Assembly: GCF_002797445.1 (NCBI RefSeq)
Contig: NZ_PGEP01000001.1
Coordinates: 4,898,501 to 4,962,500 of the forward strand
Length of the DNA: 64,000 nucleotides
Source of the DNA: Acidovorax sp. 69
GTDB lineage: Bacteria; Pseudomonadota; Gammaproteobacteria; Burkholderiales; Burkholderiaceae_C
Direction: 5' to 3'
Each line of letters begins with the position of its first letter. The stretch's first letter is position 1. Positions 1 to 64,000 of the stretch are shown here, piece by piece. Both the position numbers and the translations under genes were made by a program. The notes beneath the pieces are model-generated. The model was not told the DNA's origin and ran no database searches. It was given only the letters and a program-made list of their open reading frames with translations.

Positions 1-820
1 GCTGCGCCTGCGCCAGCACTGGCGCATCCACCATGCGGCCGTCGAGCACGCAGACGCCGCCACCGGCGTCCTGTAGAGCCTGCCGCACGCGATACGCCTG
101 GGCCACCGCGGCATCATCAGGGTCGAATACGGCGTGCAGCACCGGCACCTGTGCCGGGTGGATGCACAGCTTGCCGCCAAAGCCCATGCGCCGGGCGCGC
201 TCGGCGTCATGGGCCATGCGCTCGGGGTTGCGTGTGTCCACTGTCACGCCATCCACAGGCGCAGCCAGCCCCGCGCGGCGCGCGGCGAACACCATGGCCA
301 TGCGCACAGGCAGCAGCTCGGCCTCATCCTCGGCGCAGTCCATCCCGGCATCGACCTGGAAGTCCAGGTGCCCGAAGGCCAGACGCACCACCTGCGGCGC
401 GGCCGCCAGCGCGTCGGCGGCGGTAAGACCCGCCACGCTTTCCACCAGTGGCACCAGGGCGACGTTCGGCCCGCCAGCCTGGACCACGGCCTGCAGCGTC
501 TGCACGCGCTCGGCCTTGGGCACCACGGCACCACCCAGACCCAGGGCCATGAGTTGGGCCAGAGCCTGCAGGTCGGCCGCAAACCAGGGCGAGCCGTCGG
601 CGTTGATGCGCACCAGCAGACGCGCCCGCTGCGCGGCATCGAGCGCGGCCATGGCGACCAACAGGGCGGTCCGCGCCGCCTGCTTGTCGACAGGTGCAAC
701 AGCATCCTCCCAGTCAGCGATCACCACGTCGGCGCCGCTGGCCAGGGCCTTGGGTAACCGCTCTGGCTGGGTGGCGGGCACGAACAGAAAGGAACAGGCC
801 CGGGCCATCGAATCAAACAT
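1..820 (-). CDS. ccl: CitE/HpcH-family lyase, probable citramalyl-CoA lyase (3' end outside window)
   Basis: The gene is open from an ATG at 820 to the window edge, giving 273 codons with the C-terminus missing. The protein begins MFDSMARACSFLFVPA. It carries the family hallmarks VIADWEDAV near residue 33 (acidic metal/substrate motif) and KLCIHPAQV near the C-terminal part. CitE-like lyases split beta-hydroxyacyl-CoAs such as citramalyl-CoA into acetyl-CoA and a keto acid. It starts 27 bases after the MmgE/PrpD gene on the same strand and is the last visible member of an itaconate-like operon (hydratase, acyl-CoA dehydrogenase, CoA-transferase, MmgE/PrpD, lyase). The family call is firm. The citramalyl-CoA specificity is inferred from the neighbours; malyl-CoA or citryl-CoA lyase are alternatives. 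Confidence 0.82.
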   Translation of the reverse strand, partial: MFDSMARACSFLFVPATQPERLPKALASGADVVIADWEDAVAPVDKQAARTALLVAMAALDAAQRARLLVRINADGSPWFAADLQALAQLMALGLGGAVVPKAERVQTLQAVVQAGGPNVALVPLVESVAGLTAADALAAAPQVVRLAFGHLDFQVDAGMDCAEDEAELLPVRMAMVFAARRAGLAAPVDGVTVDTRNPERMAHDAERARRMGFGGKLCIHPAQVPVLHAVFDPDDAAVAQAYRVRQALQDAGGGVCVLDGRMVDAPVLAQAQ

Positions 821-847
821 GGAGGCTTTCTTTTTTCGAGAACGGGG

Positions 848-2215
848 TCACGTCAGCAGTGTTTGCACGCGCGGCCATTCCTGCACCCGCCACAGGTGCT
901 GCACGGCGGCCTCGGCTTGCGCGGCGGGCACCGCACCGCCATAGGCCGCCAGGCGCAGGGCCTTGGCGGTGATTTCGGCGCGCGACAGGGTGTTGCCGGG
1001 GTCGCCCTTGGGCTCGTCCACGCGGCCGTGCAGCGTGCGGCCGTCGGTCGTCTGCACGGTGACCTTGCCGATCCAGCGCTGCGGGTAGGCGCCGTCCACT
1101 TCGGGGTCCAGCTCCATGCGCACCTTCTCGCGCAGGGCCACGGTGTCGGGGGCCAGGAACTGCGCGTCGAACTCGGTCAAACCCGCATGGCCAAAACGCG
1201 CCGCCAATGCCAGCACCGTGCCCATGGAGAACTTGCTCTGGTGCACCGTGGCGGGCGAGACCACCGGCCCCAACACGTCGATGGCGCCCTGGTGCACATG
1301 GCAGGTCACCTGCGCGATGTCGGTGGTCGCCAGGCCATGGTCGCGCATCACCTGCTGCAGCGCGTCGGCTGCGGGGTGCGTGTGGCGGCACGAGGCATGC
1401 CATTTGAACGATGTTTCGGCCGTGGCCCAACGTGTGCCGAGGCCGTCCGTGAGCCTGGCCGGGTTGGCGTCGGTAGACATGCCGGCCGCCAGGCCCTGCG
1501 GGCCGGTGAAGATGTCCTGCGCGCCCGTAAAACCGTCCTTGGCCAGGTAGGCCGCCATCAGCCCGGCCGCAGCGGCATGCGCCGTGTGCAGTTGCTTGCT
1601 GTCGGCCGCAGTGCGCAAAAACTCCCACAAACCCGCCGACTGCGTGCCGGCCGAGCCAAACGCGTGCTGCATCTGCGCAGGTGTCAGCTCCAGCAGGCGT
1701 CCTACGGCGGCAGCGGCGGCCAGCGTGCCAGCCGTGGCCGTGGTGTGGAACACCTTGTAGTGGCTGCGGCCCAAAAACTCACCCACGCGGATACCGACCT
1801 CGTAGCCCGCCACGCAGGCCGCCATGAGCTGCGCGCCGCTCGCGCCCAAGGCCTGCGCCACGGCCAGCGCGGGCGGGAAGACCACGGCCGCCGGGTGGAA
1901 CACCGAGCCGTTGTGCACATCGTCCTGCTCGGCCACATGCGCCGCGGCAGCGTTGGCCAGCGCAGCCATCATGGGGCTGGTGGTGACGCCGCCGTGGCCG
2001 ATCACTTCGGCGGGGCCGCTGGCGGGCCCCTGCGACAGCGCAAAGCGCGTGATGCTGGCCACCGGCCGCGCATGACAACCGGCCAGCACCGATCCGAACC
2101 AATCCACCCACAGGTCTTCGGCGCGGCGCTGCACGGGCGCGGGCACGTCGCTCCACTGCAGCGTGGCGGCAAACTGCGCCAGGGGATGGATGGCGGCTTG
2201 GGGTTCTTGCTTCAT
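848..2215 (-). CDS. MmgE/PrpD family protein
   Basis: This 455-residue protein matches the MmgE/PrpD family in length and composition: a helical N-terminal domain (AQFAATLQWSDVPAPVQ), conserved SVLAGCHARP, and a DDVHNGSVFHPAAVV segment near residue 98. Family members act on citrate-like or itaconate/aconitate-type acids (2-methylcitrate dehydratase, cis-aconitate decarboxylase, iminodisuccinate epimerase). The ATG at 2215 has GGAG seven bases upstream. It lies between the CoA-transferase and lyase genes, all on the minus strand. A comparable gene sits in the Pseudomonas aeruginosa itaconate operon, so a role in handling itaconate or a related C5 acid is inferred. The exact reaction cannot be read from the sequence. 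Confidence 0.85.
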   Translation of the reverse strand: MKQEPQAAIHPLAQFAATLQWSDVPAPVQRRAEDLWVDWFGSVLAGCHARPVASITRFALSQGPASGPAEVIGHGGVTTSPMMAALANAAAAHVAEQDDVHNGSVFHPAAVVFPPALAVAQALGASGAQLMAACVAGYEVGIRVGEFLGRSHYKVFHTTATAGTLAAAAAVGRLLELTPAQMQHAFGSAGTQSAGLWEFLRTAADSKQLHTAHAAAAGLMAAYLAKDGFTGAQDIFTGPQGLAAGMSTDANPARLTDGLGTRWATAETSFKWHASCRHTHPAADALQQVMRDHGLATTDIAQVTCHVHQGAIDVLGPVVSPATVHQSKFSMGTVLALAARFGHAGLTEFDAQFLAPDTVALREKVRMELDPEVDGAYPQRWIGKVTVQTTDGRTLHGRVDEPKGDPGNTLSRAEITAKALRLAAYGGAVPAAQAEAAVQHLWRVQEWPRVQTLLT

Positions 2216-2218
2216 TTT

Positions 2219-2273
2219 GGGCTCCAGTGCAGGTGTATCAAGCGCGGGTAGCTATGGTTTTTGATTCAAACAG
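2219..2273 (-). repeat. Dispersed repeat A, copy 1
   Basis: Matches the pattern (GCTCCAG, AGCGC, TAGCTAT, TTTTTGAT) of a repeat found a dozen times in this window. It fills the gap between the CoA-transferase and MmgE/PrpD genes, and its edge supplies the stop codon of the former. Confidence 0.6.
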
Positions 2274-3447
2274 GTTGCGTGGCCTGCAGTGCGTCGATCT
2301 GCTCGGCGTTCCAGCCCAGCGCGGCAAGGATGGCGGCGTTGTGCTGGCCCACGGCGGGGACGGCGTCCATGCGGTAATCAAACGCGCTGTTCACGCCCGG
2401 CGGCAGCAGCGCGGGCACATCGCCTGCCGGCGTGCCCACGGTGCGCCAGCGCTGGCGCGCCTGCAGCTGCGGGTGGGCCCGCAGGTCGGCCATGTCGTTC
2501 ACGCGGGCGTTGGCAATGCCCGCCGCGTCCAGGCGCTCGACCACCTGGGCCGCCGTCAACGCGGAGAATTCCTGCAGGATCAGCGCCTGCAGCGCGTCAC
2601 GCTGGGCATTGCGCTGCGCGTTGGAACAAAAGCGCGCGTCGGTCGCCACCTCGGGGCGCAGCAGCACGGCGTCGCAAAAAATCTTCCACTCGCGCTCGTT
2701 CTGCAGGCCCAGCATCACCGTGCCACCGTCGCCGGCGGTGAACGGCCCGTAGGGGTAGATGCTGGCATGCGATGCGCCGGTGCGCGGCGGCGGCGGCGCG
2801 CCTTCGTAGGCGTAGTACATCGGGTAGCCCATCCACTCACCCATGGCTTCGAGCATGGAGACGTCGATGTGGCTGCCCTCGCCCGTCTTGCCGCGCAGCA
2901 GCAGGGCCGACAGGATGTTGGTGTAGGCATACATGCCTGCGGCAATGTCGGCCACCGAGATGCCGGATTTGGAGGGTGTCTCGGGCGTGCCCGTCACGGA
3001 CAGGAAGCCCGCCTCGCTCTGGATCAACAGGTCGTAGGCCTTCTTGTCGCGGTAGGGGCCGTCGGCGCCATAGCCGCTGATGTCACACACGATCAGGCGC
3101 GGGTTGTGGCTTTTCAGCGCCGCATGCGACAGCCCCATGCGCGCGGCCGCGCCGGGCGCCAGGTTTTGCACCAGCACATCGGCGGTCTGGAGCAGTTGCA
3201 GCAGCGCGGCCTTGGCCTGGGGCTGCTTCACATCGAGCGCCAGGCTTTCCTTGTTGCGGTTGAGCCAGGTGAAGTGCGACGACTGGCCGTTGACCCGCTG
3301 GTCGTAGCCGCGCGCGAAGTCGCCGCTACCGGGGCGTTCCACCTTGATGACGCGCGCGCCCAGATCGGCCAGCTGGCGCGTGCAAAACGGTGCGGCCACC
3401 GCGTGTTCGAGCGAGACGACGGTGATGCCGTCGAGGGGGCGGGTCAT
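2266..3447 (-). CDS. ict: CaiB/BaiF class III CoA-transferase, probable itaconate CoA-transferase
   Basis: The 393-residue protein starts MTRPLDGITVVSLEHAVAAP and has the class III CoA-transferase hallmarks: ADLGARVIKVERPGSGD at about 27-43, WLNRNKESLALD, and an aspartate at 167 in VADIAAGMYA, which corresponds to the covalent catalytic Asp of formyl-CoA transferase. These enzymes move CoA between carboxylic acids. Placement beside a CitE-like lyase, a hydratase and MmgE/PrpD suggests activation of itaconate or another dicarboxylate with succinyl-CoA as donor. The family is certain. The substrate is inferred from synteny with the Pseudomonas ict-ich-ccl genes; mesaconate or citramalate are possible instead. 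Confidence 0.82.
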   Translation of the reverse strand: MTRPLDGITVVSLEHAVAAPFCTRQLADLGARVIKVERPGSGDFARGYDQRVNGQSSHFTWLNRNKESLALDVKQPQAKAALLQLLQTADVLVQNLAPGAAARMGLSHAALKSHNPRLIVCDISGYGADGPYRDKKAYDLLIQSEAGFLSVTGTPETPSKSGISVADIAAGMYAYTNILSALLLRGKTGEGSHIDVSMLEAMGEWMGYPMYYAYEGAPPPPRTGASHASIYPYGPFTAGDGGTVMLGLQNEREWKIFCDAVLLRPEVATDARFCSNAQRNAQRDALQALILQEFSALTAAQVVERLDAAGIANARVNDMADLRAHPQLQARQRWRTVGTPAGDVPALLPPGVNSAFDYRMDAVPAVGQHNAAILAALGWNAEQIDALQATQPV

Positions 3448-3512
3448 GAGAAGCCTTAATCAGTTGAGGACAGAGCTTGCCGCTGCGCGGCTGCGGTCTG
3501 TCCCGCAAGGTT

Positions 3513-4673
3513 TCAGAACGAACGCGGCAAACCGAGGATGTGCTCGGCCACGTAGCTGTAGATCATGTTGGTCGAGATGGGCGCCACCTGGTACAGGCGG
3601 GTTTCGCGGAATTTGCGCTCAATGTCGTACTCGCAGGCAAAGCCGAAGCCGCCGTGCGTCTGCAGGCAGACGTTGGCCGCTTCCCAGCTGGCCTTGGCGG
3701 CCAGGTACTTGGCCATGTTGGCCTCGGCACCTGCGTTCTGGTGGGCGTCAATCTTCTCGCAGGCCTTCCAGCGCATCAGGTTGGCGGCTTCCAGCTCGAT
3801 GAAGGCATCGGCAATCGGGAACTGCACGCCCTGGTTCTGACCGATGGGGCGGTTGAACACCACGCGCTCGTTCGCGTATTTGGTGGCGCGGTCGATGAAC
3901 CAGTAGCCATCGCCAATGCACTCAGCGGCAATCAGGGTGCGCTCGGCGTTCAGGCCGTCCAGCAGGGTCTTGAAGCCCTTGCCTTCCTCGCCCAGCAGCG
4001 CGTCCTCGGGGATTTCGAGGTTGTCGAAGAACAGCTCGTTGGTCTCGTGGTTGACCATGTTCAGGATGGGGCGCACCGTCAGGCCGTTGCCAATCGCCTG
4101 GTGCAGGTCGATGAGGAAACACGACAGACCATCGGAGCGCTTTTTCACCTGATCGGCGGGCGTGGTGCGGGCCAGCAAAATCATCAAGTCGCTGTGCTGA
4201 ATGCGCGAGATCCAGACCTTTTGCCCGTTGATGACCCAGCGGCCATCCTTCTTGACCGCCGTGGTCTTGAGCTTGGTGGTGTCGCTGCCGGTGGTGGGCT
4301 CGGTCACGCCCATGGACTGGATTCGCAGCTCGCCCGCGGCGATCTTGGGCAGGTATTTTTGTTTTTGTGCTTCGCTACCGCTGCGCACGATGGCGTTCAT
4401 CACGTACATCTGGCCGTGGCAGGCGCCCGAGTTGCCGCCGCTGCGGTTGATTTCTTCCATGATGACCGAGGCCTCGGCCATGGTCAGGCCCGAGCCGCCG
4501 TACTCCTGCGGAATCAACGCGGCCATCCAGCCGGCCTGGGTCAGGGCATCGACAAACGCCTCGGGGTAGCCACGGGCCTCATCGATTTTTCGGAAATATT
4601 CGTCGGGGAACTGGGCACAGAGGGCGCGCACGGCGTCGCGGATTTCCTGGTACTGGTCGGGCTGGTGGGTCAT
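3513..4673 (-). CDS. Acyl-CoA dehydrogenase family protein lacking the usual catalytic Glu
   Basis: This 386-residue protein has a full acyl-CoA dehydrogenase fold: MGVTEPTTGSDTTKL in the middle beta-domain, WVINGQKVWISRIQHSD, and HGGFGFACEYDIERKFRETRL in the C-terminal helical domain. Where most short-chain members end with an EGT motif carrying the catalytic base, this one has QVAPIST, so the usual Glu is absent. It is the second gene after the hydratase in the minus-strand cluster. An acyl-CoA dehydrogenase also accompanies the Pseudomonas itaconate genes. It may act on an unusual dicarboxylyl-CoA, use a base elsewhere, or not be a classical dehydrogenase. Confidence 0.88.
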   Translation of the reverse strand: MTHQPDQYQEIRDAVRALCAQFPDEYFRKIDEARGYPEAFVDALTQAGWMAALIPQEYGGSGLTMAEASVIMEEINRSGGNSGACHGQMYVMNAIVRSGSEAQKQKYLPKIAAGELRIQSMGVTEPTTGSDTTKLKTTAVKKDGRWVINGQKVWISRIQHSDLMILLARTTPADQVKKRSDGLSCFLIDLHQAIGNGLTVRPILNMVNHETNELFFDNLEIPEDALLGEEGKGFKTLLDGLNAERTLIAAECIGDGYWFIDRATKYANERVVFNRPIGQNQGVQFPIADAFIELEAANLMRWKACEKIDAHQNAGAEANMAKYLAAKASWEAANVCLQTHGGFGFACEYDIERKFRETRLYQVAPISTNMIYSYVAEHILGLPRSF

Positions 4674-4691
4674 GGTGATTTTTTAAGTGTT

Positions 4692-4742
4692 TTTGGCCTC
4701 TAGCGCTTATGCAGCAATCGCTAGCAGCTATTGATTTGATAG
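4692..4742 (+). repeat. Dispersed repeat A, copy 2
   Basis: A good example of the family: CCTCTAGCGCTT, a short spacer, then CGCTAGCAGCTATTGAT. It fills the gap between the hydratase and acyl-CoA dehydrogenase genes. Confidence 0.75.
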
Positions 4743-4745
4743 TCT

Positions 4746-5642
4746 TTAGGCCAGTGTGGCCGTGCCCTGCATGGTCAACCAGCCCTCATGGTCCTGGGCC
4801 CACAGCTCCACGGTCTTGCCGTCGGCGGATGGCTTGCCGTGCACGCTGAAGGAATGCAGGTCGAAGGTGGGGCGCACAGCGCGGAAGTCGAAGGTGGCCA
4901 CCTGTGCGCCCGGCAGGCTGCGGCGCAGCAGGTCCAGCAGCAGCGTGGCGATCAGCGGGCCATGCACGATCAGGCCGGGGTAGCCCTCGACCTCGGTCAC
5001 GTACTTGCGGTCGTAGTGGATGCGGTGGCCGTTGAAGGTGAGCGCCGAGTAGCGAAACAGCAGCACGTCGTCGGGCACGATGGTGCGCGACCAGGCGGCC
5101 TGGCCGTCCAGGGGCGGCTTTTGCGGCGCGGGCGCCGGGTCGCCGGGCTGGGCCGCACTGCGGTAGACGATGTCGTGCTCTTCGGTCAGCGCGAGACCGC
5201 TGCCGTTTGAAAACTGGTGCTGCACCAGCACAAACAGCAGCTCGCCCGAGCGCCCTGCCTTGTGTTTGACCGACGCGATGGTGGACGTGCGCTGCACCTC
5301 CTGGCCCACGCGCAGCGGGTTGGCGCCATCACTCTGTATTTCCCAGCGCAGGCGCCCGCCCGCCCACATGCGGCGCGGCAGTGGCACCGGCGGCAAAAAG
5401 CCGCCGCGTTGGGGATGGCCGTCGGGACCAATCTCGCTTTGCCGGGCGTGCGGCAAAAAATACAGCCAGTGCCACAGCGGCGGCAGCGCGGTGCCGGCGG
5501 CGGGTGCCGGGTCGTCACGGTCGAGCGTGGCCGACAGTGCCGCCACGGGCACGGCCGTGAGGGTGTCGCCCAGGGTTTCACTTTGGCCTTGCCAGGTCTG
5601 CAGGTGCGCGAGCAGGGCGTTGTCAATGGTGGGTTCTGTCAT
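4746..5642 (-). CDS. ich: FAS1-like/MaoC-type dehydratase, probable itaconyl-CoA hydratase
   Basis: About 298 residues from MTEPTIDNALLAHLQTW. The protein has a double hotdog layout: an N-terminal dehydratase-like half (WHWLYFLPHARQSEIGPDG, GGFLPPVPLPRRMWAGG) and a C-terminal half with RYSALTFNGHRIHYDRKYV, where N and H are the hydratase residues, then YPGLIVHGPL. This is the architecture of mesaconyl-C4-CoA and itaconyl-CoA hydratases. It is first in the minus-strand cluster that continues with dehydrogenase, CoA-transferase, MmgE/PrpD and lyase. A second ATG lies three codons upstream (5651), and neither start has a strong ribosome site. The hydratase call is good; the itaconyl substrate is inferred from context. 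Confidence 0.78.
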   Translation of the reverse strand: MTEPTIDNALLAHLQTWQGQSETLGDTLTAVPVAALSATLDRDDPAPAAGTALPPLWHWLYFLPHARQSEIGPDGHPQRGGFLPPVPLPRRMWAGGRLRWEIQSDGANPLRVGQEVQRTSTIASVKHKAGRSGELLFVLVQHQFSNGSGLALTEEHDIVYRSAAQPGDPAPAPQKPPLDGQAAWSRTIVPDDVLLFRYSALTFNGHRIHYDRKYVTEVEGYPGLIVHGPLIATLLLDLLRRSLPGAQVATFDFRAVRPTFDLHSFSVHGKPSADGKTVELWAQDHEGWLTMQGTATLA

Positions 5643-5845
5643 GGTCGCCATCGTGCGGGCTGGCGGTCGACGGTGCAATCCGCGTTTGTGAAAGCGTGTC
5701 TTCGGCGCCCATGAAGCCCTGGCCGCTGCGCAGCTGCTTTCATGCGGCCAAAGCCTGCCCTTGCCATTGCCGAATAGCGCAGCGGGGCCTTTGCGTTCAT
5801 GCTCACAGCCATTGATTTCCATATCGCTAACGAAGGACGACGAAC

Positions 5846-6763
5846 ATGACGCAAAAGATGGTGCAGGACAAGGTAGTGGTGGTCACGGGGGCTGGCGGCG
5901 GCATCGGGCGCGACATGGCGCTGGCCCTGGCAGCGGCCGGCGCCAAGGTGGTGGTGAATGACATCGGCACCTCCACCACCGGCGAGGGCACCGACGCCGG
6001 CCCCGCGCAGAAAGTGGTCGACGAAATCAAGGCCGCCGGCGGCCAGGCCGTGGCCAACATGGACAGCGTGGCCGAGTCTGCTGCCGCCGGCCACATCGTG
6101 CAGTGCGCGCTGGACCACTTCGGCCGCATCGACGGCGTGGTCAACAACGCCGGCATCCTCCGCGACCGCTTCTTTCACAAGATGAGCCTGGACGAGTGGG
6201 ACGCGGTGATCAAGGTGCACCTCTACGGCAGCTACTTCATGGCCCGCGCCGCTGCCAACCATTTCAAGGAGCAGGAAAGCGGCGCCTTCGTGCACATGAC
6301 CTCCACGTCGGGCTTGATCGGCAACCTGGGCCAGGCCAACTACAGCGCCGCCAAGCTGGGGCTGACGGCCCTGTCCAAGAGCATTGCGCTGGACATGCAA
6401 AAGTTCAACGTGCGCTCCAACTGCATCGCACCGTTTGCCTGGAGCCGCATGATCGGCTCCATCCCCACCGACACGCCCGAGCAGCAGGCGCGCGTGGCCA
6501 AAATCCAGCAGATGACGCCCAACAAGATCGCGCCGCTGGCCGTGTACCTGCTGTCCGACCAGGCGCAGGACGTGAACGCCCAGGTGTTTGCCGTGCGCAA
6601 CAACGAAATCTTCTTGATGAGCCAGCCGCGCCCGCTGCGCTCGGTGCACCGCAGCGAAGGCTGGACGCCCGAGTTCATCGCCGAGCACGGCATGCCCGCG
6701 CTCAAGGCCTCTTTCGTGCCGATGGACCGCTCGGCCGACGTGTTCAGCTGGGACCCCGTCTGA
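5846..6763 (+). CDS. SDR-family 3-hydroxyacyl-CoA dehydrogenase (MFE-2-like)
   Basis: This 305-residue short-chain dehydrogenase has VVTGAGGGIGRDMA near residue 12 (NAD binding), VNNAGILRD, the catalytic serine in MTSTSGLIGN and the YSAAK tyrosine/lysine pair. The insert VVNDIGTSTTGEG and the overall sequence resemble the dehydrogenase half of peroxisomal multifunctional enzyme 2. It probably oxidises a 3-hydroxyacyl-CoA. AAGGA precedes the ATG. It is divergent from the itaconate-like cluster, with about 200 bp between the two starts, and is followed 16 bp later by the matching hydratase. Together they give the two activities that MFE-2 fuses in eukaryotes. Confidence 0.88.
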   Translation: MTQKMVQDKVVVVTGAGGGIGRDMALALAAAGAKVVVNDIGTSTTGEGTDAGPAQKVVDEIKAAGGQAVANMDSVAESAAAGHIVQCALDHFGRIDGVVNNAGILRDRFFHKMSLDEWDAVIKVHLYGSYFMARAAANHFKEQESGAFVHMTSTSGLIGNLGQANYSAAKLGLTALSKSIALDMQKFNVRSNCIAPFAWSRMIGSIPTDTPEQQARVAKIQQMTPNKIAPLAVYLLSDQAQDVNAQVFAVRNNEIFLMSQPRPLRSVHRSEGWTPEFIAEHGMPALKASFVPMDRSADVFSWDPV

Positions 6764-6779
6764 CCCCGGGAGCGGCTCC

Positions 6780-7673
6780 ATGCCCATCGACTACCACCAC
6801 CTGAAGGCGCACGACTTTGGCGTGATCCGCCAGTCGTACACCGAACGCGACACCATGCTCTATGCGCTCAGCCTCGGGCTGGGCAACGACCCGCTGGACG
6901 CCGCCGCCCTGCCCTTCGTCTATGAGGGCCTGGAGGCCGGGCTGCGCGCCCTGCCCACGCAGGCCGTGGTGCTGGGCTACCCCGGCTTTTGGGCGCGCGA
7001 GCCCGACACAGGCATCGACTGGGTGAAGCTCTTGCACGGCGAGCAGCGTGTGCGCTGGCACCAAACGCTGCCTGCCAGCGGCGACGTGGTGGGCCACAAC
7101 CGCATCACGCACCTGACCGACAAGGGCGAAGGCAAGGGCGCCATCATGATCACGGAGCGGCGCCTCGAATCCGCCGCCGGCGAGCTGCTGGCCACCGTGC
7201 AACAAGTGACCTTCTTGCGCGGCGACGGCGGCTACAGCCAGCGGGGCGGCGGCCAGCCCAGCGATGCACCACTGCCCGCGCTGCAACCCACGCCCGAGGA
7301 CCGCGCGCCCGACTTCACCGACACGCAATCGGTCCGCCCCGAGGCGGCGCTGCTGTACCGCCTGATGGGCGACACCAACCCATTGCACGCCGACCCGGCC
7401 GTGGCCACCAAGGCGGGGTTCGAGCGCCCCATCCTGCACGGCCTGGCGAGTTACGGCCTGGTGGCCCACGCGGTGCTGCGCCAGTGCGGCGGGGGCGATC
7501 CCGCGCGCCTGAAGGCGCTGGACATCCGCTTTGCCGCACCGGTGTACCCGGGCGAAACCCTGGTGACCGAGATCTGGCGCGTACCGGGCCAGGCGGGGCA
7601 ATTCCAGCTGCGCGCACGCGTCGCCGAGCGCGACAAGGTCGTCATGAGCCACGGGTTTGCCGAGCTGGCCTGA
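6780..7673 (+). CDS. MaoC-type 2-enoyl-CoA hydratase (hydratase 2)
   Basis: The 297-residue protein has the double hotdog fold of hydratase 2: an N-terminal half with DTMLYALSLGLGNDP and a C-terminal half with the hydratase motif YRLMGDTNPLHADP near residue 199, followed by GFERPILHGLASYG. The D, N and H of that motif form the catalytic pair in MaoC and MFE-2 enzymes. It hydrates trans-2-enoyl-CoA to the (R)-3-hydroxyacyl-CoA, which the upstream dehydrogenase can then oxidise. GGAG lies before the ATG, and the 16-bp gap suggests co-transcription with the SDR gene. Confidence 0.9.
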   Translation: MPIDYHHLKAHDFGVIRQSYTERDTMLYALSLGLGNDPLDAAALPFVYEGLEAGLRALPTQAVVLGYPGFWAREPDTGIDWVKLLHGEQRVRWHQTLPASGDVVGHNRITHLTDKGEGKGAIMITERRLESAAGELLATVQQVTFLRGDGGYSQRGGGQPSDAPLPALQPTPEDRAPDFTDTQSVRPEAALLYRLMGDTNPLHADPAVATKAGFERPILHGLASYGLVAHAVLRQCGGGDPARLKALDIRFAAPVYPGETLVTEIWRVPGQAGQFQLRARVAERDKVVMSHGFAELA

Positions 7674-7675
7674 AC

Positions 7676-7736
7676 TATCAAAAAGTGAGCTTTCGGTGCT
7701 TTCCACACAAGCGCCATAGCCATTTTTAATCAAAAA
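7676..7736 (+). repeat. Dispersed repeat A, copy 3 (degenerate)
   Basis: Starts three bases after the hydratase stop. It keeps the TATCAAAAA arm, GTGCTT, AAGCGCCATAGCCAT and a TAATCAAAAA end of the dispersed family. Confidence 0.55.
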
Positions 7737-7754
7737 CCATCCCAGGAGAACGCC

Positions 7755-8549
7755 ATGAGCGCATCCCCCGTGTTGACCTCGGTGCTGGACGGCATCGGCA
7801 CCATCACCCTGAACCGCCCCGAGGCGCGCAACGCGCTCAGCATGGACATGCGCCCGGCGCTGGCCGACGCGATAGCGCAGATGCGAGACGACGCGCAGGT
7901 GCATGCCGTCATCCTCACCGGCGCGGGCGGTGCCTTTTGCTCGGGCGGCGATATCTCGGCCATGCTCGACACCAGCCGCACGGGCCTGGCTTTTCGCAAG
8001 GGAATGCGCGAGCTGCACCAGTGGTTCCCCGAGCTGGTGAACCTGGAAAAGCCCGTGATCGCCGCGGTGGACGGCCCCGCCTTTGGTGCCGGCCTGAGCC
8101 TGGCGCTGGCGGCCGACTTTGTGCTGGCCACGCGCCGCGCCAAGTTCTGCGCGGTGTTCGGCCGCATGGGCCTGGTGCCCGACCTGGGCGCCCTGCACTT
8201 GCTGCCGCGCATCGTGGGCCAGCAAAAGGCCAAGGAGCTGGTCTTTACCGCGCGCACCGTCGATGCCGATGAGGCCCAGCAGCTCGGCATGGTCTACGAC
8301 ATCGTCGAAGACGGGGCCGCGCTGACCGAGGCCGCGCTGGCGCTGGCGCGGCGCTTTGGCCAGGCGTCCACGGCCGCCATCGGGATGGCCAAGACCATCA
8401 TGAACCAGTCCTTCGAGAGCGATGCGCGCACCATCGCCGAGCTGGAGTCCTACGCCCAGGCCATGTGCCGCAGCTCGCCCTACCACCAGGACGCAGTGCA
8501 GCGCTTCAAGGCCAAGGAGCCGCTGCGCTTTGACTGGAATAAAAAGTGA
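7755..8549 (+). CDS. Enoyl-CoA hydratase/isomerase family protein
   Basis: This 264-residue crotonase-fold protein starts MSASPVLTSVLDGIGTITLNRPEARNAL. It shows the oxyanion-hole motif GAFCSGGDISAM near residue 58 and FGAGLSLALAADFVLAT near 107. The next segment (FGRMGLVPDLGA) lacks one of the two classical hydratase glutamates and has Asp at the second position. Isomerase or another crotonase reaction is therefore as likely as hydration. AGGAGA lies before the start. It sits in the long plus-strand acyl-CoA cluster, separated from its neighbours by repeat elements. Confidence 0.87.
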   Translation: MSASPVLTSVLDGIGTITLNRPEARNALSMDMRPALADAIAQMRDDAQVHAVILTGAGGAFCSGGDISAMLDTSRTGLAFRKGMRELHQWFPELVNLEKPVIAAVDGPAFGAGLSLALAADFVLATRRAKFCAVFGRMGLVPDLGALHLLPRIVGQQKAKELVFTARTVDADEAQQLGMVYDIVEDGAALTEAALALARRFGQASTAAIGMAKTIMNQSFESDARTIAELESYAQAMCRSSPYHQDAVQRFKAKEPLRFDWNKK

Positions 8550-8712
8550 CCCCCCTGAGTCGCCTTCGGCGCCATCCCCCCAAGGGGGGACGACGCCAGT
8601 GGCCTGGCAAAGCCAGTTCCACGGCGTCCGCTGGCGCGGCTTGCTCCGCGGTCACCGGACGGGTGAGGGCGCGCCCGTTTCAGCGGTTGCAGGCGGCGCG
8701 AAGCGCTGGGGA
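8549..8712 (+). repeat. Dispersed repeat B, copy 1
   Basis: A non-coding stretch of about 165 bp directly after the crotonase stop. Its left end (CCCCCTGAGTCGC, TCCCCC, GGGGG, ACG) and right end (GGTTGCAGGCGGCGC, AGCGCT) both recur after the thiolase-like gene near 16700. Confidence 0.6.
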
Positions 8713-8720
8713 ATACTGAC

Positions 8721-10004
8721 ATGAGTCTCTTGGCCGATCGGTTGCAAGATTTGATCCGCCCCGGTGACACGCTGTGGTGGGGCCAGGCCACGGCCGAGCC
8801 GCTGACGCTCACGCGCGCGCTGGTGGCGCATCGCCATGCGCTGGCGCAGGGTGGGCGGCTGCGGGTGTTTGTGGGCATTGGCGCGTCGGACACGCTGCAG
8901 CCCGAGCAAGCCGATGCCATCGATTTTTTTGGCTACGCGGCGGGCGGACCGCACCGCAAGCTGGCAGAAGCGGGTGTGCTCGACATCCTGCCCAGCCACT
9001 ACTCCCACCTGCCGGGCTTGATCGGCGCGGGCGTGCTGCCGGTTGACGTGGTGCTGCTGCAGGTCTCGCCGCCCGATAGCGAGGGCCGCTATAGCCTGGG
9101 GCTGGCGCAGGAATACCTGCCCGCCGCGATCGAGCGCGCGCGCGTGGTGATCGGTGAGGTCAACCCCGCCATCCCGTGGACCCACGGCAGCCTGCACCTG
9201 CAGGCCAGCGACTTCGCGCTGCTCATCGACGCCGAGCACCCGCCGCTGGACCAGAGCCGCAGCGCGCCCGGACCGGTGGAGCAGGCCATCGCGCGGCATG
9301 TGGCGGCTCTGGTGCAAGACGGCGCCACACTGCAATTGGGCATCGGCAACCTGCCCGAGGCCGTGCTGGCCGCGCTGCACAGCCACCGCGACCTGGGCCT
9401 GCACAGCGGCGCGGTGGGCGACGGCATTGCCGCCCTGGCCGAGGCCGGTGTGCTGACCAATGCGAAAAAGAGCCTGGACAATGGCGTAGGCATTGGCGGC
9501 ATCCTGATGGGCAGCGACAGATTGCGCCGCTGGGCGCACCGCAATCCGCAGTTCGCCTTGCGCGGCACCGACTACACACACGACCCCGAGGTGCTTGCCG
9601 CCAGCCATCAGCTGGCCGCCATCAACGCGGCCATCGAGGTGGACCTGACGGGCCAGATCAATGCCGAAGTGGCCGCTGGCGTGTATGTGGGCGCCGTGGG
9701 CGGCGCGGTGGATTTTTTGCGCGGCGCAGCGCGCAGCCACGGCGGCCTGCCCATCGTGGCGCTGCCCGCCACCACCAAGGGCAAGACGCGCATTGTGGCG
9801 CAGCTGTCCGGCCCGGTGAGTACGCCACGCAGCGACGCGGGCCTGATCGTCACCGAGCATGGCGTGGCCGACCTGCGCGGCCAGCCGCTGTCGCGCCGCG
9901 TGCGCCGCCTGATCGACATTGCCGCCCCCGAACACCGCGAGGACCTGGAACGCCAGGCCCACGAAACACTGCGCCGCTGTGGCGCGGCGTTTCATCAAAA
10001 TTGA
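8721..10004 (+). CDS. Acetyl-CoA hydrolase/CoA-transferase (Cat1/4-hydroxybutyrate CoA-transferase family)
   Basis: The 427-residue protein follows the Cat1/AbfT family along its length: GDTLWWGQATAEP, VLLQVSPPDSEGRYSLGL, LQLGIGNLPEAVLAAL at about 204-219 and GLIVTEHGVADLRGQ near the C-terminus. The family normally has a catalytic glutamate in an HSE or HTE motif (Glu238 in the clostridial 4-hydroxybutyrate enzyme). Here the aligned motif is HSG, with Gly at 230, so the usual covalent CoA-ester chemistry is doubtful. GGGGA precedes the start. It lies between the crotonase and thiolase genes, which suggests it acts on an intermediate of the same pathway. Confidence 0.85.
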   Translation: MSLLADRLQDLIRPGDTLWWGQATAEPLTLTRALVAHRHALAQGGRLRVFVGIGASDTLQPEQADAIDFFGYAAGGPHRKLAEAGVLDILPSHYSHLPGLIGAGVLPVDVVLLQVSPPDSEGRYSLGLAQEYLPAAIERARVVIGEVNPAIPWTHGSLHLQASDFALLIDAEHPPLDQSRSAPGPVEQAIARHVAALVQDGATLQLGIGNLPEAVLAALHSHRDLGLHSGAVGDGIAALAEAGVLTNAKKSLDNGVGIGGILMGSDRLRRWAHRNPQFALRGTDYTHDPEVLAASHQLAAINAAIEVDLTGQINAEVAAGVYVGAVGGAVDFLRGAARSHGGLPIVALPATTKGKTRIVAQLSGPVSTPRSDAGLIVTEHGVADLRGQPLSRRVRRLIDIAAPEHREDLERQAHETLRRCGAAFHQN

Positions 10005-10055
10005 TAGCTAGTGGCGCTTGCTCAATAAGCGCCAGCAGCCTTTTTATTCATATTT
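10001..10055 (-). repeat. Dispersed repeat A, copy 4
   Basis: TTGATAGCTA, GGCGCTTGCTC, AATAAGCGCCAGCAGCC, TTTTTATTCAT. It overlaps the stop codon of the CoA-transferase and ends just before the thiolase ribosome site. Confidence 0.7.
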
Positions 10056-10069
10056 CAAGGAGCAACACC

Positions 10070-11278
10070 ATGCGCAGAGCCGCCATCGTCACCCCCGTTC
10101 GCACCCCCGTCGGCACCTTCGGCGGAAGCCTGCGGCCCGTACCCGTCGAGGAGCTGGCAGCCACCACCGTGCGCGCCGTGGTCCAGCGCAGCGGCATTGA
10201 CCCGGCGCGCATCGACGACGTGGTCATGGCGCAGTCGTATGCCAACAGCGAAGTGCCTTGTGTGGGCCGCTGGGCCGCGCTGCAGGCAGGGCTGCCGGTG
10301 TCGGTGCCGGGCATGCAGCTCGACCGCCGCTGCGGCGGTGGCCTGCAGGCCATCGTCACGGCCGCGATGATGGTGCAAAGCGGCGCCGCCGACGTGGTGA
10401 TTGCTGGCGGCGTGGAAAGCATGAGCAACATCGAGTACTACAGCACCGACATGCGCTGGGGCGCACGCTCAGGCAACGTGCGCTTTTTCGACCGGCTGGA
10501 TCGGGGCCGCGAGCGCTCGCAGCCGGTGGAGCGCTTCGGCAAGATCTCGGGAATGATCGAGACGGCCGAGAACCTGGCGCGCGACTACGGCATCACGCGC
10601 GACGAGGCCGACGCCTATGCCCTGCGCAGCCACCAGCGTGCGGCGGCCGCCTGGGAGGCGGGGCGCTTTGCCGACGAGGTCGTTGCCGTGCCCGTGCCCC
10701 AGCGCAAGGGCGACCCGATTCTGTTCAGCCAGGACGAGGGCTTCCGCCCCGAAACCACACCCGCCAGCCTGGCCAAGCTGCGCGCGCTGATGCCAAACGG
10801 CACCGTGACGGCCGGCAACGCCAGCCAGCAAAACGATGCCAGCGCCGCCTGCCTGATCGTGGCCGAGGACAAGCTGGCCGAGTTGGGCCTCACGCCCATG
10901 GCCACGCTGGTGGGCTGGGCGGCGGCGGGCTGCGAACCCTCGCACATGGGCATCGGCCCGGTGCCTGCCGTCAAAAAGCTGCTGGCGCGGTTGAACCTCC
11001 AGATCGACGACATGGACCTGGTCGAGCTGAACGAGGCCTTTGCCTGCCAGGTGTTGGCCGTGCTCAAGGGCTGGGAGTGGCAGGACCAGGACGCGATTGC
11101 GCACAAGCTCAACGTCAACGGCTCGGGCATCTCGCTGGGCCACCCCATCGGCGCCACCGGCGTGCGCGTTCTGGCCACGCTGTTGCATGAGCTGCAGCGC
11201 CGCAAGGGCCGCTACGGGCTGGAAACCATGTGCATTGGCGGTGGCCAGGGCATCGCGGCGGTGTTCGAGAGAGTCTGA
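10070..11278 (+). CDS. Thiolase (acetyl-CoA C-acyltransferase)
   Basis: This 402-residue protein begins MRRAAIVTPVRTPVGTFGGS. It has the nucleophilic cysteine in LDRRCGGGLQ (Cys88), GNASQQNDAS, LNEAFA, the histidine motif GHPIGATG, and the second cysteine in CIGGGQG near the end. It cleaves a 3-ketoacyl-CoA with CoA to acetyl-CoA and a shortened acyl-CoA. The ATG at 10070 is chosen because AAGGAG lies eight bases before it; the frame stays open far upstream inside the previous gene without another supported start. It completes a beta-oxidation set with the SDR, hydratase and crotonase genes. Confidence 0.93.
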   Translation: MRRAAIVTPVRTPVGTFGGSLRPVPVEELAATTVRAVVQRSGIDPARIDDVVMAQSYANSEVPCVGRWAALQAGLPVSVPGMQLDRRCGGGLQAIVTAAMMVQSGAADVVIAGGVESMSNIEYYSTDMRWGARSGNVRFFDRLDRGRERSQPVERFGKISGMIETAENLARDYGITRDEADAYALRSHQRAAAAWEAGRFADEVVAVPVPQRKGDPILFSQDEGFRPETTPASLAKLRALMPNGTVTAGNASQQNDASAACLIVAEDKLAELGLTPMATLVGWAAAGCEPSHMGIGPVPAVKKLLARLNLQIDDMDLVELNEAFACQVLAVLKGWEWQDQDAIAHKLNVNGSGISLGHPIGATGVRVLATLLHELQRRKGRYGLETMCIGGGQGIAAVFERV

Positions 11279-11511
11279 ATACGCCCCCTCTGGGGCGCCC
11301 CGCGCTGTCGGGCGGCCCCTGCCCGTCAGTCCTGATTCCAGTTCTCAACTCGCTCGTATTTCACGCGTCTGGGGCTACGCGCATCGCAGTGCACGGCATC
11401 ACAGACGCAACGTCCTAAGAAGACCTGAACCCCGGCTTTGGCAAAAGCAGATTCCCACGGCACGGGTTGACGTTCACCATCGCAGTTCACAAGATCTATA
11501 GGAGACAAACC

Positions 11512-12492
11512 ATGCGTTCTTCCCGCCGCCGCCTTGCCCTTGCCGCCCTGGCCCTGGCGCCCCTTGCCTTGGCCCTGTCCCCCGCCGCCGCGCAGGACAC
11601 GCAGCCCGTGCGCCTCATCGTCGGCTACGCCGCGGGCGGCCCCGTCGACCAGGGTGCGCGCCTGTTTGGCCAGGCCTTGTCCAAGGAGCTGGGCTTGCCG
11701 GTCACGGTGGAGAACAAGACCGGTGCCAACGCCACCATCGCCGGCAGCGAGGTGGTGCGCGCCAAGCCCGACGGCCTCACGCTGTGGTTTGCCGCCAGCC
11801 CCACCATCACCATCAGCCCCAACGTGATGACCAAGATGCCGTTCGATCCGGCCAAAGACCTGGCGCCCGTAGCACCCATCCTGAGCTACTACAACGTGCT
11901 GGTTGTCAACAATAACGAGCCCTACAAGAACACACGCGAACTCGTGGCCCATGCCAAGGCCAACCCCGGCAAGCTGGCCTATGGCTCGGCGGGCGTGGGC
12001 GGCTCCAACCACCTGGGTGCGCTGCTGTTTGCCAAACGCAGCGGTATCGAGATGAACCATGTCCCCTACCGGGGCAACGCGCCGGCCATGACCGACGTCA
12101 TTGGTGGTCAGCTCAACATGATGCTGGACATCATCAGCACCGCCAGCACCTATATCCAAAGCGGCAAGGTGCGCGCACTCGCCGTCACCTCACCGCAGCG
12201 CAATGCCTCGCTGCCCGACGTGCCCACCTTCGCCGAATCTGGCATCGAGGGCCTGCAGGGCTTTGACGTGGGCGGCTGGTACGGCGTCTATGGCCCCAAA
12301 GGCATGGCGCCCGAACTGGTGACCAAGCTCAACAAGGCCGTCAACGCGGCCTTGGCCCAGCCGGATCTGAAAAAGCGCTACAAGGAACTGGGCTATGACG
12401 AGTGGACCGGCAGCCCCCAGAAGCTGGCCGAACGCGCCGCCAAGGAGCGCGCCATGTGGGCCACCGTGACCCAGGGCATCGTGGTGGATTGA
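11512..12492 (+). CDS. Bug/TctC-family periplasmic substrate-binding protein
   Basis: About 326 residues with a signal peptide (MRSSRRRLALAALALAPLAL, cleavage probably after AAAQ) followed by QPVRLIVGYAAGGPVDQGARL, the classic start of a mature Bug receptor. Later motifs include AYGSAGVGGSNHLGALLF and VPYRGNAPAMTDVIGGQ. Bug proteins bind carboxylates in the periplasm, usually for tripartite tricarboxylate transporters. No TctA or TctB gene is present here, so it is an orphan receptor, as is common in Comamonadaceae and Bordetella. AGGAG lies before the ATG. The 233 bp upstream contain a GC-rich stretch but no gene. It is followed six bases later by the acyl-CoA ligase, which suggests it captures the acid that the ligase activates. 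Confidence 0.92.
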   Translation: MRSSRRRLALAALALAPLALALSPAAAQDTQPVRLIVGYAAGGPVDQGARLFGQALSKELGLPVTVENKTGANATIAGSEVVRAKPDGLTLWFAASPTITISPNVMTKMPFDPAKDLAPVAPILSYYNVLVVNNNEPYKNTRELVAHAKANPGKLAYGSAGVGGSNHLGALLFAKRSGIEMNHVPYRGNAPAMTDVIGGQLNMMLDIISTASTYIQSGKVRALAVTSPQRNASLPDVPTFAESGIEGLQGFDVGGWYGVYGPKGMAPELVTKLNKAVNAALAQPDLKKRYKELGYDEWTGSPQKLAERAAKERAMWATVTQGIVVD

Positions 12493-12498
12493 GGGGCT

Positions 12499-14007
12499 AT
12501 GAGCGAACGCATTCACCAGTTGCTCGATCGCTGGCTGATCGAAGCGCCCCAGCGCCCTTTCATTCACCTGCCGGACGGCACCAGCCTGAGCTTTGCCGAT
12601 CTCGGTGCGCTCACTGACACAGCGGAGGCCGAGCTGCGCGCGCTGGCTGTGCGCCCTGGCGACCGGGTGCTGGTGGTGGCCGAAAACTGCCCCGAGCATG
12701 CCGCGCTGATCCTGGCCTGCAGCCGCGTGGGCGCCTGGTCCTGTGGCGTCAACGCGCGCATGGCCACTGGCGAGATCGATGCCTTCGCCGCCAAGGCCGA
12801 TGCCCGCGTGGTGTATTTCACTGCCAGCGCGTCGCGCAGCGCTGCCACGCACGCGTTGCGTTACAGCGCCGTAGCCTCTTCCCTGCTGGGCATGCAGCAC
12901 AGCGCCGTGCGCGCCGACGCGCAGCCTGAGTCCGGGACCCTGCGCGATGAGGTGGCCGCGCTGATCTTTACCTCGGGCACCACCGGCGCGCCGAAGGGCG
13001 TGATGGTGACGCACGAAGGTCTGGCCCTGTTCGCGCGCGTGTCGGCGGGATCGCGCCAGCTGGGACCGCAAGACCGCAGCTACGCCTTCGTGCCCATGAC
13101 GCACATCTTCGGCTTGGGCACCGTGCTGATGGCATCGCTGCACGCGGGCGCACAGCTGGTGATGCGGCCCCAGTTCGATCCCGCCGACCTGCTGGATGCG
13201 CTGGCGCACCACGGCGTCTCACAGCTGCAGGGCCCGCCCGCGCTGTACGCGCGCCTGCTGGCGTGGCTGCAGGAGCAAGGCATCGCCCGCCCCGTGGCGC
13301 CCGCACTGCGGTATGTGTACACCGGCGCGGGCCCACTGGACCTGACGCTGAAACAGCGCATCGAGGCGGCCTTCGGGCAAACGCTGCACCATGGCTACGG
13401 GCTGTCGGAATATGCGGGCTCGGTACACCTCACGCGCCTGTCAGAGCAGCGGCCAGACACCAGTGCAGGCTACGTGGTGGAGGGCGCCGAGGTGCAGGTC
13501 ACCGACCCTCTTACCGGCCAACCTTTGCCCGTCGGTGAGCGCGGCGAGCTATGGATACGTGGGCGCGGCCTGATGGCCGGCTACTTCCGCGACCCGCAAG
13601 GCACTGCCGCCGTGATGCGCGATGGCGGCTGGTACGCCAGCGGCGACCTGGGCGAGCGGCATGCCGACGGCGCGCTGTCCGTCGTCGGGCGCCTCAAGGA
13701 AATGATCATTCGCTCGGGCTTCAACGTCTATCCGGCCGAGGTCGAGCTGGTACTGAACCAGCTGCCCGGCGTGCAGCGCAGCGCTGTCGTCGGCCGCCCG
13801 GAGCAAGACGGCAACGAGGAGGTCATCGCCTTTGTCGAGCTGGCGTCTGGCGCCCGCTGGGACGAAGCCGCTGCACGCACTCTTCTGCGCGAGCATCTCG
13901 CGCCCTACAAACAGCCGAGCCACATCATCACGGTGACCGAGCTGCCCACAAGCCACAACGGCAAGGTGCTCAAGCGCCAGCTGCAAGAGCGCGCCGCCAC
14001 CCTTTAA
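12499..14007 (+). CDS. AMP-dependent acyl-CoA synthetase/ligase
   Basis: The 502-residue protein has the ANL-superfamily motifs in order: the P-loop-like IFTSGTTGAPKGVMV near residue 156, YTGAGPLD, the GYGLSEYAGS adenylate motif, WYASGDLGERHADG with the hinge Asp, and the C-terminal lysine in HNGKVLKR. It activates a carboxylic acid to its acyl-CoA through an acyl-AMP. It lies between two Bug receptor genes with gaps of 6 and 11 bases, so a shared transcript and a shared substrate are likely. The substrate is not readable from the sequence; a medium-chain, branched or aromatic acid would fit the downstream degradation genes. Confidence 0.92.
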   Translation: MSERIHQLLDRWLIEAPQRPFIHLPDGTSLSFADLGALTDTAEAELRALAVRPGDRVLVVAENCPEHAALILACSRVGAWSCGVNARMATGEIDAFAAKADARVVYFTASASRSAATHALRYSAVASSLLGMQHSAVRADAQPESGTLRDEVAALIFTSGTTGAPKGVMVTHEGLALFARVSAGSRQLGPQDRSYAFVPMTHIFGLGTVLMASLHAGAQLVMRPQFDPADLLDALAHHGVSQLQGPPALYARLLAWLQEQGIARPVAPALRYVYTGAGPLDLTLKQRIEAAFGQTLHHGYGLSEYAGSVHLTRLSEQRPDTSAGYVVEGAEVQVTDPLTGQPLPVGERGELWIRGRGLMAGYFRDPQGTAAVMRDGGWYASGDLGERHADGALSVVGRLKEMIIRSGFNVYPAEVELVLNQLPGVQRSAVVGRPEQDGNEEVIAFVELASGARWDEAAARTLLREHLAPYKQPSHIITVTELPTSHNGKVLKRQLQERAATL

Positions 14008-14018
14008 GGAGACACACC

Positions 14019-15011
14019 ATGACCACCCCCTCGATCCCCTCCATCACGCGCCGCCATCTGGTTGCGGGCGGCCTGCTGGGCGCAGCCACACACGCGCTGC
14101 CGTCTTTGGCAGCCGATGCCTGGCCGAGCAAGCCTGTGCGCTTGATCGTGCCCTTCCCGCCCGGCGGGCCCGTGGACACCACGGCCCGCGTCGCGAGTCA
14201 AAGGTTGTCCGATATCTGGAAGATCCCGATGGTGATCGACAACCGCGCGGGCGCGGGCGGCGTGGTGGGGGCCCAGGCCGCAGCCCGCGAAGCACCCGAC
14301 GGCTACAGCCTGTTCATGGGGGCCATCCACCATTCGGTCAACCCCGCGCTGATGGGCAACCTGCCCTACGACATCGAGCGCGATTTCGCGCCCATCAGCT
14401 TCGCCGCCATGTTCCCCGTGTTCATCGTGGCCCATCCGTCGGTGCCTGCCAACACCATCCAGGAGCTGATCGCGCTGGCCAAGAAGGGCACGCCGCTGGC
14501 CTATGGCTCTTCGGGCAACGGCGGTGGCACGCACCTGGCAGGCGAGCTGTTCAACATGGAGGCAGGCACCAAGCTGCAGCACATTCCCTACAAGGGCAGC
14601 GCACCGGCGATGAACGACCTGCTGGGCGGGCAGGTGCAGCTGATGTTCAGCGACGCGCCCACGGCGCTGCAGCACATCAAGTCCGGCCGGGTGAAGGTGT
14701 TGGGCGTGGCCAGCCGCCAGCGCTCTGCCATGCTGCCCAATGTGCCCACGGGCGTGGAGTCGGGCCTGCCGGGCTACGAGGCGTATTCCTGGGCGGCCCT
14801 GTTCGCCCCCGTCAAGACACTGCAGGCCGTGCTGGACAAGATCAACGCCGACTTCAACACCGCCTTCAACGACCCCGCCGTGCGCCAGCGCCTGCTGGAG
14901 GCCGGCGCCGAGGCCGATCCCGGCACGCAGGAGCAGATGCGCAAGCGCCTGCGCAGCGAGCTGGAGAAATGGGCCAAGGTCATCAAGACGGCAGGGATCA
15001 CCGCTGGCTGA
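14019..15011 (+). CDS. Second Bug/TctC-family periplasmic binding protein
   Basis: About 330 residues. The N-terminus MTTPSIPSITRRHLVAGG has a twin-arginine-like motif before a hydrophobic stretch, so export may use Tat rather than Sec. The mature part opens WPSKPVRLIVPFPPGGPVDT and has YGSSGNGGGTHLAGELF and IPYKGSAPAMNDLLGGQ, typical Bug signatures. AAGGAG precedes the ATG. It is the second orphan receptor in one operon and clearly differs from the first in sequence and signal type, so the two may recognise different acids or different forms of one substrate. Confidence 0.92.
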   Translation: MTTPSIPSITRRHLVAGGLLGAATHALPSLAADAWPSKPVRLIVPFPPGGPVDTTARVASQRLSDIWKIPMVIDNRAGAGGVVGAQAAAREAPDGYSLFMGAIHHSVNPALMGNLPYDIERDFAPISFAAMFPVFIVAHPSVPANTIQELIALAKKGTPLAYGSSGNGGGTHLAGELFNMEAGTKLQHIPYKGSAPAMNDLLGGQVQLMFSDAPTALQHIKSGRVKVLGVASRQRSAMLPNVPTGVESGLPGYEAYSWAALFAPVKTLQAVLDKINADFNTAFNDPAVRQRLLEAGAEADPGTQEQMRKRLRSELEKWAKVIKTAGITAG

Positions 15012-15074
15012 CACCCCGCCAAAGACGCCCTTTCAGATTGCCGAATTGAAGCCACCCGGTGACAGGGGCATGCT

Positions 15075-15491
15075 GTGCCCTACACCGCAGCCCTGCCCAA
15101 ACTCCTTATGCACCTGAGCGCACATTCACACTACCAGGCCGAGCTCGATGCCGGCCGCTTCTGCATACAGCACTGCCCGCAGTGCCAACGCCATGTCTTC
15201 ACCCCCCGCGAGCTGTGCCCGCACTGCGGCGCGAGCGGCCTGCGCTGGGTGCGCGCCGGCGGCCTGGGCACCGTCTATTCCACGAGCACGATCGCGCGCA
15301 AAGTGGATGCTGGCGGCAACTACAACGTGGCACTGATCGACCTCGATGAAGGCGTGCGCATGATGAGCCGCGTGGAGGGCGTGGCGCCCGAGGCCGTGGC
15401 GATGGGCCAGCGCGTGCAGGCCCATGTGGCCCACAAGGACGGGCGCGGTCTGGTGCTGTTCACGCCAGTGCGCGAAGGGGGTGCCCCATGA
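15075..15491 (+). CDS. DUF35/OB-fold acyl-CoA-associated protein with zinc ribbon
   Basis: This 138-residue protein has a rubredoxin-like zinc ribbon near residues 34-52 (CPQCQRHVFTPRELCPHCG), followed by an OB-fold (GLGTVYSTSTIAR, VALIDLDEGVRMMSRVEG). DUF35 proteins pair with SCP2-type thiolases and help present acyl-CoA substrates. The GTG start at 15075 is preceded by AGGGG at a suitable distance; an ATG five bases upstream is in another frame, and the next in-frame ATG (15108) has no ribosome site. Its stop overlaps the start of the thiolase-like gene (ATGA), indicating tight coupling and probably a complex between the two products. Confidence 0.87.
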   Translation: MPYTAALPKLLMHLSAHSHYQAELDAGRFCIQHCPQCQRHVFTPRELCPHCGASGLRWVRAGGLGTVYSTSTIARKVDAGGNYNVALIDLDEGVRMMSRVEGVAPEAVAMGQRVQAHVAHKDGRGLVLFTPVREGGAP

Positions 15492-16696
15492 GCCGCGTGC
15501 CCTCATCCCACCTGGACGCCGCTGCCGTGAACCGCCCGCTGCGCGGCCGCGTGGCCATCGCTGGCGCCGCTACCTATGGCTGCGGCGAGTCGCCCGGCAT
15601 GGACGATATGACGCTGCTGGTGCGCGCCGCGCAGGCGGCCGTGGCCGATGCGGGCCTGACGATGCAGGACATTGACGGCCTGGCCACCTGCAGCGTCAAC
15701 GCCAGCATGTGGACCATGCCGGTCATCGAGCACCTGGGCATCAATCCGACCTATGTGGACGGCACCATGATCGGCGGCAGCAGCTTCATCGCCCACCTGC
15801 TGCCCGCGATGCGCGCGCTGGAGGCCGGTCAGTGCAAGGCCGTGCTGGTGTGCTACGGCAGCGCACAGCGCTCAGCCAGCTTCGGGCGCAAGGAAAGCGT
15901 GGCGGCACGCCGCTTCATGGACCCGCAGCCTTACGAAACCCCGTACGAGCCGGTGCTGCCTGTCACGGCCTACGCGCTGGCCGCCGCGCGCCACATGCAT
16001 GAATTTGGCACCACACGCACGCAGCTGGCCGAGGTGGCCGTGGCCGCGCGCGCCTGGGCGCAGATGAACCCCGAGGCCTTCATGCGCGACCCGCTCACCA
16101 TCGAGGACGTGCTCTCGGCCCGGCCCATTGCCAGCCCGCTCACCGTTCGCGACTGCTGCCTGGTGACGGACGGCGGCGGTGCCATCGTGCTCACGCGTGC
16201 CGACCGTGCACGCGACCTGCCCAAGCCTCCGGTCTATGTGCTGGGCAATGCCACGGCGATCTGGAACCGCCAGATCTCTTGCATGCCGGACCTGACCACA
16301 ACGGCGGCCGCGCAATCGGGCGCCCAAGCCTTCGCGATGGCGGGCCTGCGTGCCGCCGATATGGACATGGCCCAGGTGTACGACGCCTTCACCATCAACA
16401 CCCTCCTGTTTCTGGAGGACCTGGGCTTTTGCGCCAAGGGCGAGGGGGGCGCCTTCGTGCAGGGCGGTGGCATCGCGCCCGGTGGGCGACTGGCCGTCAA
16501 CACCAACGGGGGCGGCCTGTCGTGTGTACACCCGGGCATGTACGGCATCTTTGCGCTGATTGAGGCCGTGCGCCAGTTGCGCGGCGAAGCGGGCACACGC
16601 CAGCTCGGCCACCACCGCACGGCCGTGGTGCATGGCAACGGCGGCACGCTGTCGAGCCAGTCCACCGCCGTGCTCGGCACGGCCGAAGCTCTATGA
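15488..16696 (+). CDS. SCP2/SCPx-type thiolase-like protein (partner of DUF35)
   Basis: The 402-residue protein has a thiolase fold but no nucleophilic cysteine at the usual place: the aligned segment is DGTMIGGSSFIAHLLPA, with serines. The C-terminal NTNGGGLSCVHPGMYG keeps the histidine region. Such non-thiolytic SCPx-like proteins work with DUF35 partners as aldolases or lyases, for example in removal of sterol side-chain fragments. It overlaps the DUF35 gene by four bases. It could catalyse retro-aldol cleavage of a branched 3-hydroxyacyl-CoA from this cluster. That role is inferred; the pairing itself is plainly visible. Confidence 0.87.
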   Translation: MSRVPSSHLDAAAVNRPLRGRVAIAGAATYGCGESPGMDDMTLLVRAAQAAVADAGLTMQDIDGLATCSVNASMWTMPVIEHLGINPTYVDGTMIGGSSFIAHLLPAMRALEAGQCKAVLVCYGSAQRSASFGRKESVAARRFMDPQPYETPYEPVLPVTAYALAAARHMHEFGTTRTQLAEVAVAARAWAQMNPEAFMRDPLTIEDVLSARPIASPLTVRDCCLVTDGGGAIVLTRADRARDLPKPPVYVLGNATAIWNRQISCMPDLTTTAAAQSGAQAFAMAGLRAADMDMAQVYDAFTINTLLFLEDLGFCAKGEGGAFVQGGGIAPGGRLAVNTNGGGLSCVHPGMYGIFALIEAVRQLRGEAGTRQLGHHRTAVVHGNGGTLSSQSTAVLGTAEAL

Positions 16697-16855
16697 CACC
16701 CCCTGAGTCGCTTCGCGCCTTCCCCCTCTCTCACGCTGCGCGTGGGAGGGGGACGCAGCCAGCGCGGCGGGGCGGCCCTTGCGCGGCTGCCCGCGCAGGG
16801 GGCGCGTCGGCTCAACAGGTTGCGGGTGGCGCACAGCGCTTGGAACAAACTGAAA
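16697..16855 (+). repeat. Dispersed repeat B, copy 2
   Basis: About 160 non-coding bases directly after a stop codon. They share CCCCCTGAGTCGC, TTCG, TCCCCC, GGGGGACG and the right end GGTTGCGGGTGGCGC with AGCGCT with the copy at 8549. An internal hairpin (CTCACGCTGCGCGTGGGAG) is visible. Confidence 0.6.
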
Positions 16856-16874
16856 TAAAGAAAGTGAAGTACAT

Positions 16875-18032
16875 ATGATCCGCGACCCTGAAATTTTGGA
16901 AGCCCTGCTCGACAGCGTGCGCCGCTTTGTGCGCGAGCGCCTGGTGCCCGCCGAAAACGAAGTGGCCGAGACCGACGAGATTCCCGAAGCCATCGTGCAG
17001 GAGATGCGCAACCTGGGCCTGTTCGGCATGACCATTCCCGAGCAGTTCGGCGGCCTGGAGCTGACGATGGAAGAGGAATGCCGCGTGCTGCTGGAGCTGT
17101 GCCAGACGGCACCGGCCTTCCGCTCGATCATCGGCACCACGGTGGGCATTGGCTCGCAGGGCATCCTGATGGACGGCACGCCCGAGCAGCAGGCCGAGTG
17201 GCTTCCCAGGCTGGCCACGGGCGAGGTCATTGCCTCGTTCGCGCTGACCGAGCCCGAGGCCGGATCGGACGCGGCCTCGCTGCGCACCACGGCCATCCGT
17301 GACGGCGACCACTACATTGTCAACGGCACCAAGCGCTACATCACGAATGCGCCGCACGCCGGCATGTTCACGCTGATGGCGCGCACCAACCCCGAGGACA
17401 AGGGCGCGGGCGGCGTGTCCTCATTCATCGTGGATGCCAAGACGCCCGGCATCAGCTTTGGCAAATACGACAAGAAGATGGGGCAGCGCGGCGCCCATAC
17501 CTGCGACGTGATCTTCGATAACGTGAAGGTGCCGGCAGGCAACCTGATCGGCCTGCAGGAGGGCCGAGGGTTCAAGACCGCGATGAAGGTGCTGGAAAAA
17601 GGCCGCATCCACATCGCCGCAGTGGCCGTGGGCGTGTCCAAGCGCATCCTGCGCGATGCGCTGCAGTACGCACTGGAGCGCAAGCAGTTCGATCAACCGA
17701 TCTGCGACTTCCAGCTGGTGCAGGCCATGCTGGCCGACAGCCAGGCCGAGCTGTACGCGGCCGAGTGCATGACCCTGGACGCCGCGCGCCGCCGCGACGA
17801 CGGCCACAACGTCTCCACCGAGGCCTCGTGCGCCAAGATGTTTGCCACCGAGATGTGTGGCCGCGTGGCCGACCGCGCGGTGCAGATCCTGGGCGGCGCG
17901 GGCTACATGGCCGAGTACGGCATCGAGCGCTTTTACCGCGACGTGCGCCTGTTCCGCCTGTACGAGGGCACGACGCAGATCCAGCAGATCATCATCGCGC
18001 GCAACATGGTGCGCGAGGCACGCAACGCATGA
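16875..18032 (+). CDS. Acyl-CoA dehydrogenase
   Basis: This 385-residue protein is a conventional acyl-CoA dehydrogenase: FALTEPEAGSDAASLRTTA in the flavin/substrate beta-domain, YIVNGTKRYITNA, GGAGYMAEYGIERFYRDVR, and the catalytic glutamate in LYEGTTQIQQ near the end. It oxidises acyl-CoA to 2-enoyl-CoA with FAD and passes electrons to ETF. This contrasts with the other dehydrogenase in the window, which lacks the EGT motif. It overlaps the thioesterase gene by four bases (ATGA). It would supply the enoyl-CoA used by the hydratases earlier in the cluster. Confidence 0.94.
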   Translation: MIRDPEILEALLDSVRRFVRERLVPAENEVAETDEIPEAIVQEMRNLGLFGMTIPEQFGGLELTMEEECRVLLELCQTAPAFRSIIGTTVGIGSQGILMDGTPEQQAEWLPRLATGEVIASFALTEPEAGSDAASLRTTAIRDGDHYIVNGTKRYITNAPHAGMFTLMARTNPEDKGAGGVSSFIVDAKTPGISFGKYDKKMGQRGAHTCDVIFDNVKVPAGNLIGLQEGRGFKTAMKVLEKGRIHIAAVAVGVSKRILRDALQYALERKQFDQPICDFQLVQAMLADSQAELYAAECMTLDAARRRDDGHNVSTEASCAKMFATEMCGRVADRAVQILGGAGYMAEYGIERFYRDVRLFRLYEGTTQIQQIIIARNMVREARNA

Positions 18033-18517
18033 GCCGCCCGGCCGTTCCAGCGGCTCAGCGCACCGCAGCCGGTCAGGGCCAAGTCACTCCAGTGAGCGCT
18101 GATGGGGCAGCACCGGTGGACCGCAGCGCCTTCATGCGGCTCATCGGTGCCGCACAGGTGCCCGCGCCACAAGGGAAAGTGCATGTGCGCCTGCCCCACC
18201 TGCGCGTGGAGCTGCTCAACCAGCTGCCGGCCGCGCACGGCGGCGTGGTCATGGCACTGCTGGATTCGGTGATGTCGCGCGCCGCGGGCGAGCTGCCGGA
18301 TGCGCCCTCGCAGACTGCTGTGACGGTGGAGATGAGCAGCCGCTTTCACCGCCCGGCACGCGGCGCGCTGCTGGCGGAGGGCTGGGTGGTGCACGCCAGC
18401 CGCAGCCTGTGCAGCTGCGCTGCCCAGCTGATCGACGAACAGGGCCAGGTGGTGGCCACGGCCAGCGGCACCTTCAAGTACTGGCTGGCGCCGGTGACCT
18501 GGAGCTCCATCGAGTGA
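18029..18517 (+). CDS. PaaI-family hotdog thioesterase
   Basis: About 162 residues, with a single hotdog domain after a 40-residue Ala/Gln-rich start. The motif LLNQLPAAHGGVVMALLDSVM near residues 66-86 has the HGG seen in PaaI thioesterases, and the end AQLIDEQGQVVATASGTFKYW closes the fold. It probably hydrolyses stalled acyl-CoAs to recycle CoA. Translation is coupled to the acyl-CoA dehydrogenase by an ATGA overlap. A later in-frame ATG (MRLIGAAQ) could be used, which would remove the low-complexity start. Confidence 0.87.
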   Translation: MSRPAVPAAQRTAAGQGQVTPVSADGAAPVDRSAFMRLIGAAQVPAPQGKVHVRLPHLRVELLNQLPAAHGGVVMALLDSVMSRAAGELPDAPSQTAVTVEMSSRFHRPARGALLAEGWVVHASRSLCSCAAQLIDEQGQVVATASGTFKYWLAPVTWSSIE

Positions 18518-18579
18518 ATATCAGGTAAAAAGTGGCTCCAGCGCTTGTATTGAAAGCGCCAATAGCTATCATTAAAGGA
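18518..18579 (+). repeat. Dispersed repeat A, copy 5
   Basis: ATATCAGGTAAAAAGTGGCTCC, AGCGCTTGTATTGAAAGCGCC, AATAGCTATCATT. It lies between the convergent thioesterase and LysR genes. Confidence 0.72.
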
Positions 18580-18582
18580 TCA

Positions 18583-19497
18583 TCACTCCAGCTGCAGCCG
18601 CCCTTGCGCATCGGCCACCAGCAGCCCCACCAGCTCCTGCGCAAAGCTGGGCAGGGCCTCCAGGCTGCGCACGCAGATCTGCATCTCGCGCACCGACCAC
18701 GCATCTGACAACGGCACGATCGCGATGTCCATGGTCTGGGCGTGGCGGCTCGCGGCGGACTCGGGCAGCACGCCCACGCCCACGCCCGATTCGATCATGC
18801 GGCAAGCGGTCTCGAAGTTGCCGACCTGGATGCGCAGCTTGATCGGGCGGTGCAGCTGGTCGCTGGCCTGGCGCAGAAAGGCATGGATGGCGCTGGACTC
18901 GTGCAAGCCCACATAGTCGAGTTCGAGCGTGTCGGAAAAATCGATCTGCATCTGGCCGTCGAGCGGGTGGCCGCGCGGCACGACCAGCACCAGGCGATCC
19001 CGGTGGTAGGGCAGGGTCTCCAGGTTTTCGGTGCGCACCAGGCCGGCGACGATGCCGATGTCGGTCTGGCCCTCGGTCACCGCCCGCACGATATCGTGGG
19101 ACAGGCGCTCGCGCAGGTCGATGTTCACATCGGGATGGCGGCGCAGAAAATGCCGCAGCACGGGCGGCAAAAACTCCCCCAGCGAGGTGGTGTTGGCGAA
19201 CACGCGCACATGGCCCTTGATGCCACGCACATACTCCTGCATGTCGCCGCGCAGGTGCTCGATCTGGCCCACCACCATGCGCGCATGGGTGACAAAGGCC
19301 TGGCCCGGCGGTGTCAGCGTCACGCCCTGGCTGGTGCGGTACAGCAGCTTGGTGCCAATGCTCTCTTCCAGGTTCTTGATGCGCGTGCTCGCGGCAGGCA
19401 AGGAAATAAAAGACAACTCTGCTCCGCGCGTCATGCTGTTTGCTTCAGCAATGCGCACCATCAAACGCAGATCCACAAGATCGAAATGCATGGCCAT
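18583..19497 (-). CDS. LysR-type transcriptional regulator
   Basis: About 304 residues from MAMHFDLVDLRLMVRIAEAN. The winged helix (MTRGAELSFISLPAASTRIKNLEE) and a periplasmic-binding-like effector domain are plain. It departs divergently from a CaiB-type CoA-transferase, with about 160 bp between the starts, the usual arrangement for a LysR protein controlling its neighbour. A second ATG two codons downstream is equally possible. The effector is unknown; an acyl-CoA or carboxylic acid from the adjacent pathways would fit. Confidence 0.92.
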   Translation of the reverse strand: MAMHFDLVDLRLMVRIAEANSMTRGAELSFISLPAASTRIKNLEESIGTKLLYRTSQGVTLTPPGQAFVTHARMVVGQIEHLRGDMQEYVRGIKGHVRVFANTTSLGEFLPPVLRHFLRRHPDVNIDLRERLSHDIVRAVTEGQTDIGIVAGLVRTENLETLPYHRDRLVLVVPRGHPLDGQMQIDFSDTLELDYVGLHESSAIHAFLRQASDQLHRPIKLRIQVGNFETACRMIESGVGVGVLPESAASRHAQTMDIAIVPLSDAWSVREMQICVRSLEALPSFAQELVGLLVADAQGRLQLE

Positions 19498-19660
19498 GCG
19501 CGCATTGTAGGAAAGCCAGCCCCCTTCCCCTCGCACCAGCCATGGCGCGCACAAACGCCGTCTTCAAAAATGGCAAAGCCGCCCCCAGCCCAGCCGCCCT
19601 AGGATGGCAACCTTGCCTGCACGGTGCAGGCCACCCGACAGGCACCACCGAAAGAACGCC

Positions 19661-20971
19661 ATGACCGCCAGCGAGCAAGCCACCGCCCCTGCCACCCCTG
19701 CCCCGCACGGTGCAGCCCCCCAACGCCCCGGCGCCCTGGGCCACCTGCGCGTGCTCGATCTCTCGCGCGTGCTGGCGGGCCCCTGGTGCACCCAGAACCT
19801 GGCCGACATGGGCGCCGATGTGATCAAGATCGAAAAGCCCGGCGAGGGCGATGACACGCGCCACTGGGGCCCGCCCTTTTTTGCCGACGCGGCCGGCACA
19901 CCCACCGACAACGCCTGCTACTTCGCTGCCTGCAACCGCAACAAGCGCTCCGTCACAGTGGACATGGCCACCCCCGAGGGGCAGGCACTCATCCGCGAAC
20001 TGGCCTGCCAAAGCGACGTGCTGGTAGAGAACTTCAAGACCGGCGGCCTGGCGCGCTACGGCCTGGACTACGCGAGCCTGAGCCGCTTCAACCCACGCCT
20101 GATCTACTGCTCGGTCACGGGCTTTGGCCAGACCGGGCCGTATGCACCGCGCGCTGGCTACGACCTGCTCGTGCAGGCCATGAGCGGGCTCATGAGCATC
20201 ACGGGGCGCGCCGACTCCGAGCCCGGCGGCGGGCCTTTGCGGGTGGGCGTGGCAGTCATCGACCTGTTCACCGGCATGTACGCCACCAGCGCCATCCTCA
20301 GCGCCGTGGAGGCGCGCCACCATACGGGCCGTGGCCAACACATCGACATGGCCCTGCTGGACGTGGCCATGGCCGTGCTGGCCAACCAGGGCGCGGGTTA
20401 CCTCAACACGGGCAACGTGCCCCAGCGCCAGGGCAACACCCACCCCAGCGTCGTGCCCTACCAGGACTTTCCCACGCAGGACGGCAACATGCTGCTGGCC
20501 ATCGGCAACGACGGGCAATTTGCGCGTTTTTGCGAGGCTGCTGACGTGGACTGGGCGCGGGATGCACGCTTTGCCACCAATGCCGGCCGGGTCACGCACC
20601 GCGCAACGCTGATTCCGCTGATGGAGCAGCTCACGCGCACGCGGCCCACGGCCGACTGGATTCGCCTGCTCGAAGACAAGGCCGTGCCCTGCGGCCCCAT
20701 CAACCACATCGGCCAGGCCTTTGACGACCCCCAGGTGCAGCACCGGGGCCTGCGCGTGGAGCAAGAGCGCTACCCGGGCGCCCAGCCCCCAGCGGGCGAT
20801 CACATCAACCGCGTGGTGACAACAGCCAGCCCCATGCGCCTGTCAGACACGCCGCCCACGCTGCGCCATGCGCCGCCCGCCCTGGGCCAGCACACCGAGC
20901 AAGTGCTGCTCGAGCGCCTGGGCGTCGACCCCCAGCGCCTGGCTGCGCTGCGCGCCAAAGGCGTGGTGTAG
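19661..20971 (+). CDS. CaiB/BaiF class III CoA-transferase
   Basis: The 436-residue protein has a proline/alanine-rich start of about 28 residues, then LRVLDLSRVLAGPWCTQNLADMG, VIKIEKPGEGDDTRHWGPP, YFAACNRNKRSVTVD and the putative catalytic Asp201 in VIDLFTGMYATS. It resembles dicarboxylate CoA-transferases such as succinyl-CoA:glutarate transferase, which are often regulated by a divergent LysR gene as here. No glutaryl-CoA dehydrogenase is next to it, so the substrate stays open. It is clearly a different subfamily from the transferase at 2266-3447. Confidence 0.9.
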   Translation: MTASEQATAPATPAPHGAAPQRPGALGHLRVLDLSRVLAGPWCTQNLADMGADVIKIEKPGEGDDTRHWGPPFFADAAGTPTDNACYFAACNRNKRSVTVDMATPEGQALIRELACQSDVLVENFKTGGLARYGLDYASLSRFNPRLIYCSVTGFGQTGPYAPRAGYDLLVQAMSGLMSITGRADSEPGGGPLRVGVAVIDLFTGMYATSAILSAVEARHHTGRGQHIDMALLDVAMAVLANQGAGYLNTGNVPQRQGNTHPSVVPYQDFPTQDGNMLLAIGNDGQFARFCEAADVDWARDARFATNAGRVTHRATLIPLMEQLTRTRPTADWIRLLEDKAVPCGPINHIGQAFDDPQVQHRGLRVEQERYPGAQPPAGDHINRVVTTASPMRLSDTPPTLRHAPPALGQHTEQVLLERLGVDPQRLAALRAKGVV

Positions 20972-21303
20972 TAGCGCAACGACGTAACCGCTCAGCGCCG
21001 CACCCGCCCACCAGGTGCCAGCGCGCGCGCTCCATGGCAGCGCCGTGGCCGCATGGGGGCAGGCCCGCCTGGGTCCGTTGACAAGCGCCCAGCCCCGAAC
21101 TGCCCGCACCGACACTGCCCACGACCAACGGCAGGGCTGCGCCCTGCGGGGCATTGGCGTTGCACGCAGCAACCGCCAGCGCACAATATGCGCCTTCGGC
21201 TGCCCGGGTTCACCGCAAGCTGGGGCCGCCTCAAATATTGGTCAAATCGGCCTCCAGCGCTTGTCTATCAATCGCTGTAAGCTATCAAACGAAGAGCATC
21301 CAT
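20972..21303 (+). other. Intergenic region without a recognised gene
   Basis: About 330 bp between the CoA-transferase and recQ. It is GC-rich, with no convincing coding frame on either strand. Only a copy of dispersed repeat A near its right end and the recQ ribosome site are recognisable. Confidence 0.6.
21249..21292 (+). repeat. Dispersed repeat A, copy 6
   Basis: GGCCTCCAGCGCTTGTC, TATCAATCGCTGTAAGCTATCAAA. It lies immediately upstream of recQ. Confidence 0.65.
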
Positions 21304-23163
21304 TTGTCCCCCGCGCATTCTGTCCTGCAGGACGTCTTTGGCTACGAACAATTCCGCGGCCCGCAAGAGGCCATCGTTGAGCATGTGATTGGCGGCAGCG
21401 ATGCGCTGGTGCTCATGCCCACGGGCGGTGGCAAAAGCCTGTGTTACCAGGTGCCGGCCATCGTGCGCCAGCAGCAGGGGCACGGGGTGACCATCGTGAT
21501 CTCGCCGCTGATTGCGCTGATGCACGACCAGGTGGGTGCGCTGCACGAGGCGGGGGTGAGCGCCGCGTTTCTCAACTCCACCCTGAGTTTTGACGAAGCG
21601 CAGGACGTGGAGCTGCGCCTGCAGACGGGCGATATCACGCTTTTGTATGCCGCACCCGAGCGGCTGAACACACCGCGTTTTCTGGGCCTGCTGGACAGCC
21701 TGTACCAGGGCGGTCACCTTGCGCTGTTTGCCATCGACGAGGCGCACTGCGTCAGCCAGTGGGGCCACGACTTTCGACCCGAGTACCGCGCGCTCACGGT
21801 GCTGCACGAGCGGTATGCCGGCGTGCCGCGCATCGCGCTCACGGCCACGGCCGACGACCTCACGCGCGCCGACATCATCGAGCGGCTGCAGCTGGAAGAC
21901 GCGCGGCTGTTCATCAGCAGCTTTGACCGGCCCAACATCCGCTACCGCATTGAAGAGAAAAAGGACGTCACCACGCAACTGCTGCGCTTCATCGAGCGCG
22001 AGCATGCGGGCGAGGCGGGCGTGGTGTATTGCCAATCGCGCAAGCGCGTGGAAGAGCTGGCGGCCACGCTGAGCGACGCGGGCGTCAACGCCCTGCCCTA
22101 CCACGCGGGCCTGGACACCAAGGTGCGCCAGAAGAACCAGGACCGCTTTCTGCGCGAAGAAGGCATCGTGATGGTGGCCACCATCGCATTCGGCATGGGC
22201 ATCGACAAGCCCGACGTGCGCTTTGTCGCCCACGTGGACATGCCCAAGAACATCGAGGGCTACTACCAGGAGACCGGCCGCGCGGGCCGCGACGGCCTGA
22301 ACGCCGACGCCTGGATGGCCTATGGCCTGAACGACGTGGTCAACCAGCGCCGCATGATCGACGAAAGCCCGGCGGGCGAGGAGTTCAAGGCGGCGCTGCG
22401 CGGCAAGCTCGATGCGCTGCTGGCGCTGGCCGAGGCCACCGACTGCCGCCGCGTGCGGCTGCTGGCGTATTTTGGCGAGGCCTCCACCCCCTGCGGCAAT
22501 TGCGACAACTGCCTGACGCCCCCGGCCATCTGGGATGCCACCGATGCGGCGCGCAAGCTGCTGTCCACCATTTACCGCGTGAACCAGGCCAGCGGCATCA
22601 GCTTTGGCACCGGGCACATCATGGACATTTTGCGTGGCAAGAACACCGAGAAGGTGGTGCAGTTCGGGCACGAAAAAATCTCGACCTTCGGCATTGGCGC
22701 CGACCTGTCCGAACCGCAACTGCGGGGGGTGCTGCGCCAGTTGATTGCCACCGGCGCCCTGGGCCTGCAAAAGGTGATGCTGGAGAGCGGCCACAGCTTT
22801 GACACCCTGTGCCTCACCGAGGGCTCGCGCGCGGTGCTCAAAGGCGAAGTGCCGGTGCAGTTGCGCGAATCTGTGTCGTCAGCCCCCGCCAAACGCACCC
22901 GCAAGAGCAGCGCCCCACCCGCTGCGGCCGCCAACCTGGGGCCCGACGCCCAGGTGCGCTTCATCAACCTCAAGGCCTGGCGCGCCGAGGTGGCGCGCGA
23001 GCACAACCTGCCGGCGTACGTGATCTTCCACGACGCCACGCTGGCGGCCATTGCCGAGCGCAACCCCGGCACGCTCGATGACCTGCAGGGCATCAGCGGC
23101 ATGGGGGCGAAGAAGCTGGAGGCGTACGGGGCGGACGTGTTGAGGGTGTGCACAAGCGCATAG
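21304..23163 (+). CDS. recQ: ATP-dependent DNA helicase RecQ
   Basis: About 619 residues from a TTG codon at 21304, with GAAGAG upstream. The frame is open further left, but only across the repeat and non-conserved sequence. The protein has the RecQ order: [10 protein letters not shown], Walker [14 protein letters not shown] near residue 40, DEAH box [20 protein letters not shown], motif VI GRAGRDG, the RQC zinc site CGNCDNC, and a C-terminal HRDC domain ([16 protein letters not shown]). E. coli RecQ has 609 residues. It is a 3'-5' DNA helicase for recombinational repair. The TTG start is inferred from length and the conserved beginning [13 protein letters not shown]. Confidence 0.94.
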
Positions 23164-23248
23164 CCCCGGCGGGGAATGGGCCCGGTGCGTTGTGTGCCCC
23201 GCCGTGGACGGCAGACAAAAACTGCAGCGCAATGCCCGCCCGCAGTGC

Positions 23249-23262
23249 TTGATATGCATCAA
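23249..23262 (+). promoter_or_regulatory. Perfect FNR/ANR box
   Basis: TTGATATGCATCAA matches the FNR consensus TTGAT-N4-ATCAA exactly. It lies between recQ and the DoxX gene, about 180 bp before the DoxX start, so low-oxygen control of that gene is likely. No clear -10 element is seen at the standard class II distance. Confidence 0.65.
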
Positions 23263-23440
23263 TCATTGGGCGCAATATCGTCACCAATGGCGCACCAGTG
23301 TGTCCCGCATTGCCTGATTTATCCACAGATTCACGACCAATACACTGACCTCACCTTCTGTATGAACGGGGTTGCCAGGCAAAGGCCCAAAAGGTTTTCG
23401 CCGCCTCGCACGTGGAAGGGGCACCGTTGTCGAGGTCCTC

Positions 23441-23884
23441 ATGTCATCGCTCCCACTCACGTCTTCTTCGATTGCCTCCCGCGAGGCGAACGATCCCCTG
23501 ATGCGCATCCTGCGCATGCTCGTGGGCTTTTTCTACCTGCCGCATGTGCTGTCCAAGATCGTCGGCTTTGCAGGCACCGCCGTGTTCTTTGGCAAAGCCG
23601 GTTTCCAGCCGCCGGAGGTGTTCGTCGTGTTGTCCGGCGCCATGGAGCTGGCAGTAGGGGTGGCATTGCTGCTGGGCGTGTTCACCAAGTACGCAGCGCT
23701 GCTGTCCGTCGGCCTGATGGTGGTGGCTGCGGGCGCGATCATGATCGTCAACGGTGTAGGCTGGTACTGGAACAAGTCCGGCGTGGAGTACCTCGTGTTC
23801 TGGGCGGTGGCCTCCCTGGTGGTGTTTGCCAATGAATGGCGCAAAGAACCGGGCCTGCTCGGCTGGGTGCCCGGCCGCAGCTAA
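23441..23884 (+). CDS. DoxX-family membrane protein
   Basis: About 147 residues from MSSLPLTSSSIASREAND, with GAGG upstream. Four transmembrane segments are apparent (LMRILRMLVGFFYLPHVLSK, VFVVLSGAMELAVGVALLLG, YAALLSVGLMVVAAGAIMIV, VEYLVFWAVASLVVFAN), as in DoxX/DoxD proteins. The family includes subunits of thiosulfate:quinone oxidoreductase and poorly understood redox-linked membrane proteins. The perfect FNR box upstream suggests oxygen-dependent expression. The frame extends left to 23372 but without membrane character. A strong terminator follows. Confidence 0.85.
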   Translation: MSSLPLTSSSIASREANDPLMRILRMLVGFFYLPHVLSKIVGFAGTAVFFGKAGFQPPEVFVVLSGAMELAVGVALLLGVFTKYAALLSVGLMVVAAGAIMIVNGVGWYWNKSGVEYLVFWAVASLVVFANEWRKEPGLLGWVPGRS

Positions 23885-23911
23885 AACCAGCGCTTATCCC
23901 CAACGCAACCC

Positions 23912-23965
23912 AAGCGACCAGGGCGGCCTACGACACCACGTGGCCGCCCTGGTCGCTTTATTTTT
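23912..23965 (+). terminator. Rho-independent terminator of the DoxX gene
   Basis: A perfect 17-bp stem (23912-23928 with 23942-23958, core GCGACCAGGGCGGCC) with a 13-base loop, followed by TATTTTTG. It ends the DoxX transcript and abuts the nrdD/nrdG remnant. Confidence 0.88.
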
Positions 23966-24214
23966 GTCGTGCATCCGTGGGCTGACCCGGAACGTTGCAG
24001 GGCTGCACCTTCCACTGCGCCGCACCGGCGTTGGCCAGCGCATGGCCCAGCACCTGCAGTTCGTCGGTTGGGAACAGGCCTGCATGCCAAGTGGTGCATA
24101 AAGAACAAGCGCTCGCACCATTTGCGGGTGCAACACAGTGCTGCCGATGTACTTGAACTGGCCATGCTCCTCGCGCATCAGTGCCTCGAAAAAACAGTGA
24201 AGCCTCAGGGGCAA
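23958..24214 (-). pseudogene. Fused remnant of an nrdD-nrdG operon
   Basis: On the minus strand, about 24214-24119 encodes FEALMREEHGQFKYIGSTVL, which aligns with FEALMRQEALQSKYTGGTVL of the intact nrdD in this window; the DNA also matches over roughly 95 bp with small indels. After about 20 bases and a frame change, 24098-23958 encodes TTWHAGLFPTDELQVLGHAL and QWKVQPC. That aligns with the C-terminus of the intact nrdG (TTWHSGLFSAETLCELVTAL, CWALQEC) and ends in its own stop. All sequence between these two parts is missing. It is a deleted, frameshifted relic of a second or ancestral nrdD-nrdG locus, lying on the same strand and downstream of the intact one. Confidence 0.8.
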
Positions 24215-24257
24215 GACGCTCCAACCAAACCGCCGGCCCACGCTGCGAAAGAATTCG

Positions 24258-24285
24258 TTACAACTCTCCGAAACCGGGATACATT
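24258..24285 (+). promoter_or_regulatory. Candidate sigma70 promoter of the exported-protein gene
   Basis: TTACAA (24258-24263) and TACATT (24280-24285) are separated by 16 bases, about 50 bases before the start codon. It is a reasonable but unproven promoter. Confidence 0.4.
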
Positions 24286-24335
24286 CGGCCCGGCACTTCA
24301 ACAGTCAACTCACGCAATCAGGAGAGGGTAAGTCG

Positions 24336-25187
24336 ATGTTTTTCAAGCAATTGGTGGCTATAGCACTGCTCACAGGAACAAGCCTGGCACAGGCCTTCGC
24401 GCCGCAAGCAGGGACCTGGGTTGTGAGCTCAGAACTAGATGGCAAACCGGGCCGAGGATTGGCTCTTGACGTTCAGAACGACACATTCGTCATGCAGATG
24501 TATGCGTACGAGAGCAGTGGCCAACCCACTTTTTATCTGGCAACCGGCAAAATTTCCAATGATCAGGTCTCGGCCCCTTTGATCCGCTACACCGGAGGCC
24601 GCTACCTGGGCAGTGGTCCACTCTCTGGCAAGGAAGCTGGCAATGCAGGCACGGTGAGTTTTCGCTTCACCAGTGGGGCAACAGGCTATATCACTCTCCC
24701 AGGCGAATCAGAAAAGGCCATCTCCCGATTTAACTTCGGCTACCCATTTGCAGCGTCGAGCCTGGTGGGCATATGGAGTCTGACTTCTCTCGGGTCTGAA
24801 GGACTTGTCGCGGATGCCGTGCAACTGAAAAGCAACCTGGGACCGACCTCGAATGGCAATGGCCTTGTCGTGTCATCCGACGGGTTGTTTGGCTGTGAGC
24901 ATCAGACGTCGGGCGGGCTATCTGGCACGGTGCTTTGCATCAAAATCAACGCCCAAGGACAGCTTCTGAGGTCTTATGTTTTCGCTTACAGCGTGAATGA
25001 AGGTGAAGGGTATTCCCAGCGTTCAGGCACCGGCACCCAACAGCTCTTGTCCATTCGCAGACTCACCAACCCACAGGGCGTAGGCACAGGGTTGGTATAC
25101 AAATCAGAAGAGCAGCAGCCCGTGGTCGAGCACCCTGCGTTGCGTTTTCATATGGGTGAAATCGCTACAAGCAGCTCTTTAAACTGA
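24336..25187 (+). CDS. Exported protein of unknown function, lower GC than neighbours
   Basis: This 283-residue protein has a Sec signal peptide (MFFKQLVAIALLTGTSLAQA). The mature part begins PQAGTWVVSSELDGKPGRG, with QMYAYESSGQPTFYLATG. The GxW...GKPGRG...YxYxxxGxPxFYLA pattern occurs in a family of secreted beta-rich proteins in Burkholderiales with no established function. AGGAGAGGG lies upstream. Codon use is visibly less GC-biased than in the flanking genes, and it sits between the intact nrdG and the nrdD'-nrdG' remnant. It may therefore have arrived with the event that rearranged this locus. No function is proposed. Confidence 0.75.
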   Translation: MFFKQLVAIALLTGTSLAQAFAPQAGTWVVSSELDGKPGRGLALDVQNDTFVMQMYAYESSGQPTFYLATGKISNDQVSAPLIRYTGGRYLGSGPLSGKEAGNAGTVSFRFTSGATGYITLPGESEKAISRFNFGYPFAASSLVGIWSLTSLGSEGLVADAVQLKSNLGPTSNGNGLVVSSDGLFGCEHQTSGGLSGTVLCIKINAQGQLLRSYVFAYSVNEGEGYSQRSGTGTQQLLSIRRLTNPQGVGTGLVYKSEEQQPVVEHPALRFHMGEIATSSSLN

Positions 25188-25221
25188 GCTCCGGGGGCAC
25201 ATGGTTGCCCCCCATTGGCAG

Positions 25222-25983
25222 CTACTGCCTGCGCAGTGCAAAAGTGGCAAATTGTGCGGCCCATCGAATCGCTTGCTGTGATGTCACGGTCCAGTGCGCT
25301 CCAGAGGGCCCCCGGCATTCCTGAAGTGCCCAGCAGACCACGCCCTGATCGGACAGTGCAGTGACCAATTCACACAAGGTCTCTGCACTAAATAGCCCCG
25401 AATGCCACGTAGTCCGGCATTCATGCGGCACGCCGCTGGCCACTAACAGACCGAGCGACTCCCACGCACGCACGCCGCTGCCCGGCACACCCGTGATGGC
25501 GTCGTAGTGATGTTTGGGCCCCTTGATGTCCAGGCCCACCCAATCGAGCAAGGGCAACACCGCCGCAAGGCGTTCGGGGTACATGCCGCCGGTGTGCAGG
25601 CCGGTGGCAAAGCCCATCGCGCGGACCTGGGCCAGCGCGGCGGGCAGCGCGGCCTGCAGCGTGGGCTCGCCGCCCGAGAACACGACGCCATCCAGCAGGC
25701 CCCGGCGGCTTTCGAGAAATGCCAGCACCTGCGACCAAGACGTGGCGGTGGGGGCCGCAGCATCGAGCAATTCGGGGTTGTGGCAATAGCTACAGCGCCA
25801 GGGGCATCCCTGGCAGTAGACCACCGCCGCCAGGCGGCCGGGGAAGTCGATGGTGGTGAGCGGCGTGAGGCCGCCCACGCGCAGCGACTGCCCGCTGCTG
25901 ACAGCGATCGGCACGGTGGTGCCGGACGCACTGCCTTGCAGGCTGCGTGTTTCCAGGTCAGCGGCCACAGGCCGATTCAGCAA
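25222..25983 (-). CDS. nrdG: Anaerobic ribonucleotide reductase activating protein (radical SAM)
   Basis: The 253-residue protein has the radical-SAM cluster motif in CQGCPWRCSYCHNPEL (CxxxCxxC, cysteines about 62, 66 and 69), FSGGEPTLQ for SAM binding, and ECRTTWHSGLFS near residue 189. It generates the glycyl radical on NrdD using SAM and an electron. The TTG start at 25983 is preceded by AGGAG nine bases upstream, inside the end of the 62-residue glycyl-radical gene, with a 26-base overlap. A GTG nearby is an alternative. It is third in the order nrdD, tail gene, nrdG, all on the minus strand. Confidence 0.92.
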   Translation of the reverse strand: MLNRPVAADLETRSLQGSASGTTVPIAVSSGQSLRVGGLTPLTTIDFPGRLAAVVYCQGCPWRCSYCHNPELLDAAAPTATSWSQVLAFLESRRGLLDGVVFSGGEPTLQAALPAALAQVRAMGFATGLHTGGMYPERLAAVLPLLDWVGLDIKGPKHHYDAITGVPGSGVRAWESLGLLVASGVPHECRTTWHSGLFSAETLCELVTALSDQGVVCWALQECRGPSGAHWTVTSQQAIRWAAQFATFALRRQ

Positions 25984-26146
25984 AGAACTGGCGCTCCTGG
26001 TGTTCGCCCTGCTTGCCCACGTTGAAGCTGGACACAGGACGGTGGTAGCCCATGACGCGGGTCCAGACCTCGCAGGGCTGGCGCTCTGCGTCGGTGAGCG
26101 GGACGTCGGCGATGGCGGCGTGTTCAGTGGTGGAAAAGTGGCTCAT
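25958..26146 (-). CDS. Separate glycyl-radical tail of anaerobic ribonucleotide reductase
   Basis: A 62-residue protein from an ATG at 26146 with AGGAG ten bases upstream. The sequence ERQPCEVWTRVMGYHRPVSS then FNVGKQGE matches the C-terminal glycyl-radical segment of NrdD proteins (the RVxGY...FNxGK pattern), with Gly33 as the radical residue. The large NrdD product here stops right after its zinc motif and lacks this segment. The small protein most likely docks on NrdD to provide the radical. It overlaps nrdG by 26 bases, pointing to translational coupling. The frame is open upstream to 26236, but the ribosome site fixes the start. Confidence 0.85.
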   Translation of the reverse strand: MSHFSTTEHAAIADVPLTDAERQPCEVWTRVMGYHRPVSSFNVGKQGEHQERQFFAESACGR

Positions 26147-26252
26147 GGATGTGTGCTCCTGGGGGTTGAAAAAGCGGGCTGCAGCGGGCGCTGCGCCGCC
26201 CTGGGGCAACAGGGCGTGGAGTGAACGAGGGTCCATCCTGCCCTGTTGAATT

Positions 26253-26315
26253 ACTATGAAATCAATAGCATTTGGCGCTTTATGAATATGCGCTGCAGGC
26301 CCATTTGATTCATAT
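26253..26315 (-). repeat. Dispersed repeat A, copy 7
   Basis: ATGAAATCAATAGCATTTGGCGCTTTATGAATATGCGCTGCAGGCCCATTTGAT pattern, slightly degenerate. It lies exactly between the end of nrdD and the separate glycyl-radical gene. Confidence 0.65.
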
Positions 26316-26334
26316 TCTTGGAAAACAACCTGGC

Positions 26335-28353
26335 TCAGGCAGCCAGCGCCGCACGCTTGGCCGCCAGCCGCTCTTCGTCGCAGCGCGGGCAGAACGGGTG
26401 TTCGCCCGCCAGGTAGCCGTGCGTGGGGCAGATCGAGAACGTGGGCGTGATGGTGATGTAGGGCAGGCGGAAGTTCGTTAACGCCCGTTTCACCAGCTCG
26501 CGGCAGGCCGCGCCGCTGGACAAGCGCTCGCCCATGTACAGGTGCAGCACGGTGCCGCCGGTGTACTTCGATTGCAGGGCCTCCTGGCGCATCAGCGCCT
26601 CGAACGGGTCGTCGGTGAAGCCCACGGGCAACTGCGAGGAGTTGGTGTAGTACGGCTGGCTCGCGGTGCCTGCCTGCAGGATGGCAGGCCAGCGCTTCTT
26701 GTCTTCCTTGGCGAAGCGGTAGGTGGTGCCCTCGGCGGGCGTGGCCTCCAGGTTGTAGAGGTGGCCGGTTTCTTCCTGGAACTGCGTCATGCGCTCGCGC
26801 ACGTGGTCGAGCAGGCGCAGGGCGAAGGCGTGGCCCCAGTCGCTGGTGATGTCGTGCAGGTCGGCCGTGAAGTTGCGCACCATCTCGTTGATGCCGTTCA
26901 CGCCCAGTGTGCTGAAGTGGTTGCGCAGCGTGCCCAGGTAGCGCTTGGTGTAGGGGAACAAACCCTGGTCCATGAGACGCTGGATGAGCTTGCGCTTGGT
27001 CTCCAGGCTCTGCTTGCCCAGCTCCATGAGGCGGTCGAGCGCGGCCAGCAGCCCTGCTTCATCGCCCGCGTGCAGGTAGCCCAGCCGCGCGCAGTTGATG
27101 GTCACCACGCCCAGGCTGCCCGTCTGCTCGGCGCTGCCGAACAGGCCGTTGCCGCGCTTCAAGAGTTCGCGCAAATCGAGCTGCAGGCGGCAGCACATGG
27201 AGCGCACCATGTTCGGCTCCAGCTCGGAGTTGATGAAGTTCTGGAAGTACGGCAGGCCGTACTTGGCCGTCATCTCGAACAGCAATTGCGCGTTCTCGCT
27301 CTCCCAGGGGAAATCCTTGGTGATGTTGTAGGTGGGGATCGGGAAGGTGAACACACGGCCCTTGGCGTCGCCCGTGGTCATCACGTCGATGTAGGCGCGG
27401 TTGATGAGGTCCATTTCGGCCTGCAGATCCCCATAGCAAAACGGCATCTCTTGGCCCGCGATCACGGGCACCTGCTCGCGCAAATCCTCGGGGCACACCC
27501 AATCAAAGGTGAGGTTGGTGAACGGCGTTTGGGTGCCCCAGCGCGAGGGCACGTTGAGGTTGTAGACCAGCTCCTGAATGCACTGGCGCACGGCTGGGTA
27601 GTCCATTGCATCGACGCGCACATACGGCGCCATGTACGTGTCGAACGACGAGAACGCTTGCGCGCCCGCCCACTCGTTTTGCAGCGTGCCCAGGAAGTTG
27701 ACGATCTGCCCCACGGCGGAACTCATGTGTTTGGGCGGCCCCGCCTCCACCTTGCCCGGCACACCGTTCAGGCCTTCGTGCAGCAGCGTGCGCAGCGACC
27801 AGCCCGCGCAGTAGCCGCTGAGCATGTCGAGGTCATGGATGTGAATGTCGCCATTGCGGTGCGCCTCGCCGATCTCGGGCGTGTACACATGCGACAGCCA
27901 GTAGTTGGCCGTGACCTTGCCCGACACGTTGAGGATGAGCCCGCCCAGCGAGTAGCCCTGGTTGGCGTTGGCGTTCACACGCCAGTCGGCGCGCGTGAGG
28001 TATTCGTTGATGGAGCTTTCCACGTCGACCAGGGTCTGCTTGTCGGCACGCAGCGTGGCGTGCTGCTCGCGGTAGACGATGTAAGCGCGCGCCGTGGCCA
28101 GGTGGTTGGCGGCGATGAGCGTCTGCTCGGCCACGTCCTGGATCTGCTCGACGGAGGGCGCCTCGCCGTGGAAGCGGTGGATCAGCACCTTGGTGACCTG
28201 CGCGGTGAGCAGCACCGCTTCTTCGGCGTCGTATTCGCCCGATGCCTGGCCCGCACTGGCCAGCGCAGCGCGGATGCGTTCGGCATCAAAAGGAACGCGC
28301 TGGCCGCTGCGCAAAACAACGTCGCGGGGCAAGGTGACAAGGGTGGACGCCAT
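26335..28353 (-). CDS. nrdD: Anaerobic ribonucleoside-triphosphate reductase, large part
   Basis: About 672 residues from ATG 28353 (MASTLVTLPRDVVLRSGQ); a TTG four codons upstream is possible. Residues about 5-100 form an ATP-cone (VPFDAERIRAALASAG, TARAYIVYREQHA). The barrel follows (GYSLGGLILNVSGKV, INCARLGYLHAGD). The C-terminus ends in the zinc motif CPTHGYLAGEHPFCPRC and stops there. The usual glycyl-radical tail is absent and is encoded by the 62-residue gene at 25958-26146. The enzyme makes deoxyribonucleotides without oxygen. Two NrdR boxes lie directly upstream. The neighbouring nor genes suggest life under oxygen limitation. Confidence 0.94.
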   Translation of the reverse strand: MASTLVTLPRDVVLRSGQRVPFDAERIRAALASAGQASGEYDAEEAVLLTAQVTKVLIHRFHGEAPSVEQIQDVAEQTLIAANHLATARAYIVYREQHATLRADKQTLVDVESSINEYLTRADWRVNANANQGYSLGGLILNVSGKVTANYWLSHVYTPEIGEAHRNGDIHIHDLDMLSGYCAGWSLRTLLHEGLNGVPGKVEAGPPKHMSSAVGQIVNFLGTLQNEWAGAQAFSSFDTYMAPYVRVDAMDYPAVRQCIQELVYNLNVPSRWGTQTPFTNLTFDWVCPEDLREQVPVIAGQEMPFCYGDLQAEMDLINRAYIDVMTTGDAKGRVFTFPIPTYNITKDFPWESENAQLLFEMTAKYGLPYFQNFINSELEPNMVRSMCCRLQLDLRELLKRGNGLFGSAEQTGSLGVVTINCARLGYLHAGDEAGLLAALDRLMELGKQSLETKRKLIQRLMDQGLFPYTKRYLGTLRNHFSTLGVNGINEMVRNFTADLHDITSDWGHAFALRLLDHVRERMTQFQEETGHLYNLEATPAEGTTYRFAKEDKKRWPAILQAGTASQPYYTNSSQLPVGFTDDPFEALMRQEALQSKYTGGTVLHLYMGERLSSGAACRELVKRALTNFRLPYITITPTFSICPTHGYLAGEHPFCPRCDEERLAAKRAALAA

Positions 28354-28384
28354 GGAATCGACCAATCAATGAATCGGATTAAAA

Positions 28385-28400
28385 ACACTACCTATGGTGT
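28385..28400 (-). promoter_or_regulatory. NrdR box 1
   Basis: ACACTACCTATGGTGT fits the 16-bp NrdR consensus (ACACWATATATWGTGT-like palindrome) and lies just before nrdD. It pairs with a second box exactly 32 bp away, about three helical turns, the classic NrdR spacing. Confidence 0.8.
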
Positions 28401-28416
28401 CCACGATACCTATCAA

Positions 28417-28432
28417 ACACTATAGGTAGTTT
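28417..28432 (-). promoter_or_regulatory. NrdR box 2
   Basis: ACACTATAGGTAGTTT is the second NrdR-like box, 32 bp from the first. The pair should repress nrdD when dATP is abundant. Confidence 0.75.
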
Positions 28433-28464
28433 GATCAAACACAAGCAGGGCGGTAAGCGGAGGT

Positions 28465-28489
28465 AAAAAAAAGCCGGCACAAGGCCGGC
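28465..28489 (-). terminator. Rho-independent terminator of the hemerythrin gene
   Basis: GCCGGC-ACAAG-GCCGGC hairpin with an eight-base T run on the minus-strand transcript. It separates the hemerythrin/nor transcript from nrdD. Confidence 0.78.
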
Positions 28490-28641
28490 AAAAGGAAGGT
28501 GCCGTCAGGCCCTACCGATGGATGGGGGTGCGTGCCGTAGCACGCTGGAGCACAACGGGGTGCGCGTTGAAAAGGTGCGTTGTTCTTCTGAGCGTGGTGG
28601 ACCTGGGGGACTGCGCCGCGACCGCCTGGTTGCGCGGCCGC

Positions 28642-29070
28642 TCAATGGCAGGCGGCGGTTTCTTCCTCCTCGATGCGGGGATAGAAATCATGGTCCTCAC
28701 GCTGCATGCGCTCGAACACGCGGCGCAGCACCACGTTGGCCTCGTCGCGAAAGCCCTGCGCATCGCGGCGCACGTTCTCGGCCGTGTTCCAGCGGCGAGC
28801 AAACGCATCGTAGGCGCTGGCGATCGATGCCATCTCGCTCTGGTATTGGCGACCCAAACGCGCCAGATCGGCGTTGTCGCCGCGCTGCAGCGCCGGGTAC
28901 AGCACCTGGTCTTCCACGGCCAGGTGCAGCTTGATGGTGCCGCTCATCGCGACGATGCCTTGCGCGATGGCGGTGGCATGGCCCTCCACGCCCGCCTGGG
29001 CCAGCGCGCGCAGCGTGGCGATGCTGCGCAGGATGTCGGTGTGCTGGTGCTTGAATTTGTCGAGGTTCAT
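28642..29070 (-). CDS. Hemerythrin-like HHE domain protein
   Basis: About 142 residues from MNLDKFKHQHTDILRSI. Conserved histidines and carboxylates for a di-iron site are visible in KHQH, HLAVEDQVLYP near residue 48, and REDHDFYP near the C-terminus with the EEEE tail. Hemerythrin-like proteins bind oxygen or nitric oxide or help repair iron centres. It lies 109 bp downstream of the quinol NO reductase gene on the same strand and ahead of a terminator, so co-expression under NO stress is likely. The frame is open further upstream, but homology begins at MNLDKF. Confidence 0.88.
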   Translation of the reverse strand: MNLDKFKHQHTDILRSIATLRALAQAGVEGHATAIAQGIVAMSGTIKLHLAVEDQVLYPALQRGDNADLARLGRQYQSEMASIASAYDAFARRWNTAENVRRDAQGFRDEANVVLRRVFERMQREDHDFYPRIEEEETAACH

Positions 29071-29179
29071 GGCATGTCCTTGTGGGATGTGAAGAAGAAG
29101 CATGAGGGGTTGCTGTGTTGCAGCCGCTTGTGGCGGCGGCAACATGGGCGGTCTGTGCGGGACTCTCGGGTCTGTCTTG

Positions 29180-31465
29180 TCAGCGGCGGGACTCTGCCAG
29201 GTACGCCCCGGCCATTGCCGCAGGAGCGCGCGAGCCAAACACGCCGCTCACCACCTGCCAGGCCATGGCCAGCGCGCCCACGATGAAGACCACGTCGCCG
29301 AAGGTGCGCACCCAGCGCAATGTCTGGATAAAGGGCTGCTGCATGAACTCCTCGCCCCGGGCGTACCACAGGCCTTCGCTCACGCTGGCGTGGAACTGGA
29401 ACAGGGCGATGGGAAACAGGCTGGTGGCAATCATCAGCACCAGGCCGGCGTTGAGCCACCAGAAGCCCGTCTTCATCAGGCGCTCGCTGAACACCAGCTG
29501 CGGCCGGATGTAGCGCAGCACCAGCAGCGTGAAGCCGAGCGCCAGGAATCCATACACCCCGAACAGCGCGGCATGGGCATGCACCGGCGTGGTGTTCAGG
29601 CCCTGCACGTAGTACAGCGCAATGGGCGGGTTGATCATGAAGCCGAAGACACCCGCGCCCAGCATGTTCCAGAAGGCCACGGCCACGAAGCACATCAGCG
29701 GCCAGCGCAGGCGGGCCATCCAGGGCGTGCGGTGCTGCAGGCGCCAGTGTTCCCAGGCCTCGTGGCCCAGCACGACCAGCGGCACCACTTCGAGTGCGCT
29801 GAAGGCCGCGCCCACCGCCATCACCGGGGTGGTGGTGCCCGCAAAGTACAGGTGGTGGAAGGTGCCGGGTACGCCACCCAGCATGAACAGCGAGGCCGAG
29901 GCCAGGCTGGCCGTGGTGGCCATGCGCACCGACACGAGCCCCAGCGTCGAGAAGATGAAGGCCAGCGCCGTGGTGGCAAACACCTCGAAGAAGCCTTCGA
30001 CCCACAGGTGCACCACCCACCAGCGCCAGTACTCCATCACCGACAGGTGGGTGCGTTCGCCATAGAAGAAGCCTGCACCATAGAACAGGCCGATGGCCAC
30101 CACCGACGCCGTCAGCAGCGCCAGCAGGTTCTTGTCGCCGCCGGGTGTGCGCAGCGCCGGCACAATGCCGCGCAGCATGAGCACCAGCCAGAAGACGATG
30201 CCGGTGAACTTGCCGATTTGCCACAGACGGCCCAGGTCCACGTATTCATAGCCCTGGTGGCCCAGCCAGAAGTTCCACTCGGGCGGCATGATCTGCGCGA
30301 TCGCCAGGTAGTTGCCCGTGAACGAGCCGACCACCACCACCACGAGTGCCCAGAACAGGATGTCCACGCCCAGCTTCTGGTAGGCCGGGTCCTTGCCGCC
30401 ATTGATGAGCGGCGCGAGGAACAGGCCGGCAGCCAGGAAGCCCGTGGCGATCCAGAACAGCGCGCTCTGGATGTGCCAGGTGCGCACCAGCGAGTAAGGC
30501 AACCACTGCGACACGTTGATGCCGTAGAACTGCTGCCCCTCCACCGTGTAATGCGCGGTGAACCCGCCCACCAGCACCTGGAAGCTGAACAGCGCGACGA
30601 TGAGGAACAAATACTTGCCCAGCCCGCGCTGCGACGGCGTGAGCGGCACGCGCGACAGCGGGTCGTGCTGGGGTGGCACGGGTTCCACCTCGTCGTGCTT
30701 GCGCAGGAAGGACCAGCCCCACACGAGGAAGCCCACGCCCGCCATCATCACGACCACGCTCATCACCGACCACACCATGTTCTCGGCGGTCGGCTTATTG
30801 CCGATCAGCGGTTCGTGCGGCCAGTTGTTGGTGTATGTGGCGGTGGTTCCTGGCCGCTCGGTGGCGGCGGCCCAGGCCGTCCAGAAGAAGAAACCCGTCA
30901 TCTGCGCACGCCGCTCGGGGCTGGGCAGGGTGTTTTCCTTCATGGCGAAGTGTTCGCGGGTGGTGTGCAGCGCGGGCGCGTCGCTGAAGAGCTGGTCGTA
31001 GTACAGCGCTGTCATCGCAATGGCATCGGCCCGCGTGGTGGACACCGTCGCCACGCCCGTCTCAGGGTGGTAGGTGTTGGTGCGGTACTCGGTCTTCATG
31101 CGGTCGCGCAGCACAGCCTGGGCGGCGGCGTCCAAGTCGGCAAAGGGCTTGCCATGCGCACGCTCGGCAGCTACTTCCAGCCAGTTGAGCAGCTCGCGGT
31201 GCAGCCAGTCGGCCGTCCAGTCGGGCGCCTGGTAGGCGCCGTGGCCCCAGATGGAGCCCAGCTGCATGCCACCCACCGACTGCCAGGCGGTCTGGCCATC
31301 AAGGATGCTGTCGTGCGTGAAGAGGACTTCGCCGCCCGCCGTGGCGATCTTGGCGGGGATGGGCGGCGCGGTGCGGTAGACCTCGGCGCCGTAGTAGCCC
31401 AGCAGGCTGAAGGTGACGATGAGCACGCCGATCAGCGTGAACCAGAGCTTGCGGTAGTTACCCAT
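29180..31465 (-). CDS. norZ: Quinol-dependent nitric oxide reductase (qNOR)
   Basis: The 761-residue membrane protein is a single-subunit qNOR. An N-terminal transmembrane segment (LWFTLIGVLIVTFSLLGYYG) and a large periplasmic part (SVGGMQLGSIWGHGAYQAPDW) are followed by the NorB-like 12-helix core. Heme/metal ligands appear in RTWHIQSALFW, WWVVHLWVEGFFEVFA (His plus the conserved Glu), PGTFHHLYFAG and PVHAHAALFGVYG. It reduces NO to N2O with electrons from quinol. AGGAGG precedes the ATG. It is divergent from norR, and a sigma54 promoter is seen about 135 bp upstream. norB is an alternative name. Confidence 0.95.
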   Translation of the reverse strand: MGNYRKLWFTLIGVLIVTFSLLGYYGAEVYRTAPPIPAKIATAGGEVLFTHDSILDGQTAWQSVGGMQLGSIWGHGAYQAPDWTADWLHRELLNWLEVAAERAHGKPFADLDAAAQAVLRDRMKTEYRTNTYHPETGVATVSTTRADAIAMTALYYDQLFSDAPALHTTREHFAMKENTLPSPERRAQMTGFFFWTAWAAATERPGTTATYTNNWPHEPLIGNKPTAENMVWSVMSVVVMMAGVGFLVWGWSFLRKHDEVEPVPPQHDPLSRVPLTPSQRGLGKYLFLIVALFSFQVLVGGFTAHYTVEGQQFYGINVSQWLPYSLVRTWHIQSALFWIATGFLAAGLFLAPLINGGKDPAYQKLGVDILFWALVVVVVGSFTGNYLAIAQIMPPEWNFWLGHQGYEYVDLGRLWQIGKFTGIVFWLVLMLRGIVPALRTPGGDKNLLALLTASVVAIGLFYGAGFFYGERTHLSVMEYWRWWVVHLWVEGFFEVFATTALAFIFSTLGLVSVRMATTASLASASLFMLGGVPGTFHHLYFAGTTTPVMAVGAAFSALEVVPLVVLGHEAWEHWRLQHRTPWMARLRWPLMCFVAVAFWNMLGAGVFGFMINPPIALYYVQGLNTTPVHAHAALFGVYGFLALGFTLLVLRYIRPQLVFSERLMKTGFWWLNAGLVLMIATSLFPIALFQFHASVSEGLWYARGEEFMQQPFIQTLRWVRTFGDVVFIVGALAMAWQVVSGVFGSRAPAAMAGAYLAESRR

Positions 31466-31553
31466 GGCGGGCCTCCTGCTTCAATAGGACAAGGACGGGG
31501 CGGCGCCAGCGTGCGCTGGCCGCACATGGGGCCGGTTGGTGTCGGGGTCTTGG

Positions 31554-31570
31554 TGTCATGGTTTTTCTGA
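31554..31570. repeat. 17-bp direct repeat near norZ, copy 1
   Basis: TGTCATGGTTTTTCTGA recurs with one mismatch at 31649. The two copies flank the sigma54 promoter; they may be NorR sites or another operator. Confidence 0.4.
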
Positions 31571-31599
31571 ATGAGTGAATCGGTGTCACTGCCTACATC

Positions 31600-31614
31600 G
31601 CAAGCGCCGGGCCA
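31600..31614 (-). promoter_or_regulatory. Sigma54 promoter of norZ
   Basis: Minus-strand TGGCCCGGCGCTTGC keeps GG and GC at -24/-12 with correct spacing (consensus TGGCAC-N5-TTGC). It lies between norR and norZ, as expected for a NorR-activated gene. Confidence 0.72.
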
Positions 31615-31648
31615 GGGCTGTAGGTCTTTCAAATCAACCACTTACAAA

Positions 31649-31665
31649 TGTCATGGTTTTTTTGA
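31649..31665. repeat. 17-bp direct repeat near norZ, copy 2
   Basis: TGTCATGGTTTTTTTGA, about 35-50 bp upstream of the sigma54 promoter on the norR side. With the next base it also reads GTCA...TGAC-like, which resembles an enhancer half-site pair. Confidence 0.4.
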
Positions 31666-31712
31666 CCGTCTCCCGATAGGGTTTAATTCACCCAACAAAG
31701 GTAAATATCACC

Positions 31713-33293
31713 ATGGACCACCGCACTCTGCTGGCCGACCTGGCCACCGATCTCCCCCAGGTCGTGCGCCTGCAGCGGTTGGTGGACCACCTGCGCATGC
31801 GTTTTCACTGCGGCGCTGTGGCGCTGCTGCAGCTCGAAGAGGACCACCTGCGCCCGGTGGCCGTGGACGGCCTGGTGCGCGAGGCGCTGGGCCGGCGTTT
31901 TGCCGTGGGCCAGCACCCCCGGCTCGCGGCCATCCTGGCGCGGCGCGAGGTGACCTGTTTTGACCACGACAGCACCCTGCCCGACCCGTACGACGGCCTG
32001 CTCGACACCCTGGTGGGCGAGCCCCTGCCGGTGCACGACTGCATGGGCATCAGCCTGCAGGTGGACGGCCAGCCCTGGGGCGTGCTGACGCTGGACGCAC
32101 TGCAGACAGGCACCTTTGGCGAGGCCGCACGCGCGGCCCTGGCCGACTGCAAGGTGCTGGTAGAGGCGGCCGTGCGCATCTCGCGGCTGGAGCGCGAGGT
32201 GCAGGCGCTGCGCAGCGCCCCCCACGCGCGCAGCGTGGACGACGAGCGCGCCACCCGCGCGGGCGATGGCGACATGGAGATCGTCGGCCAGAGCGAGCCC
32301 CTGCTGCGGCTGGTGCACGAGCTCACGGTGGTGGCGGGCTCGGACTTGCCCGTGCTGCTGCTGGGCGAGACCGGTGTGGGCAAGGAGCTGTTTGCGCGCC
32401 TGCTGCACCGCCAGTCCCCCCGCTCTGCCCGCCCGCTCGTGCATGTGAACTGCGCTGCCCTGCCCGAGTCGCTGGCCGAGAGCGAGCTGTTTGGTCACGT
32501 GCGCGGCGCATTCTCGGGCGCGGTGGCCGACCGGCCGGGCCGCTTCGAAGCGGCCGAGGGCGGCACGCTGTTCCTCGACGAGGTGGGCGAGCTGCCGCTG
32601 GCCGTGCAGGCCAAACTGCTGCGCACCCTGCAGAACGGCGAGATCCAGCGCTTGGGCGCCGACCGGCCCCGGCGTGTGGACGTGCGTGTGATCGCCGCCA
32701 CCAACCGCAACCTGCGCGAGCAGGTGCGCGATGGCGCCTTCCGCGCCGACCTGTACCACCGGCTGTCGGTGTACCCCGTACCCATTCCGCCGCTGCGCGA
32801 ACGGGGCAACGATGCGTTGCTGCTGGCAGGGCGTTTTCTGGAGCTGAACCGCGCCCGGCTGGGCCTGCGCAGCCTGCGCCTGTCGCCAGGGGCGCAGGAC
32901 GCGCTGCGCCGCTACCCCTGGCCCGGCAACATCCGCGAACTGGAGCATGTAGTGAGCCGCGCCGCCCTCAAGGCCCTGAGCCGCGGTGCCGCCCGCAACG
33001 ACATCGTGACACTGGAGGCCGCCCTGCTCGACCTGGATGGCCTGCAAGCCCCCGGCACTTCCACCGCGCCGCACGCCAGCGCCACGCCGCCGCTGCCCCC
33101 TGCGGCCGCAGCGACCGGGCCCGGGTCCTTGGCGCCGTGCACGCTGCGCGACGCCGTCGATGACTGCCAGCGCCAGCGCATCCAGGCTGCACTGGCCCGC
33201 CACACCGGCAACTGGGCGCGTGCAGCCCGCGAGCTGGACATCGACGCCAGCAACCTGCACAAGCTGGCGCGCCGTCTGGCGCTGAAAGATTAG
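31713..33293 (+). CDS. norR: NorR, NO-responsive sigma54-dependent activator
   Basis: The 526-residue protein has the NorR layout: an N-terminal GAF domain (about 15-170) that binds NO at iron; an AAA+ domain with Walker A GETGVGKE, the sigma54-contact loop as GAFSGA instead of the usual GAFTGA, Walker [13 protein letters not shown] and the arginine-finger region; and a C-terminal Fis-type helix-turn-helix ([20 protein letters not shown]). A proline/alanine-rich linker precedes the HTH. It is divergent from norZ, which it should activate. The Thr-to-Ser change in the loop is conservative and probably tolerated. Confidence 0.94.
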
Positions 33294-33345
33294 CTACTAA
33301 ATATATAGCTATCAGCGCTTACCAGATAAGCGTTAGGTGTCATTC
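33291..33345 (-). repeat. Dispersed repeat A, copy 8
   Basis: TAGCTAC, TAGCTATCAGCGCTTACCAG, ATAAGCGTTAGG. It begins at the norR stop and lies directly upstream of the ATPase-PIN-RNA ligase cassette. It is inverted relative to the copy at 36624. Confidence 0.72.
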
Positions 33346-33382
33346 TTATCAGTAAATTGCAAGGCCCTAAGATGGGTTCACC

Positions 33383-34672
33383 ATGATCGACCAACTCCAC
33401 CTGCAGAACGTCAAGGCCTGGCGCGACAGCGGCCCGGTGCGGCTGGCGCCCGTGACCATGCTGCTGGGCGCCAATTCGTCGGGCAAATCCACGCTGCTGC
33501 AAAGCCTGCTGCTGCTCAAGCAGACCGTGGCCTCGCCCGACCGCACCATCCACCTGAACCTGGGCGGCGACGAGGCCAACGACTACTTTCACTTTGGCGG
33601 CTTTGACGCGGTGCTTTCGCGCGGTGTGGCGGCGCCGCGCCAGTTCTCCATCGCGCTGTCGTTTCAGCGGCCCGAGGGCGAGCGCGTGCGCGACGGGCGC
33701 TTTGCCTGCAGCTACGGGCAGACGGCCAGCGGGGCCGTGGCCATCCAGGCGCTGGAGCTGTCCACCGTGGCGCGGCGCTTTCGCGCCGTGCGGCGTGAGC
33801 GCGGCGCCTACGCCATCCATGTGGACGACGAGCCCCGGCCACGCGGCAAGGGCCCGCAACTGGCGCCCGAGCGTTCCATCGCCCTGAGCGCCGAGGCCCT
33901 GGCCCTGCTGGGCAGCGACGGCGCCCATCTGCAGGACCTGAGCCTGGCCCTGCGCCGCGAGCTGGAGGGCATTGTTTACCTCGGCCCGCTGCGCCGCCGC
34001 CCCGAGCGCGATTACGTGTGGAACAAGACGGCGCCCGGCGAGGTGGGCAGCGATGGCCACCAGGCCATCGACGCGCTGCTGGCCAACGCCCTGCTGCCGT
34101 CCGAGCACCAGGGCAGCGTGCTGCGCAGCGTCTTGCACTGGCTGCAGCGCATGGGCATGGCCGAGCAGCTCAGCGTGCGCGCGGTGGGCCGCTCGGGCCG
34201 CTACGAGCTGCTGGTGCACCACGACGGCGTGGTGGCCAACCTGCGCGACGTGGGCGTGGGCGTCTCGCAGGTGCTGCCGGTGCTGGCCGTGGCCTACTGC
34301 GCGCCGCCGGGCAGCACCGTGATGCTGGAAGAGCCCGAAATCCACCTGCACCCGCTGGCCCAGGCCGTGCTGGCCGAAATGTTTGCCGAGGTGAGCCAGC
34401 AGCGCCAGGTGCAGTTTCTCGTCGAAACGCATTCCGAGCACCTGTTTCGCCGCATGCAGACCCTGATTGCCCGGCGCCAGGCCAGCACCGCGCAGTGCCG
34501 CATGCTGTTCGTGGAACGGCGCGGCGCCGACGCCGTGCTGGTGCCGCTGGACGTGGACGAATTCGGTGCCGTGCGCAACTGGCCGCCGCGCTTTTTTGGC
34601 GACGCGATGGGCGAGGCGCGCGAGCAGGCCCGCGCCCGCGCACAGCGACTTCGGGAAGCATCCAGTGGCTGA
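33383..34672 (+). CDS. AAA ATPase of the DUF3696/OLD-like type
   Basis: The 429-residue protein starts MIDQLHLQNVKAWRDSG and has an SMC/OLD-style ATPase layout: Walker A GANSSGKST at 29-37, an ABC-signature-like DVGVGVSQVLPVL at about 289, Walker B VMLEEPEIHLHP at 313-324, and the ETHSEHL motif near 348. The C-terminal part (FVERRG, FGAVRNWPPRFFGD) fits DUF3696. There is no TOPRIM nuclease. Its stop overlaps the start of a PIN-like nuclease gene by eight bases, and an RNA ligase follows. It is probably the sensor or regulator of that nuclease, as ATPases are in several defence systems. Base composition is like the host genome, so transfer is not recent. Confidence 0.85.
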   Translation: MIDQLHLQNVKAWRDSGPVRLAPVTMLLGANSSGKSTLLQSLLLLKQTVASPDRTIHLNLGGDEANDYFHFGGFDAVLSRGVAAPRQFSIALSFQRPEGERVRDGRFACSYGQTASGAVAIQALELSTVARRFRAVRRERGAYAIHVDDEPRPRGKGPQLAPERSIALSAEALALLGSDGAHLQDLSLALRRELEGIVYLGPLRRRPERDYVWNKTAPGEVGSDGHQAIDALLANALLPSEHQGSVLRSVLHWLQRMGMAEQLSVRAVGRSGRYELLVHHDGVVANLRDVGVGVSQVLPVLAVAYCAPPGSTVMLEEPEIHLHPLAQAVLAEMFAEVSQQRQVQFLVETHSEHLFRRMQTLIARRQASTAQCRMLFVERRGADAVLVPLDVDEFGAVRNWPPRFFGDAMGEAREQARARAQRLREASSG

Positions 34673-35228
34673 AGCGAACGCTCTGCAGGCCCGCCTGGTG
34701 GACACCAATGTGCTCATCGTCGCCAGCGCGGTGGATGCGGGCTCGCCCTTTGGTGCCGAATCCACGCCGGTGGAGGACGCCACGCTGCGCCAGCAGGTGT
34801 TCGACTGGCTCGAAGCCTTTGAAGCCGACCCCACGCGCCATGCCGTGCTCGACGTGGACTGGCATGTGTGCGGCGAATACCGCCACAAGCTCACCGAGCA
34901 GGACTACGGCTGGCTGGCCATGATGCACAAGATGGACCGCGGCGAGGTGGTGTGGGTCGATGTGCTGCCCGACAAGGACGGCAACGCCGTGCTGCCGCCC
35001 GAACTGGCCGAGGCCGTGACCGATCTGGCCGACCGCAAGATGGTGGCCGCCGCCCTCGCCGCGCTGGACGCCGGCCACGCCACCCGGATCACCAACGCCG
35101 CCGACACCGACTGGATCGACTGCCAGCAGGCCCTGAACGCCGTGGGGCTGGAGGTGGAGAACCTGCTGCCCGACTGGCTGCAGGCGCGCTGGCGCCAGAA
35201 ACACCCACCCGCGCGGCGCGCAAAATAG
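34665..35228 (+). CDS. PIN-domain-like nuclease
   Basis: About 187 residues from a GTG at 34665 with GGGAAG seven bases upstream. The start RLVDTNVLIVAS has the first PIN aspartate (Asp13) and TN pair. Further acidic positions are Glu71 in VCGEYRHKL, Asp123 in LADRKMVAAAL, and ITNAADTDWID with Asp147/Asp149. This spacing fits a PIN-fold RNase with a two-metal active site. It overlaps the ATPase gene and precedes an RNA ligase by 21 bases. Many PIN proteins are toxins, but no antitoxin-like gene is present; the ATPase may hold it in check. The family call rests on motif pattern only. Confidence 0.7.
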   Translation: MAEANALQARLVDTNVLIVASAVDAGSPFGAESTPVEDATLRQQVFDWLEAFEADPTRHAVLDVDWHVCGEYRHKLTEQDYGWLAMMHKMDRGEVVWVDVLPDKDGNAVLPPELAEAVTDLADRKMVAAALAALDAGHATRITNAADTDWIDCQQALNAVGLEVENLLPDWLQARWRQKHPPARRAK

Positions 35229-35249
35229 GGGTACTCAGAACCCGTTCAT

Positions 35250-35930
35250 ATGTCCGAAGATTTCTTCCGTTTCCCCCACACCCCCCACATCGCCTGGCTG
35301 GCCACGGGCGAGCCGCGCGACGACAAAGTGCTCTCGCCCGCCGAGGCCGACGACCTCCTCAGCGGCCCCGTGGTGCTGGAGGAAAAGCTCGACGGCGCCA
35401 ACCTGGGCTTCTCGGTCTCGCCCGACGGCGTGCTGCGCGCCCAGAACCGGGGCCAGTACCTGCCCCAGCCCTTCCACGGCCAGTTCGCCCGCCTGGGCCC
35501 CTGGCTGGCCGCACACGAAGACAAGCTATTCGACGCCCTGGGCACGCACCTGGTGGCCTTTGGCGAATGGTGCGCCGCGCGCCACTCGCTCGACTACGCC
35601 ACCCTGCCCGACTGGTGGATGCTGTTTGACGTGTACGACCGCCAGGAACAGCGCTTCTGGAGCACCCAGCGCCGCAACGCCTGGGCCGCGCAAATGGGCT
35701 TCAACACCGTGCCCTGCCTGTACGCGGGCGAGGTCTCGCTGGACCAGCTGCGCGACTGGGTGCACGCCCACGACAGCCAGTTCCGCCAGGGCCACCTCGA
35801 AGGCATCGTGGTGCGCCGCGAGAACGCCGACTGGCTGGAAAACCGCGCCAAGCTGGTGCGCGCGGACTTCACGCAGACGATCGAAGCGCACTGGAAGAGC
35901 CGGGCGCTGGAGTGGAATCGGGTGGTGTAA
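35250..35930 (+). CDS. RNA ligase (Rnl2-like nucleotidyltransferase)
   Basis: The 226-residue protein has the motifs of ATP-dependent RNA ligases: motif I EEKLDGANLG with adenylated Lys46, RAQNRGQYL, motif III AFGEWC at 103-108, motif IIIa LFDVYD, motif IV EGIVVR at 184-189, and a motif V-like KLVRADF at 201-207. It seals nicks or breaks in RNA through ligase-AMP and RNA-adenylate. There is no extra C-terminal domain, so it is a minimal ligase. Directly downstream of a PIN-like nuclease and an ATPase, it could repair the same RNA that the nuclease cuts. No close ribosome site is obvious, suggesting coupling to the upstream gene. Confidence 0.87.
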   Translation: MSEDFFRFPHTPHIAWLATGEPRDDKVLSPAEADDLLSGPVVLEEKLDGANLGFSVSPDGVLRAQNRGQYLPQPFHGQFARLGPWLAAHEDKLFDALGTHLVAFGEWCAARHSLDYATLPDWWMLFDVYDRQEQRFWSTQRRNAWAAQMGFNTVPCLYAGEVSLDQLRDWVHAHDSQFRQGHLEGIVVRRENADWLENRAKLVRADFTQTIEAHWKSRALEWNRVV

Positions 35931-36214
35931 AGAAGGGGTTGGCGAACTGAAGACCTGACGCGCGACGTTTGGTATCTTTGTCAAGCCAAGCACCGGACGG
36001 GAGCTTGAAGCCTGCGGCCAACACCGCCCCTCCGGGAGGCTAGTTGCGCACCGGACTGGAGGTCTCTCGACTCAGTACGGCCTGCCATCTCATGCCATTG
36101 AATTCACGGGTGTTGCGATGCCTGAACCGGTGTGGCACCCACCCAGGCTCCCTGCCCACGCGCAGCGTAGCGGTGGCGCATACGATAGGGCCCTCACGCG
36201 CAGAGGTCTGCACC

Positions 36215-36613
36215 ATGCCCACCCCCAAAAACAGCGCCCCTGCCGTTGCCAAGGCAAAGCCCAAGAAACCTGCCGCACCGGCGGCCAAGCCTTTCCTGCG
36301 CTTTTACCATTCGGCGCCGTTGCGGGCCAAGACGCTTCAAGTGCTGGATGCCGTGGAAAGCGCCGACAAACCGACCGAGCATTCCGGGCGCCTCTCGGAT
36401 TTGATTCTGGAACTGACGGATGCCGGCATGGATCGGTTTTTTCTGCAATCGCTCAAGGCTACCAAGGCGAATTTCGTGGTCCAGCAGTCGGCGTCGCTGG
36501 GCCTGGCGGGGGTACAAAAGGTGATGGGCACGGTGATCCGCAACATCGTGGGCCGCATGGACGACAAGCAACTGCTCTCGGTCTGCGGTTCGATTCGCCA
36601 GTTCATGGTTTAA
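36215..36613 (+). CDS. Conserved hypothetical protein with basic N-terminus
   Basis: About 132 residues from MPTPKNSAPAVAKAKPKKPA. The first 28 residues are Ala/Lys/Pro-rich, like a nucleic-acid-binding or flexible tail. The rest (FLRFYHSAPLRAKTLQVLDA, LTDAGMDRFFLQSLK, GSIRQFMV) is predicted helical, with no transmembrane segment or known motif. The frame is open upstream to 36044, but the lysine-rich start looks like the natural one. I do not recognise a function. The 284 bp before it (35931-36214) hold no convincing gene. It may or may not belong with the ATPase-PIN-ligase cassette. Confidence 0.68.
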   Translation: MPTPKNSAPAVAKAKPKKPAAPAAKPFLRFYHSAPLRAKTLQVLDAVESADKPTEHSGRLSDLILELTDAGMDRFFLQSLKATKANFVVQQSASLGLAGVQKVMGTVIRNIVGRMDDKQLLSVCGSIRQFMV

Positions 36614-36623
36614 GCGAAATTCG

Positions 36624-36666
36624 CCCCGCGCGCTTATCCATCAAGCGCTGACAGCTATCATTTTCG
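36624..36666 (+). repeat. Dispersed repeat A, copy 9
   Basis: GCGCGCTTATCCATCAAGCGCTGACAGCTATCATTTTC pattern, between the hypothetical gene and the GGDEF gene. It is in opposite orientation to the copy at 33291. Confidence 0.7.
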
Positions 36667-36733
36667 ATGCTTTCTTGGCCGCCATAGGGCGCTGAGGGGT
36701 TGCAGCTGCTGCGTGCAACGCGTCGCGCGCCGT

Positions 36734-38167
36734 TCAAGCGGCCTGGGCAGAGCCGGGCGCGAACTGGATCCGGTTGCGGCCCTCTTCCTTGGCCTGGTAC
36801 ATCGCCACGTCTGCCCGGTCGATCACCGCGTTCTGGCTCTCATCGCGCCCACGGAAGACCGCCACGCCGATGCTGGCGGTGCATTCGTGCCGGATGGCCG
36901 GGGCGGAGGGCGCGGACCGCAGCACGTAGGGTTCGGCCAGGCGGGTGCGAATTTTCTCCGCAATGGCGGCAGCCTGTTCGGTGGCTTCGCCGTGTTGCAT
37001 ACCCAGTTCGCACAGCAGCACGACGAACTCGTCGCCGCCAAAGCGGGCCACGGTGTCGGCTTCGCGCACGCAGGCTTTCAGGCGCTCAGCCACTTCGATC
37101 AGCAACAGGTCGCCCACGCCGTGGCCGTGGGTGTCGTTGAGGGGCTTGAAGTTGTCAAGGTCGAGGAACAGCAGCGCGCCATGGCGCTGGCTGCGCTTGC
37201 TGGCCGACATGGCCTGGTCCAGGTGCTCCAGCATCAGGCGGCGGTTGGCCAGGCGGGTGAGGGGGTCGTGGAAGGCGAGCTCGCGCACCTGCTCTTCCAG
37301 CCGCTTGCGCTCGGTGATCTCGCGCGTGATGCCGTGGTAGCCGATGATTTCGCCTTGCTCGTTGCGGTCGGGTTTGGACAGCACCTCGCCCCAGATCAGA
37401 CGGCCGTCTTTGCAGCGGTGCTCCACCTGGAAGCGCAGGAATCCCCCGGCACTGCCTGCCGAGTCCTCGATCGCCCGGCGCCGGATCATGCCCTTGACCA
37501 GTTCGACGCCTTCGTCGGTGAACATCTCGAAGGCGGGGTGTCCCACCACCTCGTCAGCCGGGAAGCCCCGCAGGCTTTCGTCGGACGGGCTGATGTAGCT
37601 GACGATGAGCCGACTGTCCGTGCGCCAGAGCACATCCGGCGTGTCTTCCGCCAGCAAGCGGTACAGGGTCTGGCTTTCATGCAGCGCCTGGGTACGCTCG
37701 GTTACCAGGGCCTGCAGGGCGCTGTTTTGCTCCTCCAGGCTTTTGAGGGGGTACACCTCGCCGTCCTGCGCGCTTTGGCAGGGAATGGAAATGCCGCTGT
37801 GCACGATCATCCACTCTGACCCTTCCAGACGGAAGATCAGCACCAGTCGCGCCGTCTCCCTCGACAACTGCTGCCCACCAGGGGGCAGGTAGATATGGAG
37901 GAAGGCGGTCGCCACAACGACGTCGTCGCAAAGGTCCTGCAGCGCAAGGTCCAGCATTTCAATGCGAATGCGGCCCGGTACTTGGGCAAAGTCCTGCCGG
38001 GTGATACGGACCCACTCCTCGCGGTCGTGGATCAGCCGGGTCCCGCTGCCGTGGTAGCCGCTGAAGTTCTGGCTGAAGCGTGCCGTGAGGCGGTCATCCC
38101 GTGCGGCGTACATCTCGATGTACTCGTCGAACAGTGCGCGGATCTTGCTCTGGCGATCTGGGGGCAT
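36734..38167 (-). CDS. PAS-GGDEF diguanylate cyclase with an NTF2-like sensory domain
   Basis: About 477 residues from MPPDRQSKIRALFDEYIEMY, with AGGA upstream; an ATG at 38212 is possible. Residues about 1-135 look like an NTF2/SnoaL-type domain (FSGYHGSGTRLIHDREEW, LVLIFRLEGSEWMIVHSG). A PAS domain follows (YRLLAEDTPDVLWRTDS, GYHGITREITERKR). The C-terminal GGDEF domain has an intact active site RFGGDEFVVLL and an ASIGVAVF motif. It should make cyclic di-GMP in response to a small ligand or redox cue. No transmembrane segment is seen, so it is probably cytoplasmic. It is divergent from ilvA. Confidence 0.9.
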   Translation of the reverse strand: MPPDRQSKIRALFDEYIEMYAARDDRLTARFSQNFSGYHGSGTRLIHDREEWVRITRQDFAQVPGRIRIEMLDLALQDLCDDVVVATAFLHIYLPPGGQQLSRETARLVLIFRLEGSEWMIVHSGISIPCQSAQDGEVYPLKSLEEQNSALQALVTERTQALHESQTLYRLLAEDTPDVLWRTDSRLIVSYISPSDESLRGFPADEVVGHPAFEMFTDEGVELVKGMIRRRAIEDSAGSAGGFLRFQVEHRCKDGRLIWGEVLSKPDRNEQGEIIGYHGITREITERKRLEEQVRELAFHDPLTRLANRRLMLEHLDQAMSASKRSQRHGALLFLDLDNFKPLNDTHGHGVGDLLLIEVAERLKACVREADTVARFGGDEFVVLLCELGMQHGEATEQAAAIAEKIRTRLAEPYVLRSAPSAPAIRHECTASIGVAVFRGRDESQNAVIDRADVAMYQAKEEGRNRIQFAPGSAQAA

Positions 38168-38320
38168 GGTGATGAAATCCTGGTGGTCGGGAACATCCCG
38201 GACAACGCCCATGGCCACTGCGAGGCACACACCACGATACGTTTTGTTACTTTACACCGCCGCCTGCCGGAACAGGAGAATGCATCCCTCCTTGCGGCAT
38301 TTGTTGCCACAATGCCGGGC

Positions 38321-39520
38321 ATGATTACCCTTCAAGACATCCGTGATGCCGCCATCCGCCTACAAGGCCAGGTGCTGGACACGCCGTGCGTTGAATCCAA
38401 AACGCTTTCGCAAATCGTGGGCGCGCAGGTGTTCCTCAAGTTTGAGAACCTGCAGTTCACCGCCTCGTTCAAGGAGCGCGGTGCCTGCAACCGGCTGACG
38501 CTGTTGACCGACGCAGAGCGCGCACGGGGGGTGGTCGCCATGAGTGCAGGCAACCACGCACAAGGCGTGGCATACCACTCTCAGCGGCTGGGCCTGCGGG
38601 CGGTGATCGTGATGCCAAGGTTTACCCCCGGCGTGAAAGTGGAGCGCACCCGTGGCTTTGGCGCCGAGGTGGTGCTGCATGGCGACACGCTGGAAGAAGC
38701 ACGCGCCCATGCCTACGCCCTGGCCGAAGCGCAGGGTCTGACCTTTGTGCACCCGTATGACGATGAAGGCGTGGCCGCAGGCCAGGGCACCCTGGGCCTG
38801 GAGATGCTGCAGGCGGTCCCTGACCTGGACACCCTGGTCATCGCGGTGGGCGGCGGCGGGCTGATTTCGGGCGTGGCCACGGCAGCCAAGGCGCTCAAGC
38901 CCGGCATCGAGATCATTGGCGTGCAGACCACGCGTTTCCCGGCCATGGTGAATGCGGTCAAGGGCACCCACTACCCGCAAGGCACTTCGACCATTGCAGA
39001 GGGCATCGCCGTGGGCACGCCGGGCAAGATCACGCAAGAGATCGTCAAGCGCCTGGTGGACGATCTGGTGCTGGTCGATGAAGGCGACATCGAGCAGGCG
39101 GTGCTGATGCTCCTGGAGATTGAAAAAACCCTGGTGGAAGGCGCAGGCGCCGCAGGCCTGGCGGCGCTGGTGCGCTACCCCGAGCGATTCAAGGGCAAGC
39201 GGGTGGGCCTGGTCCTGTGCGGCGGCAACATCGACCCGCTGCTGCTGGCGGCCATCATCGAGCGCGGTATGGTGCGCTCGGGGCGGCTTGCGCGCATCAA
39301 GGTCAGCGCGCGCGACGTGCCGGGCGTGCTGGCGCGCATCACGGCCACCGTGGCCGACGCCGGGGCCAACATCGAAGAAGTGCACCACCAGCGCGCCTTC
39401 ACCATGCTGGCAGCGCAGAACGTGGAGATCGAACTGGTGCTGCAAACCCGGGGCAAGGCGCATGTCGATGAAGTGCTGGGGCAACTGCGCTCGGCGGGCA
39501 TGCAGGCCGACCTGATTTGA
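38321..39520 (+). CDS. ilvA: Threonine ammonia-lyase (threonine dehydratase)
   Basis: The 399-residue protein has a PLP-binding lysine in TASFKERGA near residue 49, the glycine-rich phosphate loop [18 protein letters not shown], and a C-terminal ACT domain ([20 protein letters not shown]). It converts threonine to 2-oxobutyrate. The length of about 400 with a single ACT domain fits the catabolic/TdcB-with-ACT group rather than the 510-residue biosynthetic IlvA with two ACT-like domains. An ATG three codons upstream (38312) is an alternative; neither has a clear ribosome site. Confidence 0.92.
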
Positions 39521-39597
39521 CGAATCACAAGGTTTTGCGCCCCGCGCAGGCGGTCGCGGCTAGAATTGCGCAAGTTTTAAGCATCTGGAGTCCCCCC

Positions 39598-39744
39598 ATG
39601 TCTGACCACAACACCTCGCACGCTCCCGCAACACCATCGAACGACCCTGTGGAAGACGTCGTTTCCGTGGTCCCCGTGGTACTGCCTGTGGTGGGCGGCA
39701 TCATGATGTTCTTGCTGGCGTTCATCGCCGTGATGATGGCCTGA
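39598..39744 (+). CDS. 48-residue single-span membrane protein
   Basis: A small gene with TGGAG eight bases before the ATG and a possible -10 element TAGAAT about 35 bases upstream. The product begins [20 protein letters not shown] and then has one hydrophobic span, [20 protein letters not shown], ending AVMMA. It is followed by a strong terminator, so it has its own transcription unit between ilvA and queC. No function is known to me; small single-span proteins often modulate larger membrane proteins. Confidence 0.72.
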
Positions 39745-39778
39745 TGGCTCCGGCGGCCACCGCCGCCTGCCACCCACA

Positions 39779-39803
39779 GCCCCGCAGCGCGGGGCTTTTT
39801 TTC
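39779..39803 (+). terminator. Rho-independent terminator
   Basis: GCCCCGC-AGC-GCGGGGC hairpin followed by seven T, after the 48-residue protein gene and before queC. Confidence 0.88.
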
Positions 39804-39841
39804 GTCCCGCGCACCCGTTTGATCCGCGAAGGAGATTCCCT

Positions 39842-40582
39842 ATGAGACCCGGACACGCACTCGTCCTTTTTTCCGGAGGCCAGGACTCCACCACCTGCCT
39901 GGCCTGGGCGCTGGAAAACTTTGCCCATGTCGAAACCATCGGGTTTGACTACGGCCAGCGCCACCATATCGAGCTGGAGGCGCGCCAGACGGTGCTGTCC
40001 GCCCTGCGCGCGCAGTTCCCCCAGTGGCATGAGCGTCTGGGTGACGACCACATGCTGGACCTGGCGGTTCTTGGACATATCAGTGACACAGCGCTGACCA
40101 GCAACACCGAGATCCAGATGACTGCCGCTGGCCTGCCCAACACCTTTGTGCCAGGGCGCAACCTGCTGTTCTTCCAGCTGGCCGCCGCCGTGGGCTACCG
40201 GCGTGGTCTGCACACGCTGGTAGGCGGCATGTGCGAAACCGATTTTTCGGGCTACCCCGACTGCCGCGACGACACCCTCAAGGCCCTGCAGGTGGCCGTG
40301 TCACTGGGCATGGGACAACGCTTTACCTTCGATACGCCGCTGATGTGGCTGGACAAGGCCGAAACCTGGGAGATGGCCCGGTCGCTCGGCGGTCAGGCGC
40401 TGGTGGACGTGATCGTGAACGACTCTCACACCTGCTACCACGGGGTGCGCGACACCTTGCACCCCTGGGGCTACGGCTGCGGCACCTGCCCGGCCTGCGC
40501 GCTGCGCAAGAGCGGTTACGAACGGTGGGAGAGCGGTTCGGCCAGCCGTCAAAGCGACGGGCCCGGTCAAATTCACGCATAA
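39842..40582 (+). CDS. queC: 7-cyano-7-deazaguanine synthase
   Basis: The 246-residue protein has the PP-loop motif [11 protein letters not shown] at 9-19, FDYGQRH, and the C-terminal zinc cysteines in [14 protein letters not shown] plus an upstream CYHG. It makes preQ0 from 7-carboxy-7-deazaguanine with ATP and ammonia, a step to queuosine in tRNA. AAGGAG lies before the ATG. It is transcribed alone after a terminator. The leader is short and I see no preQ1 riboswitch. Confidence 0.95.
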
Positions 40583-40741
40583 CCCTATGTTTTTTTTGCA
40601 TGATTTTACCCCCCGTCTGACAGACAAACGGGCGGCAGATTCATAAAATCGACATCCCAGCCGACCCGCGGAATCCGTGGAACTAGCCTCCACCCGTGGG
40701 GCAGACACACGCACCCGCCCGCCGACTGAGCACGAAAGCCG

Positions 40742-40832
40742 TTTTTTCAAAGGCAGCGCTCAGCATCCGCACCTGCGCCAGGCCTTGCCGCGATCCACCG
40801 GGTCCGCTTCCTTTGAAAAAACTGTTTTTCAA
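40742..40832 (+). promoter_or_regulatory. Leader of pckG with two mutually exclusive hairpins
   Basis: TTTTTTCAAAGG (40742-40753) is perfectly complementary to CCTTTGAAAAAA (40810-40821). The latter also pairs with TTTTTCAA (40825-40832) to make a tight 8-bp hairpin with a 4-base loop. Only one pairing can form at a time. The region ends just before the ribosome site AGGAAG of pckG, so it could switch translation or transcription. The sequence shows the pairings; regulation is inferred. Confidence 0.5.
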
Positions 40833-40848
40833 CTTAGGAAGCTCCCCG

Positions 40849-42723
40849 ATGAACGCACCGACCATGCAGGGCCTGAATCTCAACGCCCCCTCTTTCGTCA
40901 AGAACGCCCGGCTGCTTGCCTGGGTGGCCGACATGGCCGCCCTGTGCAAGCCCGACACCATCTACTGGTGCGATGGCTCCAAGGAAGAGTACGACCGCCT
41001 GTGCCAGCAACTCGTGGACGCCGGCACCTTCAAGAAGCTCAACCCCGCCAAGCGCCCCGGTAGCTTCCTGGCCTGCTCCGACCCATCGGACGTGGCCCGC
41101 GTGGAAGACCGCACCTACATCTGCTCGGCCGCCAAGGAAGACGCCGGCCCCACCAACAACTGGATGGCTCCCGCTGAAATGCGCGCCACGCTGCAGCCTT
41201 TGTTTGACGGCTGCATGAAGGGTCGCACCATGTTCGTGGTGCCGTTCAGCATGGGCCCACTGGGCAGCCACATCGCACACATCGGCGTGGAACTGACCGA
41301 CAGCGCCTACGTGGCCGTGAACCAGCGCCTGATGACCCGCATGGGCAAGGCCGTGTACGACGTGCTGGGCGTGGAAGGCGAGTTCGTGCCCTGCATGCAC
41401 ACCGTGGGCGCGCCCCTGGCCGCTGGCGAAAAGGACACGACCAGCTGGCCTTGCAACCCCCAGGTCAAGTACATCGTCCACTACCCCGAAACGCGCGAGA
41501 TCTGGTCGTACGGTTCGGGTTACGGCGGTAACGCACTGCTGGGCAAGAAGTGCCTGGCCCTGCGCATCGCCTCCACCATGGGCCGTGACCAAGGCTGGCT
41601 GGCCGAGCACATGCTCATCCTGGGCGTGACCAACCCCCAAGGCAAGAAGTACCACGTGGCGGCGGCCTTCCCCAGCGCCTGCGGCAAGACCAACTTCTCG
41701 ATGCTGGTGCCACCTGAAGCCGGTTTCGCGGGCTGGAAGGTCACCACCATTGGTGACGACATCGCCTGGATCAAACCCCATGCCGACGGCAAGATGTACG
41801 CCATCAACCCTGAAGCGGGCTATTTCGGCGTGGCCCCCGGCACCAACATGCACACCAACCCCAACTGCATGTTGTCGCTGAACAAGGACGTGATCTTCAC
41901 CAACGTGGCGCTGACGGATGACGGCGACGTGTGGTGGGAAGGCATGGAAAAGGACCACGGCGGCAAGCTGCCCGACCATTTGATCGACTGGCAAGGCAAG
42001 GACTGGACGCCCCAGATCGCCAAGGAAACCGGCGCCAAGGCCGCCCATCCCAACTCGCGCTTTACCGTGGCCGCCACCAACAATCCCGCACTGGACGCCC
42101 AGTGGGACGACGCCAATGGCGTGGCGATTGATGCCTTCATCTTCGGCGGCCGCCGCTCCACCACCGTGCCGCTGGTGACGGAAGCCCGCACCTGGACCGA
42201 AGGCGTGTACATGGCTGCCACCATGGGTTCGGAAACCACCGCCGCCGCCTTTGGCGCACAGGGCGTGGTGCGCCGTGACCCCTTCGCCATGCTGCCGTTC
42301 TGCGGCTACAACATGAGCGACTACTTCCAGCATTGGCTGAACATGGAAGGCAAGATCGCTGCGACTGGCAACGCCGTACCCAAGGTCTTCTGCGTGAACT
42401 GGTTCCGCAAGGACGACGCCGGTAAGTTTGTCTGGCCCGGCTATGGCGACAACATGCGCGTGCTCAAGTGGATGATCGACCGCCTCGAAGGCCAGGCCCA
42501 GGGCCAGGAAACGATGTTTGGCGTGTCCCCGGAGTACGCCGAGATCAACTGGACAGGCCTGGATTTCAACGCCCAGAAGTTTGACGCTGTGACCAGCATC
42601 GACAAGGCGGCATGGACAGAAGAGTTCAAGCTGCACACGGCACACTTTGAGCAGCTGGCCTACCACCTGCCCCAGGCCCTGCTGGATACCAAGGCGCAGC
42701 TGGAAAAGCGCCTGGCGGCTTGA
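40849..42723 (+). CDS. pckG: Phosphoenolpyruvate carboxykinase (GTP)
   Basis: The 624-residue protein has the GTP-type PEPCK features: CDGSKEEYD near the start, the kinase loop [13 protein letters not shown] near residue 284, [12 protein letters not shown] with the metal-binding Asp, and [14 protein letters not shown]. It converts oxaloacetate to PEP with GTP, the first committed step of gluconeogenesis from acids. That suits an organism with so many acid-catabolic genes. AGGAAG precedes the ATG at 40849. The unusual leader and a terminator downstream make it a single-gene unit. Confidence 0.96.
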
Positions 42724-42760
42724 TGTCGTAGCCTTAGGAGCCAGGAAGCGTCCCACTCCA

Positions 42761-42797
42761 AGCCGTCCCGTCGTCAGGCGGGGCGGCTTTTTTTGTG
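42761..42797 (+). terminator. Rho-independent terminator of pckG
   Basis: GCCGTCCCG and CGGGGCGGC form a 9-bp stem with one G-T pair, followed by seven T. Confidence 0.85.
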
Positions 42798-42841
42798 CCG
42801 CAAGACCATGGCTCCGCTGCAGATCTACCGGCACAGGGCAT

Positions 42842-42871
42842 AAAAAAAGCCGCGGCATTTGCCACGGCTTT
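42842..42871 (-). terminator. Rho-independent terminator of the small membrane gene
   Basis: AAAGCCGCGGCA/TGCCACGGCTTT stem with a T run on the minus strand, facing the pckG terminator. Confidence 0.83.
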
Positions 42872-42911
42872 GAATCTTTTGAAGCAGCGCAGCGGGAACT
42901 GCGCGGATGGC

Positions 42912-43352
42912 TCAGTAGTACTTGCGAATGTTGTCCACCGTGGGGATGCCCATCGCGTGGTTCAATTCAGCCATGATGCGGGGGTCCTTCATAGCCACTT
43001 GCCACGTGCGTTGGTCTTCTGCGGCGCGGCGGCGGCTTTCAGCCCAGGCCAACACTGCACCACGCAGGGCGATCCCGGCACGGCGCGCGGGGGAGGTCAG
43101 CAAAGCCAGTGCCGCAAAAGCAATGAGCCACATCACCATCCAGGCAGCCAGCAGGTGGCCTTCGGTCCAGGTGTCGATCACCTGGTTGGCGACCACGAAC
43201 ATGGCCGACACCACAGCGGCCAGCAAGAGGGTGGCAGCGCCTCGGGCGCCGTCAAAGTTGGCTGCAGCGCTCTTCAGAGCGGTGGCAGCATTTTCGGCGC
43301 GCACAACGCCGGGGTGTTCGGTGGGGTATTCAACGTTGGCAAAGCTGGTCAT
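42912..43352 (-). CDS. Small membrane protein of unknown function
   Basis: This 146-residue protein has two transmembrane segments (AATLLLAAVVSAMFVVANQV and AAWMVMWLIAFAALALLTS) between a hydrophilic N-terminus and a charged C-terminal tail ending DPRIMAELNHAMGIPTVDNI. I do not recognise a functional family. It is divergent from a LysR gene, with palindromes in the 126-bp gap, so it may be that regulator's target. A terminator follows its stop. Confidence 0.78.
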   Translation of the reverse strand: MTSFANVEYPTEHPGVVRAENAATALKSAAANFDGARGAATLLLAAVVSAMFVVANQVIDTWTEGHLLAAWMVMWLIAFAALALLTSPARRAGIALRGAVLAWAESRRRAAEDQRTWQVAMKDPRIMAELNHAMGIPTVDNIRKYY

Positions 43353-43426
43353 TTCGGTTTCCCTTGTCTAACGCTTGTGGCGAGATTGCCGGGCGATGGG
43401 GTGATATTAGGGTTTACCCTTTGCAC

Positions 43427-43458
43427 ATTCAAGTTTATATTTTGAATCATTGATATTC
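43427..43458. promoter_or_regulatory. Candidate LysR operator region
   Basis: ATTCAA (43427-43432) and TTGAAT (43442-43447) form an inverted repeat overlapping a second one, TGAAT...ATTCA. These AT-rich palindromes sit between the divergent membrane-protein and LysR genes, a normal place for a LysR site. Confidence 0.4.
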
Positions 43459-43478
43459 ATGTCAGTGATGATTGCGCT

Positions 43479-44456
43479 ATGGGCTCCTTGAACTTCCGCT
43501 CCCTGGATCTGAACCTGCTGCGCGTCTTCGACGAGGTGATGGCGGAGCGCAGCCTGACACGCGCCGCCCACAAGCTGTCCATCACCCAACCCGCCGTGAG
43601 CAATGCCATGCGGCGCCTGCGTGAGGTACTGGGGGACGAACTGGTGGTGCGCAGCGGCCAGGGGGTGGAGCCCACGCCACGGGCCCTGGCGCTGTGGCCC
43701 CCGGTGCGCGAGGCACTGGCCCATTTGCAGGAATCCCTGGCACCCGGGCACTTTGACCCCACGACGGCCGAGTCCACCTTTGTGCTGGCCATGGCCGACG
43801 CTACCGCGGCCACCCTGGTGCCTGCGCTTGTAGAAATCCTCGAATGCGAGGCCCCTGGCATCTCCATCCGCGTGCTGCCGCTGACCACCCGCGACCCCCG
43901 ACGCCTGCTGGAAGAGGAGGCCGCCGATATGGCCGTGGGTTACTTTCCTGCCGCACTGGCAGACCTCACGGCGCGCGCCCAATCGGGTGGCGTGGTGGCG
44001 TTCGAAAGCCGACGTCTGTACGACGGTGAATATGTGTGTGTGATGCGACGGGGCCATCCCCTGGCTAGCAGCCCACTGACCCTGGACGCCTACTGCGAGG
44101 CCCGGCACATGCTGGTCAGCTTCTCGGGTCGGCCCTTTGGTTTCATCGACGAGGCACTGGCCTCGCTCGGCCGCGAGCGCAAGGTGGTGATCACGGTCAA
44201 CCAGTTTTTCACGGCCGGGCGGGTGGTGTCGGGCTCTGACCTGTTGACCGTGTTGCCCCGCCACTTTGTACCCGTCACCGGCATCGCCGATGTCCTGGTG
44301 CAAAGGGCCTTGCCGCTGGACGTGCCGGCCGTGCATGTGGACGCCCTGTGGCGCCGGCGCGGCCCGCAGCAGGCGGCCATGACCTGGTTGTTGCAAGCGC
44401 TCTCGCGCTCTGCGAAGCGGACCTTCCCCGGGCAGGACACCCAAGAGACCCCGTAG
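43479..44456 (+). CDS. LysR-type transcriptional regulator (NodD/LinR-like)
   Basis: The 325-residue protein starts MGSLNFRSLDLNLLRVFDEV, the typical opening of the NodD/NahR/LinR group. The helix-turn-helix (SLTRAAHKLSITQPAVSNAM) is followed by an effector domain with VMRRGHPLA and FTAGRVVSGSDLLTVLPR. It is divergent from the small two-span membrane protein and 12 bases upstream of a metallophosphoesterase gene. The target and inducer are unknown. Confidence 0.92.
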   Translation: MGSLNFRSLDLNLLRVFDEVMAERSLTRAAHKLSITQPAVSNAMRRLREVLGDELVVRSGQGVEPTPRALALWPPVREALAHLQESLAPGHFDPTTAESTFVLAMADATAATLVPALVEILECEAPGISIRVLPLTTRDPRRLLEEEAADMAVGYFPAALADLTARAQSGGVVAFESRRLYDGEYVCVMRRGHPLASSPLTLDAYCEARHMLVSFSGRPFGFIDEALASLGRERKVVITVNQFFTAGRVVSGSDLLTVLPRHFVPVTGIADVLVQRALPLDVPAVHVDALWRRRGPQQAAMTWLLQALSRSAKRTFPGQDTQETP

Positions 44457-44468
44457 ACTGCACCGTTG

Positions 44469-45314
44469 ATGAACATCCAGCTTCTGTCCGACCTCCACCT
44501 GGAGGCGCACCCTCACTTTGTTCCAGAGCCCGCACCTGGCGCCGATGTATTGATTCTCGCGGGCGATGTCGGCTCCTACCAGCCAGGCTCGCAACTGGAT
44601 GATGACGACTTTGGTCTGGCCCGGTTTTCACCCCTGCCCCAGCATGCGGGCTGGCCCACGCCGGTGCTTTTTGTGCCGGGCAATCACGAATACGACGCCC
44701 AGGACTTCGATGCGGCACATCTGCGACTGAGGCAGACCTGCGACCGCCTCGGAATCACATGGCTGGAGCGTGAAACACTGACTTTGCAGGGCGTCCGTTT
44801 CGTCGGCACTACGCTCTGGAGCGACTTCGACGCCCTGGCCGACCATGAGGGCACCACCGACCTGGGCCGGCGCTTGAAATTGCGCGACAAGGCTTTCCGC
44901 GCCGCCAACTTCTATCTGCGCAAGACTGGTGGCACGCGCCAGGGAGAGCCGTTTCTGGCGGAGCCCATGCGTGAACAAGCGCTGGCATGCAAGGAATGGC
45001 TGGCGTCCGCGCTGCAACAGCCGTTTGATGGCCCCACGGTGGCCGTGACCCACTTTGCGCCCAGTCTGCGCAGCGCTGATCCACGCTATGGATTGGTGCC
45101 TGGCACTGCCGGTTTCTGCAATGCCCTGGACACTCTGCTGGCGCACGCACAACTGTGGCTACACGGCCACCTGCATGCGCCCAGCGACTACACGGCCGGG
45201 GGCCAGCGCAGTGACGGTTCGGTGTGGCAGTGTCGCGTGGTGGCCAACCCGCTGGGGTATGCCCGCAAAGGGGAACAGGCGACCTTCCAGCCACGCTGGA
45301 CGGTCCCCGTATGA
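44469..45314 (+). CDS. Calcineurin-like metallophosphoesterase
   Basis: The 281-residue protein has the metallophosphoesterase motifs in order: SDLHLE at 7-12, LILAGDVGS near 29, FVPGNHEYDA near 66, VTHFAPS near 192 and LHGHLHAPSDY near 233. These supply the two-metal site. Substrates in the family range from nucleotides to nucleic acids, and none can be assigned here. ATG 44469 is used; a TTG one codon earlier is less likely. It follows the LysR gene closely and may share its transcript. Confidence 0.9.
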   Translation: MNIQLLSDLHLEAHPHFVPEPAPGADVLILAGDVGSYQPGSQLDDDDFGLARFSPLPQHAGWPTPVLFVPGNHEYDAQDFDAAHLRLRQTCDRLGITWLERETLTLQGVRFVGTTLWSDFDALADHEGTTDLGRRLKLRDKAFRAANFYLRKTGGTRQGEPFLAEPMREQALACKEWLASALQQPFDGPTVAVTHFAPSLRSADPRYGLVPGTAGFCNALDTLLAHAQLWLHGHLHAPSDYTAGGQRSDGSVWQCRVVANPLGYARKGEQATFQPRWTVPV

Positions 45315-45359
45315 TCGGCGTGCGGATCCTTAGACACCGCCGCGCGCAGGGAGAACAAT

Positions 45360-45401
45360 ATGACGCAAGTCAAGACAACAGACGCCCGCGCAGAGTAGTC
45401 T
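45360..45401 (+). promoter_or_regulatory. FNR/ANR-like box with -10 element upstream of uspA
   Basis: ATGACGCAAGTCAA (45360-45373) differs from TTGAC-N4-GTCAA at one base. TAGTCT at 45396-45401 lies where the -10 of a class II FNR promoter should be. Universal stress genes are frequent FNR targets. Confidence 0.5.
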
Positions 45402-45426
45402 GCCTTATCCCCTCTCGGAGAACACC

Positions 45427-45849
45427 ATGAACATCCTGCTTGCTGTCGACGGCAGCGCTTACACCAAAAAAATGCTGGCCTACCTGGCCACCCATGAAGA
45501 ACTGCTGGGTGGCACCCACACCTACACCGTGCTCACCGTACAGGCCCCGCTGCCCGCCCGCGCACGTGCCGCCTTGGGCAAGGAAGTCGTGGACAACTAC
45601 CATGCCGAAGAAGCCGAGAAAATTCTCGCGCCCGTGTGCAAATTTCTGGGCCGCCATGGCGTGGATGCCAAGCGCACCGTCAAGGTGGGCACAGTGGGTG
45701 AAACCATTGCCAAGGTAGCCGATACCGGCAAGTTCGACCTGCTGGTCATGGGTTCACACGGCCACGGCGCTATCGCCACGCTGGTGATGGGCTCCGTCAC
45801 CACCCAGGTACTGGCCCACAGCAAGGTGCCTTTGCTGATCGTGCGCTGA
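45427..45849 (+). CDS. Universal stress protein, UspA family
   Basis: The 140-residue protein has NILLAVDGSAYTKKM at the start and the ATP-binding motif GSHGHGAIATLVMGSVT near 109-125 (G-2x-G-9x-G-S/T), so it is the ATP-binding type. The end VPLLIVR closes the fold. It is preceded by GGAGA and an FNR-like site and followed by a terminator. It probably supports survival during oxygen limitation or stress. Confidence 0.93.
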   Translation: MNILLAVDGSAYTKKMLAYLATHEELLGGTHTYTVLTVQAPLPARARAALGKEVVDNYHAEEAEKILAPVCKFLGRHGVDAKRTVKVGTVGETIAKVADTGKFDLLVMGSHGHGAIATLVMGSVTTQVLAHSKVPLLIVR

Positions 45850-45885
45850 GTCCCGGTTCTCCCCACGGCACGCGAGTGCTGTACC

Positions 45886-45912
45886 AGCCCTGCCTGTGCG
45901 GGGCTTTTTTTT
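45886..45912 (+). terminator. Rho-independent terminator of uspA
   Basis: AGCCCTGC and GCGGGGCT form the stem, followed by eight T. Confidence 0.83.
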
Positions 45913-45920
45913 GTCCCGAT

Positions 45921-45953
45921 AAAACCAATTGGTTTTGAAATAACCAATTGGTT
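45921..45953. promoter_or_regulatory. Tandem palindromic operator upstream of the fasciclin genes
   Basis: AAAACCAATTGGTTTT (45921-45936) and AACCAATTGGTT (45942-45953) are two perfect palindromes with centres 19 bp apart. The second overlaps a possible -35 (TTGGTT), with TATACA 19 bases further on. This looks like a two-dimer repressor site. Confidence 0.6.
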
Positions 45954-46034
45954 TACTTTGATACCAAATAGTTATACATTCGCGCCACGCCCATCCTGGC
46001 GTGTCATTTCCATCGAAACCAAGAGGAACGACCC

Positions 46035-46490
46035 ATGAAGAAGACCCTGATTGCGCTCGCCCTGACCGCTGGCGCTACCTTCAGCGCCATGGCGCAAGAC
46101 ATCGTTGACACCGCCGTGAAGGCGGGCAACTTCAAGACCCTGGTGGCCGCCGTCCAGGCCGCCGGTCTGGTGGACACCCTCAAGGGCCCCGGCCCTTTCA
46201 CGGTGTTTGCGCCCACCGACGAAGCCTTTGCCAAGATCCCCAAAGCCACCCTGGACGGCCTGCTGGCCGACAAGGCCGCACTGACCAAGGTGCTGACGTA
46301 CCACGTGGTGCCTGGCAAGGTCATGGCCAAGGACGTGAAGGCTGGCAAGGTCAAGACCGTGCAGGGCCAGGAACTCACCGTGGGCACCAGCATGGGCGTG
46401 ATGGTGGACCAGTCCAAGGTCATCGCGACCGACGTGGCCGCGAGCAACGGCGTGATCCATGCGATCGACACGGTGCTGATGCCCAAGTAA
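46035..46490 (+). CDS. Secreted single-domain fasciclin (FAS1) protein
   Basis: The 151-residue protein has a signal peptide ([20 protein letters not shown]) and one FAS1 domain with the two conserved boxes: H1 [17 protein letters not shown] near 60, and H2 [20 protein letters not shown] near the end, with YHVVPG between. FAS1 domains mediate adhesion or matrix contacts. AGAGGAA precedes the ATG. It is followed 55 bases later by a two-domain FAS1 lipoprotein. Confidence 0.93.
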
Positions 46491-46545
46491 GCGCCCCGCA
46501 CAACCGCTCTTTTCCACCACCATCCATTCACGAGGAGAAGCCGCC

Positions 46546-47484
46546 ATGAACACCGTATTCAATCGCCGCACCGTCCTGATGGCAGCCGCCCTGGGCGCCA
46601 GCACCACGCTGCTGCAAGCCTGCGGGGGGAGCGATGACGAGCCCCAGCGCAACATCGTCGAGCTGGCGCAGAACACCCCCGAGCTGAGCATCCTGGTCGA
46701 AGCCGTGGTCGCTGCCGGTCTGGCCCCGACGCTGAGCACGGGCACACTCACTGTGTTCGCCCCCACCAACGCAGCGTTTGCAGCGCTGCTGGCCGAGCTG
46801 GGCGTGACCAAGGAGGCGCTGCTGGCAAACAAGCCGTTGCTGACCGCCGTGCTGACTTACCATGTGCTCGGAAGCAAGGTGATGCGGGCCGACGTGCCGC
46901 TGGGCAAGGCGATCACCCCGGTGTCGGGCGGCTTCTTCAAGATCGAATCGAACAACGGCCTCAAGATCACCGACGGCCGCAACCGCGTGAGCACCATCAC
47001 CAGCACGGACATCCAGGCCAGCAACGGCGTGGTGCACCTGGTAGACCGCGTGTTGCTGCCCGCCGACAAGGACATTGTCGCCACCGCCTCGGCACTGCCC
47101 GACTTCAGCATCCTGGTCGAAGCCGTGGTGGCTGCGGGCCTGGTGAGCACGCTGCAGGGCACGGGCCCGTTCACGGTGTTTGCCCCCACCAACGCTGCTT
47201 TTGTTGCTTTGCTGGCTGAGCTGGGCGTGAGCAAGGCAGACCTGCTGGCCAACACGGCTCTGCTCACCAAGGTGCTGACGTACCACGTGGTTCCCGCGCG
47301 TGTGCTGAAAGCGGAAGTGCCCCTGAACACTGCCATCGCCACCGTGCAGGGTCAGACCTTCACCATCAACGCCAGCCTGGTGATCACCGACCAGAACATG
47401 CGAACCAGCAATATCGTGGCGGCCGACGTGTTCACCAGCAATGGTGTGATTCACGTCGTGGACAAGGTGATCCTGCCCAAGTGA
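46546..47484 (+). CDS. Two-domain fasciclin (FAS1) lipoprotein
   Basis: The 312-residue protein has NRRTVLM (twin arginine) before a hydrophobic stretch and a lipobox LLQACGG, so it is probably a Tat-exported lipoprotein. Two FAS1 domains follow, at about 38-170 and 178-312; each has a TVFAPTNAAF box and an SNGVxHxVDxVLLP end. The two repeats are close in sequence (ILVEAVVAAGL in both), so one arose from the other. It lies behind the single-domain FAS1 gene in one transcript and is closed by a terminator. Confidence 0.9.
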   Translation: MNTVFNRRTVLMAAALGASTTLLQACGGSDDEPQRNIVELAQNTPELSILVEAVVAAGLAPTLSTGTLTVFAPTNAAFAALLAELGVTKEALLANKPLLTAVLTYHVLGSKVMRADVPLGKAITPVSGGFFKIESNNGLKITDGRNRVSTITSTDIQASNGVVHLVDRVLLPADKDIVATASALPDFSILVEAVVAAGLVSTLQGTGPFTVFAPTNAAFVALLAELGVSKADLLANTALLTKVLTYHVVPARVLKAEVPLNTAIATVQGQTFTINASLVITDQNMRTSNIVAADVFTSNGVIHVVDKVILPK

Positions 47485-47506
47485 TGGAGTGCAGCCCATC
47501 ACACCC

Positions 47507-47537
47507 ACAAAAAAGCCCGGCATGCCGGGCTTTTTTT
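47507..47537. terminator. Bidirectional terminator
   Basis: AAAAAAGCCCGGCATGCCGGGCTTTTTTT-type palindrome with A and T runs on both sides. It serves the fasciclin and TetR genes, which converge here. Confidence 0.85.
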
Positions 47538-47577
47538 CTGTGCCAGAAGTGTGAATCTGGTGACTGAACCTTGGGTC

Positions 47578-48201
47578 TTAGCGCGCGGCCAGTCCATCAA
47601 AGCAGGTACGCACCACCAAGTCGACGATCTCTGCGTCTGAGTACTGGCCACCTTCCTTGAGAAAACTCACCACCGGATCGCACGCCCGGGCGTACAGGGT
47701 GTAGAGCACCACCATGGGTGGCAAAGTGGGATTGATCACGCCCTGCGACTGCGCCTCGGTGATCCACCCACCAATCTGGTCGCTCACCACCACCAGGCCG
47801 TTGAGGTAGTCCTTGTTCGCCATGAGCACTGCGCGCAGCGTGGAGTTGCGGCTGGGCAGCAAGGGCATCTCATTGGTCAGCAAACGCTCCAGAGACCAGC
47901 GCACCAGCGCGCGAAGCTTGTCCAGCGGGGGCGTTTCAGCAGGCAGGCCTGCCAGGTAGGCTTGCACACGGCCCAGAATTTGCACCATGGCGGCACTGCA
48001 CAGCTCTTCCTTGCTGCAAAAGTGCTTGTACAGACTGGCCTTTGCAATGCCCACGGCATTGGCGACATCGTCCATGGTCATGGCGTCAAACGCCTTTTCG
48101 CCCAGCAGACGACAGGCAGACTGGAGGATGGCCTCCTCGCGTGCCTGGTGCATCTGCTCCTTGAACGAGACTTTGGGTGGCTGCGTTTGCATGGCTCTCA
48201 T
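47578..48201 (-). CDS. TetR/AcrR-family regulator
   Basis: About 207 residues from MRAMQTQPPKVSFKEQ; an ATG three codons later and others upstream are possible. The helix-turn-helix is in LQSACRLLGEKAFDAMTMDDVANAVGIAKASLYKHF, the standard TetR N-terminus. The C-terminal ligand domain is of the TetR_C_33-like type (LERLLTNEMPLLPSR). It faces the fasciclin genes across a shared terminator. It could control them through the tandem palindromes, but that is only a guess. Confidence 0.9.
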   Translation of the reverse strand: MRAMQTQPPKVSFKEQMHQAREEAILQSACRLLGEKAFDAMTMDDVANAVGIAKASLYKHFCSKEELCSAAMVQILGRVQAYLAGLPAETPPLDKLRALVRWSLERLLTNEMPLLPSRNSTLRAVLMANKDYLNGLVVVSDQIGGWITEAQSQGVINPTLPPMVVLYTLYARACDPVVSFLKEGGQYSDAEIVDLVVRTCFDGLAAR

Positions 48202-48233
48202 TTTATACATCACGGTAGAAAAATAAATGACTA

Positions 48234-48248
48234 AGTTGCAATACAACT
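48234..48248 (-). promoter_or_regulatory. Candidate autoregulatory operator of the TetR gene
   Basis: AGTTG-CAATA-CAACT inverted repeat about 33 bases before the TetR start. Short and unproven. Confidence 0.3.
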
Positions 48249-48309
48249 ACGTCGTTCACGTTTTTGCGTGCACAAACCGTGCCTCCCGCTGCGCACACGG
48301 GTAATAAGT

Positions 48310-49221
48310 TCAGGGCACCAGCGCCTTGTCGGCAGCGCCCGTCAGCGCGGCCGACAGGACATCCAGCAATTCAGACTCCAGGTTCCAGCAATGCCAGTAC
48401 AGCTGGATCGGCAGCGACCGGCCCGGCGCCAGGTCGACCATGCTGCCATCGGCAATGGGGCCACGCGCAAGCAATTCAGGCACCACGCCCACGGCCCAGC
48501 CTGCGGCCACGGCCCGCATCTGCGCCTCGGAGCCCGGCACAAACAAATGATTGAGCGCCACGCGCTTGAGACCGAACGCCCGCGCCACGAACTCGGCGGC
48601 CATGTCGTCTTTGCGGTTGAACGACAAAAACGACACATCGCGGAAGTTGTGCGGCGTGAGCCCCTGCGGCAAATGCTGCTGCGCGTAGCTGGCCGATGCC
48701 ACCGCCACATAGTGCATGGCGCCCAGCGGCACCATCTTGCAACCGCGCAAGGCTTGCTTGAGCGTGGTCACGCAACCGAGCACCTGGCCTGAACGCAGCC
48801 ACTCCTGCGTGAAGTCCTGGTCGTCCACGATGATTTCCAGCGGCAGGCGTTCGCGCACCAGGTCGTGCAACGCACCCATGGCCCAGGTGGCAATGCTGTC
48901 GGCATTGATGGCAATCGAGATGCGCTCGTCCTCCCGCGTGCCACCGGGTGTGCTGGGCGCCAGCTCCTGCAGGTCGCGCTCCAGATCGGCACGCAGCAGG
49001 CGCATCTGCTTGGTGTGCTTGAGCAGCAACTGCCCCGCCGATGTGGGCCGCAGCGGCCGACTGCGCACGATGAGCACCGAACCCACCTGCGCCTCCAGCG
49101 CGCGCAGGCGCTGGGACACCGCAGATTGCGTGACATTGAGGCGCTGTGCCGCGCGCTCGAAACCGCCTTCTTCGACGATGGCGGCAAGGCATTCCAGGGC
49201 GGCAGGATCGTAGGTGCTCAT
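48310..49221 (-). CDS. argP: ArgP/LysG-type LysR regulator
   Basis: About 303 residues from MSTYDPAALECLAAIVEEGG. The sequence FERAAQRLNVTQSAVSQRLRALE and the effector part IAINADSIATWAMGALH are typical of ArgP/IciA/LysG. These proteins sense lysine or arginine and control amino-acid export and metabolism. It is divergent from a D-amino-acid dehydrogenase gene rather than the usual lysE/argO exporter, so here it may respond to amino acids for catabolism. A start three codons upstream is possible. Confidence 0.85.
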   Translation of the reverse strand: MSTYDPAALECLAAIVEEGGFERAAQRLNVTQSAVSQRLRALEAQVGSVLIVRSRPLRPTSAGQLLLKHTKQMRLLRADLERDLQELAPSTPGGTREDERISIAINADSIATWAMGALHDLVRERLPLEIIVDDQDFTQEWLRSGQVLGCVTTLKQALRGCKMVPLGAMHYVAVASASYAQQHLPQGLTPHNFRDVSFLSFNRKDDMAAEFVARAFGLKRVALNHLFVPGSEAQMRAVAAGWAVGVVPELLARGPIADGSMVDLAPGRSLPIQLYWHCWNLESELLDVLSAALTGAADKALVP

Positions 49222-49340
49222 GGTCTTCAGCTCGGACAAAAAGAAGGATTTCAGAGTGCGCTCTATTAGGTGCGCTGATGTTTTTGGAGTAAGTTTAATT
49301 TTGCTTTTAGTTGAACACAATGTCGCGCACACTGCGCCCC

Positions 49341-50678
49341 ATGAAAACCATTGTTTTGGGCGCCGGCATCATCGGCATCAGCACGGCGTGGCACCTGCTG
49401 GAGCGCGGGCACGATGTCATCGTGATCGACCGCCAGCCCGATGCGGCGCTCGAAACCAGTTTCGCCAACGCGGCGCAGATCTCGGTGAGCTACTGCGAAC
49501 CGTGGGCCAACCGCGAGGCGCCGCTCAAGGCACTCAAGTGGATGTTCGACAAAGAGGCTCCGCTGCTGTTTCGCCCACAGATGGACTGGCAACAATGGCG
49601 CTGGGGCCTGCAGTTCCTGGCGCAGTGCAACGACACGGCGTTTGAGCGCAATGTGCAGCAGATCGTAGCGCTGGGTGCCTACAGCCACGCGGCGCTCAAG
49701 GATCTGGTGAGCACCACCGGCATTGACTACAACCGTCTCGAACGCGGCATTGCCCATTTCTACACCGACCAAAAATCCTTCGACGCCGCAGGCCATGCGG
49801 TGGAACTCATGCGCAAGCACGGCGTGCAGCGCCGCCTGGTCAGCCGTGACGAGCTGCTCAAGATTGAACCCGCCTTCAAGGCCTATGGCGACCGCATCAC
49901 CGGAGGCACCTACACCAGCACCGATGAAAGCGGCGATGCCCGCGTCTTTACGCAGGCGCTGGCCCGCCGCTGCATCGCACGCGGGGCACAGTTTCTGTAC
50001 GGCCACGACGTGCTGCGCCTGAACAAGATTGGCAACGCTATTGATTCAGTAGCTGTCATGCCACGCCAATCAAGCGCAGGCGGCAAAAAAGACTTCATTT
50101 TGAAGGCAGATGCCATCGTGGTGGCGTGCGGCTCCTACAGTGCGCCGCTGCTGCGCAGCGTGGGCGTGGACTTGCCGATTTACCCCGGCAAAGGCTACAG
50201 CGCCACTTTCCCGCTCCTGCGACCCGAAGCAGCGCCCCAGGTCTCAACCATCGACGATGGCCGCAAGATCGCGATGAGCCGCCTGGGCAACGTGCTCCGC
50301 GTAGCGGGCACCATCGAACTGGGAGGCTTTGACCTCTCGCTCGACAGCGCCGTGGCCAAGGCACGCTGCCACATGCTGTCACGCCGCATCGAAGAAATCC
50401 TGCCCGGCGTGTGCGACACCCGCACGCCCGAACAAGGCGGCGACCCGCAGTACTGGACGGGTTTGCGCCCCGCCACACCCACCAACATCCCGTTCATCGG
50501 CCGCACCCGTGTGGGCAAGCTCTGGGTCAACGCGGGCCACGGCACCCTGGGCTGGACCCACGGCGCGGGCTCGGGCAAGGCGCTGGCAGAACTCATGAGC
50601 GGCGAGCAGCCCGCCATGAACTTTGGCTTTCTGGGGGAACAAGCCCCACGCACCCCCCGTACCGTCGTCACGGCCTGA
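49341..50678 (+). CDS. dadA: D-amino-acid dehydrogenase (FAD)
   Basis: The 445-residue protein has the FAD dinucleotide motif VLGAGIIGISTAWHLLERGH at the start, ADAIVVACGSYSAPLL near residue 255, and the C-terminal TPTNIPFIGRT...NAGHGTLGWTHGAGSGK block of the DadA group. It oxidises D-amino acids and passes electrons to the respiratory chain. It is longer than the usual 410-435 residues. Part of the excess, about residues 233-254 (IDSVAVMPRQSSAGGKKDFI), coincides with an in-frame copy of the dispersed repeat. The ATG at 49341 opens directly on the FAD motif; the frame is open 30 bases further upstream. Confidence 0.9.
   Translation: MKTIVLGAGIIGISTAWHLLERGHDVIVIDRQPDAALETSFANAAQISVSYCEPWANREAPLKALKWMFDKEAPLLFRPQMDWQQWRWGLQFLAQCNDTAFERNVQQIVALGAYSHAALKDLVSTTGIDYNRLERGIAHFYTDQKSFDAAGHAVELMRKHGVQRRLVSRDELLKIEPAFKAYGDRITGGTYTSTDESGDARVFTQALARRCIARGAQFLYGHDVLRLNKIGNAIDSVAVMPRQSSAGGKKDFILKADAIVVACGSYSAPLLRSVGVDLPIYPGKGYSATFPLLRPEAAPQVSTIDDGRKIAMSRLGNVLRVAGTIELGGFDLSLDSAVAKARCHMLSRRIEEILPGVCDTRTPEQGGDPQYWTGLRPATPTNIPFIGRTRVGKLWVNAGHGTLGWTHGAGSGKALAELMSGEQPAMNFGFLGEQAPRTPRTVVTA
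50036..50103 (-). repeat. Dispersed repeat A copy inside dadA
   Basis: GCTATTGATTCAGTAGCTGTC, CAATCAAGCGCAGGCGGCAAAAAAGACTTCATTT aligns with the intergenic copy at 4692-4742 read on the minus strand. It is in frame and keeps dadA open. Confidence 0.6.
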
Positions 50679-50727
50679 GCGGATTCAGGGGCCTGCAGGC
50701 AACCACCGGGGCCGGTACGATCCTGGT

Positions 50728-51294
50728 ATGTCTGCATCCCACACTCTTTTTCTCACGGCGTCTACCCGCGAACCCGGTCATGTCGGCAACACCGAATGGC
50801 TGGCACGCCAGGCGGCGCAGGCCCTGCCGTCCGACAGCCCACAGACCTGGCTGAATCTGGCACGCATGGATCTCCCGCCTTTTGTGGACCAGCGCCACAC
50901 CGCAGGCGCGTACGCGCCACCCGAAGGCGACATGAAAACCTTGCTCGATGCGACGCTGGCGGCGACCCATATCGTGTTTGTTTCGCCCGTCTACTGGTTC
51001 AGCATCCCTTCGCCACTCAAGACCTACCTGGACCACTGGAGCGCCTGGATGCGCGTACCGGGCCTGGATTTCAAGGAGCCCATGGGCGCCAAGACGCTCT
51101 CGCTCATCACCACCAGCGGTGACCGTGCCAAGGCCCAGCCCATGATTGATTCGGTGGCCCTGTGTGCGCAGTTCCTCTCCATGCGCTGGGGCGGTGCACT
51201 GTGGGGCAAAGGGGGCCCGCCAGGGGCTGTGCAGGCAGATGCAGCGGCCGTGGCAGGCGCGCGCCATTTTCTGCTGGCGCCCGCCGCAGCCTGA
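50728..51294 (+). CDS. Flavodoxin-like NAD(P)H oxidoreductase
   Basis: About 188 residues from MSASHTLFLTASTREPGHVG, the phosphate-binding loop of flavodoxin-fold FMN reductases. SPVYWFSIPSPLKTYLDHW near residue 87 is the second conserved FMN contact typical of NADPH-dependent FMN/quinone reductases. It probably reduces quinones or flavin with two electrons. It starts 50 bases after dadA on the same strand and converges with the YdcF-like gene. Confidence 0.85.
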   Translation: MSASHTLFLTASTREPGHVGNTEWLARQAAQALPSDSPQTWLNLARMDLPPFVDQRHTAGAYAPPEGDMKTLLDATLAATHIVFVSPVYWFSIPSPLKTYLDHWSAWMRVPGLDFKEPMGAKTLSLITTSGDRAKAQPMIDSVALCAQFLSMRWGGALWGKGGPPGAVQADAAAVAGARHFLLAPAAA

Positions 51295-51299
51295 CCCGG

Positions 51300-52055
51300 T
51301 CAGTCGGCGCGCGCGGATGCGCGCTGCACAAGAATGCCCAGCCATTCGTGCAAAGCCAAGCTGCTATCGGCCAACGCCGATGCGCGGGGCAACGCCCGGT
51401 ACAGCCTGCGCGCCTGTCCGCCCTTGAAGCCCATGGGCGCGGGCAGCACCTGCAGCCCGGCGCGCTCAAAATCCCCGGTGGCACGCACCATGTGCCAGCC
51501 ATGGGTGACCAGGGCAATGCGCTGAATGCCCGCAGCCTTGAGCATGACGGCAGAGTGCTCAGCGTTGCTGCGGGTGTCGAGGGATTCCAGTTCCGTCCAG
51601 CGCACACGCCCTTTGAAATCACGTTCCACAACGTCCTTCATAACGAGTGCCTCCGCCCGTGTGCCGCCGGTCGAGCCCCCCGTCGCCAGAATGGGCAAGC
51701 CCGTCTGCTGCTGCAGGTACGCCGCGTACCGCACCCGCTCCCGGGAACCTCGGCTGAGCACATCCACCCCATATTCAGGGGCCACGGTGTCCGCGCCCCC
51801 ACCCAACACCACGATGGCCTGCACGCGGGCCAACTGTGCGGGTGCCACGGCGGGAAAACGCTCCAGGCTTCGCACCAGCATGTCGGACACCGGCGGCCAC
51901 GACAACGCCAGCACGGACAGCAGTGCCATCAGCACCACCGCAGTGCCGGTGCGGCGGCGGTAGCGCGCGATCCACAGCCCGAACAGCGCCAGCAAGATGC
52001 TGGACACCGGCGGCAACAACAGCGCTGACAGGATTTTCTTAATGGCAAACAACAT
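51300..52055 (-). CDS. YdcF/ElyC-like DUF218 membrane protein
   Basis: The 251-residue protein has two N-terminal transmembrane segments (LSALLLPPVSSILLALFGLW, TAVVLMALLSVLALSW), then the DUF218 domain with AIVVLGGGADTVAPEYG near 80, LPILATGGSTGGTRAEA and LVTHGWHMVRA. E. coli ElyC and related proteins act in envelope biogenesis, affecting peptidoglycan or lipid carrier supply. The neighbouring hydrolase gene ends up close on the same strand. Confidence 0.9.
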   Translation of the reverse strand: MLFAIKKILSALLLPPVSSILLALFGLWIARYRRRTGTAVVLMALLSVLALSWPPVSDMLVRSLERFPAVAPAQLARVQAIVVLGGGADTVAPEYGVDVLSRGSRERVRYAAYLQQQTGLPILATGGSTGGTRAEALVMKDVVERDFKGRVRWTELESLDTRSNAEHSAVMLKAAGIQRIALVTHGWHMVRATGDFERAGLQVLPAPMGFKGGQARRLYRALPRASALADSSLALHEWLGILVQRASARAD

Positions 52056-52091
52056 AGAGGAGGCGGCGACGGCGTGCCACTCGTGGTTTCA

Positions 52092-52877
52092 TCAGTGCAA
52101 CACACGCCGCTGGGCCAGGAAGTCCAGCAGCGCGGCATCAAAGCCGTCCGGATTCTCCAGCTGCGGCCAATGGCCCACATGGGGTAACAGCAAGGTCTGC
52201 GCGTCGGGCAAGACCTGTGCCAAGGCCTGCACAGCGGCCGGCGGTGTGCAACGGTCTTGCGCGCCTCCCACCAACAGCACAGGCATGGTCAACTGCGCCA
52301 GCGCAGCAGCGCCCCGATCAAACGTGGGCAGGGCTTCCAGCGCCCGGCGGTAGGCCCCTGGGTACACTTTGCCCAGCGCATGGCTCGCCAGCTGCACCCC
52401 CTCGGGCAGCGCCCCGGTGCCGATGAACTGGGGCACCAGCGTCTGTGCCAGCTGCTCCATACTGCCGCCCGCTTCCAGTGCCTTCAGGGCCTGCTCGCGC
52501 GGTGCCACCCAGTCCGCCACAGCCTGCGCATCCAGCGCAGGGCCGCCCGCGCACAGCACCAGGCGGCTGGTGCACGCTGGGTCACGCACGGCAGCCTCCA
52601 GCGCCACCATGGCGCCCATGCCATGGCCAACCAGCGTGACCGGACCACACTGCAGTGCATCGATCAGCGCCAGACAGCTCTGCGCCAGGGCCTTGAAGGT
52701 GTAGGGCTCCACCGGCGCGCTTCGGCCATAGCCGGGCATGTCCCAGGCCATGGCACGGTAGCCCAAGGTGGCCAGAGTCTCCACTTGGGGCGCAAACGTC
52801 AGGTGGTCTCCGTCTGCGTCATGCAGCATGAGCACGGTGGGGCCGGAGCCCAGGGTGATAAAGGTAGGAAGTGCCAT
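52092..52877 (-). CDS. Alpha/beta-hydrolase fold protein without the nucleophilic serine
   Basis: The 261-residue protein has a complete alpha/beta-hydrolase frame: VLMLHDADGDHLTF with the oxyanion region, AWDMPGYGRS, the acid in LLVGGAQDRCTPP and the histidine in LPHVGHWPQLENP. At the nucleophile elbow, where GxSxG is expected, it reads LVGHGMGAM, so the serine is Gly86 (codon GGC, one base from AGC). It would be unable to act as a normal esterase. Either it is a non-hydrolytic member, a pseudoenzyme, or this strain carries a recent inactivating change. Confidence 0.87.
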   Translation of the reverse strand: MALPTFITLGSGPTVLMLHDADGDHLTFAPQVETLATLGYRAMAWDMPGYGRSAPVEPYTFKALAQSCLALIDALQCGPVTLVGHGMGAMVALEAAVRDPACTSRLVLCAGGPALDAQAVADWVAPREQALKALEAGGSMEQLAQTLVPQFIGTGALPEGVQLASHALGKVYPGAYRRALEALPTFDRGAAALAQLTMPVLLVGGAQDRCTPPAAVQALAQVLPDAQTLLLPHVGHWPQLENPDGFDAALLDFLAQRRVLH

Positions 52878-52973
52878 GCGGTGGAAAACGGAAGTAAACC
52901 CTGCAACAGCGCTGTAGAGGGCGGCGCCTGATAATAGTTGCTCCCTCCTGTTGCCAATGCTGGCGCCGCTTTT

Positions 52974-53495
52974 GTGAACCCTTCGCCCCCCCGCCCCGCC
53001 CTCGCCCTGCCCCCGAGCTTCTCGACCCGCGAGTTTCGCAATGCGCTGGGCATGTTTGCCACGGGGGTGACCATCGTCACGGCCCGCACCGCCACGGGCG
53101 ATCTGGTGGGGCTCACTGCCAGCTCGTTCAATTCGGTGTCGCTGGAGCCGCCTCTGGTGCTGTGGAGTCTGTCACACGGTGCCAGCACCATGCCCACTTT
53201 TGCCGATGGCTCGCACTACGCCATTCATGTGCTGGCCGCCGACCAGAAAGCGCTGGCCGAGCGTTTTGCCACCCGTGGCATCGACCGCTGGGCGGGCCTG
53301 GAGCACCGCCCCGGCATCAGCGGCGCCCCTTTGCTGGCCGGTGCCGCCGCCACGTTCGAATGTTTTAACCGCAGCCAGTACCAGGAGGGTGACCACACCA
53401 TCTTCGTGGGCGAGGTCGAGCGCTGTGAGCAGCGCGAGGGCGCATCCCCCTTGCTGTACCACGGCGGCAAGTTCTACACGGAGCATCCCCTGTGA
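52974..53495 (+). CDS. Flavin reductase-like domain protein
   Basis: About 173 residues from a GTG at 52974 (MNPSPPRPALALPPSF); a TTG 12 codons upstream is an alternative. The core FRNALGMFATGVTIVTAR and GLTASSFNSVSLEPPLVLWS is the FMN-binding split-barrel signature of the HpaC/flavin reductase family, and the end YHGGKFYTEHPL is usual. It supplies reduced flavin to a monooxygenase or acts as a flavin-bound oxidoreductase. Its stop overlaps the GTG of the MOSC gene (GTGA). Confidence 0.88.
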   Translation: MNPSPPRPALALPPSFSTREFRNALGMFATGVTIVTARTATGDLVGLTASSFNSVSLEPPLVLWSLSHGASTMPTFADGSHYAIHVLAADQKALAERFATRGIDRWAGLEHRPGISGAPLLAGAAATFECFNRSQYQEGDHTIFVGEVERCEQREGASPLLYHGGKFYTEHPL

Positions 53496-54082
53496 CCCTG
53501 GCCACTGTGGTCGTGCACCATGTGAACATCGGCTCCGCCCGGCGACTGAAAATCGGCGAACGCTCGGTACTCACCGCCATCGGCAAGGCCTCTGTCACCG
53601 GCCCGGTGGCTGTCGGCGCACTCGGACTGGCGGGCGATGAACAGGCCGACCTGAGCGTGCACGGCGGTCTGGGCAAGGCCGTGTATGCCTACCCCGCTGC
53701 ACACTACGCTTTCTGGCAAGCCCAGCGCCGCGAACGGGGGGTGAGCCTGTTCGACGAGACGCTGCCACCGGGCTTCCTCGGTGAAAACCTCACCATCGAC
53801 GGACCACTGGAGGACGCGGTGTTTGTCGGCGACGAGTGGCATTTCCCTGACTGTGTTCTGCGCGTGACAGCGCCCCGCGAGCCGTGCTTCAAATTCAGCG
53901 CCGTCATGGGTTTCGCCCAGGCCGGCCGCGCCATGGCATTGGCGGGTTGCTGCGGCTACTACCTCGCCGTGGACCGGCCCGGCACCATTGCCGCAGGCCA
54001 GTCCGCCACGCTGGTGCCCGGACAGCGCGGGCTGAGCATTGCGCAGGCCTTTGCGGGCAAGTTCGCCAAACACGCCCGATAA
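53492..54082 (+). CDS. MOSC-domain protein (YiiM-like)
   Basis: The 196-residue protein starts at a GTG overlapping the previous stop. It has QADLSVHGGLGKAVYAYP near 50, GFLGENLTIDGPLEDAVFVGD, and the conserved cysteine in PREPCFKF near residue 131. MOSC proteins handle sulfur for molybdenum cofactor; YiiM-like ones reduce N-hydroxylated compounds with the cofactor. It is translationally coupled to the flavin reductase, which may be its electron source. Confidence 0.9.
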   Translation: MTLATVVVHHVNIGSARRLKIGERSVLTAIGKASVTGPVAVGALGLAGDEQADLSVHGGLGKAVYAYPAAHYAFWQAQRRERGVSLFDETLPPGFLGENLTIDGPLEDAVFVGDEWHFPDCVLRVTAPREPCFKFSAVMGFAQAGRAMALAGCCGYYLAVDRPGTIAAGQSATLVPGQRGLSIAQAFAGKFAKHAR

Positions 54083-54150
54083 CCTGGCTGCGGCCGCCGG
54101 GGCCAGCCCGCGGCGTACCCCGGCACCAGATCACCGCCCCCTGCAAAACG

Positions 54151-56373
54151 CTATTCCGTCACCACCCACTGGCGGGCCTTCGCCTGCAGTTGCGGAAACA
54201 CCTTGCCCACCAGTTGCAGTTGGGCTGCCATGAGGCTGTGTGCGCTCGGAGCGCTGGGCACCGTCCCCCACTCCCGCAGCACCTGCGCCACGGCGGGGGC
54301 GCTGTGGGCCTGATCGGCCCGGCCTGACGACTGCTGCGCGCGCTCCAGCTCCAGGGCCAGCTGCTGCAGTGACGCGAGCAACGTGTGCGCCAGCTCCCGC
54401 GTGGCTTCGTCCATGGGCTGGGCTGCCGCACCACCGCGCTGGGCACCCAGGGCCGAGAGGTAGTTGAGCTGGGTGTGCGACAGGCACAAAAAATGGGCCG
54501 CAGCGTCGGCTTGGCCGCGCACCCGCAGAGGCTCCTTGAGCATGGCGCTGTACGAGTTGGAAAGCGCCGCATCGGCATTGTGGGCATTGCGCCGTGCCAG
54601 GCGGTAGGCCAGGTGGTCACACTTGCCGCTTTGGTACTGGGCCAGAATTTCGCGCAGGTAGATGGCCTGCGTCTGCAGCGCCTGGGCCGCCAGCTGCGGC
54701 CAGTGGCGCGACTGCCAGTAGGGCAGCACCAGCCAGGAAGCCACGGCAGCAATCACACAGCCCAGCACGGTCTCAAGCAGGCGTGCAGAAATCACGCCAC
54801 TGGCCGTGCCCAACTGGTGAAAGCTCAGCAACAGCAAGGTGGTGACCGCTGCCGTGGCCAGCGTATAGCGGCTGTGGCGCGCGCCAAAGAACACCGCCCC
54901 ACCCAGCACCAGCAATGCCGCCTGCACCAGCTCGCCCGGAAACAGCTGAATGACGGCCCAGCCCAAGGCCAACCCGATAGCGGTGCCCTTGGCGCGCTGC
55001 ATGAGGCGGGTTTGGGTCGCAGCGTATTGGGGCTGGCTGACGAACACGATGGTCAACAAGATCCAGTAGCCGTGCGGGTCGGAAGTCGCCTGCATGATGC
55101 CAAAACCCGCCACCAGCGACAGGGTAAGCCGCAAACTGTGACGCAACCAGGGCGACTGCAACCGCCAGTGCGAGCGCAAACGCCCCCAGGCGTCACGCAG
55201 GCTGCGGGGCTCGCGGTCAAACAACGCGTAGTCGAGCGCGCCTTCGGCCGCATGGGCAGGCAGGGCCAGCGCCCCCGAAAACACCCCGGCCAGCGCCGTG
55301 AGGTTGTCGCCCAACGCATGCAGGGACCGCAACGCCCGGGCCTGAGCGGGGGCAGGTGCGGGAACAGCTCCGCTGGACCCCGCCGCAGCCCCGGCCGCCT
55401 CTGTCTCCAGGTGCGCCACGGCGGCCTGCATGTCTTCAATGGCACGGGCCGTGACACCCCAGTGCTGCGGCACCGATTGCGCCTCGATGGCCACCGACAG
55501 TTTGAGCGCCTGCTCGCCCAGCAGCGTGAGCACGCGCTGGCAGCGGTAGAGCACATCACTGTGGAAGAAGGACTGCGCCAACAGGTCGTAATGCTCGTGC
55601 GACGAACTGACGCGTTCGTGCACATCCTGCGCGGCCAGATACTGGTGCATGGCGGTCTGCAACCACAGCGGGGGCACGCCCCGGCCCATGCGGCTGATGA
55701 GGCTTTCCTTGGTGGCGTTGAGCGCATCGACCACACGCCCGTTGTGCAGGGCCAGCGCCATGCGCCGCCGCTCCAGGTCCACGTCACGCACGGGCTCCAG
55801 CAACAACGCCTTCAGGCGCAGGTATTCGCCCAGCATGGCGTACAGCTTGGCCAGGCGGTAGCGCACCGGCGCGCGGGGCATCACCGCGTTCCACAGCACC
55901 GACACCACCCCGTACCATGTGGCGCCCGCCAGCATCAGCGGGATCGCCTCCCCGGCCCCCTCGCGGCTGCTGTGGGCAGCCAGCCCCGCGTAGATAAAAA
56001 GAATCAGCGAGCCAAAGGCAATGGCGCGGTAGCGCTCGCTCAGCGCCCCCAGCATGGTGATGGAAAAGGCGGACACAGCCATCACCCCCATCAGCACCCA
56101 CGGCCAGGACACCGTGGCCCAGACGGCCCACGCCATGAGGCCAAAACACACCAACGCCAGGCACTGCGCCCGCAGGCGGCCCCGCCAGCTGTCATCGGTT
56201 TCGGTCAAGGCGCTGGCAATCACGCCCAGCAGAACGGGCATCAGCTCGGTCTGCCAATCGACCCACCAACCGTAGACAAGCACCACCGCCAGTGCCACAA
56301 AGGCCCGCGCTCCGCGCGTAAAGCCCTCGTGGTTGCTGGCGCGCTGCCAGCTGAGTTTCCAGGTTGTGTCCAC
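54151..56373 (-). CDS. FUSC-family membrane protein (YccS/YhfK type)
   Basis: The 740-residue protein starts at a GTG with AAGG upstream. It has two blocks of about six transmembrane helices, at roughly 20-170 and 410-530, each followed by a large cytoplasmic domain. This is the YccS/YhfK architecture. The second block has HSLRLTLSLVAGFGIMQATS and HGYWILLTIVFVSQPQYAAT, the FUSC signature. Relatives are efflux carriers for aromatic acids (AaeB) and similar compounds. The substrate here is unknown. Confidence 0.92.
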   Translation of the reverse strand: MDTTWKLSWQRASNHEGFTRGARAFVALAVVLVYGWWVDWQTELMPVLLGVIASALTETDDSWRGRLRAQCLALVCFGLMAWAVWATVSWPWVLMGVMAVSAFSITMLGALSERYRAIAFGSLILFIYAGLAAHSSREGAGEAIPLMLAGATWYGVVSVLWNAVMPRAPVRYRLAKLYAMLGEYLRLKALLLEPVRDVDLERRRMALALHNGRVVDALNATKESLISRMGRGVPPLWLQTAMHQYLAAQDVHERVSSSHEHYDLLAQSFFHSDVLYRCQRVLTLLGEQALKLSVAIEAQSVPQHWGVTARAIEDMQAAVAHLETEAAGAAAGSSGAVPAPAPAQARALRSLHALGDNLTALAGVFSGALALPAHAAEGALDYALFDREPRSLRDAWGRLRSHWRLQSPWLRHSLRLTLSLVAGFGIMQATSDPHGYWILLTIVFVSQPQYAATQTRLMQRAKGTAIGLALGWAVIQLFPGELVQAALLVLGGAVFFGARHSRYTLATAAVTTLLLLSFHQLGTASGVISARLLETVLGCVIAAVASWLVLPYWQSRHWPQLAAQALQTQAIYLREILAQYQSGKCDHLAYRLARRNAHNADAALSNSYSAMLKEPLRVRGQADAAAHFLCLSHTQLNYLSALGAQRGGAAAQPMDEATRELAHTLLASLQQLALELERAQQSSGRADQAHSAPAVAQVLREWGTVPSAPSAHSLMAAQLQLVGKVFPQLQAKARQWVVTE

Positions 56374-56467
56374 TGAATTGCCTTGAACTAGGGTTAACCC
56401 TTAATTTCAAGCAATTATCGGGCCGTGGAGGCCTGGAGAAAACTTGATTTTTGGTGAAATCGGCGTC

Positions 56468-56860
56468 TCAGGCGGCGTCGTGGCAGCACACGCACAGCTT
56501 GTTGCCCTCAGGATCGCGAAAGTACGCACCGTAATAGTTCGCGTGGTACTCGGGCCGCAGGCCGGGCGGCCCCTCGCACCGGCCTCCTTGGTGCAAAGCG
56601 AGGGCGTGGACCGCATCCACCGCCGCGCGATCCACCGCCAGCAGGGCATTCATGGGGCCATTGCCCGGATGGGCGGCGTGTTCGTCGAAGGGCTTGCCAA
56701 TCAGAAACAGCGGGCGGGCGACACCGGGCGTCTGCCACCCCGCCCAAGGCCGGGAAGGATCCGTGAAACGCAGCACCAGGCCGAGGCGGGCCAGCACGGG
56801 GCCATAGAAGGCCATGGCATGGTCGAAATCGTTCACACCAACAAACACATGGGACAACAT
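56468..56860 (-). CDS. VOC/glyoxalase-like protein
   Basis: About 130 residues from MLSHVFVGVNDFDHAMAFYG. The paired beta-alpha modules end in HANYYGAYFRDPEGNKLCV, the VOC-fold close with the conserved glutamate neighbourhood. Metal ligands are plausible at His4 and late acidic/His positions. Family members act as glyoxalases, dioxygenases or resistance proteins; I cannot choose. It stands alone between the FUSC gene and minE. Confidence 0.88.
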   Translation of the reverse strand: MLSHVFVGVNDFDHAMAFYGPVLARLGLVLRFTDPSRPWAGWQTPGVARPLFLIGKPFDEHAAHPGNGPMNALLAVDRAAVDAVHALALHQGGRCEGPPGLRPEYHANYYGAYFRDPEGNKLCVCCHDAA

Positions 56861-56970
56861 CGCCAGACCTTTCGCGCGATTCACGCCGTTCGCACCACAA
56901 AAACAGCGGGGCGCCAAGGCGCCCCAGTTGGAACCAGCACGCCGTCGCAGAACGGCGGGCGGGCAGCGCC

Positions 56971-57237
56971 TCAGCGCACCGTGTCAGGCAGCTCGATCTT
57001 GACCTCGAGCACCTCCAGGTTGTCCTGGCGTTCCAGGTGCACCTTGAGGTCTTCGGGGTTGATCTTGACGTATTTGGAGATCACTGCCACCAGCTCGCGC
57101 TGCAGCGCGGGCAGGTAGTCGGGCTCGGCGGCGTTGCGGCCGTTGCGCTCGTGCGCCAGGATGATCTGCAGGCGCTCTTTGGCCACGCTGGCGGTTTTTT
57201 TCTTTTCGCCCAGGAGGAAGGAGAGGAAAGAAGCCAT
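56971..57237 (-). CDS. minE: Cell division topological specificity factor MinE
   Basis: The 88-residue protein has the MinE N-terminal membrane/MinD-binding segment ([20 protein letters not shown]) and the anti-MinCD domain with [20 protein letters not shown]. It drives MinD off the membrane and makes the Min oscillation. It begins three bases after the minD stop, at the end of a minC-minD-minE operon. Confidence 0.97.
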
Positions 57238-57240
57238 GGC

Positions 57241-58059
57241 TTATTTGCTCCCGAACAGGCGTTTGAAGAAACTGGGTTTTTCGGCCTCGATGAAGCGCAT
57301 GGGCTTGTCGGTGGCGCCCAGGAAGCGGTCGATCACGTCCTTGTAGGCCTCGGACACATCGGTGTCCTTGGCGTGGATGGCGGGCGTGCCCTGGTTGGAC
57401 GACTGCAGCACCACCTCCGACTCGGGGATCACGCCGATCAGCTTGATGCGCAGGATGTCCTGGATGTCTTCCAGGCTCAGCATCTGGCCGTCCTGCACGC
57501 GGCTGGGGTTGTAGCGCGTGATGAGCAGGTGCTCCTTGATCGGATCGCCGCCTTCAATCGCACGCTTGGTTTTGCTGCCCAGCATGCCCAGGATGCGGTC
57601 GGAGTCGCGCACGCTGGACACCTCGGGGTTGGTCACCAGCAGCGCCTCGTCGGCAAAGTGCATGGCCATGAGCGCACCGCTTTCGATGCCGGCGGGCGAA
57701 TCACAGACGATGAACTCAAAGCCCATCTCGCCCAGGTCCTTCAGGATTTTTTCCACGCCATCCTGGGTCAGGGCGTCCTTGTCGCGCGTCTGGCTGGCGG
57801 CCAGCACGAACAGGTTGTCGCACTGCTTGTCCTTGATGAGGGCCTGGTTCAGGTTGGCCTCGCCCTGGATCACGTTGATCAGGTCGTACACCACGCGGCG
57901 TTCGCAGCCCATGATGAGGTCCAGGTTGCGCAGGCCGACATCAAAGTCGATCACAGCAGTCTTGTGGCCGCGCAGGGCGAGGCCGGTGGCAAAGCTGGCG
58001 CTGGTGGTGGTCTTGCCCACGCCACCCTTGCCGGAGGTCACGACGACGATTTTGGCCAT
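57241..58059 (-). CDS. minD: Septum site-determining ATPase MinD
   Basis: About 272 residues from MAKIVVVTSGKGGVGKTTTS, with the deviant Walker A motif of the ParA/MinD family. IVCDSPAGIE provides the second nucleotide loop, and the C-terminal FFKRLFGSK is the amphipathic membrane-targeting helix. It recruits MinC and is cycled by MinE. The ATG at 58059 is fixed by homology; the frame runs on upstream into minC. Confidence 0.97.
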   Translation of the reverse strand: MAKIVVVTSGKGGVGKTTTSASFATGLALRGHKTAVIDFDVGLRNLDLIMGCERRVVYDLINVIQGEANLNQALIKDKQCDNLFVLAASQTRDKDALTQDGVEKILKDLGEMGFEFIVCDSPAGIESGALMAMHFADEALLVTNPEVSSVRDSDRILGMLGSKTKRAIEGGDPIKEHLLITRYNPSRVQDGQMLSLEDIQDILRIKLIGVIPESEVVLQSSNQGTPAIHAKDTDVSEAYKDVIDRFLGATDKPMRFIEAEKPSFFKRLFGSK

Positions 58060-58102
58060 GTGTTGCTGATTCTCTGTGGGTTGATATGAATGAAAAACGC
58101 TC

Positions 58103-58882
58103 TCAGGCCAGCGGCTCGATGATGAGCTTCTCGCCGTCCAGTCGCACCTGCGCCGGCTTGCCGCGCACTTCGGCGGGCAGCTCGGTCTCGGTGGTGCGGT
58201 AGATGCCTGCGATGGAGACCAGCTGGGGCTCCAGGCAGGTCGAAAAAATACGGGCTTCGGTGTTGCCGCGCGCACCGGCAATGGCTCGGCCGCGCAGCGG
58301 GGCATAGACGTGGATGTTGCCGTCGGCAATCACCTCGGCGCCAAAGCTCACCACCGCCATCACCACCAGGTCAGCGCCGCGCGCGTACACCTGCTGTCCC
58401 GAGCGCAGCGGTTTGTCGACCACCACCGTGCCGGGGCCGGGCATGGGCACCTGCACCGGGACTTCACGCACCACTTCCACCTCGACCTCGCGGATCACTT
58501 CGCGCACCACTTCCTGCGCCAATGCGGCAGGGGCCTCAGCGCGGGCGGGCGGTGCGTCGGGCGCTGCAGCCAGCCCGGCGGCGCGCGCAGCATCCATCTG
58601 GGCGGGACTGCCTCCCCGCACCGCCACAGGCAAGGTACTGCGGCTGCGCAGCTCGGCCACGATGGCCACAAAGTCGATGGGCGCCTCTGCCTCGCGCACG
58701 GCGGCCAGGTCGATCAGCACGGGATCGTTGTCGAAAAAACCCGGGGCGTCGGCCACCCGTTCTGCCAGGTCGGCAGCAAACCGCGCGGCGTCGGTGGTCT
58801 TGAGCATCACGGCCACCACGGGCAGCGATGCGCTTTTGAGGTCAAAGCTGGTGCGGGACTGCGCCGCCGTCGTAAGGGCCAT
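58103..58882 (-). CDS. minC: Septum site-determining protein MinC
   Basis: The 259-residue protein has the MinC N-terminal FtsZ-inhibiting domain and a C-terminal beta-helix (LRSGQQVYARGADLVVMAVV, ADGNIHVYAPLRGRAIAGA) for MinD binding. The linker is unusually long and charged, with EVVREVIREVEVEVVREV. It is first in the minCDE operon. The family call is certain; the repetitive linker is a local feature. Confidence 0.96.
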   Translation of the reverse strand: MALTTAAQSRTSFDLKSASLPVVAVMLKTTDAARFAADLAERVADAPGFFDNDPVLIDLAAVREAEAPIDFVAIVAELRSRSTLPVAVRGGSPAQMDAARAAGLAAAPDAPPARAEAPAALAQEVVREVIREVEVEVVREVPVQVPMPGPGTVVVDKPLRSGQQVYARGADLVVMAVVSFGAEVIADGNIHVYAPLRGRAIAGARGNTEARIFSTCLEPQLVSIAGIYRTTETELPAEVRGKPAQVRLDGEKLIIEPLA

Positions 58883-59059
58883 GAAGAGGGTTTGGAAAGG
58901 AGCGGAAGAACCGTTTCAGAAGGCGCAAAGTGTACCGTGGGCCTGTGTAAGCGCCTGTGCACGCACGATTGGCGCGATCCATGGGCGGCGCGCGACAGTG
59001 GTGACAGCGACAGCGCACAGGCGACCGCCCGTTGCGACAAGCCCTTTGATAATCCCCCG

Positions 59060-59983
59060 ATGCCTTCCAACCGCAAAACACACATCGACGCCCTCGCCAT
59101 CGCCCTGCTGCTCGCCTGCTGCATGTTCTGGGGCTTTCAGCAAGTGCTGGTCAAGGCCACGGTGGCAGAGGTGGCCCCCGTGTTCCAGGCCTTTGTGCGC
59201 TTTGCGCTGGCCACGGTGGCGGTGGCGGCCTGGTGCCTGTGGCGCGGCGTAGGTCTTTCCAGCGCGGGGGAACCCGCCGGGGCCAAGCGCGCCGGGCTGT
59301 TGGCGGGGGCGCTGTTTGCGGGCGAGTTTGCGTGCATCTACCTGGGTCTGCAGTACACCACTGCGTCGCGGCTCACGGTGTTTTTGTACGCCTCGCCGTT
59401 CTGGGTGGCCCTGCTGCTGCCGCGCTTCATCCCCGGTGAGCGCCTGCAGGGCTGGCAGTGGCTGGGCCTGGCCGCTGCGTTTGTGGGCGTGGGGCTGGCG
59501 CTGGGCGACGGGCTGCTGGGCCATGCCAGTACAGCATTGCCACAAGGCTGGCTGGGGGACCTGCTGGGGCTGGCCGCAGGCCTGATGTGGGCCCTGACCA
59601 CGGTGGTCATCCGCACCACGCCGCTGGCGCGTGTGGCCCCTGCCAAGCAGCTGCTCTACCAGGTGGGCGTGAGCACGGCGGTGCTGCCGGTGCTGTCGCT
59701 GGGCCTGGGGGAGGCCTGGGTCTGGCAATTCAGCGCATTTGCCTGGGGCTCGCTGCTGGTACAGGCGCTGGTGGGAGCCTTTGTGAGCTACCTGGCCTGG
59801 ATGTGGATGCTCGCGCACTACCCGGCCACCAAGATCTCGGTGTTTGTGTTTCTCACGCCCGTGTTTGCACTGCTGTTTGGCGCATTCTGGCTGGGGGAGC
59901 CCGTGACGCCCGGACTGGTGGTGGCACTGGTGCTGGTGGCGGCGGGCATTGTGCTGGTGAACCGGCGGCCTGCTGCGGCGTGA
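59060..59983 (+). CDS. EamA/DMT-family transporter
   Basis: The 307-residue protein has two EamA repeats of five transmembrane segments each. Examples are ALAIALLLACCMFWGFQQVL at the start and SYLAWMWMLAHYPATKISVF in the second half, and GEPVTPGLVVALVLVAAGIV closes it. DMT transporters export amino acids, nucleotides or metabolites. The ATG at 59060 follows a loose ribosome site; upstream sequence in frame overlaps minC on the other strand and is not used. It is divergent from minC. Confidence 0.92.
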   Translation: MPSNRKTHIDALAIALLLACCMFWGFQQVLVKATVAEVAPVFQAFVRFALATVAVAAWCLWRGVGLSSAGEPAGAKRAGLLAGALFAGEFACIYLGLQYTTASRLTVFLYASPFWVALLLPRFIPGERLQGWQWLGLAAAFVGVGLALGDGLLGHASTALPQGWLGDLLGLAAGLMWALTTVVIRTTPLARVAPAKQLLYQVGVSTAVLPVLSLGLGEAWVWQFSAFAWGSLLVQALVGAFVSYLAWMWMLAHYPATKISVFVFLTPVFALLFGAFWLGEPVTPGLVVALVLVAAGIVLVNRRPAAA

Positions 59984-59990
59984 TTCTTGA

Positions 59991-60050
59991 ATGAAATTGG
60001 CCTCTAGCGCTTATCCACAAAGCGCTAAAAGCTATATTTTTAGTAGCAAT
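59991..60050 (+). repeat. Dispersed repeat A, copy 11
   Basis: ATTGGCCTCTAGCGCTTATCC, ACAAAGCGCTAAAAGCTATATTTTTAGTAGC. It separates the convergent transporter and pssA genes and abuts the pssA stop. Confidence 0.75.
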
Positions 60051-60676
60051 CAGAACTTCGGGATTTTGATCCGGCTGATCATCAGCGACCCCGACAGCGC
60101 AAACACCAGCACCAGCGGATGCAGCGTGAAGCCGCCGATCAGCAGCTTGCCAAACCACAGGTTCTCGCGCACCGCGCCCACGTACGCGGCCAGGGCGAGC
60201 AGGCCCACCAGAACGATCGAGGTCGGGATGGGTGTGCCCTCGAAGTATTTGACCTTGCCATCATCGCCCGACAGCGTTTCGGCCGTGACGTTGTAGCGCG
60301 CCAGGCGCGACACGCCGCACGCCACAAAGTAGGCCAGCACGATGCGGTCGTACAGGCCCTGCATGCCGCAGCCGTAGGCGATGATGGCCGGGGCTACGCC
60401 AAACGAGATCACGTCGGCCAGTGAATCGAGCTCGCGGCCCATGGCCGAGCTTTTCTGGCGCCAGCGGGCGATGCGGCCGTCCAGCACATCAAAGATCAGC
60501 GCGGCCAGCACCAGGGCGCAGGCAAAGTACACATGCACCACGTCGCTCGTCTCCAGGTACGACATGGCCGAGAACAGGGCCCCCACGCCGCAAACCGCAT
60601 TGCCCAGCGTGAACCAGTCGGCGAGGTGGAACTCGCGGATCATCGAGAAACGCTTGGGGTGGGAAGGGGTGGTCAT
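60050..60676 (-). CDS. pssA: CDP-diacylglycerol-serine O-phosphatidyltransferase
   Basis: About 208 residues from MTTPSHPKRFSMIREFHLAD, with AGGAG upstream. The CDP-alcohol motif is DGRIARWRQKSSAMGRELDS near residues 68-87 (DGxxAR...GxxxDxxxD), and several transmembrane helices follow. The subclass II-like size fits bacterial PssA. It makes phosphatidylserine, precursor of phosphatidylethanolamine. It lies between two repeats and is probably transcribed alone. Confidence 0.94.
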   Translation of the reverse strand: MTTPSHPKRFSMIREFHLADWFTLGNAVCGVGALFSAMSYLETSDVVHVYFACALVLAALIFDVLDGRIARWRQKSSAMGRELDSLADVISFGVAPAIIAYGCGMQGLYDRIVLAYFVACGVSRLARYNVTAETLSGDDGKVKYFEGTPIPTSIVLVGLLALAAYVGAVRENLWFGKLLIGGFTLHPLVLVFALSGSLMISRIKIPKF

Positions 60677-60790
60677 GGGCGGGGCTCCTGGTTGGTCGCG
60701 CAATGGCGCGCTGTGCCACCCATTATGAAGAGCGCTTGGTCCGCCCGATGTCAGCCTGGGCCGCACACTGGCAGTGCGGCACCGATGGCA

Positions 60791-60851
60791 TTAAAAAGAG
60801 CCTCCAGCGCTTATAAATATTGCGCTGGAGGCTCCTATTTTAATAGCAATC
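60791..60851. repeat. Dispersed repeat A, copy 12, with perfect hairpin
   Basis: GAGCCTCCAGCGC (60798-60810) and GCGCTGGAGGCTC (60822-60834) form a 13-bp perfect stem with an 11-base AT loop. On the minus strand the stem is followed by TTTTT, so it can serve as terminator for the hydroxyisourate hydrolase gene. Confidence 0.78.
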
Positions 60852-60889
60852 AACCGGCCAGCGTTGAGGCTGGCCCGGGGATGCGGGGC

Positions 60890-61300
60890 TTAGTTGCCGC
60901 GGTAGGTCGAGAAGCCGTAGGGGCTCACCAGCAATGGGATGTGGTAATGCGGCACGGTGCCATCCACCGCAAAGATCACCGGCACTTCAGGGAAGAACGT
61001 GGTCTGCTTGTGCTCGGCAAACCAGTCACCGGTCTTGAAAGTAACGCGGTAGTTGCCCTTTTCCAGCGCCTTGCCTTCCGGGAACAGTGCCGGGATGCGG
61101 CCCTGCTCATTGGTGGTGCCGCTGTTCAGCTGCGTCCAGGCCTTGCCGTCCTGCTTTTCCAGCAGCACCTTCACGCCAGGCGATGGCAGGCCGTCCTGCA
61201 GGTTGAGCACGTGCACGCTCAGCGGGTTGCTGGCGGCAAAGGCAATGGCAGAAGCGCCGCAAAGAGCGATGCCGGCGCACAGGGATTTGAAAGTCATCAT
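60890..61300 (-). CDS. hiuH: Periplasmic 5-hydroxyisourate hydrolase (transthyretin-like)
   Basis: About 136 residues with a signal peptide (MMTFKSLCAGIALCGASAIA, cleavage near AFA|ASN). The mature domain begins NPLSVHVLNLQDGLPSPG and ends HYHIPLLVSPYGFSTYRGN, the transthyretin-like layout with catalytic His near both ends. The usual C-terminal tetrapeptide YRGS is YRGN here. It hydrolyses 5-hydroxyisourate in the periplasm, as E. coli HiuH. AAGGAA precedes the start. It is followed on the same strand by pssA after a hairpin repeat. Confidence 0.92.
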   Translation of the reverse strand: MMTFKSLCAGIALCGASAIAFAASNPLSVHVLNLQDGLPSPGVKVLLEKQDGKAWTQLNSGTTNEQGRIPALFPEGKALEKGNYRVTFKTGDWFAEHKQTTFFPEVPVIFAVDGTVPHYHIPLLVSPYGFSTYRGN

Positions 61301-61350
61301 GGTCAAGTTTCCTTTTTCGGGGTCAAGTTGAAGGGGTCTGTCGTCAAAAT

Positions 61351-61881
61351 TCAGGGGGCCGTCGCGGGCAGCACCTGAGCGATGGCCTTGAGCGCGCAGC
61401 CTTCGTCCTGGGCCGCACCGCCCGCGCCGCCGACGCCGATGGCGCCAATCACGTCCTTGCCCACGGTCAGCGGCACGCCGCCACCGATCAGCAGCAGGGC
61501 GTCGACGGTGTTGAGGTTCTGCGAATCAGGGTTGGCACGGGCGTTGGTCGCCAGCAGGCGCGTCGGCGTCTTGGTCGACAACGCAGTGAAGGCCTTGCGC
61601 TGCGCGGCCTCGGTGTTGTGCGGGCCGACGCTGTCATCGCGCTGCACGGCAATCAGGTTGCCGCCCCGGTCCACCACCACGGCAACGGCCGAGCGACCAT
61701 CGGCATGGCAAGCGGCCAGCGTGGCGTTGATGAGTTCGTTGGCCAGTGCCAGCGACACATTGGGTTGCTGCAGCACTTGGGGTGCGGGTGCAGCGGCCAG
61801 GGCGCTGGTGGCGGCAGAGGCGCACAAAGCGAGTGCAGCCACGGTGGTCAGGGCTTGGCGGGCAGAGCGGCGAAATGTCAT
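61351..61881 (-). CDS. GlcG/HbpS-like secreted protein
   Basis: About 176 residues from MTFRRSARQALTTVAALALC, a signal peptide with twin arginines, so export may be Sec or Tat. The mature domain has VSLALANELINATLAACH and VDRGGNLIAVQRDDSVGPHN, typical of the GlcG/HbpS (DUF336) family. HbpS in Streptomyces binds heme and senses oxidative stress for a two-component system. AAGGAA precedes the start. It lies between hiuH and the divergent regulator. Confidence 0.9.
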   Translation of the reverse strand: MTFRRSARQALTTVAALALCASAATSALAAAPAPQVLQQPNVSLALANELINATLAACHADGRSAVAVVVDRGGNLIAVQRDDSVGPHNTEAAQRKAFTALSTKTPTRLLATNARANPDSQNLNTVDALLLIGGGVPLTVGKDVIGAIGVGGAGGAAQDEGCALKAIAQVLPATAP

Positions 61882-61977
61882 GTGCGGGTTCCTTGGGTTG
61901 GTGAGGAGGAGAACTGAGCAAATCAGTTGCATGGCCGCTATTGTTTTGCTTAGCCCCCGTCAAACCGATGGCGTGCG

Positions 61978-61995
61978 CATGACAAAGTTGTAATG
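61978..61995. promoter_or_regulatory. HprR/CusR-like box
   Basis: CATGACAAAGTTGTAATG differs at two positions from the HprR-type palindrome CATTACAAAATTGTAATG. It lies 50 bases before the response-regulator start and about 100 bases before the divergent secreted-protein start, so it can serve both directions. Confidence 0.7.
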
Positions 61996-62045
61996 CACTC
62001 ACGGGCCGTTTGCGCCTAACCTTGGGCCCCTGGAGGCACACGCAC

Positions 62046-62717
62046 ATGCGCATATTGGTGGTGGAAGACGAGGTCAAGGCAGCGGACTACCTGCGCAAGG
62101 GCCTGGGCGAATCGGGCTACATGGTCGAGGTGGCGCACAACGGCATCGACGGCCAGTTCCTGGCGCAAGAGAGCGAGTTCGACCTGGTCATCCTGGACGT
62201 CATGCTGCCCGGCATCGACGGCTGGCAGCTGCTGCAAATCATCCGGCGCAAGAGCCAGGTGCCGGTGCTGTTTCTGACGGCGCGTGACGCCGTGGAAGAC
62301 CGCGTCAAGGGCCTGGAGCTGGGCGCCGACGACTACCTGGTCAAGCCGTTCTCGTACGCCGAGCTGCTGGCGCGCGTGCGCACGCTGCTGCGCCGGGGCC
62401 CGCCGCGCGAGGTCGAGCAGTTCCAAGTGGCCGACCTGCAGCTCGATGTGCTGCGCCGCCGCGTCACGCGTGGCGCCGAGCGCATCGTGTTGACGAACAA
62501 GGAATTTGCCCTGCTGCAGCTGCTGATCAGCCGCAGCGGCGAGGTGCTGTCGCGCGCGCAGATTGCCTCGCAGGTCTGGCAGATGAACTTTGACAGCGAC
62601 ACCAACGTGGTCGACGTGGCCATCCGGCGCCTGCGTGCCAAGGTGGACGACCCGTTCAGCCCCAAGCTGATCCACACCGTGCGCGGCATGGGTTACACGC
62701 TGGAGGTGCCCGAATGA
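62046..62717 (+). CDS. OmpR-type response regulator (CusR/HprR-like)
   Basis: The 223-residue protein starts [20 protein letters not shown]. The receiver has the acidic pair near the start, phospho-acceptor Asp51 in [10 protein letters not shown], and [20 protein letters not shown]. The C-terminal winged helix is of the heavy-metal/redox branch ([20 protein letters not shown]). It is coupled to the sensor gene by an ATGA overlap and divergent from hiuH and HbpS-like genes, with a matching box between. This recalls E. coli hiuH and hprRS, which respond to oxidants. A copper role like CusR cannot be excluded. Confidence 0.88.
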
Positions 62718-64000
62718 AGAGGCTGTGGCCGCGCGCGCTCAGCCTGCGCCTGGCGCTGATGTTTGCGCTGGCAAGCGTGCTGCTGCTGGGCGCGCTGGGC
62801 CTGTACCTGTACCAGTCCCTTGAGCGCGAGATCGCCTGGCGGGACGACAAGGCGCTGGTGGGCCGGGTCGAGCGCATGCGCGCGCTGATCGGCGACAGCG
62901 ACAGCATCGAGGCGCTGCGCCTGCGTCCGCAGCTCTACGCCAACATGTTGAGCAACCGCGAGAGCCTGCTGTGGGTGCTCGACGGCACGGGCCAGCCGCT
63001 GATCGAAGTCAACCCGGTGCACCTGCCGGTGCCGGCGCTGGCGCCGGGTGCGGGCGTGCAGCTGCGCAGCAGCGGGGGCGACGACCCGGCGCGCCTGGCC
63101 TGGCAGCATGTCACGCACGAGGGGCAGTCGCTCACGCTGGTGGCCGGCAAGCTGCTGGCCGAGCGCGCGCAGATGCTGGCGGCCTACCGGCTCAGGCTGT
63201 GGCTGGCGCTGGGTATGGGCGCGCTGCTGGCCTTCGGCTTGGGCTGGGCCGTGAGTCAGCGCGGCCTGCGGCCGGTGCGTACGCTGGCGGCACGCGCGGC
63301 CGCCATCGACGTGCAGCACCTGCACCTGCGGCTGCAGGGCGTGGAGCAGGTGCACGAACTGCAGCAGCTGGGCCAGGCGCTCAACGAGATGCTGGCGCGC
63401 CTGGAGGACGGCTTTGGCCGCCTGTCGCGGTTTTCCGAAGACCTGGCGCACGAGATGCGCACGCCCTTGAACAACCTGATGGGCCAGACCCAGCTGGCGC
63501 TGCAACGCAACCGCTCCACCGAGGACTACGAGGCGCTGCTGGCGTCCAGCCAGGAGGAGTACGAGCGCCTGGCGCGCATGATCGACAACATGCTGTTTCT
63601 GGCACGCGCCGAGCGGCCCGACGCGGTGTTGCAGCGCGAGGCCATCGACCTGCACGCATTGGTGGCCCAGCTGTGCGACTACTTCGAGGGCATGGCCGAG
63701 GAGCGCGGCATCACGCTCGTCAACGCCGCGCACGGCACACTGCACGCCGATCCGCAGTTGCTGCGCCGGGCCCTGGCCAACCTCATCGCCAATGCACTGC
63801 GCTATGGCGCTGCCGACAGCCCGGTGCACATTGCCTGCACGCCATCGGCGCATCACGCCGAAATAACCGTGGCCAACCAGGGCGCGCCGATTGCGGCCGA
63901 ACACCTGCCGCGCCTGTTTGACCGCTTCCACCGCTGCGACCCGGCGCGCGCGCAGCCGGGCGACTCGGGCGGGCTGGGCCTGGCCATCGTGCGATCCATC
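62714..64000 (+). CDS. Sensor histidine kinase (CusS/HprS-like), 3' end outside window
   Basis: The protein is open to the window edge (429 codons). An N-terminal transmembrane segment ([20 protein letters not shown]), a periplasmic part, and a second span ([17 protein letters not shown]) lead to a HAMP-like region ([16 protein letters not shown]). The dimer helix has the phospho-acceptor H-box [15 protein letters not shown], then the N-box [15 protein letters not shown] and part of the G-box [11 protein letters not shown] before the end of the window. It overlaps the regulator gene by four bases and should phosphorylate it. The periplasmic stimulus may be an oxidant or metal. Confidence 0.88.

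Follow-up and report, generated by a model that had tools for sequence, protein, structure and literature searches.

RNA-cutting immune systems are often thought to be suicidal, and the RNA ligases met in this form of immunity are best known as phage counter-weapons. In the conflict between the PrrC anticodon nuclease and T4 Pnk/Rnl1, the passages of PMC12409363 on which we draw assign the ligase to the phage, where it works with a kinase; the same passages describe AriB, the RNase of PARIS, as leaving 3'-OH ends. For HARP, a PIN protein, the relevant part of PMC12153264 reports co-occurrence with an RNA ligase in 665 of 751 HARP-positive genomes. PADLOC further carries a candidate pair, HEC-03A and HEC-03B, an 'Hma-embedded candidate' of Payne et al. 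2024 according to papers that cite it.

The locus we compare with these systems lies in the genome of Acidovorax sp. 69, a single 4.97-Mb contig, within a window of 64,000 nucleotides (the whole stretch of DNA analysed). The initial annotation had called three ORFs here, and all three are present on the plus strand, the second separated from the third by the 21 bases originally counted. We give an even chance to the view that this trio is a mobile three-gene defence module, in which an ATPase would gate a PIN RNase that is paired with a matched repair ligase. The features are as follows.

33383..34672, plus strand: DUF3696 / AAA_15-AAA_21 (OLD-like, ABC-type) ATPase by Pfam and PADLOC, 429 aa; ATG at 33383, TGA at 34670-34672; presumed sensor or gate.
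34665..35228, plus strand: predicted PIN-fold nuclease, 187 aa; GTG start at 34665, 8-base overlap with the end of the ATPase gene.
35250..35930, plus strand: minimal ATP-dependent RNA ligase, nucleotidyltransferase domain only, 226 aa; ATG at 35250.
33333..35937 (approximate), plus strand: block present or absent in relatives between norR and the threonine ammonia-lyase gene, from nine trio-free relatives and G007.

The three protein families

The ATPase scores above the Pfam cutoffs for AAA_21 (PF13304, 1.8e-22), AAA_15 (PF13175, 1.1e-20) and DUF3696 (PF12476, 31.5 bits, cutoff 22). The Walker A (GANSSGKST, residue 29) and Walker B (LEEPEIHLHP, residue 315) motifs first read from its sequence are borne out by conservation, with G29, N31, S32, G34, K35, S36 and E316 invariant in 32 of 32 sequences. 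Its match to PADLOC HEC-03B (277.5 bits, 5.6e-83), judged without PADLOC's own cutoff, is far better than that to the PADLOC AriA models (1.5e-21), and its sole sequence match in the PDB is an OLD-family endonuclease (1.6e-6). The second acidic residue of Walker B (window 34325-34354, residues 315-324) is Glu in 22 of the 32 ATPases and Gln in 10. A Glu-to-Gln change at this position slows hydrolysis in ABC ATPases.

The middle protein is supported as a PIN fold with conserved acidic residues, and hence as a putative nuclease, by structural modeling. The initial annotation had proposed family HMMs and structure prediction as checks. The HMMs did not recover it: there was no Pfam match of note, Pfam PIN models stayed below cutoff (in nine relatives PIN_3 scored no higher than 14.6 bits), and PIN_5, the HARP-type PIN, gave no match at E<=1. 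The PDB sequence search with the PIN profile likewise gave nothing at E<=1. In the structure check the protein models as PIN by VIA-align; Foldseek alone was not significant. Because plain Foldseek on the model returned nothing at E<=0.001, the assignment draws on VIA-align, the order of secondary-structure elements and the residue pattern. In an alignment of 42 PIN rows, most of the acidic residues originally listed hold up well: D13 is found in all 39 rows with a letter (3 gaps), and E71 and D123 are each present in all 41 rows that have a letter (1 gap). At D147, 39 rows have D, 2 have E and the decayed L072 has F. D149 is invariant in 40 near homologues but Lys in most HEC-03A-like rows. 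Two residues absent from that list, D63 and D120, are also invariant (41/41 rows). The window protein matches PADLOC HEC-03A at 31.9 bits (3e-8) over profile positions 82-153 of 159, half of the profile; of seven other PINs, five reach 71-96 bits and the remaining two 30-32 bits. Judging by these profile scores, the window PIN is a distant subfamily relative of HEC-03A.

A ligase fold is likewise supported for the third protein, whose model corresponds to a bare nucleotidyltransferase domain. It matches Pfam RNA_ligase (PF09414) at 3e-34 and 119.1 bits (cutoff 27), and the Lys46, FGEWC and EGIVVR motifs picked out initially are present; at the 11 motif residues checked, which include motif V, 39 of 39 sequences agree. 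In a 319-residue Rnl2 chain the model finds a counterpart in residues 0-231 only, and the C-terminal accessory domain of the T4 Rnl2 family proper is missing from this 226-aa protein. It is not a member of TIGR01209 (13.8 bits, cutoff 136.9) and matches no PADLOC model at E<=1. A PDB sequence search gave two weak unrelated matches with the single ligase and 3qwu alone (0.0031) with the ligase profile.

Linkage, spread and genomic setting

The proposal that ATPase, PIN protein and RNA ligase form one module is supported by the PIN fold, the ligase fold and the co-occurrence of the three in genome neighborhoods, the check that the initial annotation had asked for, which holds in relatives and across phyla. 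Among 60 relatives, the five that are PIN-positive (the window's genome counted) all have the trio adjacent. In the genome-contig set the ligase adjoins PIN at 14/14 loci, including one whose ligase is cut by a contig end (L029), one that starts inside PIN with the ATPase out of view (L038) and one that is decayed (L039). Two wider and overlapping sets, 399 genomes of the family and 398 of the phylum, each hold PIN in 10 genomes, which makes 19 distinct genomes because the window's own is in both. The ligase adjoins PIN in 16 of these 19; the exceptions are L067 and L071, with ATPase and PIN only, and the decayed L072. Seen from the ligase, 24 genomes hold a match of at least 270 bits, with PIN directly upstream in all 24 (only its end is visible in L125, at a contig edge) and the ATPase before PIN in 21, a linkage that is partly by construction, as the ligase profile was built from trio and pair ligases. 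The PIN profile first used (A1), however, drew on none of these loci. Another 25 genomes hold only lower-scoring ligases, and in the 8 inspected among them the ligase has no neighboring PIN at E<=0.01; the linkage therefore belongs to a single ligase subfamily. A point against the module is that in the family set more than half of the genomes with any ligase match, 21 of 35, hold a lower-scoring ligase only, which may lie outside trios.

This recurrent linkage across genomes rules out chance adjacency, as do the dN/dS of 0.075-0.454 for each of the three genes (ten pairwise comparisons) and a gene order conserved across phyla. The trio is nevertheless not obligatory, since ATPase and PIN occur without the ligase (L067, L071) and PIN and ligase without the ATPase. 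From the ligase-free copies it follows that the putative system can do without a ligase in some settings, and the copies without ATPase suggest that the PIN-ligase pair may be a unit in its own right. These latter copies, without a recognizable ATPase, come from two genomes of one genus (L064:6945-8234 and L121:7466-8842). Median pairwise identity across 29 loci is highest for the ligase (60%), followed by the ATPase (52%) and PIN (41%). Four loci (L032, L033, L034 and L036) are 74-82% identical to the window in the ATPase and 87-97% in the ligase, a pattern that would fit a presumed sensor varying faster than the cutting and sealing parts. Mantel correlations of 0.944, 0.795 and 0.807 are confounded by shared descent and are no proof of interaction. 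In two genomes, each of another genus, a 1032-aa ORF and a 447-aa ORF flank the trio (L122:6635-13764 and L123:6413-13542); each flanking ORF pair is 96% identical, indicating a larger shared block. The 1032-aa ORF has a ResIII domain (in L122), and the 447-aa ORF no Pfam match at E<=1e-5.

The initial annotation also suggested a role in defense. The window's own copy does not speak for this, as it sits between norR and the threonine ammonia-lyase gene, with norB and a GGDEF gene also nearby, which is no defense island; indirect support comes from other copies, which lie among defense genes. In one, a BREX-like locus (L127), the trio has a Schlafen-type gene, itself behind Ppl, on one side and BrxHI (1440 bits) with PglZ on the other; in others it adjoins an HmaB-like methylase (L075) or a helicase whose best model is PLD_Helicase (L073). 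A ligase-free copy, L067:2055-12242, places ATPase and PIN between DrmMI- and DrmD-like genes in what is apparently a DISARM-type locus. The neighbors in these four loci were chosen by eye as long adjoining ORFs, 10 of the 126 called. An uncontrolled PADLOC scan of 63 of the 126 neighbor ORFs matched few of them, in 11 families at E<=1e-15 with 1-3 members each; with the chosen ORFs, 72 of the 126 were scanned in all (63 unselected and 10 chosen, one shared).

The block is present or absent at a fixed place in relatives. Nine trio-free relatives were taken from the relatives with a strong norR match; in eight of them 35-197 bp, and in one about 1 kb, separate the norR side from the threonine ammonia-lyase side. 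G007 has the trio block between these genes without the window's further genes. Since norR, trio and threonine ammonia-lyase gene are kept together in 6 of 16 other near loci, either the empty sites have lost the block or the filled ones have gained it. Between the trio and the threonine ammonia-lyase gene, window 36044-38230 holds a small gene, without Pfam or NCBIfam match, and a SnoaL-PAS-GGDEF gene (minus strand); neither G007 nor any of the nine empty-site relatives has them there. A promoter scan of the trio found nothing, terminator-like sites there were no commoner than at the shuffled level, and the one match of a non-coding RNA scan, within the ATPase gene, fell short of the gathering score and is attributed to chance. 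Close copies of PIN occur in named records including Acidovorax, Simplicispira, Giesbergeria and Comamonas.

Mobile elements carry the trio as well. The ligase has matches in 21 plasmid records, and five of the seven examined hold ATPase, PIN and ligase in this order (Aeromonas salmonicida, A. veronii, Azotobacter chroococcum, Tistrella mobilis and Rhodococcus aetherivorans), with AbiEii, Hok and GASH annotations nearby on Aeromonas conjugative plasmids. On an Aeromonas caviae plasmid (L175:2476-6474) an insertion sequence splits the ligase, with ATPase and PIN still annotated, and a Pseudomonas plasmid (L176:5956-7974) has a different, larger and distant RNA ligase followed by an AAA ATPase gene, with no PIN. 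Among 33 loci of the viral collection, three hold the whole trio (L138, L140 and L141) and L137 starts at the ligase; on the prophage contig L138 an AbiJ-domain gene precedes the trio, with a terminase some 4 kb further on, and in L140 an integrase precedes it. The ligases in phage records, 17 in number, are distant ones only (at most 29.6% identity), and blastn with the Aeromonas trio found no match in E. coli genomes. A lone trio-family ligase (268 bits) was found at L139:5998-6663. Its IMG/VR contig is 80 kb long; the ORFs around the ligase are numerous and short and mostly run in one direction, with no PIN or ATPase in the 12.6 kb examined, and in a PHROGs scan of eight of its ORFs the ligase alone was matched. 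It is possibly a phage counter-defense ligase.

Predicted function and alternative readings

An ATPase-gated RNase with its own repair enzyme would be the simplest account of the trio. We infer that the DUF3696 ATPase may sense infection and gate the PIN protein, which would then cut an essential RNA, most plausibly a tRNA or an rRNA loop in the manner of VapC. The ligase would be a matched repair enzyme that reseals leaky cuts in uninfected cells and so sets a threshold; alternatively, with its help a cell might recover from an infection. Cleavage by PIN nucleases yields 5'-phosphate and 3'-hydroxyl ends, which Rnl2-type ligases join without an end-healing enzyme. It is this expected match in end chemistry that leads us to read the ligase as a repair enzyme, and for the same reason the trio, whose three genes include no end-healing kinase or phosphatase, would need none. 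Such ends are expected of two-metal nucleases, the 3'-OH being confirmed for AriB in the passages cited above (PMC12409363). It is tempting to speculate, and we do so tentatively, with less confidence than for the module itself, that this is a reversible RNA restriction: the module would encode both an RNA cut and its exact repair, the balance of PIN RNase and ligase would set immunity, and the infected cell could recover rather than die. On this view one would expect phages that carry the ligase as counter-defense. The lone ligase on the viral contig may be such a case, and might be expected if sealing antagonizes the cut.

A housekeeping or stress role in RNA maturation or repair, as proposed for HARP and Rnl3, seems rather unlikely to us. 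PIN would trim or cut a specific RNA, the ligase join or circularize it and the ATPase act as a remodeler. The frequent pairing of HARP with an RNA ligase (665 of 751 HARP-positive genomes in the same part of PMC12153264) agrees with this, as do the greater conservation of the ligase relative to ATPase and PIN and the norR and threonine ammonia-lyase flanks in 6 of 16 near loci, which indicate a stable, metabolic place in the window's lineage. Such a role fits poorly, however, with the patchy distribution of PIN (10/399 family and 10/398 phylum genomes), with plasmid and prophage-like carriage, with copies in BREX-like and HmaB-like loci, and with the decayed copies L039 and L072.

It is also conceivable, if improbable, that the ligase is part of the attack and mis-joins or 5'-adenylates RNA cut by PIN, which would keep phage ligases from restoring it. 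The trio ligase is a bare nucleotidyltransferase domain, the type of truncated T4 Rnl2, which is known for AppRNA chemistry. An Rnl3 moreover adenylates strongly and ligates weakly, in the account that the part of PMC12153264 used here gives. Yet all 11 ligase motif residues are invariant, including motif V, and the ligase-free copy between DISARM-like genes makes the cut alone seem useful. More remote still is a DNA system, in which the ATPase would gate a PIN/FEN-like nuclease that nicks invading DNA, with the ligase sealing the DNA of the host. The PIN superfamily does include DNA nucleases, the one PDB sequence match of the ATPase is to an OLD-family endonuclease, and the module can sit with DNA-restriction systems. 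We favor the ATPase-gated RNase with a repair ligase. A widespread bacterial RNase module with its own ligase and no end-healing enzyme would make recovery after RNA-targeting immunity directly testable, and the trio offers a small, 226-aa RNA ligase family.

Relation to described systems

VapC has a PIN fold with a similar order of acidic residues, and in this the trio resembles VapBC. A VapBC toxin-antitoxin pair is ruled out, as no small DNA-binding antitoxin lies beside the PIN gene, whose partners are a 429-aa ATPase and a ligase. PARIS is alike in that AriA is a related ATPase beside a small metal-dependent RNase, AriB; the trio effector, however, models as PIN whereas AriB is Toprim, and to our knowledge PARIS has no ligase. 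PrrC and T4 Pnk/Rnl1 share with the trio the opposition of RNA cutting and RNA sealing in phage conflict, but here the ligase is the bacterial module's own, and in the window the trio has no kinase gene on either flank. HARP and Rnl3 likewise link a PIN-superfamily nuclease genetically to an ATP-dependent RNA ligase; in the part of PMC12153264 at hand, however, no ATPase partner is named for HARP, and its ligase is typically in opposite orientation. The trio is probably not HARP, as PIN_5 gives no match at E<=1 and the ligase falls outside TIGR01209; fold comparison leaves room for a distant kinship.

The initial annotation knew of no described system with these three genes. The full trio was not met in the titles and abstract openings searched, and an earlier mention in Payne et al. 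2024 or in Burroughs and Aravind 2016 is possible, but parts of it have precedents: the ATPase and, less firmly, the PIN match HEC-03, and the PIN-ligase linkage has one in HARP with Rnl3. The ATPase matches HEC-03B at 277 bits in the window, 428 in L067 and 445 in L170, the adjacent PIN matches HEC-03A at 32 bits in the window (half the profile) and 96 in L067, and one trio copy stands beside an HmaB-like methylase. The trio differs from HEC-03 in its RNA ligase, which matches no PADLOC model at E<=1, and would add a component to this candidate pair.
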